This document shows, piece by piece, positions 1 to 64,000 of a stretch of DNA of 64,000 nucleotides. The DNA is from Gadus chalcogrammus (lineage: Eukaryota; Chordata; Actinopteri; Gadiformes; Gadidae), in assembly GCF_026213295.1 (NCBI RefSeq), contig NC_079428.1:8566039-8630038 (forward strand), read 5' to 3'. The notes below the pieces were generated by a model. It did no database searches, was not told where the DNA came from, and saw only the letters and a list, made by a program, of their open reading frames with translations. A program made the position numbers and the translations under genes. Each line of letters begins with the position of its first letter. Positions within the stretch are counted from its first letter, which is position 1.

Positions 1-330
1 GACTGCTATGTTCAAGGCAGTATGTTTGTATGTTTGTATCGTTTAATTGCACTATAGGCTTTTTTTTTGTATCGTCCTGTTTTGATCAGTATATGCCAAT
101 GTTGTTATCAATAAAAAAACATTTGCACAAGGCAAGCCGATGCACTTTTCCATGTTGATAAGAGCATTAAAATGAGAACAATTAATGGGACAAAGAAATC
201 AAGGGATATTTAGCATAGAAAAAACATTTGTGCATTAATTAATTATTACATTAATGTGATTAATCGCGATTAATTATTTTAATCGCTTGACAGCAATAGT
301 ATTTTCACATTAATCGGCCATAACTCAACC
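1..330. other. AT-rich intergenic sequence, no gene seen
   Basis: This stretch is AT-rich with short homopolymers and no convincing open frame or RNA gene. From about position 300 it becomes similar to 2850-2945, part of the repeated flank of the U1 units, so the cluster's repeated DNA starts here. Confidence 0.5.
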
Positions 331-387
331 ATTGTTATCATAATCCGAAACAAAAAATAAGAATAATTTTGGGCAGTAGTATGTGGT

Positions 388-540
388 CAGTGTTTCCCAC
401 AGACCAAGGACCAATGTGTGGTGCGGGGGGGGGGGGGGCGCGCGCGCGGCGCGGCGCGGCGGCGTCAGCGCACTGAACTTGTGATTCTGTGACATTCAAG
501 GAATGAATTGCAACAGACAACTAAAGCTGGAGGTTATTAT
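388..540. repeat. Possible hAT-like element end with GC dinucleotide run
   Basis: The U1-flank sequence shared with 2880-2945 is interrupted at about 388 by CAGTGTTTCCCAC, which resembles the terminal repeat of hAT transposons. A G-run and a (GC)n tract follow at about 424-460. No matching right end was found nearby, so only a partial insertion can be proposed. Confidence 0.3.
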
Positions 541-960
541 TTGAAGTACTAATAAACTCAAGACCTACCTGCACCAATATTTAACTTTTTTAGGAAAAAT
601 AAAATAAATAGTAACAATATAGGTACAGCAAGGTACAACAAGGCAACTAACTAAAATAATGAATGCAATGCACATATTGTCAGGGAGGGCAGCCGACTGA
701 GGTCTAAGGACATGGAAGGCTCCTAGGATGTCCAGCTCCTGGAACCTCCTTTTCAGTTCTATCTCCAGGCCAGTAATGTAGGGTTGGATTACTTTCCCTA
801 CTCTTATTTTTTTAAAGTTACTACAGTGCATGAAACATGTTTGACCTTTATTCAATATGTTACTGGTCATTAATGTTTGAATTGTACCTTCGGGATACAG
901 ATATCAGACTAATGTCAGTTGTCAGTCCAGGCATTGTGGTTTTGTTTTTAGTAAAATGTT

Positions 961-979
961 AGCACCATGATGTAGACTC
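961..979 (+). promoter_or_regulatory. U1 proximal sequence element (PSE), copy 1
   Basis: AGCACCATGATGTAGACTC lies at -62 to -44 from the U1 5' end at 1023. This is where the SNAPc-binding PSE sits in vertebrate snRNA genes. The same element at the same distance precedes all six full-length U1 copies here, while the DNA between it and the RNA start varies more. Confidence 0.75.
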
Positions 980-1022
980 TTATGTGGGAGAATGCCTACA
1001 GCACGAGAGCCGTGTACAACTC

Positions 1023-1186
1023 ATACTTACCTGGCAGGGGAGACACCATGATCAAGAAGGTGGTTCACCCAGGGCGAGGCTCAGCCATTGCACTTCGGCT
1101 GTGCTGACCCGTGCGAATTCCTCAAATGTGGGAATCTCGACTGCATAATTTGTGGTAGTGGGGGACTGCGTTCGCGCTCTCCCCTG
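1023..1186 (+). ncRNA. U1 snRNA, copy 1 (full length)
   Basis: This is U1 spliceosomal RNA, which recognises 5' splice sites by base pairing. The 164-nt sequence starts ATACTTACCTGG, the invariant 5' splice-site pairing arm. It contains the stem-loop I and II sequences and the Sm site AATTTGTGG, and ends in the stem-loop IV sequence closing with CTCTCCCCTG. A PSE precedes it at -62. Downstream, GTTGTGGAAAATTAAGA (1192-1208) resembles the snRNA 3' box that directs 3'-end formation. Its flanks match those of the minus-strand copy at 4892-5055. I see no mutation in the functional sites. Confidence 0.95.
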
Positions 1187-2370
1187 AAATTGTTGTGGAA
1201 AATTAAGACAGCAATTTATTCTATCTTCTAGAATTTGTCCATTGACTGCGCTCTCTTACATTTACAATGCTGGATTGTCTTGACTAGAGCATATTAAATG
1301 GTGTTGTAGCACTGCTACAGAATATCTGATCTTTACACGGGTACCAAAATTGACCACCCTGAGTTGCTGCTGTTTGGAATGGTTGAGGTTAGCGTTTTTT
1401 CACCCTAGACTTATTTTTTAAGCTATCAAAACCTAACCTACGGGGGAGGATCTTGATGGACACACCAAATGTGAGGTCTCTGGGGTTCTCTGCAGCAGAC
1501 TTCACAATTGCATAAGGGCAACATTCGCATAAATCTGCCATAACTCTGCGATTTTTAACAAAATCAAAACCAAAATACCATAAGGTCGGGTAAGCAGAAT
1601 TTGGAACAAATTGTGGCTCATTTGGGCTTATGGTTTGTTTTGCATGACGATTTCAATTTTCCAAAACAATCAACGTACAGCTAAATCTATCCCTATGGAC
1701 CTGATGGACCCAATGGCAAAAAGATTCAGCTCGTCAAATAAGGCCAAGATACCAAGTTTCAGATTTTTTTATAATACGGGGCACGGACATATAGGTTTGA
1801 CTACAAGTCATAGCGCCCCCTGTGGTCATAGCGGGACAACACTTTTTGGAGACCTCCTTACTTCCTGTCTACAAATGCTAATGAAATTGTACATTTCTCT
1901 GGTGTTCAGGTTTGGAGTGGTTGTTTTTGCGCTTTTGTCGCAATCAATTAATATATTAAAAAATAATTTTATTGTAAATATTAAAAATAAAAACTGTCTG
2001 TAGTGATTAAAACTTTTTTAAAAATTCTAAAATTGTGCACGGTTTTTATAATTGTAATTCTTTGCAATGGGCTAATTTTTTATACCTGCAACAATGTAGT
2101 AGGAGATAATTACTGAAAGACAGAAGGAAGAATTATAAGATGCATAATAACAGGGTGGCTCGTTTTGCAACTAATAATTGACATTTAGAACCACAAAAAT
2201 AACGAGGACATTATCTTCATCATAAAGGTGTCCTTCATTGCATTTGGTTTGTAGAAAGAACACAGAAGATTGTTGTTGGTCGTGCGTGTTTGACATCTCG
2301 ATTCTAGACTACATTCCTCAATTCTCCTGTAGAGGGCAGTGTTGCCCCATGAAGGCTATTTTTTATAGAA
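1187..2370. repeat. Repeated 3' flank of the U1 unit
   Basis: There is no gene here. The stretch is spacer DNA of the U1 repeat unit: parts are found inverted at 3266-3370 and at 4150-4480. A partial related unit follows copy 6 (14306-14780). It is AT-rich, and the short open frames inside it are not conserved between copies. Confidence 0.6.
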
Positions 2371-2400
2371 AAATCCCAGAAGAAGAACAAAGCAGTGGAT
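2370..2400 (+). promoter_or_regulatory. Candidate distal element (SPH-like) of U1 copy 2
   Basis: AATCCCAGAAGAAGAAC lies about 220 bp upstream of the U1 start at 2590, the usual place of the distal enhancer of snRNA genes. It resembles the core of the SPH/Staf site. Related sequence occurs at a similar distance upstream of the copies ending at 3684, 5055 and 19251 (CCCAGAAG or CCCAAAAG variants). Assignment rests on position and a short motif only. Confidence 0.4.
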
Positions 2401-2527
2401 GATACAGGTTATACTTTCATTCATTACGTTAATGGTCATTTGTGGTTGAATTATTTCTGCCGGATACCATTAGATCGATTGTAATATGTCAGTCAAGGCG
2501 TTTTTGTAATGTTGTCAATAAAATGTT

Positions 2528-2546
2528 AGCACCATGACGTAGACTC
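2528..2546 (+). promoter_or_regulatory. U1 PSE, copy 2
   Basis: AGCACCATGACGTAGACTC sits at -62 to -44 of the U1 copy starting at 2590. It differs from the copy 1 element by one base. Confidence 0.75.
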
Positions 2547-2589
2547 TTATGTGGGAGAATCACTACAGCACGAGCGCCGTGTACAACTC

Positions 2590-2753
2590 ATACTTACCTG
2601 GCAGGGGAGACACCATGATCAAGAAGGTGGTTCACCCAGGGCGAGGCTCAGCCATTGCACTTCGGCTGTGCTGACCCGTGCGAATTCCTCAAATGTGGGA
2701 ATCTCGACTGCATAATTTGTGGTAGTGGGGGACTGCGTTCGCGCTCTCCCCTG
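2590..2753 (+). ncRNA. U1 snRNA, copy 2 (full length)
   Basis: This is a 164-nt U1 RNA identical in layout to copy 1: 5' arm ATACTTACCTGG, Sm site AATTTGTGG, 3' end CTCTCCCCTG. The PSE is at -62, and an SPH-like distal motif lies near -220. The downstream GTTGTGGAAATTAAATA is a weaker match to a 3' box than in copy 1. The upstream 450 bp are shared, inverted, with the flank of copy 3, so copies 2 and 3 are sister genes. It is probably functional. Confidence 0.94.
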
Positions 2754-3265
2754 ATATTGTTGTGGAAATTAAATACATATATACATACTAAATGTGTCAT
2801 ATATCCCTCTAAATTTTCCAGAGGACTTGTGATTGGTTTACTAAAGGCATAATGGTATTTTCACATTAATCGGCCATAACTTAACCATTGCTATAATAAT
2901 CGGAACCAAAAAAATAGCATAATTTTGAGCAGTAGTACGTGGTATTTTGACAAAATTGTGGATAATTTAGGATTAAGGTTAGTTAAATTTCCAAAACTTT
3001 CTTTTTGGAAATGAGTAATTATTATTACTCATTCAAAATGTCCTTTCAAATGCGATTCTCATTGATTGGTGTTAGTGAATAGCAAATTGAAATACATATT
3101 TTAAAGAGGTGTTTACACTTATTTCATTCAAGCAAATGCTTTTTTTTTAATCATTTTTCAGGTACCCTTCAGCACCTGAAAGGTGGGAGAGACCCCAACA
3201 TTCCTGAAGTCTCAGAGCTTAACTACGCCAACATTTAACCTAGAACTTTATTTGCCACAATGTAT
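2754..3265. other. Spacer at the mirror axis between the + and - U1 genes
   Basis: No gene is visible. The stretch holds U1-unit flank sequence (2800-2945 resembles 300-385 and 4816-4880) and a unique AT-rich part. The orientation of the U1 copies switches from plus to minus across it. Confidence 0.5.
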
Positions 3266-3281
3266 CAGGGGAGAGCGCGAG
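3266..3281 (-). pseudogene. U1 snRNA 3'-end fragment
   Basis: The last 15-16 nt of U1 (reverse complement CAGGGGAGAGCGCGA) abut spacer DNA that normally lies further downstream of U1 copy 1. This looks like a deletion or recombination scar between two U1 units. The fragment cannot encode an RNA. Confidence 0.6.
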
Positions 3282-3520
3282 CATTGTAAATGTAAGAGAG
3301 CGCAGTCAATGGACAAATTCTGGATAATACAATAAATTGCTGACTTAATTATCCACAACAATTTCAACATCGCTAAATTCGAAGTGTAAACTCATTTAAA
3401 GTAAATTACTATTTGCACGAAATTTGAGAAGTATTAGTTGTATTACTCCACAAAAGTTAACATTGGTGGTTATCAATATTACACTAAATTGTTCTATAGC
3501 TTTCATTTCCACAACAATAT

Positions 3521-3684
3521 CAGGGGAGAGCGCGAACGCAGTCCCCCACTACCACAAATTATGCAGTCGAGATTCCCACATTTGAGGAATTCGCACGGGT
3601 CAGCACAGCCGAAGTGCAATGGCTGAGCCTCGCCCTGGGTGAACCACCTTCTTGATCATGGTGTCTCCCCTGCCAGGTAAGTAT
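3521..3684 (-). ncRNA. U1 snRNA, copy 3 (full length)
   Basis: This is a full 164-nt U1 on the minus strand with the intact ACTTACCTG pairing arm and AATTTGTGG Sm site. The PSE is at 3728-3746. A 3'-box-like sequence (GTTGTGGAAATGAAAG in gene sense) follows the RNA end. The upstream region to about 4150 is the inverted equivalent of 2130-2590 upstream of copy 2. It is probably functional. Confidence 0.94.
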
Positions 3685-3727
3685 GAGTTGTACACGGCGC
3701 TCGTGCTGTAGTGATTCTCCCACATAA

Positions 3728-3746
3728 GAGTCTACGTCATGGTGCT
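3728..3746 (-). promoter_or_regulatory. U1 PSE, copy 3
   Basis: In gene sense this is AGCACCATGACGTAGACTC, at -62 to -44 of the RNA start at 3684. It is identical to the copy 2 element. Confidence 0.75.
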
Positions 3747-4487
3747 AACATTTTATTGACAACATTACAAAAACGCCTTGACTGACATATTACAATCGAT
3801 CTAATGGTATCCGGCAGAAATAATTCAACCACAAATGACCATTAACGTAATGAATGAAAGAATAACCTGTATCATCCACTGCTGTGTTCTTCTTCTGGGA
3901 TTTTTCTATAAATAATAGCCTTAATGGGGCAACACTGCCCTCTACAGGAGATTTGAGGAATCTAGACTAGAATCGAGATGTCCAACACGCACGACCAACA
4001 ACAATCTTCTGTGTTCTTTCTACAAACCAAATGCAATGAAGGCCACCTTTTTGATGAAGATAATGTCCTTGTTATTTTTGTGGTTCTGAATGTCAATTAT
4101 TAGTTGCAAAACAACCCACACTGTTATTATGCATCTTATAATTCTTCCTTCTGACTTTCAGTAATTATCTCCTACTACATGGTTGCAGGTATAAAAAATT
4201 AGCCCAATGCAAAGAAATACAATTATAAGAACCGTGCACAATTTTAGACTTTTTTTAAAAGTTTTTATTTTTAATATTTACAATAAAATTATTATTTAAT
4301 ATATTATTTGATTGTGGCAAAAGCGCAAAATCAACTACTTAAAACCTGAACACCAGAGAAATGTACAGTTTCATTAGCATGTGTAGACAGGAAGTAAGGT
4401 CTCGAAAAAGTGTTGAAAATTGAAATCATCATGCAAAACAAACCATAAGCCCAAATGATCCTCAATTTGTTCCAAATTCTGCTTGCG

Positions 4488-4572
4488 CAGTCGAGATTCC
4501 CACATTTGAGGGAATTCGCACGGGTGAGCACAGCCAAAGTGCAATGGCTGAGCCTCGCCCTGGGTGAACCAA
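4488..4572 (-). pseudogene. Truncated U1 snRNA, nt 39-122, joined to a LINE tail
   Basis: In gene sense the sequence begins TGGTTCACCC, U1 nucleotide 39, directly after the 3' tail of an L1/Tx1-like LINE (4573-4815). It stops after CTCGACTGC (nt 122), where U1-unit spacer sequence starts. It has one inserted C and a few substitutions. It lacks the 5' splice-site arm, stem-loop I, the Sm site and the 3' stem, so it is non-functional. The 5' breakpoint is identical to that of the copy at 14180. Confidence 0.9.
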
Positions 4573-4815
4573 TTCAATTTTTCCATTTCTAGGCTTTTAT
4601 TTAAGTCAGGCAAAGAGTTACATTTTACGACATGGTTTCAAGGTCAAAACACATTCAAAGGTTAACAAGCAAATAGTTACATTTTACAGCAAGGTCAACA
4701 CATTCAAATGTTAACACAAAATTCTACATAACTCAGTGTTCTCTATTTTCCAGAGTTCCTTACATACCACAATTCCATATCGTTCCTTTTCCCTCCAAAC
4801 ATAATCCTTTAAACC
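4573..4815 (-). mobile_element. 5'-truncated L1/Tx1-like LINE 3' end inserted in U1
   Basis: About 243 bp match the 3' end of the LINE at 13960-14179 (shared features include GTTTGGAGGGA, AACACTG and a tail near AAAATTGAA). In gene sense it runs into U1 at nucleotide 39. It contains only 3' untranslated sequence. The 5' end is truncated at a different point from the other copy and abuts sequence like the 3' flank of U1 units. No target-site duplication could be recognised. Confidence 0.75.
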
Positions 4816-4891
4816 AATCACGAGTCCGCTACTGAGAACTTAGAGGGATATATTACGTAATCACCAAAATATTTATTTTCCACAATATTAT

Positions 4892-5055
4892 CAGGGGAGA
4901 GCGCGAACGCAGTCCCCCACTACCACAAATTATGCAGTCGAGATTCCCACATTTGAGGAATTCGCACGGGTCAGCACAGCCGAAGTGCAATGGCTGAGCC
5001 TCGCCCTGGGTGAACCACCTTCTTGATCATGGTGTCTCCCCTGCCAGGTAAGTAT
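4892..5055 (-). ncRNA. U1 snRNA, copy 5 (full length)
   Basis: This is an intact 164-nt U1 on the minus strand with the ACTTACCTG arm and AATTTGTGG Sm site. The PSE is at 5099-5117. An SPH-like motif (ATCCCAGAAGATGAATAC in gene sense) lies near +210 of the window coordinate 5055, that is about -215. Its upstream flank matches copy 1, so it is the mirror partner of that gene. It is probably functional. Confidence 0.94.
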
Positions 5056-5098
5056 GAGTTGTACACGGCTCTCGTGCTGTAGGGATTCTCCCACATAA

Positions 5099-5117
5099 GA
5101 GTCTACATTATGGTGCT
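5099..5117 (-). promoter_or_regulatory. U1 PSE, copy 5
   Basis: In gene sense this is AGCACCATAATGTAGACTC, one base different from copy 1, at -62 to -44 of the RNA start at 5055. Confidence 0.75.
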
Positions 5118-5449
5118 AACATTTTACTAAAAACAAAACCACAATGCCTGGACTGACAACTGACATTACTCTGATATCTGTATCCCGAAGACACAATTCA
5201 AACATAAATGACCAGTAACATATTGAATAAAGGTCAAACATGTGTCATGCATTGTAGTATTCATCTTCTGGGATTTCCCATAATTTAACGCCATCATGGG
5301 GCATCACTGCCCTCTGCAGTAGCATTGAGGAACAACCATTTTACACTCATTGTTTTCTACAAACTAAATGTAATGAATGCCACCTTATTGATAAAGATAA
5401 TGTGCTTGTTATTTGTAAAAAAAAAGATAGAAAATAATCAAATGCAAAC

Positions 5450-6230
5450 TAAACTAACTGTGGAACTACACCGAAATGTAAATTTTTAGAAGCTAAACCA
5501 AGATATTTTCTTAAGTAGGTATGCCGTGCTATCTATCTATAGCTATCCATGGGTTATGCTTCTAACCAAATCAACTGTTTCATGGACAATAAATTAGATG
5601 TTCATATTAATAGTAGGCACAAATATAATGTCAACTTTGTGGTGCTGCAATAGCTACACTGGATATGCTATAGAACAGCGATTCCCAATTCCTGTTCCCC
5701 AGACACGTTAGAACCCTGCCTTGAAGTATATATAGAAAAAGCAAAAAGATATTTCTTTCTCTTTGCACTAAGTGTTTATAGAATGTGTCTCAGGTGACTT
5801 TTGTTTTTCTCTTATAAATTGTATTATTTTATATTATTGCATTGTTGAAGGGATCCTTAGACTCAGGCATTTCTTTGCTGTTGCTTTAATTGCTGCGAAT
5901 ATGATAAATGCTTGAAAAACAACCACATCCTTTGTTGAAAAATCCTGTATTAAAATTAAAGGGGAATTTCACCAGTGGAAAAATTAATATGTATTGAAAT
6001 TGGGTCCTATATGTAGTCAAATAATCAAATAAATTTCTAATTTGGTGCCGTCTTGACAGAGAAAAGGCAGAAAGTGACTTTTTGGCGCTTGTGGATTGAA
6101 GACAACAACTCCCACCATGCACCCCGATGCACAGCTTCGCAGGCCACTCCCACTGATCTAGATCTCCGCCTATCAGAGACCTCGTGGTTCCATCTACCAA
6201 GCTGATCAATTAACACAACATTTCTAGTGA
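5450..6230. other. Intergenic sequence between U1 cluster and THAP relic
   Basis: Parts of 5450-5640 recur inverted around 15230-15420, so this is still U1-cluster repeat DNA. No gene or intact element was recognised in the rest. Confidence 0.4.
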
Positions 6231-6236
6231 ACTTGC

Positions 6237-7160
6237 ATGGTGCCGGGATGTTCAAGTAGGACAATGAAAGGACAAGCAGTACGTTTTCATCTCCTACCTA
6301 GAGATTTGGAGCGTTGCTAACAGTGGCTACGGGCTATCAATCATCAAAAGTTTGGAGTAGACACAGCCATGGAAGCCATAAAACAAAAGAAGGTTTGCAG
6401 TCTCCATTTCAAGGAGAATCCGGAAGACTTTGAATTCAATGTCCTGGGAATGAAGAGAGCCGCTTTTTTGAACACCGCAATTCCGTCGATATTTACCTTT
6501 CCATATGACGACGAACCGCCTGGGATGTCTGCAACTAGCAGCGCTAAACGCGTTTGCCTGGAGGTAAGACTCACTCGACTATATTACTGATAATGATAAA
6601 ACACACTGATACAGTCGTTTGCAGTAAAGCACCACATCTCATAGGAGTTGTATATAAGTTGGCTGTTTACAAAGTAAATCTGCCTTCTTTCGCATGTTTT
6701 TGTCGCATGTTGTTCTACTGTGCCGGCGACTCTAAAACTCGACTCAACAGTGAATAAGCAAAGTTGGCAATTTAACGTTAGACTAGCTATGTTCTATATA
6801 CGTTTGCTGTTATCAATGTTTTACGATGTTTCACGTGTGTTAGATTGATGTTCTTAAAATGTTTATTGAATGTATCGCATTTCAGACTCAAACAACATCA
6901 AATTATAAAACCACTGTAATTTTCAGGAATTTAACATTGAAAATAAACCTCTTTGTTTTATAATCACCAGGCCTCAATATCAGTGCCAGTAGCATTGAAG
7001 TTGGTGAAACCGACCAGAGCTATCAGCCTGAGTCAACCCTCACCCCCACATCGGCGTTGTCATCAGAAGATGAAGGTGTAAAGGACTGGCGTGAAAAGAA
7101 GATTATTGTCAATGGATCCAGCCTCATGTAACTATTCCAATTCAAACATACTGGTGAGAA
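6237..7160 (+). pseudogene. THAP-domain transposase relic, 5' exons (Kolobok-like)
   Basis: The reading frame from ATG 6237 gives a THAP-type DNA-binding domain. It begins MVPGCSS and includes the VCSLHF motif (C-x2-H) and the terminal AIPSIF box, close to the family's AVPTIF. A stop codon at 6318-6320 breaks the frame, and only one N-terminal zinc cysteine is visible. The exon ends at a good donor (GAG|GTAAGA, 6563). A second exon from about 6971 encodes an acidic stretch and REKKIIVNGSSLM followed by a stop, resembling the segment after the THAP domain in fish THAP transposases. With the fragment at 8888 it forms one broken transposase gene. The Kolobok assignment is inferred from family resemblance. 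Confidence 0.6.
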
Positions 7161-7300
7161 TATATGCTCTTTTTCTATCGCATATTAACGGCAATACACT
7201 ATGGGGGAGGTGGACATGTCTGCAAGGCTTCAAGGTATCTGTTCAACAAAGAAGTCAGTCGATTGGCCTGGCCTTAGTATCAGACTTAATGGCTCCAGTG

Positions 7301-8217
7301 CAGGGCTCCACAGTGTGCCCATTTCACTCGCATTTGGGAGTGAATATTTCGGCGTGCGAACGAGAAAAACAAAACCGGGCAATCGTGCGCGTGACATCTC
7401 CTTACGCTAAGTAACGAGTTAATACAGTAACCTAACTACTGTAAAAAGTAAAGTTACGCGCAACTACTGGAAATATGGTAACGGAACATTGTTATTTTTT
7501 CAATTTGGGGCAACATTACTTTTCCCAGGGACAGATTTGACAGCGATACTGCCTTCTTAGGCAGTATGGTATTGTGCAAGCACGCAGGCGCGCAGCAACC
7601 CCCCAGGCGCGCAGCAAGCACGCAGACGCCAGCAAGCTCGTAGGCGCACAGCAAGCACGCTGCAAGCTAACAGGCGCAATAGTCCCTTCACGAGCTCTCA
7701 TTCCACGCCGTACCAGACAGACGCTGGTAGCGTGAAGCTGTCTCTGCATATCAGACATTGCTTCCACAGGCATTTTCCAAAGCCAGTCCTTACAACAAAA
7801 TGCCAGTGGTGGAACGAGATAATAAACGCTGTCACTGTTTACCTGTGTAAGGACATGGTTCCCTTTCAAAATGTCGATAGAAAGGGCTTTAAAGAGATGG
7901 TCAAAACACTCGACCCCAGGTACGCGTTACCTGCCCGCACACACTTCAGCCAAATTGAGACGCCAAAACTATACGGCAAGGTCCGCAAGCAAGTGGTGAA
8001 ACAAATCCATACTATTAAACATCAGTGTTTTTCAGAGATGTAAGTTGAATTTCTTTTTATTTATAGTTTTGCTGCCTTACCTTTTATTTTACCCCTTCAG
8101 AAGCATTTATATCGAAAATAGAAGATACAATTAACATAAGTACCGTGATATAATACCGTTACCTTCGATGCCTCAAATCATACCGTGGTATAAATTTTAC
8201 TCCATACCGTGCAGCCT
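7301..8217 (+). mobile_element. hAT-like (ZBED-type) transposon debris with transposase fragment
   Basis: The frame at about 7732-8042 reads VYLCKDMVPFQNVDRKGF and LDPRYALPARTHFSQIETPK. These are characteristic of the N-terminal core region of ZBED-type hAT transposases. The fragment lacks the BED finger, the catalytic core and the C-terminal dimerisation region. CAGGGCTCCACAGTGT at 7301 and the inverted ACCGTGCAGCC near 8217 could be degraded ends, but they match poorly and no 8-bp target duplication is seen. It appears nested between the two halves of the THAP transposase relic. Confidence 0.55.
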
Positions 8218-8887
8218 TAATTTGAAGGAACTATCTTATGTTAAATTCGTGGCGGGGGGCATTCTTTTTGGAGCAAAAACAACAGCTATTTGTTTGCTTG
8301 ATTCAACTATCGTTAGCTACCACTTTTTTGATGTGATATAATTTACAATTATATTGTATATTTAGGATCGAGTCAACGCCGAGTAGGCCTACTGCACGAA
8401 CGTAGACCTTGCATAAAGTTAGTAAATTCTAACAACATAGGGCTATTTAGATGAATAATCTGGCAAGGATGTTGTTCTAGGCTAATACACCAACAGCAAA
8501 TGTCTGCATAATAAAGGGCTACATTTTCCAAGTCTGTCATTTGAAATCTTTACATTGTATTGTGTGCTATAACATCCGTGATGAATATTCACGCTAAATC
8601 CCGCACAGGGTAGCTAGGAATTCAAGTAGCCGTGTATCCGATCAGTCCGATGATCCCCCCCCCCCCCCCCAGTGGGAATGCAAGGTGAACTATCTTAACC
8701 TCTGAGTTAGAGAGAGGAAGCGATGTATACTAAGATAAAGGGAGAATGTATACAATTCCTTTGATTGTGAATAGTAATTATATAAACAAGGTTAATATAA
8801 TTTGTATATTTTTGTTATTGATATTTCCACAACACTAATGAACATGTTTTAATTAGTCCTATCCATTCTCTCTTTAATTGCACACAG
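8218..8887. other. AT-rich transposon interior, no gene
   Basis: No coding signal is visible. There is a C homopolymer at about 8657-8670. The stretch probably corresponds to intron or inner sequence of the broken THAP transposase element. Confidence 0.35.
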
Positions 8888-9032
8888 GGCCACTGGAGAT
8901 CTTTCATAGTGCCCTCCTGAAATACCACCCCAAACGCCAGGCCTTCTCATATGATGGAATGAGGGAGAGGTGCTACCTCGCTATCCTAAAGCACAATGAA
9001 AACATAATGAGAAACAAGCCACCAGTGACAGG
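8888..9032 (+). pseudogene. THAP transposase relic, C-terminal exon
   Basis: An exon with good borders (CACACAG| acceptor and CAG|GTGTGT donor) encodes PLEIFHSALLKYHPKRQAF and YLAILKHNENIMR. This resembles the C-terminal segment of THAP-containing (Kolobok-like) transposases common in fish. It is open through its length but separated from the 5' exons by other transposon sequence, so the gene is dead. Confidence 0.5.
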
Positions 9033-9190
9033 TGTGTTAACATGTGCTCTTTGAATAGTATAATAACCAAAATTAGAAAGTTCACAGCTAACTCGATAGG
9101 CATACGTCGCTGAAAGGTTTAATCTATTCCTGTGGAGAGAAGTCTACTAGACAAATCTTCATTCAGATTTTCTGTGTAATCATATACCTT

Positions 9191-9227
9191 GTCATTTACA
9201 GGAGAACCATGGTTCTCCTGTAATGAC
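9191..9227. repeat. 37-bp near-perfect palindrome
   Basis: GTCATTTACAGGAGAACC is followed by its inverse, centred on CCATGG at 9207-9212, with one base missing on the right side. It sits exactly where recognisable LINE coding sequence begins. It could be a 5' junction scar. Confidence 0.7.
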
Positions 9228-9453
9228 AGCCCTGAGAAGATGCATTTTTCAGTTTGTGTGGGGAGCGCAGCAGGAGAGAATTAGACGAGACATACTGTAT
9301 AGGCCATTACAGAAAGGGGGTAAAATGTCCCTGATCTAGCAGAGAAAATGGAAGCTCTAATTCTGACGCCCATATTGCAGGCAGTACTAAACGAAAATAA
9401 GAGGAGCCTATGGCCAAATTTCGCCATGTTCTGGGTAGGCCATCAAGTCCTAA
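9215..9453 (+). pseudogene. L1/Tx1-like LINE, reverse transcriptase C-terminal region (left part)
   Basis: Translation gives IFQFVWGAQQERIRRDILYR, then LQKGGK and, after one lost base, VPDLAEKMEALILTPILQAV. This is the conserved segment following the reverse transcriptase palm in L1/Tx1-group LINEs. The frame is broken near 9320. The element is cut at 9453 by the Harbinger transposon and resumes at 13345. The endonuclease and catalytic reverse transcriptase domains are absent. Confidence 0.75.
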
Positions 9454-9599
9454 CTGTGCGTTCACACCAAACGTGAAATTTGTCGCCCGTTCGCGTTGTC
9501 GCCGAAGTTTTGTCGTGCCACAAATCATAATCTGTCTCTCTGCAAGTTTTGTCGAATTTGTCGCGCCACAACTTGACTCCAGGTGCTTCATTCTCAACC

Positions 9600-10976
9600 A
9601 TGGCCGAAATAACGAGCATTGCATGTCTTTACCTTTTGTGGAAGAGGGAGAGACGTCAGAATGCCCATCGTTAGCCGTACAGAGCTCGGCGAATTTCACC
9701 GTCTTCTACAGGAGCTCCGTCTGGATGACGACCGCTTCCAGCGCTATTTGAGGTTGACTCCGGCCCAGTTTGATGACCTGCTAGGTAGGATCGGTGCTAG
9801 GATTTATCGGCTCGACACCAACTACAGGCGCTCCATCTCAGCTACGGAGCGCCTGTCCATCTGTCTCCGGTGAGTGGTAGTTTCATAATTCGTGTGTCAA
9901 AATCGAAACATAAACTTAATAATCTACTTCAGGTTCAACCAGCAGGCGTCTCCATGGTAGACAGCTCCATTTAGTGGAAATAGCAGACTACAGTTTGAAA
10001 TGATTGATTATCCTCTGCCGACAATAGTATAGTAGGCTATGTAGTCAAATACAATAAGTAGATCCATTATTTTGATCAAATATGACTCCTGCCATTTGTA
10101 AATGTTTTTTATTAAAAAAAATTATGAATGAACGGGGCAAAATTATTGTAAATGAATGACACCTATAGTATCTTCCCTACAATCCAATAATTTTCTTTTT
10201 TATTATGCAGATACCTAGCCACTGGGGACTCCTACAGGACCATCGCGAATAGTTTCCGTGTTGGGACCTCCACTGTCTCCAGCATTGTCCCTGATGTTGC
10301 CACTGCAATCTGGGACCGTCTGGTGGAGGAGTTCATGGCTGTGCCCACCACAGATGAGTGGAGGTCCATTGCAGGGAGGTTTGAGGAGCGGTGGAATTTT
10401 CCTCTTTGCTGTGGAGCATTGGATGGGAAACATGTGGTCATCAAAGCCCCTGCTCACTCAGGATCCCAGTACTTCAATTATAAGGGAACCTTCTCTCTTG
10501 TTCTCTTGGCGGTTGTACACGCGGAATATTGTTTCCGGGTGATTGATGTCGGGGGCTATGGAAGAACCAGCGATGGTGGGATTCTGGCCAACTCTGCTTT
10601 TGGTGCAGCGCTTCAGTCTGGCCCCCTCCAACTGCCTGCTGACCTGCCACTAACAGGAGCTGACCACCGAGGACCACAGCCACATGTCTTTGTGGCTGAT
10701 GAGGCCTTTCCAATTCGGAAAAACCTCATGAGGCCATTCCCTGGTCGCAACATGGCAAGAGAGCGCCGGGTTTTCAACTCCCGTCTGTCCCGAGCTCGGC
10801 TGGTTGTTGAGAATGCCTTTGGGATCCGTTCTTCCCAGTGGAGGGTCTACAGGCTTGCCCTCGAGGTCAACGTAGAGGTTGTGGAGAAGTGTGTGAAGGC
10901 TACCTGTGTTCTCCACACCTTCATGCGGAAGACCAACCCCCCCAAGTGCATTGAGGGGGAACATCCCAGCTGGTGA
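9600..10976 (+). CDS. Harbinger transposase (HARBI1-like, DDE_4), one early frameshift
   Basis: This is a DDE nuclease that cuts and joins the element's ends. Exon 1 (9600-9869) starts MAEITSIACLYLLWKRE. It loses frame near 9660 and continues in another frame as SRTELGEFHRLLQELRLDDD. The donor G|GTGAGT is matched by an acceptor at 10210. Exon 2 (10211-10976) encodes a helix-turn-helix (YRTIANSFRVGTSTVSSIV) and the catalytic acidic residues in CGALDGKHVV, GRTSDGGI and VVENAFG. Total length, about 340 residues, is normal for HARBI1-like proteins. Exon 2 is fully open with all three catalytic positions present. Only the frameshift in exon 1 argues against function. Confidence 0.88.
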
Positions 10977-11769
10977 GGTGGACCCACTGCCAGGTCTGGG
11001 AAGAGTTGCTGCCAACAACTCAGTGAGGGAAGCAATCAGGATTCGGGAGGCCTTCACGTCCTACTTCTCTGCTGGGGGAACCGTCCCATGGCAAGACAAC
11101 GTGTAGCGCACCAGCACACACAAAACGGCTCTTTTAAGAGCAACCCACACATTACAATTGAGCAAACTTCCTGAAATTACTATATTAACTATGATCTTCT
11201 GACTTAATGAAGTGTGTTTCCTTAACATACAACAGTAATATGCCATTATTAACTAAGTTTGTTAATGTTAATTTGTTTATATTTTGAAATCAGGTAACTG
11301 ACGGCCCTGAGCCGTCTTGCATCCCTTATGCTGGCCTCTGTTCTTCTTCCAGGGAAGATCGGCTGGCCACCTCATTGAGGGATTGAACTCAGCTGCCGGA
11401 AGCCTGCATAAGATGGGGGGAATCCAACATGGCGCTCTCGCTCTCCCACCTGGAAGGCTGGTGCTGCCTGGCACCCAACTGGGTTTGGTTTGGGGTTGTT
11501 ATTCTAGCCCTTTAGCCTTTGTTTGCATACTCATAGTTTAGTTTGTAAACACCACACTACACTACAGAATACTGATTTGTGTTTTTTTTCAGAGTTACTA
11601 AATAAATGTAACGTACATTTAACTGTCGCTGTGTGGACCTCCCGTTCTTGGTTGTGCTCTTCAACGAGCAGGGCACAACATAACTGACAACAATACCTTA
11701 AGCAAAGTTGCTTGGACCCTAAAATCTGTGGCACAAAATAATTTGCAACATTTCCCTTCAGCAACTTAA

Positions 11770-13085
11770 ATGGCCATTCAATAAAGAATATGAAGCCACA
11801 TTTTTTTAATAAAAATAATCATTTATTGGGGTGTGTGTACAAAAAAATGGGCATGGATCATTCCCTGCAACGATTGTCACCCCAGTGAACCTATTCAGCA
11901 AATGGTTCAAATTGATTTTCCAAATTGAGCAGTTCTGGATTATAGTAACTGTTAGCGTCATGCAATACATTTGAAATTCCATGTGTTCTTTGGCATGGGG
12001 TGGTAATCGTTGCAGGGCAGGAAGTATCCCTTTAAAAAAATGTTCGTCCTCGGAGAGAGGCGCTGGAGGAGGCGGAGGCGCTGGAGGCTGCCTCCTCAAC
12101 ACCTCCAGGAGGCACTTCTCTATCTCTCCCTCCCCCCCACTCCTTCTTTTCTGTGTCCTCACTGTTTCAAATGGAAACAACATTTTTCGGTCAGGTAACA
12201 GACAAAAATACATTCAACATGAAAGGCTATGAGTTCATAACTAGTCATACTCATAACATACCATTCACGCATAGGGACCCTCATGACCACATAAATGAAG
12301 TGTAGCATAAAATAAATAATTTCTCTCATGTTAAATGACATACCTGGGGCCATAGGAGTAGTGGTGACCGCAGCAGTTGGTGATGGTGGTGGAATGGGTT
12401 CAGAGGCAGCAGCAGCCTCCGGCTCCTAACAGCTTGTACAGGTTACATCTTCTGAGGTGACAAGAGGTAGTTATCAATCTATAGACCAAATCATGAGTTT
12501 GTGATGCTGTGTATGGACGAGCGTGTGTCTTCACTTATCGACCAACCTCCTAGGTCACTCGCTGTCCCTGCTGCTGCCTTTGAACCCTGGTCCCCGACTG
12601 GGTACTCTGCAATCCCGTCTTCCTCGACCCCCAGCCCCATATTGCTACTGGTCTCCCTCGGAGTAACAAATGGGTAGAGGAAAGACAGGATTGCGGAGTA
12701 CTTCCACCTCTTTGATGGCCCTGCTGCTGACCCACTCCTTTTTCCCGCCTCTTTCCGTCTCTCTGAGGTAGGTGTCCCTCAGGCCCTTCCATCTCTTGCG
12801 GCAGACGTCCTCTGACAAGAAAAAAAGCTACGTTGTGTAATCCGAACTGAACTGTTGAATGGTAAATGCTAACTCACTAGCTTGGTTCATAGTTAAGTAC
12901 AATTGATAGCTGGAATAAAGTAACTTTTAAAGTAAAGTAAATATAAAAAACTTACCAGTTAGCCCAACCTCTTGGCTCACCTTCTGCCAGGCCCTTGCCT
13001 TCACCGTCAGGTCCTTGTAAGCAGACAAGGTGCAATTAAAAAGCTCAGGCAGAGTGGACACCGAAATGATAATTTTCTCCTCCAT
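11770..13085 (-). CDS. Harbinger MADF-BESS (Myb-like) accessory protein, damaged
   Basis: This is the second Harbinger protein, which in known elements binds DNA and brings the transposase to the nucleus. Exon 1 (13085-12956) encodes MEEKIIISVSTLPELFNCTL and ends at a GTAAGT donor. Exon 2 starts at 12811 (CTTGTCAG acceptor) and reads EDVCRKRWKGLRDTYLRETE, typical of a MADF domain, then degenerates by frameshift. A small exon ends near 12350 at a GTATGT donor. The last exon, from about 12161, encodes a proline-rich stretch followed by SEDEHFFKGILPALQRLPP, a BESS-like motif. The exact C-terminus is uncertain. The gene converges on the transposase gene. Confidence 0.72.
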
Positions 13086-13344
13086 TGCAGTTCGATCTTG
13101 ATCGGGAAGTGAACGCAGATTGGCTGTCATCACGTGAAATTCGCGTCAAAGTTGAAATATTTAAACTTGAGCGAATTTTTTTCGCGCAACAAATCCTCGT
13201 GAACGCGCTCGCCTGTGCACGGCAAAAGTGTGGCGCGACAAATCAAAACCGGTTTTCTCTCGCGAAAAATTCGCCCGATATGCGTCTCTTCATTCACTTT
13301 GTATGGGATCTTGTCGCCCCGTCGCGTTTGGTGTGAACGCACAG

Positions 13345-14179
13345 TAAGGAAAGTGGGGTTAAGACCGTGCCTAAGAAGACCTCATGCAGAGAAGAGGCCT
13401 CTGCTATATGAAAGGGTGGTGACCTTTGTAAAGTCTGGAAAGTGGCGGGATGTTGGTCGGGTAGACTGAGCCTTTGTAGGGAGCTCTTTGATTCCTGAAC
13501 GGTCAAGGCTGGTTACTGTTGGCTGCCTTAGGGTGTGGAGAAATGTTAATTCGCCATTTTGTTCAATGCTTATAGAGATCTCGCTTGGCAGACAGTTCAG
13601 AGGTGTCTCCCTACACGAGAATTTCTGAAGAGACGGGGGTCATCTAAGAACGCAAGATGTCCCAGGGTGGGGTGTGTGGAGACGAGGATGTTTCGCATTT
13701 GTTGTGGTCGTGTGGGGTGGCTCGGAGGGTTTGCCGCTTATTGGGGCCATGGCTGGGTGACCTGTTTAGAGTCCCCACGGAATCAGAGTTCCTGTATGGG
13801 GTTATACAGAGTGGTGATTGTAAGGGATGGGAAAGATGGTGGGCCTTGATTAATTGCATAAAAGAGTTGATTTGGAGGTGTACACTAATGGTGTACAAGA
13901 GCCTTTTGTTTTCAGTGGAATCTAGTTAATTTGAGCATAACCTTGTTAAAGGATTATGTTTGGAGGGACAAGGAACGATATGGAATTGTGGTATGTAAGG
14001 AACTCTGGAAAATAGAGAACACTGCGTTATGTAGGATTTTGTGTAAACCTTTGAATGTGTTGGCCTTGCTGTAAAATGCAACTATTTGCTTGTTAACTTT
14101 TGAATGTGTTTTGACCTTGAAACCATGTCGTAAAATTTAACTTTGTGCCTGACTCAAATAAACGCCTAAAAATTGAAAT
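13345..14179 (+). mobile_element. L1/Tx1-like LINE, 3' part, ending in U1 snRNA
   Basis: This is a continuation of the LINE at 9215-9453 across the Harbinger insertion. The reading continues VGLRPCLRRPHAEKRPLLYE and, after stops, LPTREFLKRRGSSKNARCPR. A C-x4-C...H-x4-C zinc knuckle (ending SHLLWSC) follows, typical of the reverse transcriptase zinc-binding domain at the C-terminus of L1/Tx1-group LINEs. The 3' untranslated tail contains CAAATAAACGCC, ends AAAAATTGAAAT and runs directly into U1 nucleotide 39 at 14180. Multiple stops and frameshifts make it inactive. Confidence 0.82.
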
Positions 14180-14305
14180 TGGTTCACCCAGGGCGAGGCT
14201 CAGCCATTGCACTTCGGCTGTGCTGACCCGTGCGAATTCCCCAAATGTGGGAATCTCGACCGCATAATTTCTGGTAGTGGGGTTCTGCGTTCGCACTCTC
14301 CTCTG
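14180..14305 (+). pseudogene. Truncated U1 snRNA, nt 39-164
   Basis: The 126 nt correspond exactly to U1 nucleotides 39 to 164, beginning TGGTTCACCC immediately after the LINE tail. The 5' splice-site arm and first stem are missing, and the Sm site region reads AATTTCTGG. The downstream sequence retains a 3'-box-like GTTTTTGTGAAAAATAAAT. This is the remnant of a U1 gene disrupted by the LINE. Confidence 0.93.
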
Positions 14306-14915
14306 ATGTTTTTGTGAAAAATAAATAATTTTGTCTGGTTATGTTTCTGATTTATTTTATCTACAGCGTATACAAACTTTGAAAACCCTGAGTTGTTCGC
14401 CTTCCTAATGGTTGAAGTCAGTGTTATTTCCCCATTGGCCTCCATTATAAAATATAGCTCCCTGAGTACCTTCAACAGTGGTTATATGAAATTGACCCAG
14501 TGACGTCATTTTTTAGCTATGAAAACCCCTTTACCTAGTGGAGAGGTCCTTGATGGGCACACCAAATTTGAGGCCTTTGGGGTTTTCTGCAGCGAACGTG
14601 TGATTGGTTGAATAATGGGAACGCATCAAATTTCACATGAAATCGGCCATAATTCAGCATTTTTTAACATAATCAAAACCAAAAAAAAAACGTGTCTGGC
14701 AGTAGTAGTTAAGAGCATTTGGACCAAATTGTGGATAATTTAATCTTACGGTCGTTCAATTTCCGAAACTTCAAAGGTACAGCATGATGGATCCTGACGG
14801 GCCGTATGGGTGAAGAGCACAGCGGCATGATACGAGTTTAAACTATATCGCTTTATTTCTAGTAATTTGTGTGGAAATTGTCTGACTGCTGATTGTAATT
14901 TGTCAGTCAAATGTT
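14306..14915. repeat. U1-unit 3' flank repeat
   Basis: The sequence resembles 1340-1620 downstream of copy 1 (shared phrases such as GATGGACACACCAAAT-like and GGTTCTCTGCAGC-like blocks). No gene is present. Confidence 0.5.
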
Positions 14916-14934
14916 AGCACCATGATGTAGACTC
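14916..14934 (+). promoter_or_regulatory. U1 PSE, copy 7
   Basis: AGCACCATGATGTAGACTC, identical to copy 1, lies at -62 to -44 of the U1 variant at 14978. No SPH-like distal motif was seen near -220 for this copy. Confidence 0.6.
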
Positions 14935-14977
14935 TTATTTGGGAGAATCACGAAAACACGTGAGCTGTGTACAACTC

Positions 14978-15141
14978 ATACTTAACTGGCAGGGGAGACA
15001 CCATGATCAAGAAGGTGGTTCACCCAGGGCGAGGCTCAGCCATAGCACTTCGGCTGTACTCACCCGTGCTAATTCATCAAATGTGGGAATCTCGACTGCA
15101 TAATTTGGGGTAGTGGGGGACTGCGTTTTCGCTCTCCCCAG
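14978..15141 (+). pseudogene. U1 snRNA variant/pseudogene with altered 5' splice-site arm
   Basis: The sequence is full length (164 nt) with a proper PSE, but the 5' end reads ATACTTAACTGG. C8, which pairs with the first G of introns, is replaced by A. Other changes include TGTACTCACC in the second half, GTGCTAATTCATC before stem-loop III, the Sm site AATTTGGGG, and CCCCAG instead of CCCCTG at the end. It lacks the distal element. It is most likely a decaying pseudogene. If transcribed, it would be a U1 with altered splice-site pairing. Confidence 0.85.
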
Positions 15142-15866
15142 ATGTTGATGTGGAAAATAAATGCTGTAGTATTCAGCTCTGACTTTAGAATGTACTTAAG
15201 GCAACCTCAGCTGTCTATAAGCAAGCTACTACTAAATACAAACATCATATTCCTGCCTATTATTAAAATAATCTACAAACATCAAATTTATTGTCCATAA
15301 AACAATTGATTTGGTTTGGAGCATAAACTTCCGATTATTGATAACGAGGCATACCTAGTTAGGACAAGATGGTAAAACTTCTAAACATCTACATTTCGGC
15401 CTAGTTCCACAATTAGTTTTTTGTATTTGTTGACAATTGCCAGTGTACACGGAAGCAAGACGTTGTTTCTCTTTGTTTTGTTCTCTTTGATAAATGTATG
15501 GGTGTCAATGGACGGAAAATTTGTCGGCAAAGTTTTAAAAAGTGTATTTCATGGATGTATTCTAAGAGTTATTACTCACATGTTGGTGAGTGTGATTTGG
15601 GTTTTTGTTATTAATGAGTAATCTTAAAAATCACAAATAAAAAGCAAATTATCTTTATCAATAAGTTGGCATTAATAGCATTTGGTTTGTAGAAAACAAT
15701 GTGGGTAAGATTGTTGTTGGTTTTGCATGGTTGACCTCTTTTAAATTCCTCAATACTCCTGCAGAGGGCAGTGATGTACCTTGATGCCTTTTAATTATGG
15801 GAAATTCAAGAAGTACAGAGCAGTGCATGAAACAACAAGTTGTAACTTTATTCATCTCATAATGGG

Positions 15867-15870
<4 letters not shown>
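15142..15870. other. U1-unit flank without a U1 gene
   Basis: Segments match the outer flanks of other U1 units, including the GCAGAGGGCAGTGATG and GGGAAATTCAAGAAGTAC blocks that normally precede the distal element. No U1 follows. The sequence runs into an (AT)n microsatellite, so the gene itself appears lost. Confidence 0.5.
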
Positions 15871-15931
<61 letters not shown>

Positions 15932-15952
15932 TATAAATATATAAATATTTTT
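15871..15952. repeat. (AT)n microsatellite
   Basis: About 55 bp of pure TA/AT dinucleotides are followed by ATAAATAT repeats. It lies where a U1 promoter would be expected from the flanking homology. Confidence 0.95.
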
Positions 15953-17368
15953 GAAAACTAAATATTGGTTGGGACAAACATAACTGCTTTCACCTTTGTA
16001 TTATGTATTGACGCAATTATGTCCACCAATCGGTTTTATGTGCTTACGCAAAGGGAAACAAAACCTTTCATCCACTGCTCTTCATCGCCTTATATTGAAT
16101 AAGCTTCCATCACTCCCTTTTTCGGAAAAATTGGTAATGACGGATTAATGGCAAAAAAATAGACTGAATTTCCTTTATTTTAGTAAAGATTGGTTGCAGT
16201 CACTGAGCGCAGCATTGCTTTTATTTGAAGGCCTGTGAACTTTGGCAGGACCCAGTCCAAAGGGTGGAAATGCAGTCTGTGATTCATTGTTTAGCACATT
16301 GAATATGTTCTGCTTTAATCTGTGTTTAATCTGGCTTCCAGCCACTAGTTGGTGAAGAAAAGCCTCCGGGCATCCCACTGTGTCCACATCTGCTTGACAA
16401 CATGGTGAAGAGAGAGAGCCAATGGGTCTTCGGTGGCTCAGAATTGTATAAGGCTCAACATGACAGAATTCTTGAAATTCTTCTAGCTTGGTGAATTTTT
16501 TTCTTTCTTTTTACAAGTAGCTATACACATTCCTGACTAAATGATAAATGGACTGCATTTATATACCCATTCATGCAGACATTCACACACCAACGGCGGT
16601 GTCAATCAAGCAAGGCGACAGCCAGCATGGTTGGCTGTCCAAAAGCCACACACTTTGAGGATGATGGTTGCAGGGCACACCTTTGTGCAGAGATGCAATG
16701 AGTGACAGGTGCCGTGTTGCACCGTTAACCCGGGTCGACTAGAGACGCAGTTTTTCCCCATCATGGTGTGGCAACAATCTGAGCCAAATCCCACGAGATT
16801 CTAGAGTGGGATATTGGCAGCTGGGAAGGACTTTGTCATTTTGGTATGCAGCCTTTCTGCTGAAGCCCTCCCAGTGTCAATACTTGAGCCAATTTCCAGG
16901 AAGGGGGCTGGACAGATTTGGACCCATCATCAAAGAAATGAACAACAATGCAAAGCGTTTTCACTGTTCCGATGTCTGTTTTCATGCTGATTTCATGGAG
17001 AGCAGTGGAGCTGATGTGAGAGTTTGCTATCAAACCGCAGGCTCTTACTTTCTGGGTTTATTGAATTAGCTAAGTGATCATACATTCTGCCATTTTGGAA
17101 TTAGTGATCGCATAACAAATACGATAATTACCGCACATCTGGCATTACTGTCCGTGCGTAATCAGACGGAACAGGGGTCTCCGTCTCAACCAAGACCGGC
17201 CATTGTCTGAACTCATAATGTATTATATTAATGAAGGTATATTATTTATATTGATGAACTCTAACGCTCTAATATATACTTTTCTGTATATATAGCCTAT
17301 GTTTTCTCTATTTGGAATTCAAATGACGTGGGCGCTTGTAGTTTGTCGTCACAACTTGAAGAGTTATG
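15953..17368. repeat. Intergenic, contains a dispersed fish repeat near 16541-16640
   Basis: The block around 16541-16640 (AAATGGACTGCATTTATATA and CGGCGGTGTCAATCAAGC) belongs to the same family as 24089-24340. The rest has no recognisable gene; its short open frames show no domain or splice support. Confidence 0.45.
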
Positions 17369-18336
17369 GGGCCCTATCTTGCATCCAGCGCAATTGACGT
17401 TGCTAGTTTGCAACGGCGCAGAGCGTTCTTTTCCCTCCACCGACACGCGTCGGTAAATTAGGGAATGATCTTGCGCCCCAAGGGGTGGTTTGGTGAAAGG
17501 AGGAGGCGTGTTCTGGCGCAAACGTTCCCTGGTGCTATTTTGCAGTTTCAGAAAACAATTCCGCCTCAAACCAGGAAATACCTGGTTTAAAGTCAATGGC
17601 GCGTTGTTCAGATGTTATTTTAAGGGCGCATTCATAATGTTGCTTGTACACCTCGCGCATACACTTTGCTTCTCTCATCTACCCAGCCACACATTCTTGG
17701 TAAATTATTTGGGAAAGAACAGCTGATACAGTGGTAATAAGTTGTATTTTTAAATCAATGCATCTGCAAACACCGTACAGCAAATACATATTTTTTTGAC
17801 ACAGACATCGTGTACAAGCCCATAACTTTTAAGATTGATGAGTATTTGATCGTGAGAAACCATTGTATTACCGCGAGTGAGTGTTAAAAAGAATGAATGA
17901 ATGCGGGCACGCGTACGTGTATGTGTAAAATAATTAATGATCTGTTTAAACACACGCAAACTAAACACGTAACGCATAATACAGTCCATGGCAATGTATA
18001 TTAACGAGGGGGAATATTAGGAACACAAGTCGATAACGATAATGCATACAATACTGGTAAGAAACTATGTTTGTTAATGCATTGCGTATATCTTGGACAA
18101 TACATTATTACATATAAATGCGCTCATGGCTCTTAAAGAGGATGGGAGATGGCACTCTCATTGGTTTATTGAACGTTACGCCCAAACCACACCTACGGGT
18201 AATTAGGCTACTTCAGGGCAAGATTTGCGACTCATTTATCCGCCGGTAAAATAGCAACGTATCGCCATACAACCGCCCACAAAGCTACTTGCGTTTGGCG
18301 CATCTCAATTACGTTTCAGACGTTAAAATAGGGCCC
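17369..18336. mobile_element. Non-autonomous DNA element (MITE), 968 bp
   Basis: The left end GGGCCCTATCTTGCATCCAG and the right end AAAATAGGGCCC form short terminal inverted repeats, with ATG on both sides (17366-17368 and 18337-18339) as a possible target duplication. The subterminal sequence is rich in GCGCAA and TTGCGCC, typical of a family widespread in fish. There are no transposase frames. Superfamily not assigned. Confidence 0.65.
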
Positions 18337-18337
18337 A

Positions 18338-18842
18338 TGGTGTGTTCCAGATACCTTGGTTCCAGATACCAGCCTTCCGAGTTGCATGTGGGGAAATCTC
18401 CCAGCTTTCTTGCGCCATTTCACGGAGGCACGCCCCCTTTTGGTCGGGCCACCTCGGAATTCGGAGAGTATTCAGATTTCAGCGATGACGCACTCAACAA
18501 AAATGCCTGCATCCGTGAAGAAATGTTCTTTGTATTTGTACCACGTTGGTTATTTAAATGTCGATTTGAAATGCTCTTACACACTTAATTACATTGCTAC
18601 TTTATTCCTGTCACCAATTTATCTATTTCTTGGTCTTACTTTGCGTGCAATACAATGTAAAGTTTTGTTGATTATGAGCTGGTTTGCTAAAGAGGCTAAT
18701 GTAGCTGACAATAAACAACGACTAGCCAATGACATGACACAATCACAAAGAAGAACGGGAAAGCTACAAGTTCTACGAGACAGGAAATGACCTCCCAAGT
18801 GCAACTCGGAAGGCTGGTGTCCGAGGCATCTGGAACACACCA
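18338..18842. mobile_element. Non-autonomous DNA element (MITE), 505 bp
   Basis: The left end TGGTGTGTTCCAGATACC and the inverse of the right end (TGGTGTGTTCCAGATGCC) match over at least 17 of 18 bases. The inverted similarity continues further in as CCAGCCTTCCGAGTTGCA on both sides. It has no coding capacity. It abuts the previous element directly. Confidence 0.8.
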
Positions 18843-19188
18843 TTAATTTGTCCGTGGAGGTGGCCGTTTAGTCATTCATTAGCCCTGTTTTGCGTTTTAT
18901 TAATAGAAAGTAATGTCGGCCAGATTGTTGTTGGTCTCTCGTGTAGGACATGTGGTGGATGTAATTCCTCAATGCTCTGCAGAGGGCAGTGATGTGCTGG
19001 GACCCGTTTATTTAGCTGGATACCCCAAAAGAAGAATACACAGTTGTATGATGGGAAACAACAGAGATGCAGCTATAAGCATTATTTATATTTTTATTAA
19101 ATATTTTAATTGTATCTTTGGGATACGGAAATCAGAATGCTTGAATGTAGTTTCTTAGCCAAGGCGTTCTTGTAGTCGGTTAAATGTG
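18843..19188 (+). promoter_or_regulatory. 5' flank of U1 copy 8 with candidate distal element
   Basis: This holds U1-unit upstream flank (GCAGAGGGCAGTGATG at about 18977). Near -220 (about 19022-19050) the block CCCCAAAAGAAGAATACACA aligns with the SPH-like CCCAGAAGATGAATACTACA upstream of copy 5. Confidence 0.4.
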
Positions 19189-19207
19189 AGCACCATCATG
19201 TAGACTC
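19189..19207 (+). promoter_or_regulatory. U1 PSE, copy 8
   Basis: AGCACCATCATGTAGACTC lies at -62 to -44 of the RNA start at 19251. It differs by one base from copy 1. Confidence 0.72.
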
Positions 19208-19250
19208 TTATGTGGGAGACTCAGTTCAGCACGTGAGCCGTGTACAACTC

Positions 19251-19414
19251 ATACTTACCTGGCAGGGGAGACACCATGATCAAGAAGGTGGTTCACCCAG
19301 GGCGAGGCTCAGCCATTGCACTTCGGCTGTGCTGACCCGTGCGAATTCCTCAAATGTGGGAATCTCGACTGCATAATTTGTGGTAGTGGGGGACTGCGTT
19401 CGCGCTCTCCCCTG
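19251..19414 (+). ncRNA. U1 snRNA, copy 8 (full length)
   Basis: This is an intact 164-nt U1 with the ATACTTACCTGG arm, TGGTTCACCC, the AATTTGTGG Sm site and the CTCTCCCCTG end. A PSE and a candidate distal element are present. The 3' flank (ATAATGTTGTTCAATGTAA) is unlike the other copies, so the repeat unit ends here. It is probably functional and is the last member of the cluster in this window. Confidence 0.94.
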
Positions 19415-21074
19415 ATAATGTTGTTCAATGTAATGAAGAAAATATAGGAACTTACAATCAGTGTATGGTGTGGCTTGTATGTGTAATGTCCTATAAGTTA
19501 AGATAAGGATATTTAAGAGTACTGTTTATTCAGTTCAGTTGCAATTGGCTGCCATTCATTTATCTTATCTTATCTTATTGTTTATTGGTTTGGTTTTCGC
19601 ACAGCAGCAATGGTAGAGACGGTCCTGGTCTTATTTGTCTCTCGTCCTCCTAGGTCAATTCATTCCTAGGTGAACCAGGGATTAGTCAACTCAAGTCACT
19701 TTTATTTATATAGCACATTTAAAAACAATGTGCTATATAAATAAAAGCGCTTTATATTTGCAGAAATCACGGTTGGGCAGGACAGTTGTTGAAAGGGGCC
19801 CAGGGATACACAGGTCTTGACTAAAAAATAAATTTATGAAATAAGTAGAAAATAAGTAGAAAGAGAGCAATAAAAATAGTAAGAACATGGTTAAGGGTGT
19901 TAAGGCAGTGTGCAACTTCCATGAGGATATTTGTCGGTAGACAGGACTTTAAGGAAAGAAGTGTTGTATTTCAGTATATTGTGACGCTGAAACACTAAAA
20001 ACTGATATTGAATACTAATTTCAGACTGAATTCTGAGTTAAACTGAATACTGTGGAACACAAAACTGCATACTGCGATACTTTTATTGCAATTTTCTGCA
20101 CAAGTTCAAAAAAATTAAATAGTGAACTTAAAGGCCATTACATGGTTTTGTTTAACTCTGAAGCATGAAATGCTGAGTTATCGGCTTTTGCCAAAGTAAA
20201 ACAACGTTACATTTTGTAAGTAACCTGTATTTTAACTTATCAAAGCAAGCCAACTGAAGTGATTTATGAAAATTATTAAAACAAGAAATCTATTTTTGCA
20301 AATCACAATGAAATCACAAAAATCACTCATTTGCAATCACAACACTGAGCTTATCAATGGCTATTTAAATTGTTGGCATAATCATCAAGCCATGGTTCGG
20401 TGGGCTCCTCCACTCGCAGACCTGACATTTAATGAAACTCGTGTTGCACGTTGTTCCCATTAAAAAAAAACAGTAAATCCACGGTGAACCACTTGTAAAT
20501 ATGCAAAGGCTGCAAAATTATATTTAATTCGTGCATTTAAATCAGTTGGTGTATTACTATGGATTTATTATAAGAGTTATTAAACACAGGTCGGTGAGTG
20601 TAAGGTGACATCTCACATGAATGAGGGATGTTTTCACACACTTAAATAATCAGACACATTGCACATTAGTTTGTAACAATTGTATTTATATAACAGATAC
20701 CAGGCGAAACAAGTATACGTTCCTGGTTTGTAATCTAAGCTAAAGCCATCACTAAAATCGAATCCATGGTGGAAATTCATAATAATGAACGATTTTATTG
20801 TATTTCATTTCAGTACATCCTGCGTATGTAATAGATTTGGTAATAGATTGGGCCCAATTCCTAGCTAAAGGTAGAGCCAGTTGGCTGCAGTTTTAATAAA
20901 ACACATTTCCAGACATTTCTGTCTAGAATGAGTGAGATTGATGCTCACATTGCCCCAGATCTAGTGGAGACCTTTTGTCTCAGGTCTTTGCCTAACAGCT
21001 TTTACCCTGCATCATCCTCTTGTTTTGTCCCCAAACCTCAACCCCCCTCCTTAGTAAGACCACCCCCATATTGA
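19415..21074. other. Intergenic, small dispersed repeats only
   Basis: At 19692-19755 a short inverted pair (ATTTATATAGCACATTT and its inverse) marks a common fish repeat. No gene was recognised in the remainder. Confidence 0.4.
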
Positions 21075-21416
21075 ATCCCCCAAATGGGTGATTCTCACAA
21101 CAACATCATTCCTGGTAGTGGGGGGTCTTGCTGCATCAGTATGCGCCCTGCCCCCCTCATTAAGTAACAGTAATCTCCTGCAGTAACCAGCCATCGATGG
21201 TGCCCTCCTCACCACATATTACAGTGAATGACTTGAACCGTACAACCTTGATTGTCCCTCGCAAAGGGACGTTTTTTGAAGGTTTAAACTAGAAACTAGC
21301 AAACAAAAAATACAAAATTACAAATTTAATTCAGGGGCCACTTTTGCCCCCGGGCCACAGTCCCCCATTGAAAGCTGATTGTCCCCCCACCCACTCCTTC
21401 CCTCACCTCCACGACG

Positions 21417-23989
21417 CTACACCCACACCTTCCCCTTCCCGCTGGCAGAGCCCCCCCGCGGGCCCCCCCCCGGGCAGCAGCAGCCGGGGGCCAGGCCGCG
21501 GTGCTGTGTGGCGGGCAGGTTCTTGTAGACGGCGCGGCTGTAGGGGATGAAGCAGAGGCCCAGCTGGAGGTGGCGGGCCAGGCGGCAGTAGGCGGCCAGG
21601 GCCAGCACCAGCAGCGGGGTGACGAGCAGGAAGCCCACCACCAGCAGGGCCACGCAGCCCCCGTCAGACAGCAGGTCGGAGCAGTAGCGGGAGGTCCCGT
21701 GGGGGCGCACCTGGAGGGGGGGGGGAGAGAGAGTGGGGGAGATGAAGAAGGGGAAGGTGAGGGTTGAGAGGTAGCAGGGTGATGGAGAGGGGAGAGATGG
21801 AGGAGGGGGTGAGGTAAACAGCGATAAGAGAAAGGATATGGGGGAGAGGGAGCGCAGGAAAGAGATATGGGAGACGAGACTTGAATAAATAAGAACAAAT
21901 AGTTTCCACCAATCACACTGCCTCAATTGACCTATTAGTTCTTAAAACTATGATGAAAGTAAATGTATTGCCTATCGTTTAAAGTTATATCTTTACCAGC
22001 AACTGATCTAATATATATTCTAGCTCTAGGTTCAGGTTGGTGTTCAGGGTATGAGAGGGATCGCGGTGCAGCGGAGACGATAAGGGATGATGAACCATGA
22101 ATGGAATGCAGGTCTGCGGTGTGTGGTCAGATAGTGCTCAGTGTTATGACACACACACGCTCACACGCATTGTGAGAGCCCCTCTTCTAGGGCTTAAATG
22201 ACTCATGCCAACACATTCAAACCCCCAACCAACCCTTGAAAAACAAACAATGTCACTCTACTGTATCTTTACCCCTTGCTACTTTTCTGTTCTTTTTTAT
22301 ACCTCTGAATCCAATGTCTGGAGAAAAGTTACAAATTTCAAATGAAAGTTAAGGTAGCAGTTAACAATTGTTTTTGCTTGTGTAGGGTTCAGTTGGAACC
22401 AGGTATGGCTGGTTGGTTGGGGGTCTAGAAGGAACCGAGCCAGGGAGTGATTGAGAGGTTTCCTATCAAGGCTTAATCCCCCTTATCTGTTGTGAGGGGT
22501 GAGAGCCGCAGGGCTGGAGGAAGAGGAGGAGAGATGGAGGAAGGGAGGGGGACATTCCCCAGCAGATTGGCCAAGAAGGAATCAACTATACATTATTAAC
22601 TATACGTACACTAAACATTCAAGTTCGCTCTGTCAGGTGTCAGACCTTCAGTTCCCTCGTGTTTTGAATTTTGTAATATCTTATGTTCAATTTGTCTTAT
22701 GTACTACTAGATTGAGTTCTAACAACTAACTACAAACACCTCATTATTGAACATCTTACCAGTGACTTTTCGGATAACGGCGAGTAAGGTAGAATGTTAA
22801 TCTCCCCCTTATTTGTTTTCACTCTCTCCTTTCCCACCCATCTCTCTCCCCCTTGCTCGCCCTGGCTCTCTGTCGCTCCCTTAATCCCTTCTGTTAATCC
22901 GGAGTCACATGAGGTGTAGTCAAACTGGCTGGAGTCCCAGAGCTGGGGGGTTTTCCGTGTTCATTAAGATGCTCTTCTGAGGAGATGTGTTGTAGCATCC
23001 CATTCAAAGCCCCTGAACCAAAAGGACTACTTAGGGGAGCGATGTCGCTACGGAACCGGCCAGGTTAAGAGGCCCTCCTGACCCGGGGTGCGCACCAGTG
23101 ATCCCCCGGGTGTTAGGGCTCAGAACGACCCTGAATCCTGACTTGTCATATCCTGAACCCCCCCCTCTGTCGTTGGGTGGATCAGAGAAAAAGTGTTTGG
23201 AACTCCGAGAACGGTACTGATGAACGTGCTAATCTGTCGCTTAATGGCAACATGCAGCTATAGGTGAGGTTTGATCATGTCGTGGGGCTGGATTTGGACT
23301 CCTTGCCAAGTTGTACAGGCCTTCCCAAGCCATACCCCCCGTGGCTTGGCTTTTCGTCCCAAGGCCCATCAATATTTTACAGATTCAGGCCTCCCTAGGC
23401 CGATTTATAAAACAGGCCTGCGGAGGCGATGCTGCCAGCCACTTTTGGGACGCGACACCCAAGTTGGAGACCCAACGAATCCATAGCGATTAAGACATCC
23501 ACTAAACCAGCTCAACAGAGGAGCCCTCCTTACCGTGGAATGGCAGAGGAAGCCGAACGCCACCATGGTGGTGGCGGGCGTCAGGATGGTGCCAAACACC
23601 ACCCCGGCCAGGCAGGCGTTGATGGCCGCGATCAGCAGGTTCTGGGCCGTCACCAGCACGGAGCACGCCCAGCAGTCCAGAGAGCCGCGCAGCTCCAGCG
23701 GGGCGTCGCTCCCTCCTCCACCACCGCTCTCAGCGGCGGAGTAGGGCGGAGGCACCACCACGCGCGGTGGCGGCGTCTCTGAGCCTCCGCCCATGCCCAC
23801 GGCGGTGGTGGAGGCCAGGGAGTTGGAGTGCTGGTGGTGCTGGTGGTGGCCGAGTTGGGCCAGTTGCTGCTGCTGGTGGTGCTGGAGCTGCTGGTGGTGG
23901 TAGTGGTGGTGCGGGGGCACCTCCTCAGACAGGTCCAGGTTCTGGTGGTGAGCCCCCTTCTCCAGAGTACCAGACATACTCATTGGGAA
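21417..23989 (-). CDS. tmem88: TMEM88, two-pass membrane protein, Dishevelled-binding Wnt inhibitor
   Basis: The first coding exon is 23989-23534 (acceptor CCCTCCAG before TTCCCAATG; ATG at 23983; donor ACG|GTAAGG). The last exon is 21710-21417 (acceptor CCCTCCAG, stop 21417-21419). The frame joins in phase 0 to give 247 residues. Residues about 1-90 are low complexity: a His/Gln-rich tract and VVVPPPYSAAE. Then comes the family signature LDCWACSVLVTAQNLL with the first membrane segment to GFLC, a second segment CVALLVVGFLLVTPLLVLAL, and CFIPYSRAVYKN. The C-terminus is GKVWV, whose VWV binds the PDZ domain of Dishevelled in known TMEM88. Human TMEM88 is 159 residues, so the long N-terminus is the main difference. 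kdm6b lies upstream on the same strand, as in other vertebrates. Confidence 0.94.
21711..23533 (-). other. tmem88 intron between the two coding exons
   Basis: This is a 1.8-kb phase-0 intron bounded by GTAAGG and CCCTCCAG. It contains simple purine/pyrimidine-rich sequence near 21711-21850 and no recognisable gene. Confidence 0.85.
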
Positions 23990-24088
23990 CTGGAGGGAGG
24001 AGAGGGATGGCACAATTAAAACATTTGATAAACAAATAGAATAAAACAAACTCATTAAATGTGTCTTCCAATAAATGGCCGTAGGGCC

Positions 24089-24340
24089 ATTTGGCATGTA
24101 TGGTAAATGGTATATGGACTGAATTTATGTAGCGCTTTTCTAACTAGTGGCCACTCAAAGCGCTTTCAATATCGCATAACATTCACCCACACATTCACAC
24201 ACCGACGGCGGTGTCAGCCATGCAAGGTGACAGCCAGCTCGTTGGGTCTTGCTCAGGGACACCTTGACACACAGCTTGGATGAGCTGGGGATCAAACTAG
24301 CAACCGTCCGGTTATCAGCCTCTCTCTACCTCCGGCACCA
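24089..24340. repeat. Dispersed fish repeat at the outer edge of the left palindrome arm
   Basis: The sequence reads TTTATGTAGCGCTTTTCTAA, then CACTCAAAGCGCTTTCAA and CACACCGACGGCGGTGTC, a repeat family also seen at 16541-16640. It ends within about 12 bp of the point where inverted homology with the right arm begins (24352). The right arm lacks it at the equivalent position. Confidence 0.65.
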
Positions 24341-24351
24341 CATGCTTCCAC

Positions 24352-26359
24352 ATATATTGGTAAACCAATACATACAATAAACGAGGAATGATTCAGTCAG
24401 AGGAGGATTGAGGTGTCTGGCTCTCCAGCCAGTGACTCCATGGTGCCGGGCTTAAAAGACCCCAGGTTCTTGTTCAACCGTGGGTCAGAGGTCTTATCTA
24501 TGTGAACAGGAAGCTTGCCACAGAGCATGCCTGCCTGTAATGATGAGACGATGGCTATCTCAAAGCTGATTGGCAGAAAAGGAAAGGGGGCCCCCTGTTT
24601 ATCGGAGTGTGTGGCGGAGAGTTGAAGGGCATCTTGAAATGAAAGCGTGTTTTTGTGTTCCACACAGCATGTAGCTGCTCTGTGTCTGGGGAGGGCAGGG
24701 TGGATCAAGGGATGGTGCCATTACATTTAAACAAGGTTTGATGTTGTTGCCCAAGGGAAGTGGCAATCAGAGCATAACTTACTCCCGTAATGAAATACTA
24801 TTGATATATTATGCATGCCACTTTCAACCCGAGTCAAAGTAGGGGACTTGCAGCTAGGATACTTTCTCTGTCACCATAACACTTGGGCAAAGATACTTGG
24901 CTTGCCGACCAGAAGTCTGACAGTGTAAGCTTGTGAATATGCGGCCAACCACATTTTTTCATATTTTGTTTAACTGGTTGCTTCAAAGTAACCAAGAAAC
25001 GGCCGCTTTTATAGAAATTAAGTAAAGTCAATAATTCCTCTTTGAAATGTAGAAGGTTGAACTGAAAAATGACTTGAGTGAAGCACTTGTGTAAATACAC
25101 TACGGTGGATACATTCAACAGAGCGGCGGTGAGATATTTTAAAATGAGACACAGCTGGCTGTGGCAGAGTCACTATAGAGAGGAAACATCTTGGTTAGAC
25201 TGTCTCTCTAGGCTTCTCGCTAACTTCCTAAATCGTCTTCTATCTAAATAAGACCATGTATAAACTCTTGAACCACGACCTGAGCATTTTGTAGACCAGC
25301 CATCTTCCATCCCAGCTAGCTTGGTCCATCAGTTAGCAGAACTGTAGACCTGGCCATCCATTAGCTCAATGCTAGCCCCAGCCATACATCAGTAGGAGCT
25401 AGATGTTAGATGTCATCCAGTCTCGCCAAAAAATGCTTATTCCGTTGAGCTCAGAGTAACTTGTGCAAGTCTAGTATTAGTAATGGATTGCTGCACAGTG
25501 TTTGCTGGTAAAATCCACAAACCTTTCAAACAACTCATGATGGATAGATGGACAACCAAAAGTTCCCTGTCTCCTACTTTCCAAACTGTTCTTACGACTG
25601 CAACTCAACAATAAAGTAGTGCATCAGGAATACCGGAAGACGGCAATTGAAAATACCTTCTGAGAAAATGGCCTTTTGTTTACTTTCCAAATCTGTCCCC
25701 CATTGTTTGCACAAGTGTTGTGTTGTCCATTCCAAGGTCATGGGTTTTTCATTGTCCCTAACACACATCTGGTTGCCACTAAATGTTTGTTGTCTGAATA
25801 ACAATAACCTGAAGCCCAAATCGTTATGGCCTCAACACTAATTTAATGAATGGAAGATTCACTAATCAGTAGTGGTTAAGACCCCCTCTCCCTGACCTAG
25901 AGAGTTTGATGCTGCATTCACAAGTTCTATTGTTTCACGATTCCATTGTGTTAAAACAAAAGCAGTGGCTTGCATCGATTGTTTTCTTCTTGGCAGTCTC
26001 ACGTCCCTCATTGAGGTTATTTAGATCTCCCATGCTTTAGTTTACTAATTAATCCTAGCTTTGTTTACGGTTCATTTACCATGTATCCGAACTTGGTTTC
26101 AATTTAATTATAATAAAGTTTACGGTGACTGCTTCATTTGTGTAACGATTTATCCATAATTGTCCACGGGAAGTTAATGCAGAGAATTAAATCACTTGTA
26201 AACGTAAAAAAAAACCTAGATTTACAATTAATCCAGAGTGTGCTGAATTGTGCCTGAAAGTACCACCGGTCGGCAGACAGTGAATAAACGTTCAGGTGTT
26301 TCATGCGTGAGAGAGTGGTAGTGTTGGTTCTCCGGGGCTGAGAGAGGTGTCGTACTCAC
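24352..26359 (-). other. 5' part of the probable first intron of tmem88
   Basis: No exon, RNA gene or mobile element was recognised. The sequence is single-copy-like and fully mirrored at 61753-63760. The open frames inside have no homology I recognise. Confidence 0.5.
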
Positions 26360-26600
26360 GCTCTGGTGCGGGGCCCGTTGGAACTCGAGCTGTGGGTCCT
26401 CCAGGTTACGGCCGGTTGTTCTCCTCTCCTTTCAGAACAGCCTCTTAAAACAATTCTCCGAACCAAACCCGTTGGCCCTCAAAGCACGCCGCCCTGTGCG
26501 CCGGGGTCTGTCTCCTGGCTCCCCGCTCCCGCCGTGCTTCTCGTCTGTGCAGGGCTCTGCGCTGCAGGTCAGAGTGGCGTTGGCTGTGATGTATATGTGT
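26360..26600 (-). promoter_or_regulatory. Probable non-coding first exon and promoter of tmem88
   Basis: In gene sense, GC-rich sequence leads to CGCACCAGAGC|GTGAGTACG, a near-consensus splice donor with the intron starting at 26359. The coding exon of tmem88 downstream begins with a good acceptor just upstream of its ATG (23990), so a 5' untranslated exon is required. This is the best candidate on the same strand. The transcription start is not determined. Confidence 0.5.
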
Positions 26601-28560
26601 CTTTAAAGCGATGCACCACTAATCCCCTTCCCTCCCCTCTGCTTGTCTACTTTCTTATCTATCCCTGATGGTATGCCGGTATGTCAGCCTCCCGCCCACC
26701 TCCATCTCCTCCTCCTCCTCCTCCTCCTCCTCCTCCTCCTCCTCCTCCTCCTCCTCCTCCCAGCAACCGCTGGTGTTGGAACCGATTAGAGTCCTGACCC
26801 AAGTTCGACTGAAGTGAGCCGTCGATCCAAAGATGAAGGTTGTGAATCTTGCTCGGTATTCATCAGATCTCTCTGTCTGTGCGTGTGTGCGTGTGTGTCT
26901 CTCGCTCTCTCGCTGTCTCTTGGTATTGCAGCCTGGTCCTCCTCCTCCACACAGGACAGCCCCCCCACCCCCACCACCATACAGGACCCCCCCCCACCGC
27001 CGCTTATGTAGTGTGAGAACCCCTCTTAGGAATTCCCCCCCTCACCGCCAGCCACACACACCCCCTCTCCCTCGATCCAACTTTCTCTCCCAACACCAGC
27101 TAGGTCTAAAGTCCCCCACCCCCACTCCCCCTGTGGAACAGCCTGGGCCTGTTCTTGAACTGCGCCCCCTCCGTCCTCCTGTTGTTCCTGTGGCAGGGCG
27201 GGGGTAGGGGAGAGTGAGGGCGGCTGGTCTGATAAGTTGAGGCCGGCAGAGTGCCGGCAGAGACCAGGTCGGGGGGGGGGGGGGGGGTTGGGGGGCTACC
27301 GGGGGTCACACATGTTGCCTGTTTATATAAGGAGTCAACGGAGACGTTGACGGAGCCTTTCCAGTCTTCTGCTGTGGTTTGGGTGGGGGCTGGCTGGGGA
27401 GCAGCTCCGGCGCGGTGGGGGGGCCGTACGGGATGCAGAGGCTCGCGTTCGTTGCACCACAAGTCCCAACTTCTGGCAGTTTATGTTTCGTGACTGTTTA
27501 CATTTTGTGATGAAACACAATCGGCCACATCAGGGTTCTGACATGGAGATGAACTTCCAGGGAGGGAGGGGGGGAGGAACAAAGGGGGAGTAGGGTTGAG
27601 GGAAGGAGGGGACTTAGGAGGAACAAAGAAGGCATGGGGGGGGAGAGAGGTGGAGGAGGAGGGGGTCAGTTAACAGATAGGAGAGAGATGGTTCCTGTAA
27701 TCACTCTTAACTGATGCAGAGCCTTCCTGCATCATCTTCCCTGCTTTGAGCGCTCTGTGTGTGTTTACCGTTCCTTCGCTTCATCCCTGTTGATTGGGGC
27801 GTATAAGTCTGTGGGGAAGGGCTATCGATCTTCACATTAACATCAGACGAGCCTGAGATCTACTTGTGGATATTGTGCGTCACACAACAGGAGTGGGGTG
27901 AAGGAGAGGACAGGGAGCGTAGAGGAGGAGCTCAATCGGAACTCAGTCCTGCAGCAAGCAGGTGGGTCGAGGATTTTAGAAGGGTTTTAATAATGAACCT
28001 AATTTGCTTCTATTTCAAAGTTTAAACTTGGCCAAAAGATACCAAAAAGCCCTGCCTACTAATAAGAGGCGCTAACATGCGCTGGTCCTGCTGTGCAATA
28101 TCATCAAAAATGTGCAAAATGTTCAAACCACTAATTTGCATTCGGAAAATTTGTTGGACTTTCACACTATGGAAGCCGTGAGGGCCATCGGAAACTTTGA
28201 GGCGTCAATGAGTGGATCCCACTTGCATACATTGCATACATCCCACTTGCATACAGAAATTCGTGATACTGTAGTTTAGCATTTTGCGTTATCAAAATAA
28301 CACTGTTCATCTTTGTGTGATAGTTGTGTAACCAGACTTTTGGCTGTAGATCTGCCTCTACTGTCTTTTTCCAAGAACTATCAGTTGGGAAAGGGAAGGT
28401 TCATAACATTTCCTGTTCCTGGTATTCCGAGCACTGTTGCCACGACAACTGTTCTTCCCTTTTTGGTTCCCTGTGTGTTTACACAGTGACTGGCTCGTAT
28501 CTCAACTATTTTGATGTGTGGGGGTAAAAGGCTTTTGATAAAAAAGAATGGACAGAAGGT
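26601..28560. other. Pyrimidine-rich upstream region of tmem88 with microsatellites
   Basis: A (CCT)n run lies at 26705-26760, followed by CT/GT-rich sequence, C-runs and a G-run near 27271-27288. No reading frame has recognisable domains. It is mirrored at about 59552-61510 in the right arm, where the (AGG)n run is shorter. Confidence 0.5.
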
Positions 28561-28619
28561 GATATTTTATGCCTCCATTTGAAAGCGGAACGAGGTGCTG
28601 GTCGCCGGGTTCGAAGACT

Positions 28620-28740
28620 TCCCCCACAGAGCCGGCAGGAAGCCACCACTTCTGCTGCCATCCCTTCAGCTGACAGGGGAGTCAGAGACGGCAGGAAGCC
28701 ACCGCTGCCATCCCTTCAGCTGACAGGGGAGTCAGCAACA
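28620..28740. repeat. Imperfect tandem duplication, about 50-bp unit
   Basis: Two units share GGCAGGAAGCCACC and CCATCCCTTCAGCTGACAGG. A related unit occurs at 36980-37030. It is mirrored at 59365-59490. Confidence 0.7.
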
Positions 28741-28818
28741 CATTCTCACTCCGAGCGCGTCGATATTTGACGAACGGTCAGTGACTTTGGCTTCAGCCTC
28801 TGACGCAAAAGGGTATCC

Positions 28819-29379
28819 TTGTGCTTCTTTTTTCGACGCATGGGGTTTTCAACTCGTTACAATGTAGGCCTCCCTCCACGGCAATATAGGGAGAGGACCA
28901 AGGACAAGAGCCGAGAGCGGGCGAGGGAGAGGGACGGGGAGACGAAGAAGAAGCACAGCCACAGCAAGAACCACGAGGAGCGCAAGGAGAGGAAGAAGCA
29001 GGAGCGGGAGAAGAGGGCCGATATGGCCTTCTCCTCCTCCTCCTCCCCCGCCCTGTCCTCCCACGCCGGCTCCGGCCACCGCAAGCGCCACAAGGAGGGC
29101 AAGAGCCACAAGGAGAAGGGCCGGCGGATCCTCGGAGACCTGGACCTCCAGAGCAAGGAGCAGCGCGAGAAGAACCGCTCGCACGACAAGAAGAAGCAAC
29201 GCAAGGACACGACGGCCGGCTCCGCCAGCGAGGGGGAGCCCGGCGAGTGGAAGTCCAGGGGCGAGGCGCCCTCCTCCTCTTCCTCCTCGTCGCCGAGCCG
29301 CCTGGACCCCGAGGCGGAGACGTCCAGGGGTCCATGTATTGCCGTAGGCCTCCCTCCACGGCAATATATGAAGCTATGA
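28819..29379 (+). pseudogene. Captured kdm6b exon fragment inside a repeat (left arm)
   Basis: The 432 bp at 28891-29322 match, without gaps, part of the large kdm6b exon at 42947-43378 but in the opposite orientation. It encodes the Lys/Arg/Glu-rich linker ([14 protein letters not shown] and so on). A 25-bp direct repeat (GTAGGCCTCCCTCCACGGCA and five more bases) flanks it at 28864-28888 and 29344-29368. The frame stays open through the flanks for 186 codons. There are few differences from the parent (for example Lys for Arg, Gly for Asp, Lys for Thr), so the capture is recent. No promoter, splice site or poly(A) was seen. Probably not a functional gene. Confidence 0.85.
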
Positions 29380-29600
29380 CTATGAGCATTCATCCCATTG
29401 GCTAACGGGGGACCCGATGGCTGCACATAGAGACGCTACGAGCATTAATCTAATTTGCTAACGGAGGACCTTGTGCTTCTTTTTTCGACGTAGGGGGTTT
29501 TCCATTCATTACAATGTAATCCCTCCAGTGCAATATATGAAGCTATGAGCATTCATCCCATTGGCTAACGGAAGACCCGATGGCTGCACATTAACGGCGA
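29370..29600. repeat. Tandem repeat unit hosting the kdm6b fragment
   Basis: Phrases such as GAGCATTCATCCCATTGGCT, CTTGTGCTTCTTTTTTCGAC and CCCGATGGCTGCACA recur two or three times between 28810 and 29600. The kdm6b fragment is inserted in one of these units. Mirrored at 58520-58760. Confidence 0.7.
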
Positions 29601-29949
29601 TTTTACAGTGAAATCTGTGACATTCCTCAACACAACTACACCAACGTGTCCTTGTTAATTACACAACATGTATGGGTTAAGGCTATGGACATCAGTTGTC
29701 CTGTTTTGTGCTTTGATTGAGAGAAACAATAATTTTTTTGATCAGTTTTGGGTAGCTGAGGTCGTTGCTATAGAGACCACGTCTGTCCGCTTTTTTTGAC
29801 GACTGACAGAGCAACCCTATCTCATCAAAATTACGTAAATGCAAATACGAATTTGTTCTCAGCCTATTTTTTGCCATTTATTTACTGTGTTACTATGGCA
29901 GAATAAAGAATAAATTCATGCATTATCTTTCAACTTGAACATGTGTTTT

Positions 29950-30240
29950 TACAGTACAGAGTGGCGGAGGGATGACGTATGTTGGCCAACCCGGAAGTGA
30001 GCGTCGCCCTGGGTTCCCTTGACATCAAGCCAACGGCTTTTTCCATTGGATTTTGGATGATTGCATTTTGCATTTTTGAAGCACCTCCTCAAAAACTGAC
30101 AATAAATAAAAAGAACAGTGCTCCAAATATTGAAATGTAAACCAATGCATTCTGAATGGGAGTTTTTCTCAGATTTTTCCATGCTACACAGACCGAAATG
30201 TAAACCCATGCAAATAAAGGCTCCATGGTCATAATAATTT
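29950..30240. repeat. Dispersed repeat, copy A
   Basis: The block with CCATGGTCATAATAATTTAA, TTTACATTTCGG-type motifs and CCTCCTCAAAAACTGACAAT also occurs at 36640-36775, and mirrored at 52040-52200 and 57815-58100. No coding capacity. Confidence 0.7.
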
Positions 30241-30800
30241 AACCGTAGAAACAGAGGAAAGGACACAACATTATCGAGACCAATCTCATGGGCCCTGACG
30301 AACCGGTGAACGGGATAAGTCTGATGAATTTAACAACGGGTCGAACCAATGATGGAAGTCTTCAACAGCAGATGAAACAGGACATGAAACAGTACATTTG
30401 TTACGAATGAGATCAATCTTATTTTAGATTTCTGTTGCCTACTGTAAAACCGAAGAGATCAGTCGGAGTCAATTGCGAATCCGATAAAGTTGGATGGAAG
30501 GAAGCCAATGAGTTGGATGACACCTAGGATAATCCCTCAAACCACAAATCTTTGAACAAGATATGCATTGAAGTAGAAACATTTATTTCCCTGTGATATC
30601 ATAGATGTTTTTCAACTTTGATTTTGCTACTGTTTCTGGGAGATGTGATGTTTATAATGAAAGACCAGTTCAAATAGGATTTCTGTCATTGTTTTATATG
30701 ATCTAGAATTCCCCGGGTTAGCATTTGCTTTCGACAGCCGCATCTAATGATTTGCAGAGTTATAGTATGCTTGCTCTCTCTTACTGAGTCTTGAAACAAA
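30241..30800. other. Unique intergenic sequence, no gene
   Basis: Mirrored at 56515-57070. I see no coding or RNA signal. Confidence 0.4.
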
Positions 30801-30804
30801 CATC

Positions 30805-32065
30805 TGAACAGTGGTGCAGTGGAGAGCATTGTTGGATAGCACTCTGGAGACCAGGGTTCAATTCCTGTTCAATTCCTGTTTACTGTATGTTAATTAACTA
30901 AAGGGTAAGTCAAGTAAGTCTAATAAGTCTGTAATGATATTTCTATTGAACTGATATAGCCTTCGACCACACTATGATCATAACCTCCATGGGGATGTGG
31001 AGAGAGCAGTTGGCAGACACTCCTGAGACCAGGGTTCAAGTCCAACTAATGCTCTCTAATGTTTTTTTCTATATCATGTGAGTTGTAAAGTCAAGTCTAA
31101 CTGCCGTCAACAAAATCGTCAAATCATCAAAACTCAGACGCAGGTTCGAAAATTATCGGGTAGGCGTCTTGGTGGTGCAGCGGTCAGGGCTGTTGGTTAA
31201 TGTTCTGTAGACTCTGGTTCGAGTCCCTGCTCACACGGCAACCAGAGGTACCTTAATGGATATGTCTTATTTCTCTATCATGTGAATGGTAAAGTCAAGT
31301 ATAACCTCCAATCACGGTCTTGATAGCGTCTTGGTGGTGAAGCGGTCAGAGGCAGTGGTGTAAAGCTCTGTAGACGAAGGTTCGAGTCCCCGCTCACACG
31401 GCCACCAGAGGTACGTAAATGGATACGTCTTATTTCTCAATCATGTGAATGGTAAAGCCAAGTATAACCTCCAAGCAGGTTCTGGTAAGCGTCTGGGTGG
31501 TGCAGCGGTCAGGGCTGTTGGTTAACGTTCTGTAGACTCCGGTTCGAGTCCCTGCGGCAACCAGCGGTACCTTAATGGATATGTCATATTTCTCTATCAT
31601 GTGAATGTTAAAGCCAAGTATAACCTCCAAAAATTATAGGGTAGGCGTCTTGGTGGTGCAGCGGGCAGGGCTGTTGGTTAACGTTCTGTAGACTCCGGTT
31701 CGAGTCCCTGCGGCAACCAGCGGTACCTTAATGGATATGTCATATTTCTCTATCATGTGAATGGTAAAGGCAAGTATAACCTCCAAAATATATAACCTGG
31801 TAAGGGTCTGGGTGGTGAAGCGGGCAGGGCTCTTGGGTAAAGCTCGGTAGACTCTGGTTCGAGTCCCTGCTCAAACGGCCACTGGTGGTACCATAATGGA
31901 TGCATCTTATTTCTCTATCATGTGAATGGTAAAGTCAAGTATATCCTCCAAACACATATTGGAGGCAGAGTCTTGGTGGTGCAGCGGTCAGGGCTGATGG
32001 TTAATGGTTAGTTAACGCCCTGTAGACTAAGGTTCGAGTCCCTGCTCACACGGCCACCGAGATGA
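30805..32065 (+). repeat. Tandem array of tRNA-like units, plus orientation (left arm)
   Basis: Eight or so units of about 150-165 bp each contain TGGTGGTGCAGCGG (A-box-like) and, about 40 nt later, GGTTCGAGTCCCTGC, which includes an exact B-box (GGTTCGANTCC). Each ends in a spacer with TCTCTATCATGTGAATGG and AAGTATAACCTCCAA. The two outermost units are more diverged (GGTTCAATTCC, GGTTCAAGTCC). Acceptor and T stems do not pair properly, so these are tRNA-derived or SINE-like satellites rather than tRNA genes. Pol III transcription is possible but unproven. Confidence 0.85.
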
Positions 32066-32134
32066 GAATACACCAAGGTCGGCTCCTCCACGTTGGCGCG
32101 TATCCCAGAACCCCACCTCCCCTTCTCCGGGGGG

Positions 32135-32247
32135 GGTGGGGGGGGGGCAAAGACTAAAGGGGTCTTGGTACTTGTGGCAAGGACTAAAGGGGTCTTGGTA
32201 CTTGTGGCAAGGACTAAAGGGGTCTTGCTACTTGTGGCAAGGACTAC
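32135..32247 (+). repeat. Short tandem repeat of 31 bp, three copies
   Basis: The unit AAGGGGTCTTGGTACTTGTG plus about 11 bases is repeated three times, next to a G-rich run at 32130-32148. It is mirrored at 55230-55325. Related sequence lies at 33990-34060 and 53930-54030, the other edge of the low-complexity block. Confidence 0.85.
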
Positions 32248-32249
32248 TA

Positions 32250-33985
32250 TTTTACTTTTCCCATTATAACTTTTTTCAAAGGGATGTTACTATGTTACTT
32301 ATTCATCACTTATTTTTGACTTTTTAAAAGTTTCCCTTTTTTGATGAAACTTTTTAAAAGTTATATTTTATGTTTTTTTTTAAATGTTTTTTTTCTGTTT
32401 TCTGTTTTTTTTTGAATTTTTTTTTTTATTGTGGTTTTTTTTTTTAAAAAATGTTGTTTTGAAAAATAATACCCTTTTTTACATGATTTTTTTTTAAAAA
32501 ACAAAAGGTTTTTTTTAATAAAAAAGTTGTTTTTTTGTATTTTTTTAAAAAAAGGTGTATTAAAATTTTGTTTTTTTTGTGAAAAAGGGTGTTTTTTAAA
32601 AAAAAGTTTGTTTTTTAAAAAAAAAGTGTTTTTTGTGTATATTTCTGTTTTTTTGGATAAAAAATGGGTTTTTTTTTTTTTAAAGGTGTTTTTTTTTTAA
32701 AAAAATGCGGTTTTTTTTAAAAAATTGTTTTTTTTTAGAAAAGGGTTTTCTTTTCTTTTTAAACAAATGGTGTTTTTTTAGAAAAGGGTTTTCTTTTCTT
32801 TTTAAACAAATGGTGTTTTTTTTTTAAAAAGGGTGTTTTTTTTGAAAAAAGGTTGTTTTTTGTGTTTTTTATTTTAAAAGAAAATGTTTTTTTTGTAAAA
32901 AAGGGTCTTTTTGTTAAAAAATGTGTTTTTGTGTATATTTGTGTTTTTTAAGTGTTTTTTTTGTAAAAAAACTTTTTTTTTTTTTAAAGGTTGTTTTTGG
33001 TGTTTTTTTTTTGTGGCAAGGACTACTATTTTACTTTTCCCATTATAACTTTTTTCAAAGGGAAACTTTCAAAAAGTATCACTTATTTTTGACTTTTTAA
33101 AAGTTTCCCTTTTTTGATGAAACTTTTCAAGTTATATATATATTTTATGGTTTTTTTTTAAATGTTTTTTTTGTGTTTTCTGTTTTTTTTTTTAAAAATG
33201 TTTTTATTGTGGGTTTTTTTTGGAAAAAAATGTTGTTTTGAAAAAAAATACCCTTTTTTACATGATTTTTTTTTAAAAAACAAAAGGTTTTTTTTAATAA
33301 AAAAGTTGTTTTTTTGTATTTTTTGTTTAAAAAGGTGTTTAAAATTTTGTTTTTTTTGTGAAAAAGGGTGTTTTTTAAAAAAAAATGTTTTTTTTTTTAA
33401 AAAAAGTGTTTTTTGTGTATATTTGTGTTTTTTTGGATAAAAAATGGGTGTTTTTTTTTTTAAAGGTTGTTTTTGGTGGGTTTTTTTTATTAAAAAAAGG
33501 TTTTTTTTTTTTAAAGGTGTTTTTTTAAAAAAAAAAGCGTTTTTTTTTAAAAAATGGTTTTTTTTTAGAAAAGGGTTTTCTTTTCTTTTTAAACAAATGG
33601 TGTTTTTTTTTAAAAAGGGTGTTTTTTGTGTTTTTTATTTTAAAAGAAAATGTTTTTTTTGTAAAAAAGGGTCTTTTTGTTAAAAAAAGTGTTTTTGTGT
33701 ATATTTGTGTTTTTTAAGTGTTTTTTTGTAAAAAAACTTTTTTTTTTTTTTAAAGGTTGTTTTTGGTGTTTTTTTTTAATTAAAAAAAAACTGTTTTTTT
33801 AAAAAGAAACCTAAAAAAAAATGTTTTTTTAAAAAAAGGTTTTTTTTTTAGAAAAGGGTTTTCTTTTTAAACAAATTGTGTTTTTTTTTTAAAAAGGGTG
33901 TTTTTTTTAAAAAATGTTGTTTTTTGTGTTTTTAAAAAATGTGTTTTTTGTGTATTGTTTGTGTTTTTTGTTAGTTTTTTTTTCC
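32250..33985. repeat. T-tract/A-tract low-complexity block (left arm, 1.7 kb)
   Basis: Alternating T6-12 and A4-8 runs are separated by GGGTG, GGTTG or GTG, with longer internal repetition: the block with CCCATTATAACTTTTTTCAA recurs at 32260 and 33038. It is flanked on each side by tRNA-like units that point towards it. The right-arm equivalent (about 54070-55205) is about 0.6 kb shorter. Any phenylalanine-rich open frames here are composition artefacts. Confidence 0.9.
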
Positions 33986-34139
33986 AAGAAAGGTGATTAG
34001 GGGGCTCTATAATGTGGGCCAAGGGATGTTCAAAAAAGTAGCAAGACCCTATTAGTCCTAACACCCCCCCCAGCCCCTCTGAAGGGGGGGATGGGAGGGT
34101 TCTGCCACATTGGGGACCGTTTGGGGGTACTCCCTTCTT

Positions 34140-36560
34140 GGTGGCCGGGTGAGCGGGGACTCGAACCTGAGTCTATAGAGCGTTAACTAACCGTTAACCA
34201 TCAGCCCTGACCGCTGCACCACCAAGACGCTTACCAGTATGTGTTTGGAGGTTATACTTGACTTTACCATTCACATGATTGAGAAATAAGATGTAACCAG
34301 GTAAGGTACCTCTGGTTGCCGTGTCTCATAGTGTCTGAATGCTCAACATTCTTATTAGCCATACGTGCATGCAGGGACTCAAACCTGAGTCTACAGAGCG
34401 TTAACCGACAGCCCTGACCGCTTCACCACCAAGACGCCATGGTGGTGGTCATAGTTGACTTTACAGCCACCAAGGTGGCTTACCTTTTCCAAAGGTCATA
34501 CTTGACTTTACAGCCACCATGGTAACTGTGTGAGCGGGGACTCGAACCTTAGTCTACAGAGCGTTAACCATCAGCCCTGACCGCTGCACCACCAAGACGC
34601 TTACCAGAACATGTTTGGAGGTTATACTTGACTTTACCATTCACATGATAGAGAAATAAGACATATCCATTAAGGTACCTCTGGTTGCCGCAGGGACTTG
34701 AACCAGAGTCTACAGAACGTTAACCAACAGCCCTGACCGCTTCACCACCAAGACGCCTCTCTGATTATTTTTGGAGGTTATACTTGACTTTACCATTCAC
34801 ATGATAGAGAAATAAGATGTATCCAATATGGTACCCTGACCGCTGCACCACCCAGATGCTTACTAGTACGTGTTTGGAGGTTATACTTGACTTTACCATT
34901 CACATGATAGAGAAATAAGATGCATCCATTACTGTACCTCTTGAACCCCGGTTCGGATCAGGGAACCTGAACCATAGTGCCTGAATGCTCAACATTCTTA
35001 TTAGCCGTGCGTGCATGCGGGGACTCAAACCTGAGTCTACAGAGCATTAACTAACCGTTAACCATCAGCCCTGACCGCTGCACCACCAAGACGCATACCA
35101 GTACGTGTTTGGAGGTTATACTTGACTTTACCATTCACATGATAGAGAAATAAGATGTATCCATTAACGTACCTCTGGTGGCCGTGAGAGCGAGGACTCG
35201 AACCTGAGTCTACAGAGCGTTAACCGACAGCCCTGACCGCTGCACCACCAAGACGCTCATCAGAACGTGCTTGGAGGTTATACTTGCCTTTACCATTCAC
35301 ATGATTGAGAAGTAAGATGTATCCATTTACGTACCTCTGGTTGCCGTGTGAGCGGGGACTCGAACCTGAGTCTACAGTGTGTTAACCATCAGCCCTGACC
35401 GCTGCACCACCAAGACGCTTACCGGTACATGTTTGGAGGTTATACTTGACTTTACCATTCACATGATAGAGAAATAAGATGTATCCTGTACGGTACCTCA
35501 TGAACCCTGGTTCTGAGCAGGGCACCTGAACCTACATAGTGTCTGGCAGCTCATCATTCTTATTAGCCGTGCGTGCGGGGACTCGAACATGAGTCTACAG
35601 AGCATTAACCAACAGCCCTGACCGCTGCACCACCAAGACACTGACCAGAGCTTTTTTGGAGGTTATACTTGACTTTACCATTCACATGAGCAGGGCATGT
35701 AAATGGGTTGAGGAGCAGGGCACCTCAACCTACATAGTGTCTGAAAGCTCGTCATTCTTATTAGCCGTGCGTGCGGGGACTCGAACCTGAGTCTACAGAG
35801 CTTTAACCAACCGTTAACCACCAGCCCTGACCGCTTCACCACCAAGACGCATAGCAGAGCGTGCTTGGAGGTTATACTTGGCTTTACCATTCACATGATA
35901 GAGAAATAAGATGTATCCATTACGGTACCTCTTGAACCCCGGTTCGGAGCAGGGAACCTGAACCATAGTGTCGGAATGCTCATCATTCTTAGCCGTGTGC
36001 GCATGCGGGGACTCAAACCGGAGTATACAGAGCGTTACCCAACAGCCCTGACCGCTGCACCACCAAGACACTTTCCAGATTATGTTTGGAGGTTATACTT
36101 GACTTTACCATTCACATGATGGAGAAATACGATGTATCCATTACGGGACTCAAACCTGCACCTGCAGAGTGTTAACCCTCTTGAATATAAAGTGCATTAT
36201 AAATACAATTTATTATTAACCCACAACCCATACCGCCACACCACCAAGACACAGATTAGGAAGTTATAATTGACTTCACAATACACAGTGTCTGAAAGCT
36301 CATCATGACCGTCATCATGACCGTGCGAGCAGGGACTCGAACCTGCACCTGCAGAGTGTTAACCCACAGCTCTCTCCACTTCCCCATGGAGATTGGCATC
36401 AATCTTTGGTCGAAGGCTATATCCATCAGTTCAATAGAAATATCATTACAGACTTTACAGACTTATTAGACTTACTAGACTTACCCTTTAGTTAATTCAC
36501 ATAAATTTAACAGGAATTTGCACTCTGGTCTCCAGAGTGCTATCCAATAGTGCTCTCCAC
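34140..36560 (-). repeat. Tandem array of tRNA-like units, minus orientation (left arm)
   Basis: About 12-14 units of the same family as 30805-32065 lie in the opposite orientation (GCACCACCAAGACGC and GGGACTCGAACCTGAGTC are the inverse A- and B-box regions). Some units are partial. The array is about 0.85 kb longer than its mirror at 52262-53845, so copy number differs between the arms. Confidence 0.85.
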
Positions 36561-36639
36561 TGCACCTAATAATATATATAATAATATATACATACATTCA
36601 TACCCTACACACTCTGGAGATTAGATTAATTATATTTAA

Positions 36640-36785
36640 ATTATTATGACCATGGAGCCTTTATTTGCATGGGTTTACATTTCGGTCCGTGTAGCATGGA
36701 AAAATCAGAGAAAAACTCCCGTTCTTTTTATTTATTGTCAGTTTTTGAGGAGGTGCTTCAAAAATGCAGCGCTATATAAAACCTA
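36640..36785. repeat. Dispersed repeat, copy B
   Basis: Same family as 29950-30240, starting TTAAATTATTATGACCATGG and running to the (TTA)n run at 36788-36808. Confidence 0.7.
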
Positions 36786-37259
36786 TGTATTATTATTATT
36801 ATTATTATCCAAAATCTATAAATGGTATGTTGCGCCAAAAAAATTTGCGTACACGAGCTCAGACCTGACGTGAGATTTCATCGCAGCCTGCGCTCACGTT
36901 CAAATTGATAAATGTCAACGTTGACCATTTTACGCACGTTTTCTGTCGTACGCTCGTTTGATAAATGAGGGCCAATGTGTTGGAGCCAGAGACGGCAGGA
37001 AGCCACCGCTGCTGCTGCCATCCCTACAGCTGAAAGGGTGAGTCAGAGTTCCGCCAGGCAACAGCTCTTTTCTACGCTGCTTATGAGGTCATGTGAGCAT
37101 AAATATCGCAACTGAAAGACAACGTATTCCGTGACATCCAATTTGCGTCCTCTGTCTCAGGAAGTCACAAAACGAACACTCAATTTATTCATCAATATTA
37201 AAATAAATGCGGTGGTCATCTATGAACCGTAAAATAATAAATACGAATGAAACCCTTTG
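36786..37259. other. Region just beyond the kdm6b 3' end, with repeat debris
   Basis: Contains a short (ATT)n run, sequence like fish transposon ends, and a unit related to 28620-28740. About 109 bp at 36899-37007 are missing from the right arm. Confidence 0.5.
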
Positions 37260-38758
37260 AGTTTATCAAAAAGCGTTTATTAATATTCATAGTAATGTCA
37301 CACAAGTTCACAAAGTGTTTTAAGACATGTCTGGCTCAGTTTGGTGTGTGTGTGTATGCAAGTGTTGGTGTGTAAATTCTTTAAACAGTGCAGTTTTAAA
37401 TAATCGACCACAAAGGGAAATAGAGGGGGAAGGTGTATTGCAACAGGAAAAATAGAAATCTCATTTAAAAAGATAACGAACAAGGAAAAACAAAAAAAAA
37501 GTGTTCAAAAATAACATTTAGCACCATCTATCCCATAGTATTCAACAGATAATATCATTAAAATCTCATCTTAATAAGTACCCTGCCCCCTATGGAATAA
37601 AAAAAATCATAAACCCAGAAGAGAAATGAAAACACGATAAACAAAATAACTGTTTCTCATCTCTAATAAACACACACACACACACACACAATGACAGCGT
37701 TCTGTGAGTAGTATCGTCTATGTGAGCTACAGGGGAAACGTGGTGTTATGTCCAAGATAAAGATGGAGGGGGGGAGAGAGACAAGCACCAGGTAAACAGT
37801 AGTCCCTCGCCCGACCTCGTATTTCTTTAGTCCACACTTTATACCAAACAGACACAAAGGGGACACTTAGCACCTTTTGATGAACGATCCTATGGAGAAA
37901 ACCAATGTCCAATAAATAGAAGAGAAACACTTTTAAATAAAGGAAAGAGGAACAGAGACATGTACAATGTAAGGGGAAACATTCGGCAGTTATGATATAG
38001 ACACACAAACAAAGCCCACTTGATGACGATCGCTTTTAGACAATTACAACCTGATGGCCAATATTAACTCTCAACAAGGAAATAAAATATGTAGAATGTC
38101 ATAATAAAAACAAGATTCACACATCACGATTCTGAATGACAAAAAGAAAATTCAAGATGAAGTCCTGAAAAAAACCAAAGTCTATGCAACCCGTATGTTT
38201 TGAAGCATTCCAAACCGTTTTTTTCTCATATTCTTAATGCTTTAGAAAATGTTCATATCTCTATTCTTAGTATTTTTCTAAATACAAGTGACAAGGCCAA
38301 TGTGGTATATATCTAGGCTGATCTAGTTTAGAAAAAAACTCAACACAATAAATTATTTTTTTCTCATAAAAGCACTCCACGATAATCGCAAACAGCATGT
38401 ACAAAATTCAGTATTCAACACGGTAAAAAAAAACAATTAAAACATGCCGTCAGACCGCTCCTATGTCGTTTGTTCAATGGCAGCACTGACTGCACCGTGG
38501 TCGTCAAGTTTACCGTTGCCAGGGCAACTGGCTGGCGGAGTGCACCTTCTGAGAGTAAACTGGCGTTTTTTTGATTGGCGGTTTTTGAATGCTATGTAAA
38601 CTGGTATTTTCCGTTGGCTGTTCGGCAAGTATTAGCAGTAGTAAAAAAGAAAAAAAGTTTTTTTTTTTTTTTTTATAATGACGGTTGCAAAGTGAAATGC
38701 TGTGTTTTGTCCCGGCTGGGAGGAGTTTTGGTTATGACTGAGAGGAGGTGGAGGGCTG
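37260..38758 (-). other. kdm6b 3' untranslated region, left copy
   Basis: About 1.5 kb follow the stop codon in gene sense. An AATAAA signal (TTTATT at 37276-37281 on the plus strand) lies near the end, with (CA)n at 37670-37690. No other gene is visible. Confidence 0.75.
37276..37281 (-). terminator. Polyadenylation signal AATAAA, kdm6b left copy
   Basis: AATAAA in gene sense, about 1.48 kb after the stop codon. It is exactly mirrored at 51678-51683. Confidence 0.65.
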
Positions 38759-50201
<11,443 letters not shown>

Positions 50202-51700
50202 CAGCCCTCCACCTCCTCTCAGTCATAACCAAAACTCCTCCCAGCCGGGACAAAACACAGCATTTCACTTTGCAACCGTCATTATAAAAAAAAAAAAAAA
50301 ACTTTTTTTCTTTTTTACTACTGCTAATACTTGCCGAACAGCCAACGGAAAATACCAGTTTACATAGCATTCAAAAACCGCCAATCAAAAAAACGCCAGT
50401 TTACTCTCAGAAGGTGCACTCCGCCAGCCAGTTGCCCTGGCAACGGTAAACTTGACGACCACGGTGCAGTCAGTGCTGCCATTGAACAAACGACATAGGA
50501 GCGGTCTGACGGCATGTTTTAATTGTTTTTTTTTACCGTGTTGAATACTGAATTTTGTACATGCTGTTTGCGATTATCGTGGAGTGCTTTTATGAGAAAA
50601 AAATAATTTATTGTGTTGAGTTTTTTTCTAAACTAGATCAGCCTAGATATATACCACATTGGCCTTGTCACTTGTATTTAGAAAAATACTAAGAATAGAG
50701 ATATGAACATTTTCTAAAGCATTAAGAATATGAGAAAAAAACGGTTTGGAATGCTTCAAAACATACGGGTTGCATAGACTTTGGTTTTTTTCAGGACTTC
50801 ATCTTGAATTTTCTTTTTGTCATTCAGAATCGTGATGTGTGAATCTTGTTTTTATTATGACATTCTACATATTTTATTTCCTTGTTGAGAGTTAATATTG
50901 GCCATCAGGTTGTAATTGTCTAAAAGCGATCGTCATCAAGTGGGCTTTGTTTGTGTGTCTATATCATAACTGCCGAATGTTTCCCCTTACATTGTACATG
51001 TCTCTGTTCCTCTTTCCTTTATTTAAAAGTGTTTCTCTTCTATTTATTGGACATTGGTTTTCTCCATAGGATCGTTCATCAAAAGGTGCTAAGTGTCCCC
51101 TTTGTGTCTGTTTGGTATAAAGTGTGGACTAAAGAAATACGAGGTCGGGCGAGGGACTACTGTTTACCTGGTGCTTGTCTCTCTCCCCCCCTCCATCTTT
51201 ATCTTGGACATAACACCACGTTTCCCCTGTAGCTCACATAGACGATACTACTCACAGAACGCTGTCATTGTGTGTGTGTGTGTGTGTGTTTATTAGAGAT
51301 GAGAAACAGTTATTTTGTTTATCGTGTTTTCATTTCTCTTCTGGGTTTATGATTTTTTTTATTCCATAGGGGGCAGGGTACTTATTAAGATGAGATTTTA
51401 ATGATATTATCTGTTGAATACTATGGGATAGATGGTGCTAAATGTTATTTTTGAACACTTTTTTTTTGTTTTTCCTTGTTCGTTATCTTTTTAAATGAGA
51501 TTTCTATTTTTCCTGTTGCAATACACCTTCCCCCTCTATTTCCCTTTGTGGTCGATTATTTAAAACTGCACTGTTTAAAGAATTTACACACCAACACTTG
51601 CATACACACACACACCAAACTGAGCCAGACATGTCTTAAAACACTTTGTGAACTTGTGTGACATTACTATGAATATTAATAAACGCTTTTTGATAAACTC
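50202..51700 (+). other. kdm6b 3' untranslated region, right copy
   Basis: Mirror of 37260-38758, with an A-run near 50286-50300, (GT)n at 51271-51290 and AATAAA at 51678. Confidence 0.75.
51678..51683 (+). terminator. Polyadenylation signal AATAAA, kdm6b right copy
   Basis: AATAAA 1.48 kb after the TGA of the right kdm6b copy, matching the left arm. Confidence 0.65.
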
Positions 51701-52261
51701 AAAGGGTTTCATTCGTATTTATTATTTTACGGTTCATAGATGACCACCGCATTTATTTTAATATTGATGAATAAATTGAGTGTTCGTTTTGTGACTTCCT
51801 GAGACAGAGCGCAAATTGGATGTCACGGAATACGTTGTCTTTCAGTTGCGATATTTATGCTCACATGACCTCATAAGCAGCGTAGAAAAGAGCTGTTGCC
51901 TGGCGGAACTCTGACTCACCCTTTCAGCTGTAGGGATGGCAGCAGCAGCGTGAGCGCAGGCTGCGATGAAATCTCAGCTCGTGTACGCAATTTTTTTTGG
52001 CGCAACATACCATTTATAGATTTTGGATAATAATAATAATAATACATAGGTTTTATATAGCGCTGCATTTTTGAAGCACCTCCTCAAAAACTGACAATAA
52101 ATAAAAAGAACGGGAGTTTTTCTTTGATTTTTCCATGCTACACGGACCGAAATGTAAACCCATGCAAATAAAGGCTCCATGGTCATAATAATTTAAATAT
52201 AATTAATCTAATCTCCAGAGTGTGTAGGGTATGAATGTATGTATATATTATTATATATATT
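51700..52261. repeat. Post-kdm6b repeat debris (right arm)
   Basis: Mirror of 36560-37260, including the dispersed repeat at 52040-52200. It lacks about 109 bp present in the left arm, with the junction near 51949. Confidence 0.6.
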
Positions 52262-53845
52262 ATTAGGTGCAGTGGAGAGCACTATTGGATAGCACTCTGG
52301 AGACCAGAGTGCAAATTCCTGTTAAATTTATGTGAATTAACTAAAGGGTAAGTCTAGTAAGTCTAATAAGTCTGTAAAGTCTGTAATGATATTTCTATTG
52401 AACTGATGGATATAGCCTTCGACCAAAGATTGATGCCAATCTCCATGGGGAAGTGGAGAGAGCTGTGGGTTAACACTCTGCAGGTGCAGGTTCGAGTCCC
52501 TGCTCGCACGGTCATGATGACGGTCATGATGAGCTTTCAGACACTGTGTATTGTGAAGTCAATTATAACTTCCTAATCTGTGTCTTGGTGGTGTGGCGGT
52601 ATGGGTTGTGGGTTAATAATAAATTGTATTTATAATGCACTTTATATTCAAGAGGGTTAACACTCTGCAGGTGCAGGTTTGAGTCCCGTAATGGATACAT
52701 CGTATTTCTCCATCATGTGAATGGTAAAGTCAAGTATAACCTCCAAACATAATCTGGAAAGTGTCTTGGTGGTGCAGCGGTCAGGGCTGTTGGGTAACGC
52801 TCTGTATACTCCGGTTTGAGTCCCCGCATGCGCACACGGTTAAGAATGATGAGCATTCCGACACTATGGTTCAGGTTCCCTGCTCCGAACCGGGGTTCAA
52901 GAGGTACCGTAATGGATACATCTTATTTCTCTATCATGTGAATGGTAAAGCCAAGTATAACCTCCAAGCACGCTCTGCTATGCGTCTTGGTGGTGAAGCG
53001 GTCAGGGCTGGTGGTTAACGGTTGGTTAAAGCTCTGTAGACTCAGGTTCGAGTCCCCGCACGCACGGCTAATAAGAATGACGAGCTTTCAGACACTATGT
53101 AGGTTGAGGTGCCCTGCTCCTCAACCCATTTACATGCCCTGCTCATGTGAATGGTAAAGTCAAGTATAACCTCCAAAAATGCTCTGGTCAGTGTCTTGGT
53201 GGTGCAGCGGTCAGGGCTGTTGGTTAATGCTCTGTAGACTCATGTTCGAGTCCCCGCACGCACGGCTAATAAGAATGATGAGCTGCCAGACACTATGTAG
53301 GTTCAGGTGCCCTGCTCAGAACCAGGGTTCATGAGGTACCGTACAGGATACATCTTATTTCTCTATCATGTGAATGGTAAAGTCAAGTATAACCTCCAAA
53401 CATGTACTGGTAAGCGTCTGGGTGGTGCAGCGGTCAGGGCTGTTGGTTAACACTCTGTCGACTCAGGTTCGAGTCCTCGCTCTCACGGCCACCAGAGGTA
53501 CGTTAATGGATACATCTTATTTCTCAATCATGTGAATGGTAAAGTCAAGTATAACCTCCAAACATGTACTGGTATGCGTCTTGGTGGTGCAGCGGTCAGG
53601 GCTGATGGGTAACGGTTACTTAACGCTCTGTAGACTCAGGTTCGAGTCCTCGCTCTCACGGCCACCAGAGGTACGTTAATGGATACATCTTATTTCTCTA
53701 TCATGTGAATGGTAAAGTCAAGTATAACCTCCAAACACGTACTGGTATGCGTCTTGGTGGTGCAGCGGTCAGGGCTGATGGGTAACGGTTACTTAACGCT
53801 CTGTAGACTCAGGTTCGAGTCCCCGCTCACCCGGCCACCAAGAAG
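52262..53845 (+). repeat. Tandem tRNA-like array, plus orientation (right arm)
   Basis: These units have TGGTGGTGCAGCGGTCAGG and GGTTCGAGTCC, as in the left arm's minus-oriented array, but with fewer copies. The last two or three units (53560-53830) are nearly identical to each other, suggesting recent unit duplication. Confidence 0.85.
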
Positions 53846-54069
53846 GGAGTACCCCCTAACGGTCCCCAACGTGGCAGAACCCCACCCCCTCCTCTGGGGG
53901 GGGTGGGGTTCTGCCACGGGTAAGGACTAATGGGGGTCTTGCTACTTGCGGGAAGGAGGGGGTCTTGCTACTTGCGGTAAGGACTTAAGGGGTCCTTCAG
54001 GGGCTGGGGTGTTAGGACTAAAAGGGTCTTGCTACTTTTATGAACATCCCACCCACCCATTATAGAGCC

Positions 54070-55205
54070 CCCTAATCACCTTGCTTGAAAAAAACTAACA
54101 GAAAATACAAAAAAAACACTTCTTTTTTTTAAAAAAACACCTTTTTTTTAAAAAACACCTTTTTTTTTTAAATATAAAGTTTTTTTAAAAAAACCACCCT
54201 TTTTTTAAAAAAAACCACCCTTTTTTTTAAAAAAAACACCCTTTTTTTTAAAAAAAAACATTTTTTCAAAAAAAACAGTATTTTTTAAAAAAAAAAACAC
54301 TTTTTACAAAAAACACCTTTAAAAAAAGGTTTTTTAAAAAAAAAAACTTTTTAAAAAAGTGTTTTTTAAAAAAAAGAAACCTTTTTTAAAAAGAAATAAA
54401 TAAAATGTTAAAAAACAAAACAAAATTTTTCAAAAAAAAGACCTTTTTTAAAAAAAACAACATTTTTAAAAAACACAAAAACAATTTTTTTAAAAAAAAA
54501 CCACCTTTTTAAAAAAAAAAACACAAAAAATAATTTTTTTCCAAAAAAAACCACCTTTTTTTTTCCAAAAAAAAAACCAATTTTTTTTAAAAAAAACACC
54601 AAAGAACATTTTTTCTAAAAAAACAACAAAATAACACAAAAAACACAAACCAAAAAAAAAAAAAAAATATATAACTTTTAAAAAGTTTCATCAAAGGGAA
54701 ACTTTCAAAAAGTGTTACTTAAAGAAAATTTCCCTTTGAAAAAAAGGGGGCTTTTTATTTAAAAAAAAACACTTTCTTTTAAAAAAAAACCTTTCTTTAA
54801 AAAAAAAAAAAAAATTTCACAAAAAAAACATTTTCTTTTAAAAAAAACAACCTTTTTTAAAAAAAAAACCACCAAAGACAACATTTTCCCAAAAAAAAAA
54901 AAACCTTTTTTTTTTAAAAAACACCCTTTATCACAAAAAAACCAAAATTTTAAACACCTTTTTTAAAAAAAATACAAAAAAACAACTTTTTTATTAAAAA
55001 AAACCTTTTGTTTTTTAAAAAAAAATCATGTAAAAAAGGGTATTTTTTTTCAAAACAACATTTTTTCCAAAAAAAAACAGAAAACACAAAAAAAAACATT
55101 TAAAAAAAAACATAATATATAACTTTTAAAAAGTTTCATCAAAAAGGGAAACTTTTAAAAAGTCAAAAATAAGTGATACTTTTTGAAAGTTTCCCTTTGA
55201 AAAAA
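54070..55205. repeat. A-tract/T-tract low-complexity block (right arm, 1.1 kb)
   Basis: Reverse-complement counterpart of 32250-33985: A/T runs separated by CACC, CAACC or CCACC. It differs substantially in length and internal order from the left-arm block. Confidence 0.88.
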
Positions 55206-55229
55206 GTTATAATGGGAAAAGTAACATAG

Positions 55230-55325
55230 TAGTCCTTGCCACAAGTAGCAAGACCCCTTTAGTCCTTGCCACAAGTAGCAAGACCCCTTTAGTCCTTGCC
55301 ACAAGTACCAAGACCCCTTTAGTCT
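55230..55325 (-). repeat. Short tandem repeat of 31 bp (right arm)
   Basis: Three copies of a unit with AGTCCTTGCCACAAGTA, the mirror of 32135-32247. Confidence 0.85.
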
Positions 55326-55420
55326 TTGCCCCCCCCCCCACCCCCCCCGGAGAAGGGGAGGTGGGGTTCTGGGATACGCGCCAACGTGGAGGAGCCGACC
55401 TTGGTGTATTCTTATCTCGG

Positions 55421-56520
55421 TGGCCGTGTGAGCGGGGACTCGAACCTTAGTCTACAGGGCGTTAACTAACCGTTAACCATCAGCCCTGACCGCTGCACCA
55501 CCAAGACTCTGCCTCCAATATGTGTTTGGAGGATATACTTGACTTTACCATTCACATGATTGAGAAATAAGATGTATCCATTTACGTACCTCTGGTGGCC
55601 CTGTGAGCGGGGACTCGAACCTTCGTCTACAGAGCATTAAACCACTGCCTCTGACCGCTTCACCACCAAGACTCTATCCAGACCGTGCTTGGAGGTTATA
55701 CTTGACTTTACCATTCACATGATAGAGAAATAAGACATATCCATTAAGGTACCGCTGGTTGCCGCAAGCACTCGAACCGGAGTCTACAGAACGTTAACCA
55801 ACAGCCCTGACCGCTGCACCACCCAGACGCTTACCAGAACCTGCTTGGAGGTTATACTTGGCTTTACCATTCACATGATTGAGAAATAAGATGTATCCAT
55901 TTACGTACCTCTGGTGGCCGTGTGAGCAGGGACTCGAACCTTCGTCTACAGAGCGTTACACCACTGCCTCTGACCGCTTCACCACCAAGACGCTAGCCAG
56001 ACCGTGCTTGGAGGTTATACTTGACTTTACCATTCACATGATAGAGAAATAAGACATATCCATTAAGGTACCTCTGGTTGCCGTGTGAGCAGGGACTCGA
56101 ACCAGAGTCTACAGAACATTAACCAACAGCCCTGACCGCTGCACCTCCAAGACGCCTACCCGATAATTTTCGAACCTGCGTCTGAGTTTTGATGATTTGA
56201 CGATTTTGTTGATGGCAGTTAGACTTGACTTTACAACTCACATGATATAGAAAAAAACATTAGAGAGCATTAGTTGGACTTGAACCCTGGTCTCAGGAGT
56301 GTCTGCCAACTGCTCTCTCCACATCCCCATGGAGGTTATGATCATAGTGTGGTCGAAGGCTATATCAGTTCAATAGAAATATCATTACAGACTTATTAGA
56401 CTTACTTGACTTACCCTTTAGTTAATTAACATACAGTAAACAGGAATTGAACAGGAATTGAACCCTGGTCTCCAGAGTGCTATCCAACAGTGCTCTCCAC
56501 TGCACCACTGTTCAGATGTT
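55421..56520 (-). repeat. Tandem tRNA-like array, minus orientation (right arm)
   Basis: Mirror of 30805-32065, with about the same or slightly fewer units. Inverse B-boxes (GGGACTCGAACC) recur about every 150-165 bp. Confidence 0.85.
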
Positions 56521-57070
56521 TGTTTCAAGACTCAGTAAGAGAGAGCAAGCATACTATAACTCTGCAAATCATTAGATGCGGCTGTCGAAAGCAAATGCTA
56601 ACCCGGGGAATTCTAGATCATATAAAACAATGACAGAAATCCTATTTGAACTGGTCTTTCATTATAAACATCACATGTCCCAGAAACAGTAGCAAAATCA
56701 AAGTTGAAAAACATCTATGATATCACAGGGAAATAAATGTTTCTACTTCAATGCATATCTTGTTCAAAGATTTGTGGTTTGAGGGATTATCCTAGGTGTC
56801 ATCCAACTCATTGGCTTCCTTCCATCCAACTTTATCGGATTCGCAATTGACTCCGACTGATCTCTTCGGTTTTACAGTAGGCAACAGAAATCTAAAATAA
56901 GATTGATCTCATTCGTAACAAATTTACTGTTTCATGTCCTGTTTCATCTGCTGTTCCATCATTGGTTCGACCCGTTGTTAAATTCATCAGACTTATCCCG
57001 TTCACCGGTTCGTCAGGGCCCATGAGATTGGTCTCGATAATGTTGTGTCCTTTCCTCTGTTTCTACGGTT

Positions 57071-57807
57071 GTTGAATTCGGCGGAACGGCTTTACATCTG
57101 AATAGTAATATGAGAAAAGAAGGTCAGGTTATGCAAAGGACTACAATGACGAGCATCAAAACAGACTACAGAGGCAAAAGTACAAGAAAGCAAGACATCG
57201 GCGATCACAACTGACTCAAAAACACACCCTCTCAGCACTATAACAACGCGTGTGAATGTTGTCACCAATTACATTTTTCCATCACAGTATGCTTGGTACC
57301 TTGCCGTGGAGGCACCGTTTGACTTCACTGTTGGAAGTAGGCATTACATTAAATGAAAAAAGAGCTGACGATTGAAACGATATGTTTGAAAAAAGAATTG
57401 GATTTTTGACATATGTAAGTTTACAACATCGAAAAATTCATACTTGTATACATATTTTATCATTGTCAATTCTTGAAATATCCCCTTACTTTAGAAAGAC
57501 ATGCCTGTCCTCAGAAAATGGTGGTGCACAGTACTGCTTGAGAACTTATGAATATATACCTCAACCCCAATATTAACAAAATATGTATAATTCCTACAAT
57601 AATTTCTCTTTATTTATACAGGCACGGCAGAAGGTTCCCAAACTTCATGGAGGAGGCCAAACAAATGGCGGCTGGACTACTTCCACTAGTCTTCAGACTG
57701 AAGCGAAAAAGAGAAGTGAATGACGTTTCCAGTGACAGAATACAAATAATATATATAATAATATATACATACATTCATACCCTACACACTCTGGAGATTA
57801 ATTATAT
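57071..57807 (+). other. Segment present only in the right arm (about 0.74 kb)
   Basis: The left arm joins AACCGTAGAA directly to its flanking repeat at 30240/30241, while the right arm has 0.74 kb between the same two sequences. The last 60 bp (ACACTCTGGAGATTA and so on) also precede the related repeat at 36640, so the left arm may have lost this piece. Inside, an acceptor-like TATTTATACAG (about 57612-57622) precedes an open stretch encoding RRFPNFMEEAKQMAAGLLPL. I do not recognise the protein; it may be an exon of an unknown transposon gene. Confidence 0.6.
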
Positions 57808-57814
57808 TTAAATT

Positions 57815-58100
57815 ATTATGACCATGGAGCCTTTATTTGCATGGGTTTACATTTCGGTCTGTGTAGCATGGAAAAATCAGAGAAAAACTCCCATTCAGAA
57901 TGCATTGGTTTACATTTCGATATTTGGAGCACTGTTCTTTTTATTTATTGTCAGTTTTTGAGGAGGTGCTTCAAAAATGCAAAATGCAATCATCCAAAAT
58001 CCAATGGAAAAAGCCGTTGGCTTGATGTCAAGGGAACCCAGGGCGACGCTCACTTCCGGGTTGGCCAACATACGTCATCCCTCCGCCACTCTGTACTGTA
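57815..58100. repeat. Dispersed repeat, copy A mirror (right arm)
   Basis: Reverse complement of 29950-30240. Confidence 0.7.
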
Positions 58101-58748
58101 AAAACACATGTTCAAGTTGAATGATAATGCATGAATTTATCCTTTATTCTGCCATAGTAACACAGTAAATAAATGGCAAAAAATAGGCTGAGAACAAATT
58201 TGTATTTGCGATATGTTCAATAAAACGTAATCACGGACAAAATACGTTTTTCAGACAAACGTAATTGAGAATGCAGAATAGTTCTCTGGGAACGTAATTT
58301 TGATGAGATAGGGTTGCTCTGTCAGTCGTCAAAAAAAGCGGACAGACGTGGTCTCTATAGCAACGACCTCAGCTACCCAAAACTGATCAAAAAAATTATT
58401 GTTTCTCTCAATCAAAGCACAAAACAGGACAACTGATGTCCATAGCCTTAACCCATACATGTTGTGTAATTAACAAGGACACGTTGGTGTAGTTGTGTTG
58501 AGGAATGTCACAGATTTCACTGTAAAATCGCCGTTAATGTGCAGCCATCGGGTCTTCCGTTAGCCAATGGGATGAATGCTCATAGCTTCATATATTGCAC
58601 TGGAGGGATTACATTGTAATGAATGGAAAACCCCCTACGTCGAAAAAAGAAGCACAAGGTCCTCCGTTAGCAAATTAGATTAATGCTCGTAGCGTCTCTA
58701 TGTGCAGCCATCGGGTCCCCCGTTAGCCAATGGGATGAATGCTCATAG

Positions 58749-59309
58749 TCATAGCTTCATATATTGCCGTGGAGGGAGGCCTACGGCAATACATGGACCC
58801 CTGGACGTCTCCGCCTCGGGGTCCAGGCGGCTCGGCGACGAGGAGGAAGAGGAGGAGGGCGCCTCGCCCCTGGACTTCCACTCGCCGGGCTCCCCCTCGC
58901 TGGCGGAGCCGGCCGTCGTGTCCTTGCGTTGCTTCTTCTTGTCGTGCGAGCGGTTCTTCTCGCGCTGCTCCTTGCTCTGGAGGTCCAGGTCTCCGAGGAT
59001 CCGCCGGTCCTTCTCCTTGTGGCTCTTGCCCTCCTTGTGGCGCTTGCGGTGGCCGGAGCCGGCGTGGGAGGACAGGGCGGGGGAGGAGGAGGAGGAGAAG
59101 GCCATATCGGCCCTCTTCTCCCGCTCCTGCTTCTTCCTCTCCTTGCGCTCCTCGTGGTTCTTGCTGTGGCTGTGCTTCTTCTTCGTCTCCCCGTCCCTCT
59201 CCCTCGCCCGCTCTCGGCTCTTGTCCTTGGTCCTCTCCCTATATTGCCGTGGAGGGAGGCCTACATTGTAACGAGTTGAAAACCCCATGCGTCGAAAAAA
59301 GAAGCACAA
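58749..59309 (-). pseudogene. Captured kdm6b exon fragment (right arm)
   Basis: This is the mirror of the fragment at 28819-29379. The kdm6b-derived part is 58806-59237, again 432 bp, and the flanking direct repeats are preserved. It keeps Asp where the left copy has Gly, as in the parent exon, so the change in the left arm came after the arms separated. The frame is open for 186 codons. No expression signal was seen. Confidence 0.85.
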
Positions 59310-59551
59310 GGATACCCTTTTGCGTCAGAGGCTGAAGCCAAAGTCACTGACCGTTCGTCAAATATCGACGCGCTCGGAGTGAGAATGTGTTGCTGACTCC
59401 CCTGTCAGCTGAAGGGATGGCAGCGGTGGCTTCCTGCCGTCTCTGACTCCCCTGTCAGCTGAAGGGATGGCAGCAGAAGTGGTGGCTTCCTGCCGGCTCT
59501 GTGGGGGAAGTCTTCGAACCCGGCGACCAGCACCTCGTTCCGCTTTCAAAT

Positions 59552-61510
59552 GGAGGCATAAAATATCACCTTCTGTCCATTCTTTTTTATCAAAAGCCTT
59601 TTACCCCCACACATCAAAATAGTTGAGATACGAGCCAGTCACTGTGTAAACACACAGGGAACCAAAAAGGGAAGAACAGTTGTCGTGGCAACAGTGCTCG
59701 GAATACCAGGAACAGGAAATGTTATGAACCTTCCCTTTCCCAACTGATAGTTCTTGGAAAAAGACAGTAGAGGCAGATCTACAGCCAAAAGTCTGGTTAC
59801 ACAACTATCACACAAAGATGAACAGTGTTATTTTGATAACGCAAAATGCTAAACTACAGTATCACGAATTTCTGTATGCAAGTGGGATGTATGCAATGTA
59901 TGCAAGTGGGATCCACTCATTGACGCCTCAAAGTTTCCGATGGCCCTCACGGCTTCCATAGTGTGAAAGTCCAACAAATTTTCCGAATGCAAATTAGTGG
60001 TTTGAACATTTTGCACATTTTTGATGATATTGCACAGCAGGACCAGCGCATGTTAGCGCCTCTTATTAGTAGGCAGGGCTTTTTGGTATCTTTTGGCCAA
60101 GTTTAAACTTTGAAATAGAAGCAAATTAGGTTCATTATTAAAACCCTTCTAAAATCCTCGACCCACCTGCTTGCTGCAGGACTGAGTTCCGATTGAGCTC
60201 CTCCTCTACGCTCCCTGTCCTCTCCTTCACCCCACTCCTGTTGTGTGACGCACAATATCCACAAGTAGATCTCAGGCTCGTCTGATGTTAATGTGAAGAT
60301 CGATAGCCCTTCCCCACAGACTTATACGCCCCAATCAACAGGGATGAAGCGAAGGAACGGTAAACACACACAGAGCGCTCAAAGCGGGGAAGATGATGCA
60401 GGAAGGCTCTGCATCAGTTAAGAGTGATTACAGGAACCATCTCTCTCCTATCTGTTAACTGACCCCCTCCTCCTCCACCTCTCTCCCTCCCCCCATGCCT
60501 TCTTTGTTCCTCCTAAGTCCCCTCCTTCCCTCAACCCTACTCCCCCTTTGTTCCTCCCCCCCTCCCTCCCTGGAAGTTCATCTCCATGTCAGAACCCTGA
60601 TGTGGCCGATTGTGTTTCATCACAAAATGTAAACAGTCACGAAACATAAACTGCCAGAAGTTGGGACTTGTGGTGCAACGAACGCGAGCCTCTGCATCCC
60701 GTACGGCCCCCCCACCGCGCCGGAGCTGCTCCCCAGCCAGCCCCCACCCAAACCACAGCAGAAGACTGGAAAGGCTCCGTCAACGTCTCCGTTGACTCCT
60801 TATATAAACAGGCAACATGTGTGACCCCCGGTAGCCCCCCAACCCCCCCCCCCCCCCCCGACCTGGTCTCTGCCGGCACTCTGCCGGCCTCAACTTATCA
60901 GACCAGCCGCCCTCACTCTCCCCTACCCCCGCCCTGCCACAGGAACAACAGGAGGACGGAGGGGGCGCAGTTCAAGAACAGGCCCAGGCTGTTCCACAGG
61001 GGGAGTGGGGGTGGGGGACTTTAGACCTAGCTGGTGTTGGGAGAGAAAGTTGGATCGAGGGAGAGGGGGTGTGTGTGGCTGGCGGTGAGGGGGGGAATTC
61101 CTAAGAGGGGTTCTCACACTACATAAGCGGCGGTGGGGGGGGGTCCTGTATGGTGGTGGGGGTGGGGGGGCTGTCCTGTGTGGAGGAGGAGGACCAGGCT
61201 GCAATACCAAGAGACAGCGAGAGAGCGAGAGACACACACGCACACACGCACAGACAGAGAGATCTGATGAATACCGAGCAAGATTCACAACCTTCATCTT
61301 TGGATCGACGGCCCACTTCAGTCGAACTTGGGTCAGGACTCTAATCGGTTCCAACACCAGCGGTTGCTGGGAGGAGGAGGAGGAGGAGGAGGAGGAGGAG
61401 GAGGAGATGGAGGTGGGCGGGAGGCTGACATACCGGCATACCATCAGGGATAGATAAGAAAGTAGACAAGCAGAGGGGAGGGAAGGGGATTAGTGGTGCA
61501 TCGCTTTAAA
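59552..61510. other. Mirror of the tmem88 upstream region
   Basis: Contains purine-rich sequence, a C-run at 60846-60859 and (AGG)n at 61372-61404, which is shorter than the left-arm (CCT)n. No gene. Confidence 0.5.
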
Positions 61511-61752
61511 GACACATATACATCACAGCCAACGCCACTCTGACCTGCAGCGCAGAGCCCTGCACAGACGAGAAGCACGGCGGGAGCGGGGAGCCAGGAG
61601 ACAGACCCCGGCGCACAGGGCGGCGTGCTTTGAGGGCCAACGGGTTTGGTTCGGAGAATTGTTTTAAGAGGCTGTTCTGAAAGGAGAGGAGATCAACCGG
61701 CCGTAACCTGGAGGACCCACAGCTCGAGTTCCAACGGGCCCCGCACCAGAGC
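61511..61752 (+). promoter_or_regulatory. Duplicate of the tmem88 first exon and promoter, right arm
   Basis: The same GC-rich exon ends at CACCAGAGC|GTGAGT (donor at 61753). Inside this window no tmem88 coding exon follows, because the inverted homology ends at 63760 before the position where it would lie. It is either an orphan promoter or the start of a second tmem88 beyond the window. Confidence 0.45.
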
Positions 61753-63760
61753 GTGAGTACGACACCTCTCTCAGCCCCGGAGAACCAACACTACCACTCT
61801 CTCACGCATGAAACACCTGAACGTTTATTCACTGTCTGCCGACCGGTGGTACTTTCAGGCACAATTCAGCACACTCTGGATTAATTGTAAATCTAGGTTT
61901 TTTTTTACGTTTACAAGTGATTTAATTCTCTGCATTAACTTCCCGTGGACAATTATGGATAAATCGTTACACAAATGAAGCAGTCACCGTAAACTTTATT
62001 ATAATTAAATTGAAACCAAGTTCGGATACATGGTAAATGAACCGTAAACAAAGCTAGGATTAATTAGTAAACTAAAGCATGGGAGATCTAAATAACCTCA
62101 ATGAGGGACGTGAGACTGCCAAGAAGAAAACAATCGATGCAAGCCACTGCTTTTGTTTTAACACAATGGAATCGTGAAACAATAGAACTTGTGAATGCAG
62201 CATCAAACTCTCTAGGTCAGGGAGAGGGGGTCTTAACCACTACTGATTAGTGAATCTTCCATTCATTAAATTAGTGTTGAGGCCATAACGATTTGGGCTT
62301 CAGGTTATTGTTATTCAGACAACAAACATTTAGTGGCAACCAGATGTGTGTTAGGGACAATGAAAAACCCATGACCTTGGAATGGACAACACAACACTTG
62401 TGCAAACAATGGGGGACAGATTTGGAAAGTAAACAAAAGGCCATTTTCTCAGAAGGTATTTTCAATTGCCGTCTTCCGGTATTCCTGATGCACTACTTTA
62501 TTGTTGAGTTGCAGTCGTAAGAACAGTTTGGAAAGTAGGAGACAGGGAACTTTTGGTTGTCCATCTATCCATCATGAGTTGTTTGAAAGGTTTGTGGATT
62601 TTACCAGCAAACACTGTGCAGCAATCCATTACTAATACTAGACTTGCACAAGTTACTCTGAGCTCAACGGAATAAGCATTTTTTGGCGAGACTGGATGAC
62701 ATCTAACATCTAGCTCCTACTGATGTATGGCTGGGGCTAGCATTGAGCTAATGGATGGCCAGGTCTACAGTTCTGCTAACTGATGGACCAAGCTAGCTGG
62801 GATGGAAGATGGCTGGTCTACAAAATGCTCAGGTCGTGGTTCAAGAGTTTATACATGGTCTTATTTAGATAGAAGACGATTTAGGAAGTTAGCGAGAAGC
62901 CTAGAGAGACAGTCTAACCAAGATGTTTCCTCTCTATAGTGACTCTGCCACAGCCAGCTGTGTCTCATTTTAAAATATCTCACCGCCGCTCTGTTGAATG
63001 TATCCACCGTAGTGTATTTACACAAGTGCTTCACTCAAGTCATTTTTCAGTTCAACCTTCTACATTTCAAAGAGGAATTATTGACTTTACTTAATTTCTA
63101 TAAAAGCGGCCGTTTCTTGGTTACTTTGAAGCAACCAGTTAAACAAAATATGAAAAAATGTGGTTGGCCGCATATTCACAAGCTTACACTGTCAGACTTC
63201 TGGTCGGCAAGCCAAGTATCTTTGCCCAAGTGTTATGGTGACAGAGAAAGTATCCTAGCTGCAAGTCCCCTACTTTGACTCGGGTTGAAAGTGGCATGCA
63301 TAATATATCAATAGTATTTCATTACGGGAGTAAGTTATGCTCTGATTGCCACTTCCCTTGGGCAACAACATCAAACCTTGTTTAAATGTAATGGCACCAT
63401 CCCTTGATCCACCCTGCCCTCCCCAGACACAGAGCAGCTACATGCTGTGTGGAACACAAAAACACGCTTTCATTTCAAGATGCCCTTCAACTCTCCGCCA
63501 CACACTCCGATAAACAGGGGGCCCCCTTTCCTTTTCTGCCAATCAGCTTTGAGATAGCCATCGTCTCATCATTACAGGCAGGCATGCTCTGTGGCAAGCT
63601 TCCTGTTCACATAGATAAGACCTCTGACCCACGGTTGAACAAGAACCTGGGGTCTTTTAAGCCCGGCACCATGGAGTCACTGGCTGGAGAGCCAGACACC
63701 TCAATCCTCCTCTGACTGAATCATTCCTCGTTTATTGTATGTATTGGTTTACCAATATAT
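61753..63760 (+). other. Mirror of the first part of tmem88 intron 1
   Basis: Reverse complement of 24352-26359 with few differences. No gene. Confidence 0.5.
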
Positions 63761-64000
63761 AATAATAATAATAATACATTTAATTTAGAGGCGCCTTTCA
63801 AAACACCCAAGGTCACCTTACAGAGCATATAGTCATCATACATATTTAAAAAAAAAACAAGACATTGTGGAAAAAATAAATAAATAAATAAATAAATAAA
63901 TAAACATAAGCAATAAGAAATAAATAAAACAAAAACAAGACAAAACAAAACAAAACAAAAAAAACAATCAAAACAGTGATCAGTTAGACGTTGTGTGCGA
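63761..64000. repeat. Dispersed repeat and (AAAT)n beyond the right arm
   Basis: An (AAT)n run, then AGGCGCCTTTCAAAACACCC and GGTCACCTTACAGAGCA, a common fish repeat, then (AAAT)n at about 63870-63905 and A-rich sequence to the window end. Confidence 0.6.

What the first reader, a model, noticed from the sequence alone, without database searches (positions are those of the whole stretch)
9215..14305. LINE that appears to target U1 snRNA genes at nucleotide 39
The tail of an L1/Tx1-like LINE ends exactly before U1 nucleotide T39 at 14179/14180, leaving U1 nt 39-164. A second LINE tail joins another U1 copy at the same base (4572/4573). The two tails differ in sequence and 5' truncation. Some Tx1-group LINEs are known to insert specifically in multicopy RNA genes, for example U2 snRNA. 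A U1-specific lineage would fit this pattern, and the encoded C-terminal zinc knuckle is present.
Basis: partly seen in the sequence, partly recalled or inferred. Interest (0 to 1): 0.88.

Follow-up and report, generated by a model that had tools for sequence, protein, structure and literature searches.

The report
LINE that inserts into U1 genes
A fish genome carries a recently active jumping gene that copies itself into one fixed position of the genes for U1, a core RNA of the splicing machinery, a target for which only a cut-and-paste transposon turned up in the literature we searched.

Summary
In the 630-Mb genome that holds the window, a search with LINE body alone (no tail, no U1) scored 25 of 25 candidates; 23 keep the 3' end, and 20 of those run into U1 nt 39/40. 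Of 163 U1 nt 40-59 sites, 22 are split there, each by this LINE. Thirteen loci also have U1 nt 1 to 44-55 directly upstream, giving target duplications of 5-16 bp. Ten different 5' breakpoints exclude one duplicated insertion, though several copies are duplicates. Full-length copies (about 5.05 kb) encode ORF1 (ZCCHC3-type RNA-binding domains, three CCHC motifs) and ORF2 (APE endonuclease, reverse transcriptase, zinc finger; nearest solved relative human L1 ORF2p). Two copies have both frames open. The window copies are older and broken; the larger is split by a Harbinger transposon. Known snRNA-targeting LINEs hit U2; the U1-targeting elements I found are Dada DNA transposons. Placement in the Tx1 clade could not be tested, and no other species was surveyed.

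The parts
9219..9453 (+). Older, 5'-truncated LINE copy A, first piece (element positions 3947-4182, ORF2 coding region)
   Evidence: 95.3% identity to the L025 element; ends in TAA, the TSD of the nested Harbinger
9454..13344 (.). Harbinger-type DNA transposon nested in LINE copy A (TIR CTGTGCGTTCACACCAAACG, TSD TAA)
   Evidence: TIR and TSD; DDE_Tnp_4 in 10191-10976, E=1.7e-29
13345..14179 (+). LINE copy A, second piece: broken ORF2 C-terminus with zinc-finger DNA, 3'UTR and tail
   Evidence: element 4180-5039 at 13345-14178, 90.3% identity
14180..14305 (+). 3' part of the interrupted U1 gene, nt 39-164
   Evidence: 94.4% to intact U1; Rfam U1
4572..4812 (-). LINE copy B, 5'-truncated tail (element from about 4809)
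   Evidence: 95.4% to the L025 element; 233 bp at 93.6% to copy A
4487..4571 (-). U1 fragment nt 39-122 following LINE copy B
   Evidence: 96.5% identity
1023..1186 (+). intact U1 gene
   Evidence: Rfam RF00003, 162.4 bits
2590..2753 (+). intact U1 gene
3521..3684 (-). intact U1 gene
4892..5055 (-). intact U1 gene
14978..15141 (+). diverged U1 gene copy
   Evidence: Rfam 126.3 bits; 94.4%
19251..19414 (+). intact U1 gene

Best explanation
This is a family of U1 snRNA gene-specific LINEs (non-LTR retrotransposons of the L1/Tx1 group). Shown: full-length copies of about 5.05 kb carry two frames; the 22 U1 copies lie in the orientation of U1, joined at their 3' end to U1 nt 39/40 by a short variable A-rich or ATTGAA-type tail; in 13 loci U1 nt 1 to 44-55 precedes the element, so 5-16 bp of U1 (from nt 40) is duplicated; many copies are 5'-truncated; the young group is 0.1-2.4% divergent. 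Inferred: the APE-type endonuclease of ORF2 recognises the stem-loop I region (about AAGGT/GGTTCACCC), nicks the bottom strand opposite nt 39/40, the RT copies the element RNA from that 3' end (target-primed reverse transcription), and top-strand cleavage 5-16 nt downstream gives the duplication. Full-length copies sit directly behind a U1 upstream flank and nt 1-44, so the U1 promoter may drive their transcription (not tested). Redundancy of U1 genes (163 nt 40-59 sites) probably makes the load tolerable. The window holds two decayed older members.
For: Genome location. Body-only search: 25 of 25 candidates scored; 20 of the 23 with a 3' end are followed by U1. 163 U1 nt 40-59 sites; 23 lack G38, of which 22 are LINE junctions and one is an uninterrupted U1 with a point change. 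5' junctions and TSDs at 13 loci. Ten 5' breakpoints. Tails of 7-45 nt. Domains; best solved relative human L1 ORF2p, E=1e-79. ORF2 open over its full length in 4 copies (L021, L025, L028, L031); both frames open with an intact 5' end in L025 and L028. Pooled pN/pS 0.49 (ORF2, 10 pairs) and 0.43 (ORF1, 10 pairs). In L022 and L033 the unit that carries the LINE in U1 also holds U2 and 5S genes matched over their whole models.
Against: 3 of 25 read 3' ends are not in U1: C11 (near U5 genes, no clear U1-like target) and C6 twice (matching flanks, so probably one event; target TTGGTTCATTCACAGG resembles the U1 site). Several copies are array or segmental duplicates, so 22 copies are fewer events. 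WinA, WinB and their mirrors, L017, L023/L032/L035 and L031 lack the U1 5' part next to the element. The nick was not assayed. Single-pair pN/pS values run from 0.31 to 1.01 for ORF2 and rest on few differences and non-independent pairs. The genome search skips common words and scores only best candidates, so old diverged copies elsewhere may be missed; a tail-only search did not complete.
Confidence: 0.93

Rival explanations
1. One LINE insertion in one U1 gene was copied along with the multicopy U1 arrays (unequal crossing-over, segmental duplication, gene conversion), so the shared junction shows common descent and not targeting.
For: Some copies share their 5' breakpoint: L019=L030, L033=L034, L023=L032=L035; L027 and L028 differ by 1.4 per 1000. 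Window copies recur as mirror images in L018.
Against: Ten different 5' breakpoints besides full-length copies; TSDs of different length at the same 3' site; copies in two U1 gene types, 5 canonical and 17 variant.
Confidence: 0.04
2. An unspecific LINE whose copies survive only in U1 arrays, because those arrays tolerate or amplify insertions; the site is a mild sequence preference and not strict recognition.
For: Three read 3' ends lie elsewhere, two of them at a U1-like sequence.
Against: The 22 U1 insertions share one site, although units such as those in L022 and L033 also offer U2, 5S and kilobases of spacer.
Confidence: 0.04
3. U1 acts through its RNA: chimeric U1-LINE transcripts (U1 3' part fused to LINE RNA) are reverse-transcribed, so U1 sequence is carried cargo and not the target.
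For: L1 can make snRNA chimeras (recalled; PMC4476161 was seen in a search listing only).
Against: U1 nt 1 to 44-55 and a TSD lie on the 5' side at 13 loci, with U1 upstream flank and, in L022 and L033, downstream 5S: this is the genomic gene, not cargo.
Confidence: 0.02

Closest known systems
Keno (LINE specific for U2 snRNA genes; PMC4640811 and PMC3706591, passages; Tx1-clade membership recalled)
   Same: APE-type endonuclease LINE of animals including fish that inserts at a fixed site of a multicopy snRNA gene
   Different: Target is U1 nt 39/40, not U2; U2 genes in the LINE-bearing units of L022 and L033 match over the whole model. Relationship of the RTs not tested.
Mutsu (5S rRNA) and Dewa (tRNA-Leu spacer) (named in PMC3706591, passage; Tx1 placement recalled)
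   Same: Site-specific LINEs on multicopy RNA genes in zebrafish
   Different: Other targets; the 5S genes called in L019, L022, L023 and L033 match over the whole model
Dada-U1 DNA transposons (PMC3706591, PMC8869645; passages)
   Same: Target U1 snRNA genes in fish
   Different: DDE transposase, TSD GCGAAT/GCGAAC, a motif further downstream in U1; here a LINE at nt 39/40 with 5-16 bp TSD
Utopia (RLE LINE, U2 snRNA; PMC4640811, passages)
   Same: snRNA-gene-associated LINE with precise 3' junction and variable 5' junction
   Different: Restriction-like endonuclease and U2 target; here APE endonuclease (PF03372) and U1
Human L1 ORF2p (PDB 8sxt)
   Same: Best solved homologue over EN-RT, E=1e-79
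   Different: L1 is not target-specific and its ORF1 differs (recalled)

Membership tests
L1/Tx1-group LINE (APE-type non-LTR retrotransposon) | ORF2 with N-terminal APE endonuclease and LINE reverse transcriptase | tested here: met
   PF03372 E=8.4e-10, PF00078 E=1e-32; human L1 ORF2p E=1e-79
L1/Tx1-group LINE (APE-type non-LTR retrotransposon) | C-terminal zinc finger in ORF2 | tested here: met
   PF13966 zf-RVT 986-1039, E=5.1e-8
L1/Tx1-group LINE (APE-type non-LTR retrotransposon) | TPRT hallmarks: 5' truncation, TSD, variable A-rich 3' tail | tested here: met
Tx1 clade | RT groups with Tx1/Keno/Mutsu in a LINE tree | not testable with these tools
   protein database switched off; own-genome protein search not answered in 13 tries; no named Tx1 sequence at hand
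Tx1 clade | ORF1 with CCHC zinc knuckles (recalled trait) | tested here: met
   Three C-x2-C-x4-H-x4-C motifs read by eye in P0002; Pfam zf-CCHC E=0.0047, below its curated cut-off. Not diagnostic alone.
Site-specific retrotransposon | Most copies at one base of one target | tested here: met
   22 of 25 read 3' ends; duplicates included
Keno | Insertion in U2 snRNA gene | tested here: not met
   Target is U1
Dada-U1 | DDE transposase, 6-7 bp TSD at GCGAAT of U1 | tested here: not met
   RT/APE proteins, insertion at nt 39/40

The most novel reading that the evidence does not exclude
The first U1 snRNA gene-specific LINE lineage, recently active, living partly inside tandem units that also carry U2 and 5S genes and using the host U1 promoter as its own, so that its full-length RNA begins as a U1 transcript; recognition of the stem-loop I site would be a new endonuclease specificity, usable for targeted insertion.
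Probability: 0.35. Interest if true: 0.75.

Novelty: new variant of a known kind. Interest (0 to 1): 0.6.

Why it matters
Site-specific LINEs are rare and each new target is a natural experiment on how an endonuclease acquires specificity. A 2015 paper says that only Keno and Utopia (U2), Dada-U1 (U1) and Dada-U6 (U6) had been reported for snRNA genes (PMC4640811, passage), so a U1-specific LINE would fill a gap. Copies with both frames open make it testable in cells. Some of the target units hold three multicopy RNA genes (U2, U1, 5S), of which this element uses one. It also offers a possible insertion tool with a multicopy landing site.

Tried and rejected
Considered and rejected: one duplicated insertion as the full explanation (ten 5' breakpoints; TSDs); chance junctions; Dada-U1 (wrong site and proteins). 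One U1 site without G38, C16:25749720, was a possible exception; it proved to be an uninterrupted U1 with a change at nt 38. The Rfam U1 search of the genome scored 42 of 8192 candidates, so it was used for positions only, not for counts.

Led nowhere: structure prediction of ORF1 from one sequence, mean pLDDT 39.7, not used; viral-contig scan with ORF2, no match; NCBIfam, only matches below the curated cut-offs for ORF2 and none for ORF1; solved structures for ORF1, only weak zinc-knuckle matches; Kojima 2015 (PMC4494074) and Kojima and Fujiwara 2004 are not held. tRNA scan of the window found none. Seven literature searches on retrotransposons and U1 or related terms listed no U1-targeting LINE; subscription papers and Repbase Reports are not covered.
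Full report
WHAT IS IN THE WINDOW. Rfam finds seven U1 matches, one of them partial, and BLAST adds a second partial U1. Both partial copies begin at nt 39: 14180-14305 (+) and 4571-4487 (-). Both follow the tail of the same LINE; the tails are 93.6% identical over 233 bp. The larger copy is split by a Harbinger-type transposon at 9454-13344 with TSD TAA. Relative to a full-length element the window copies start at positions 3947 and about 4809. The frame of the larger one is broken. Neither has U1 nt 1-38 on the 5' side; copy B's 5' end abuts the 3' flank of a neighbouring U1 gene.

GENOME-WIDE TEST. The window is C17:8566039-8630038 of a 629.9-Mb genome in 168 contigs. A junction query (200 bp of tail plus 51 bp of U1) had 40 of 171 candidates scored and gave 42 matches; 20 of these span the whole query, tail and U1. 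To avoid bias I then searched with LINE body only (window 13400-13900); 25 of 25 candidates were scored. Twenty loci of about 10 kb and four of about 1 kb were read. Of the 25 body copies, 20 are followed by U1 nt 39/40, three by other DNA (C11 once, C6 twice), and two (C81, C80) lack the 3' end in the stretch read. Adding the short copy B and its mirror gives 22 U1 junctions. An independent pattern search gives the same number: of 163 U1 nt 40-59 sites, 23 do not have G at nt 38; 22 are these LINE junctions and the last is an uninterrupted U1 with a point change. The reversed-pattern control gave 0 in both searches. Nineteen of the 22 have T and three (C101) have A before GGTTCACCC, so the U1 part begins at nt 39 or 40.

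BOTH SIDES OF THE INSERTION. Thirteen loci have U1 nt 1 to 44-55 directly upstream of the element. Counted from nt 40, the duplicated stretch is 5 bp in L025, L027, L028 and L029, 7 bp in L020 and L024, 10 bp in L019 and L030, 11 bp in L033 and L034, 12 bp in L026, 14 bp in L022 and 16 bp in L021. Truncated copies with U1 on both sides start at 983, 2793, 2834, 3057, 3781 and 3978, some with 1-8 extra bases. Tails are 7-45 nt of AAAAATTGAA-type or A-rich sequence. These are marks of target-primed reverse transcription (established knowledge of LINEs).

INDEPENDENT EVENTS. Duplicates exist: L019=L030, L033=L034, L023=L032=L035 (position 2910, with array spacer on the 5' side), L027 close to L028 (1.4 differences per 1000), and the window copies with their mirror images in L018. 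After merging, six truncated types with U1 on both sides remain, plus at least one full-length event. Four further 5' breakpoints (1142, 2910, 3947, about 4809) have U1 only on the 3' side and could have been altered by later deletion. L017's 5' end is fragmentary with an inverted piece.

EXCEPTIONS. The two C6 copies have near-identical 3' flanks, so probably one event; they are followed by TTGGTTCATTCACAGG, close to the U1 site. The C11 copy lies about 0.4 kb from a U5 snRNA gene in a cluster of three, with no clear U1-like target.

THE ELEMENT. L025 carries 5049 bp between the U1 halves. ORF1 is 476 codons stop to stop (464 from the ATG used), with two ZCCHC3-type RNA-binding domains (E=3.8e-19 and 2.3e-23) and three CCHC motifs seen by eye. 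ORF2 is 1144 codons stop to stop (1132 from the ATG), with APE endonuclease, RT and zf-RVT. ORF2's best solved homologue is human L1 ORF2p (1e-79), with R2 far behind (7.5e-20). ORF2 is open over its full length in L021, L025, L028 and L031; ORF1 in L024, L025, L027, L028 and L029. Pairwise difference in the young group (L019-L035) is 0.9-24.4 per 1000; the window and C16 copies differ from it by 35-77 per 1000. Pooled pN/pS is 0.49 for ORF2 and 0.43 for ORF1; single ORF2 pairs run from 0.31 to 1.01, on few differences and non-independent pairs.

TARGET. Two U1 types are hit: the canonical genes of the window clusters (5 of 22 junctions, the older copies) and a variant type (17 of 22, the young group). 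Four loci of the variant type were scanned (L019, L022, L023, L033). In L022 (C5) and L033 (C101) the LINE-bearing unit also holds U2 and 5S; in L019 and L023 a 5S gene lies next to a U1 copy and no U2 was called. The U2 and 5S genes called inside those loci match over the whole model, apart from one U2 cut by the locus end. Linkage of U1 and U2, and of other U snRNA genes, in fish is known (PMC4696792, passages); linkage with 5S is recalled. In the Rfam structure the site is where the 3' strand of stem-loop I begins.

MECHANISM, SHOWN AND INFERRED. Shown: precise 3' junction, TSDs, truncations, same orientation as U1, open frames. Inferred: bottom-strand nick at nt 39/40 by the APE domain, priming of reverse transcription there, second cut 5-16 nt downstream. 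Speculative: transcription from the U1 promoter, suggested only by position (30 nt of U1 upstream flank seen before the interrupted genes).

NOVELTY. [quoted passage not shown] Searches listed no U1-targeting LINE. Repbase Reports and subscription papers were not searchable, so an entry may exist. I call it a new variant of a known kind: a site-specific APE LINE with a new target.

LIMITS.

Noticed in passing
window 24352-63760: Long palindrome, centre about 44478 with no spacer: 99.6% identity in the central and the outer block, 89-98% between. The centre lies in a coding region that resembles kdm6b (recalled). Mirrored U1/LINE copies in L018 show that it extends beyond the window. Real palindrome or assembly fold-back not decided.
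   Followed up: partly
L031 1-4659 and L041 3723-5043 (contig C88): The 5' end of one U1-LINE copy is fused to what looks like 28S rDNA carrying an R2-like element (RVT_1 frame; 28S and R2 site recalled), with 18S-derived sequence further upstream. Template jump onto an R2/28S transcript, or misassembly.
   Followed up: partly
L017 (C16), reverse-complement 7383-8432: Another U1 gene carries an insertion of about 0.9 kb with an 8-bp TSD (AGGGCGAG, nt 49-56) and inverted ends CAGTGGCGGCGCCAG, like a hAT-type element (hAT label recalled).
   Followed up: no
L022 6291-8813 and L033 5145-8813: U2, U1 and 5S rRNA genes lie together in one repeat unit.
   Followed up: partly
P0002 (ORF1, L025:5029-6459:-): ORF1 matches both RNA-binding domain families named after ZCCHC3, which suggests that ZCCHC3 and this LINE ORF1 share an origin.
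   Followed up: no
L036 (C11) 136-2855: The one clearly off-target copy lies beside a cluster of three U5 snRNA genes.
   Followed up: partly
L039 101-586 and L040 (reverse complement) 1-459: Two LINE fragments without 3' end lie about 0.1 kb downstream of the 3' part of a U1 gene.
   Followed up: no
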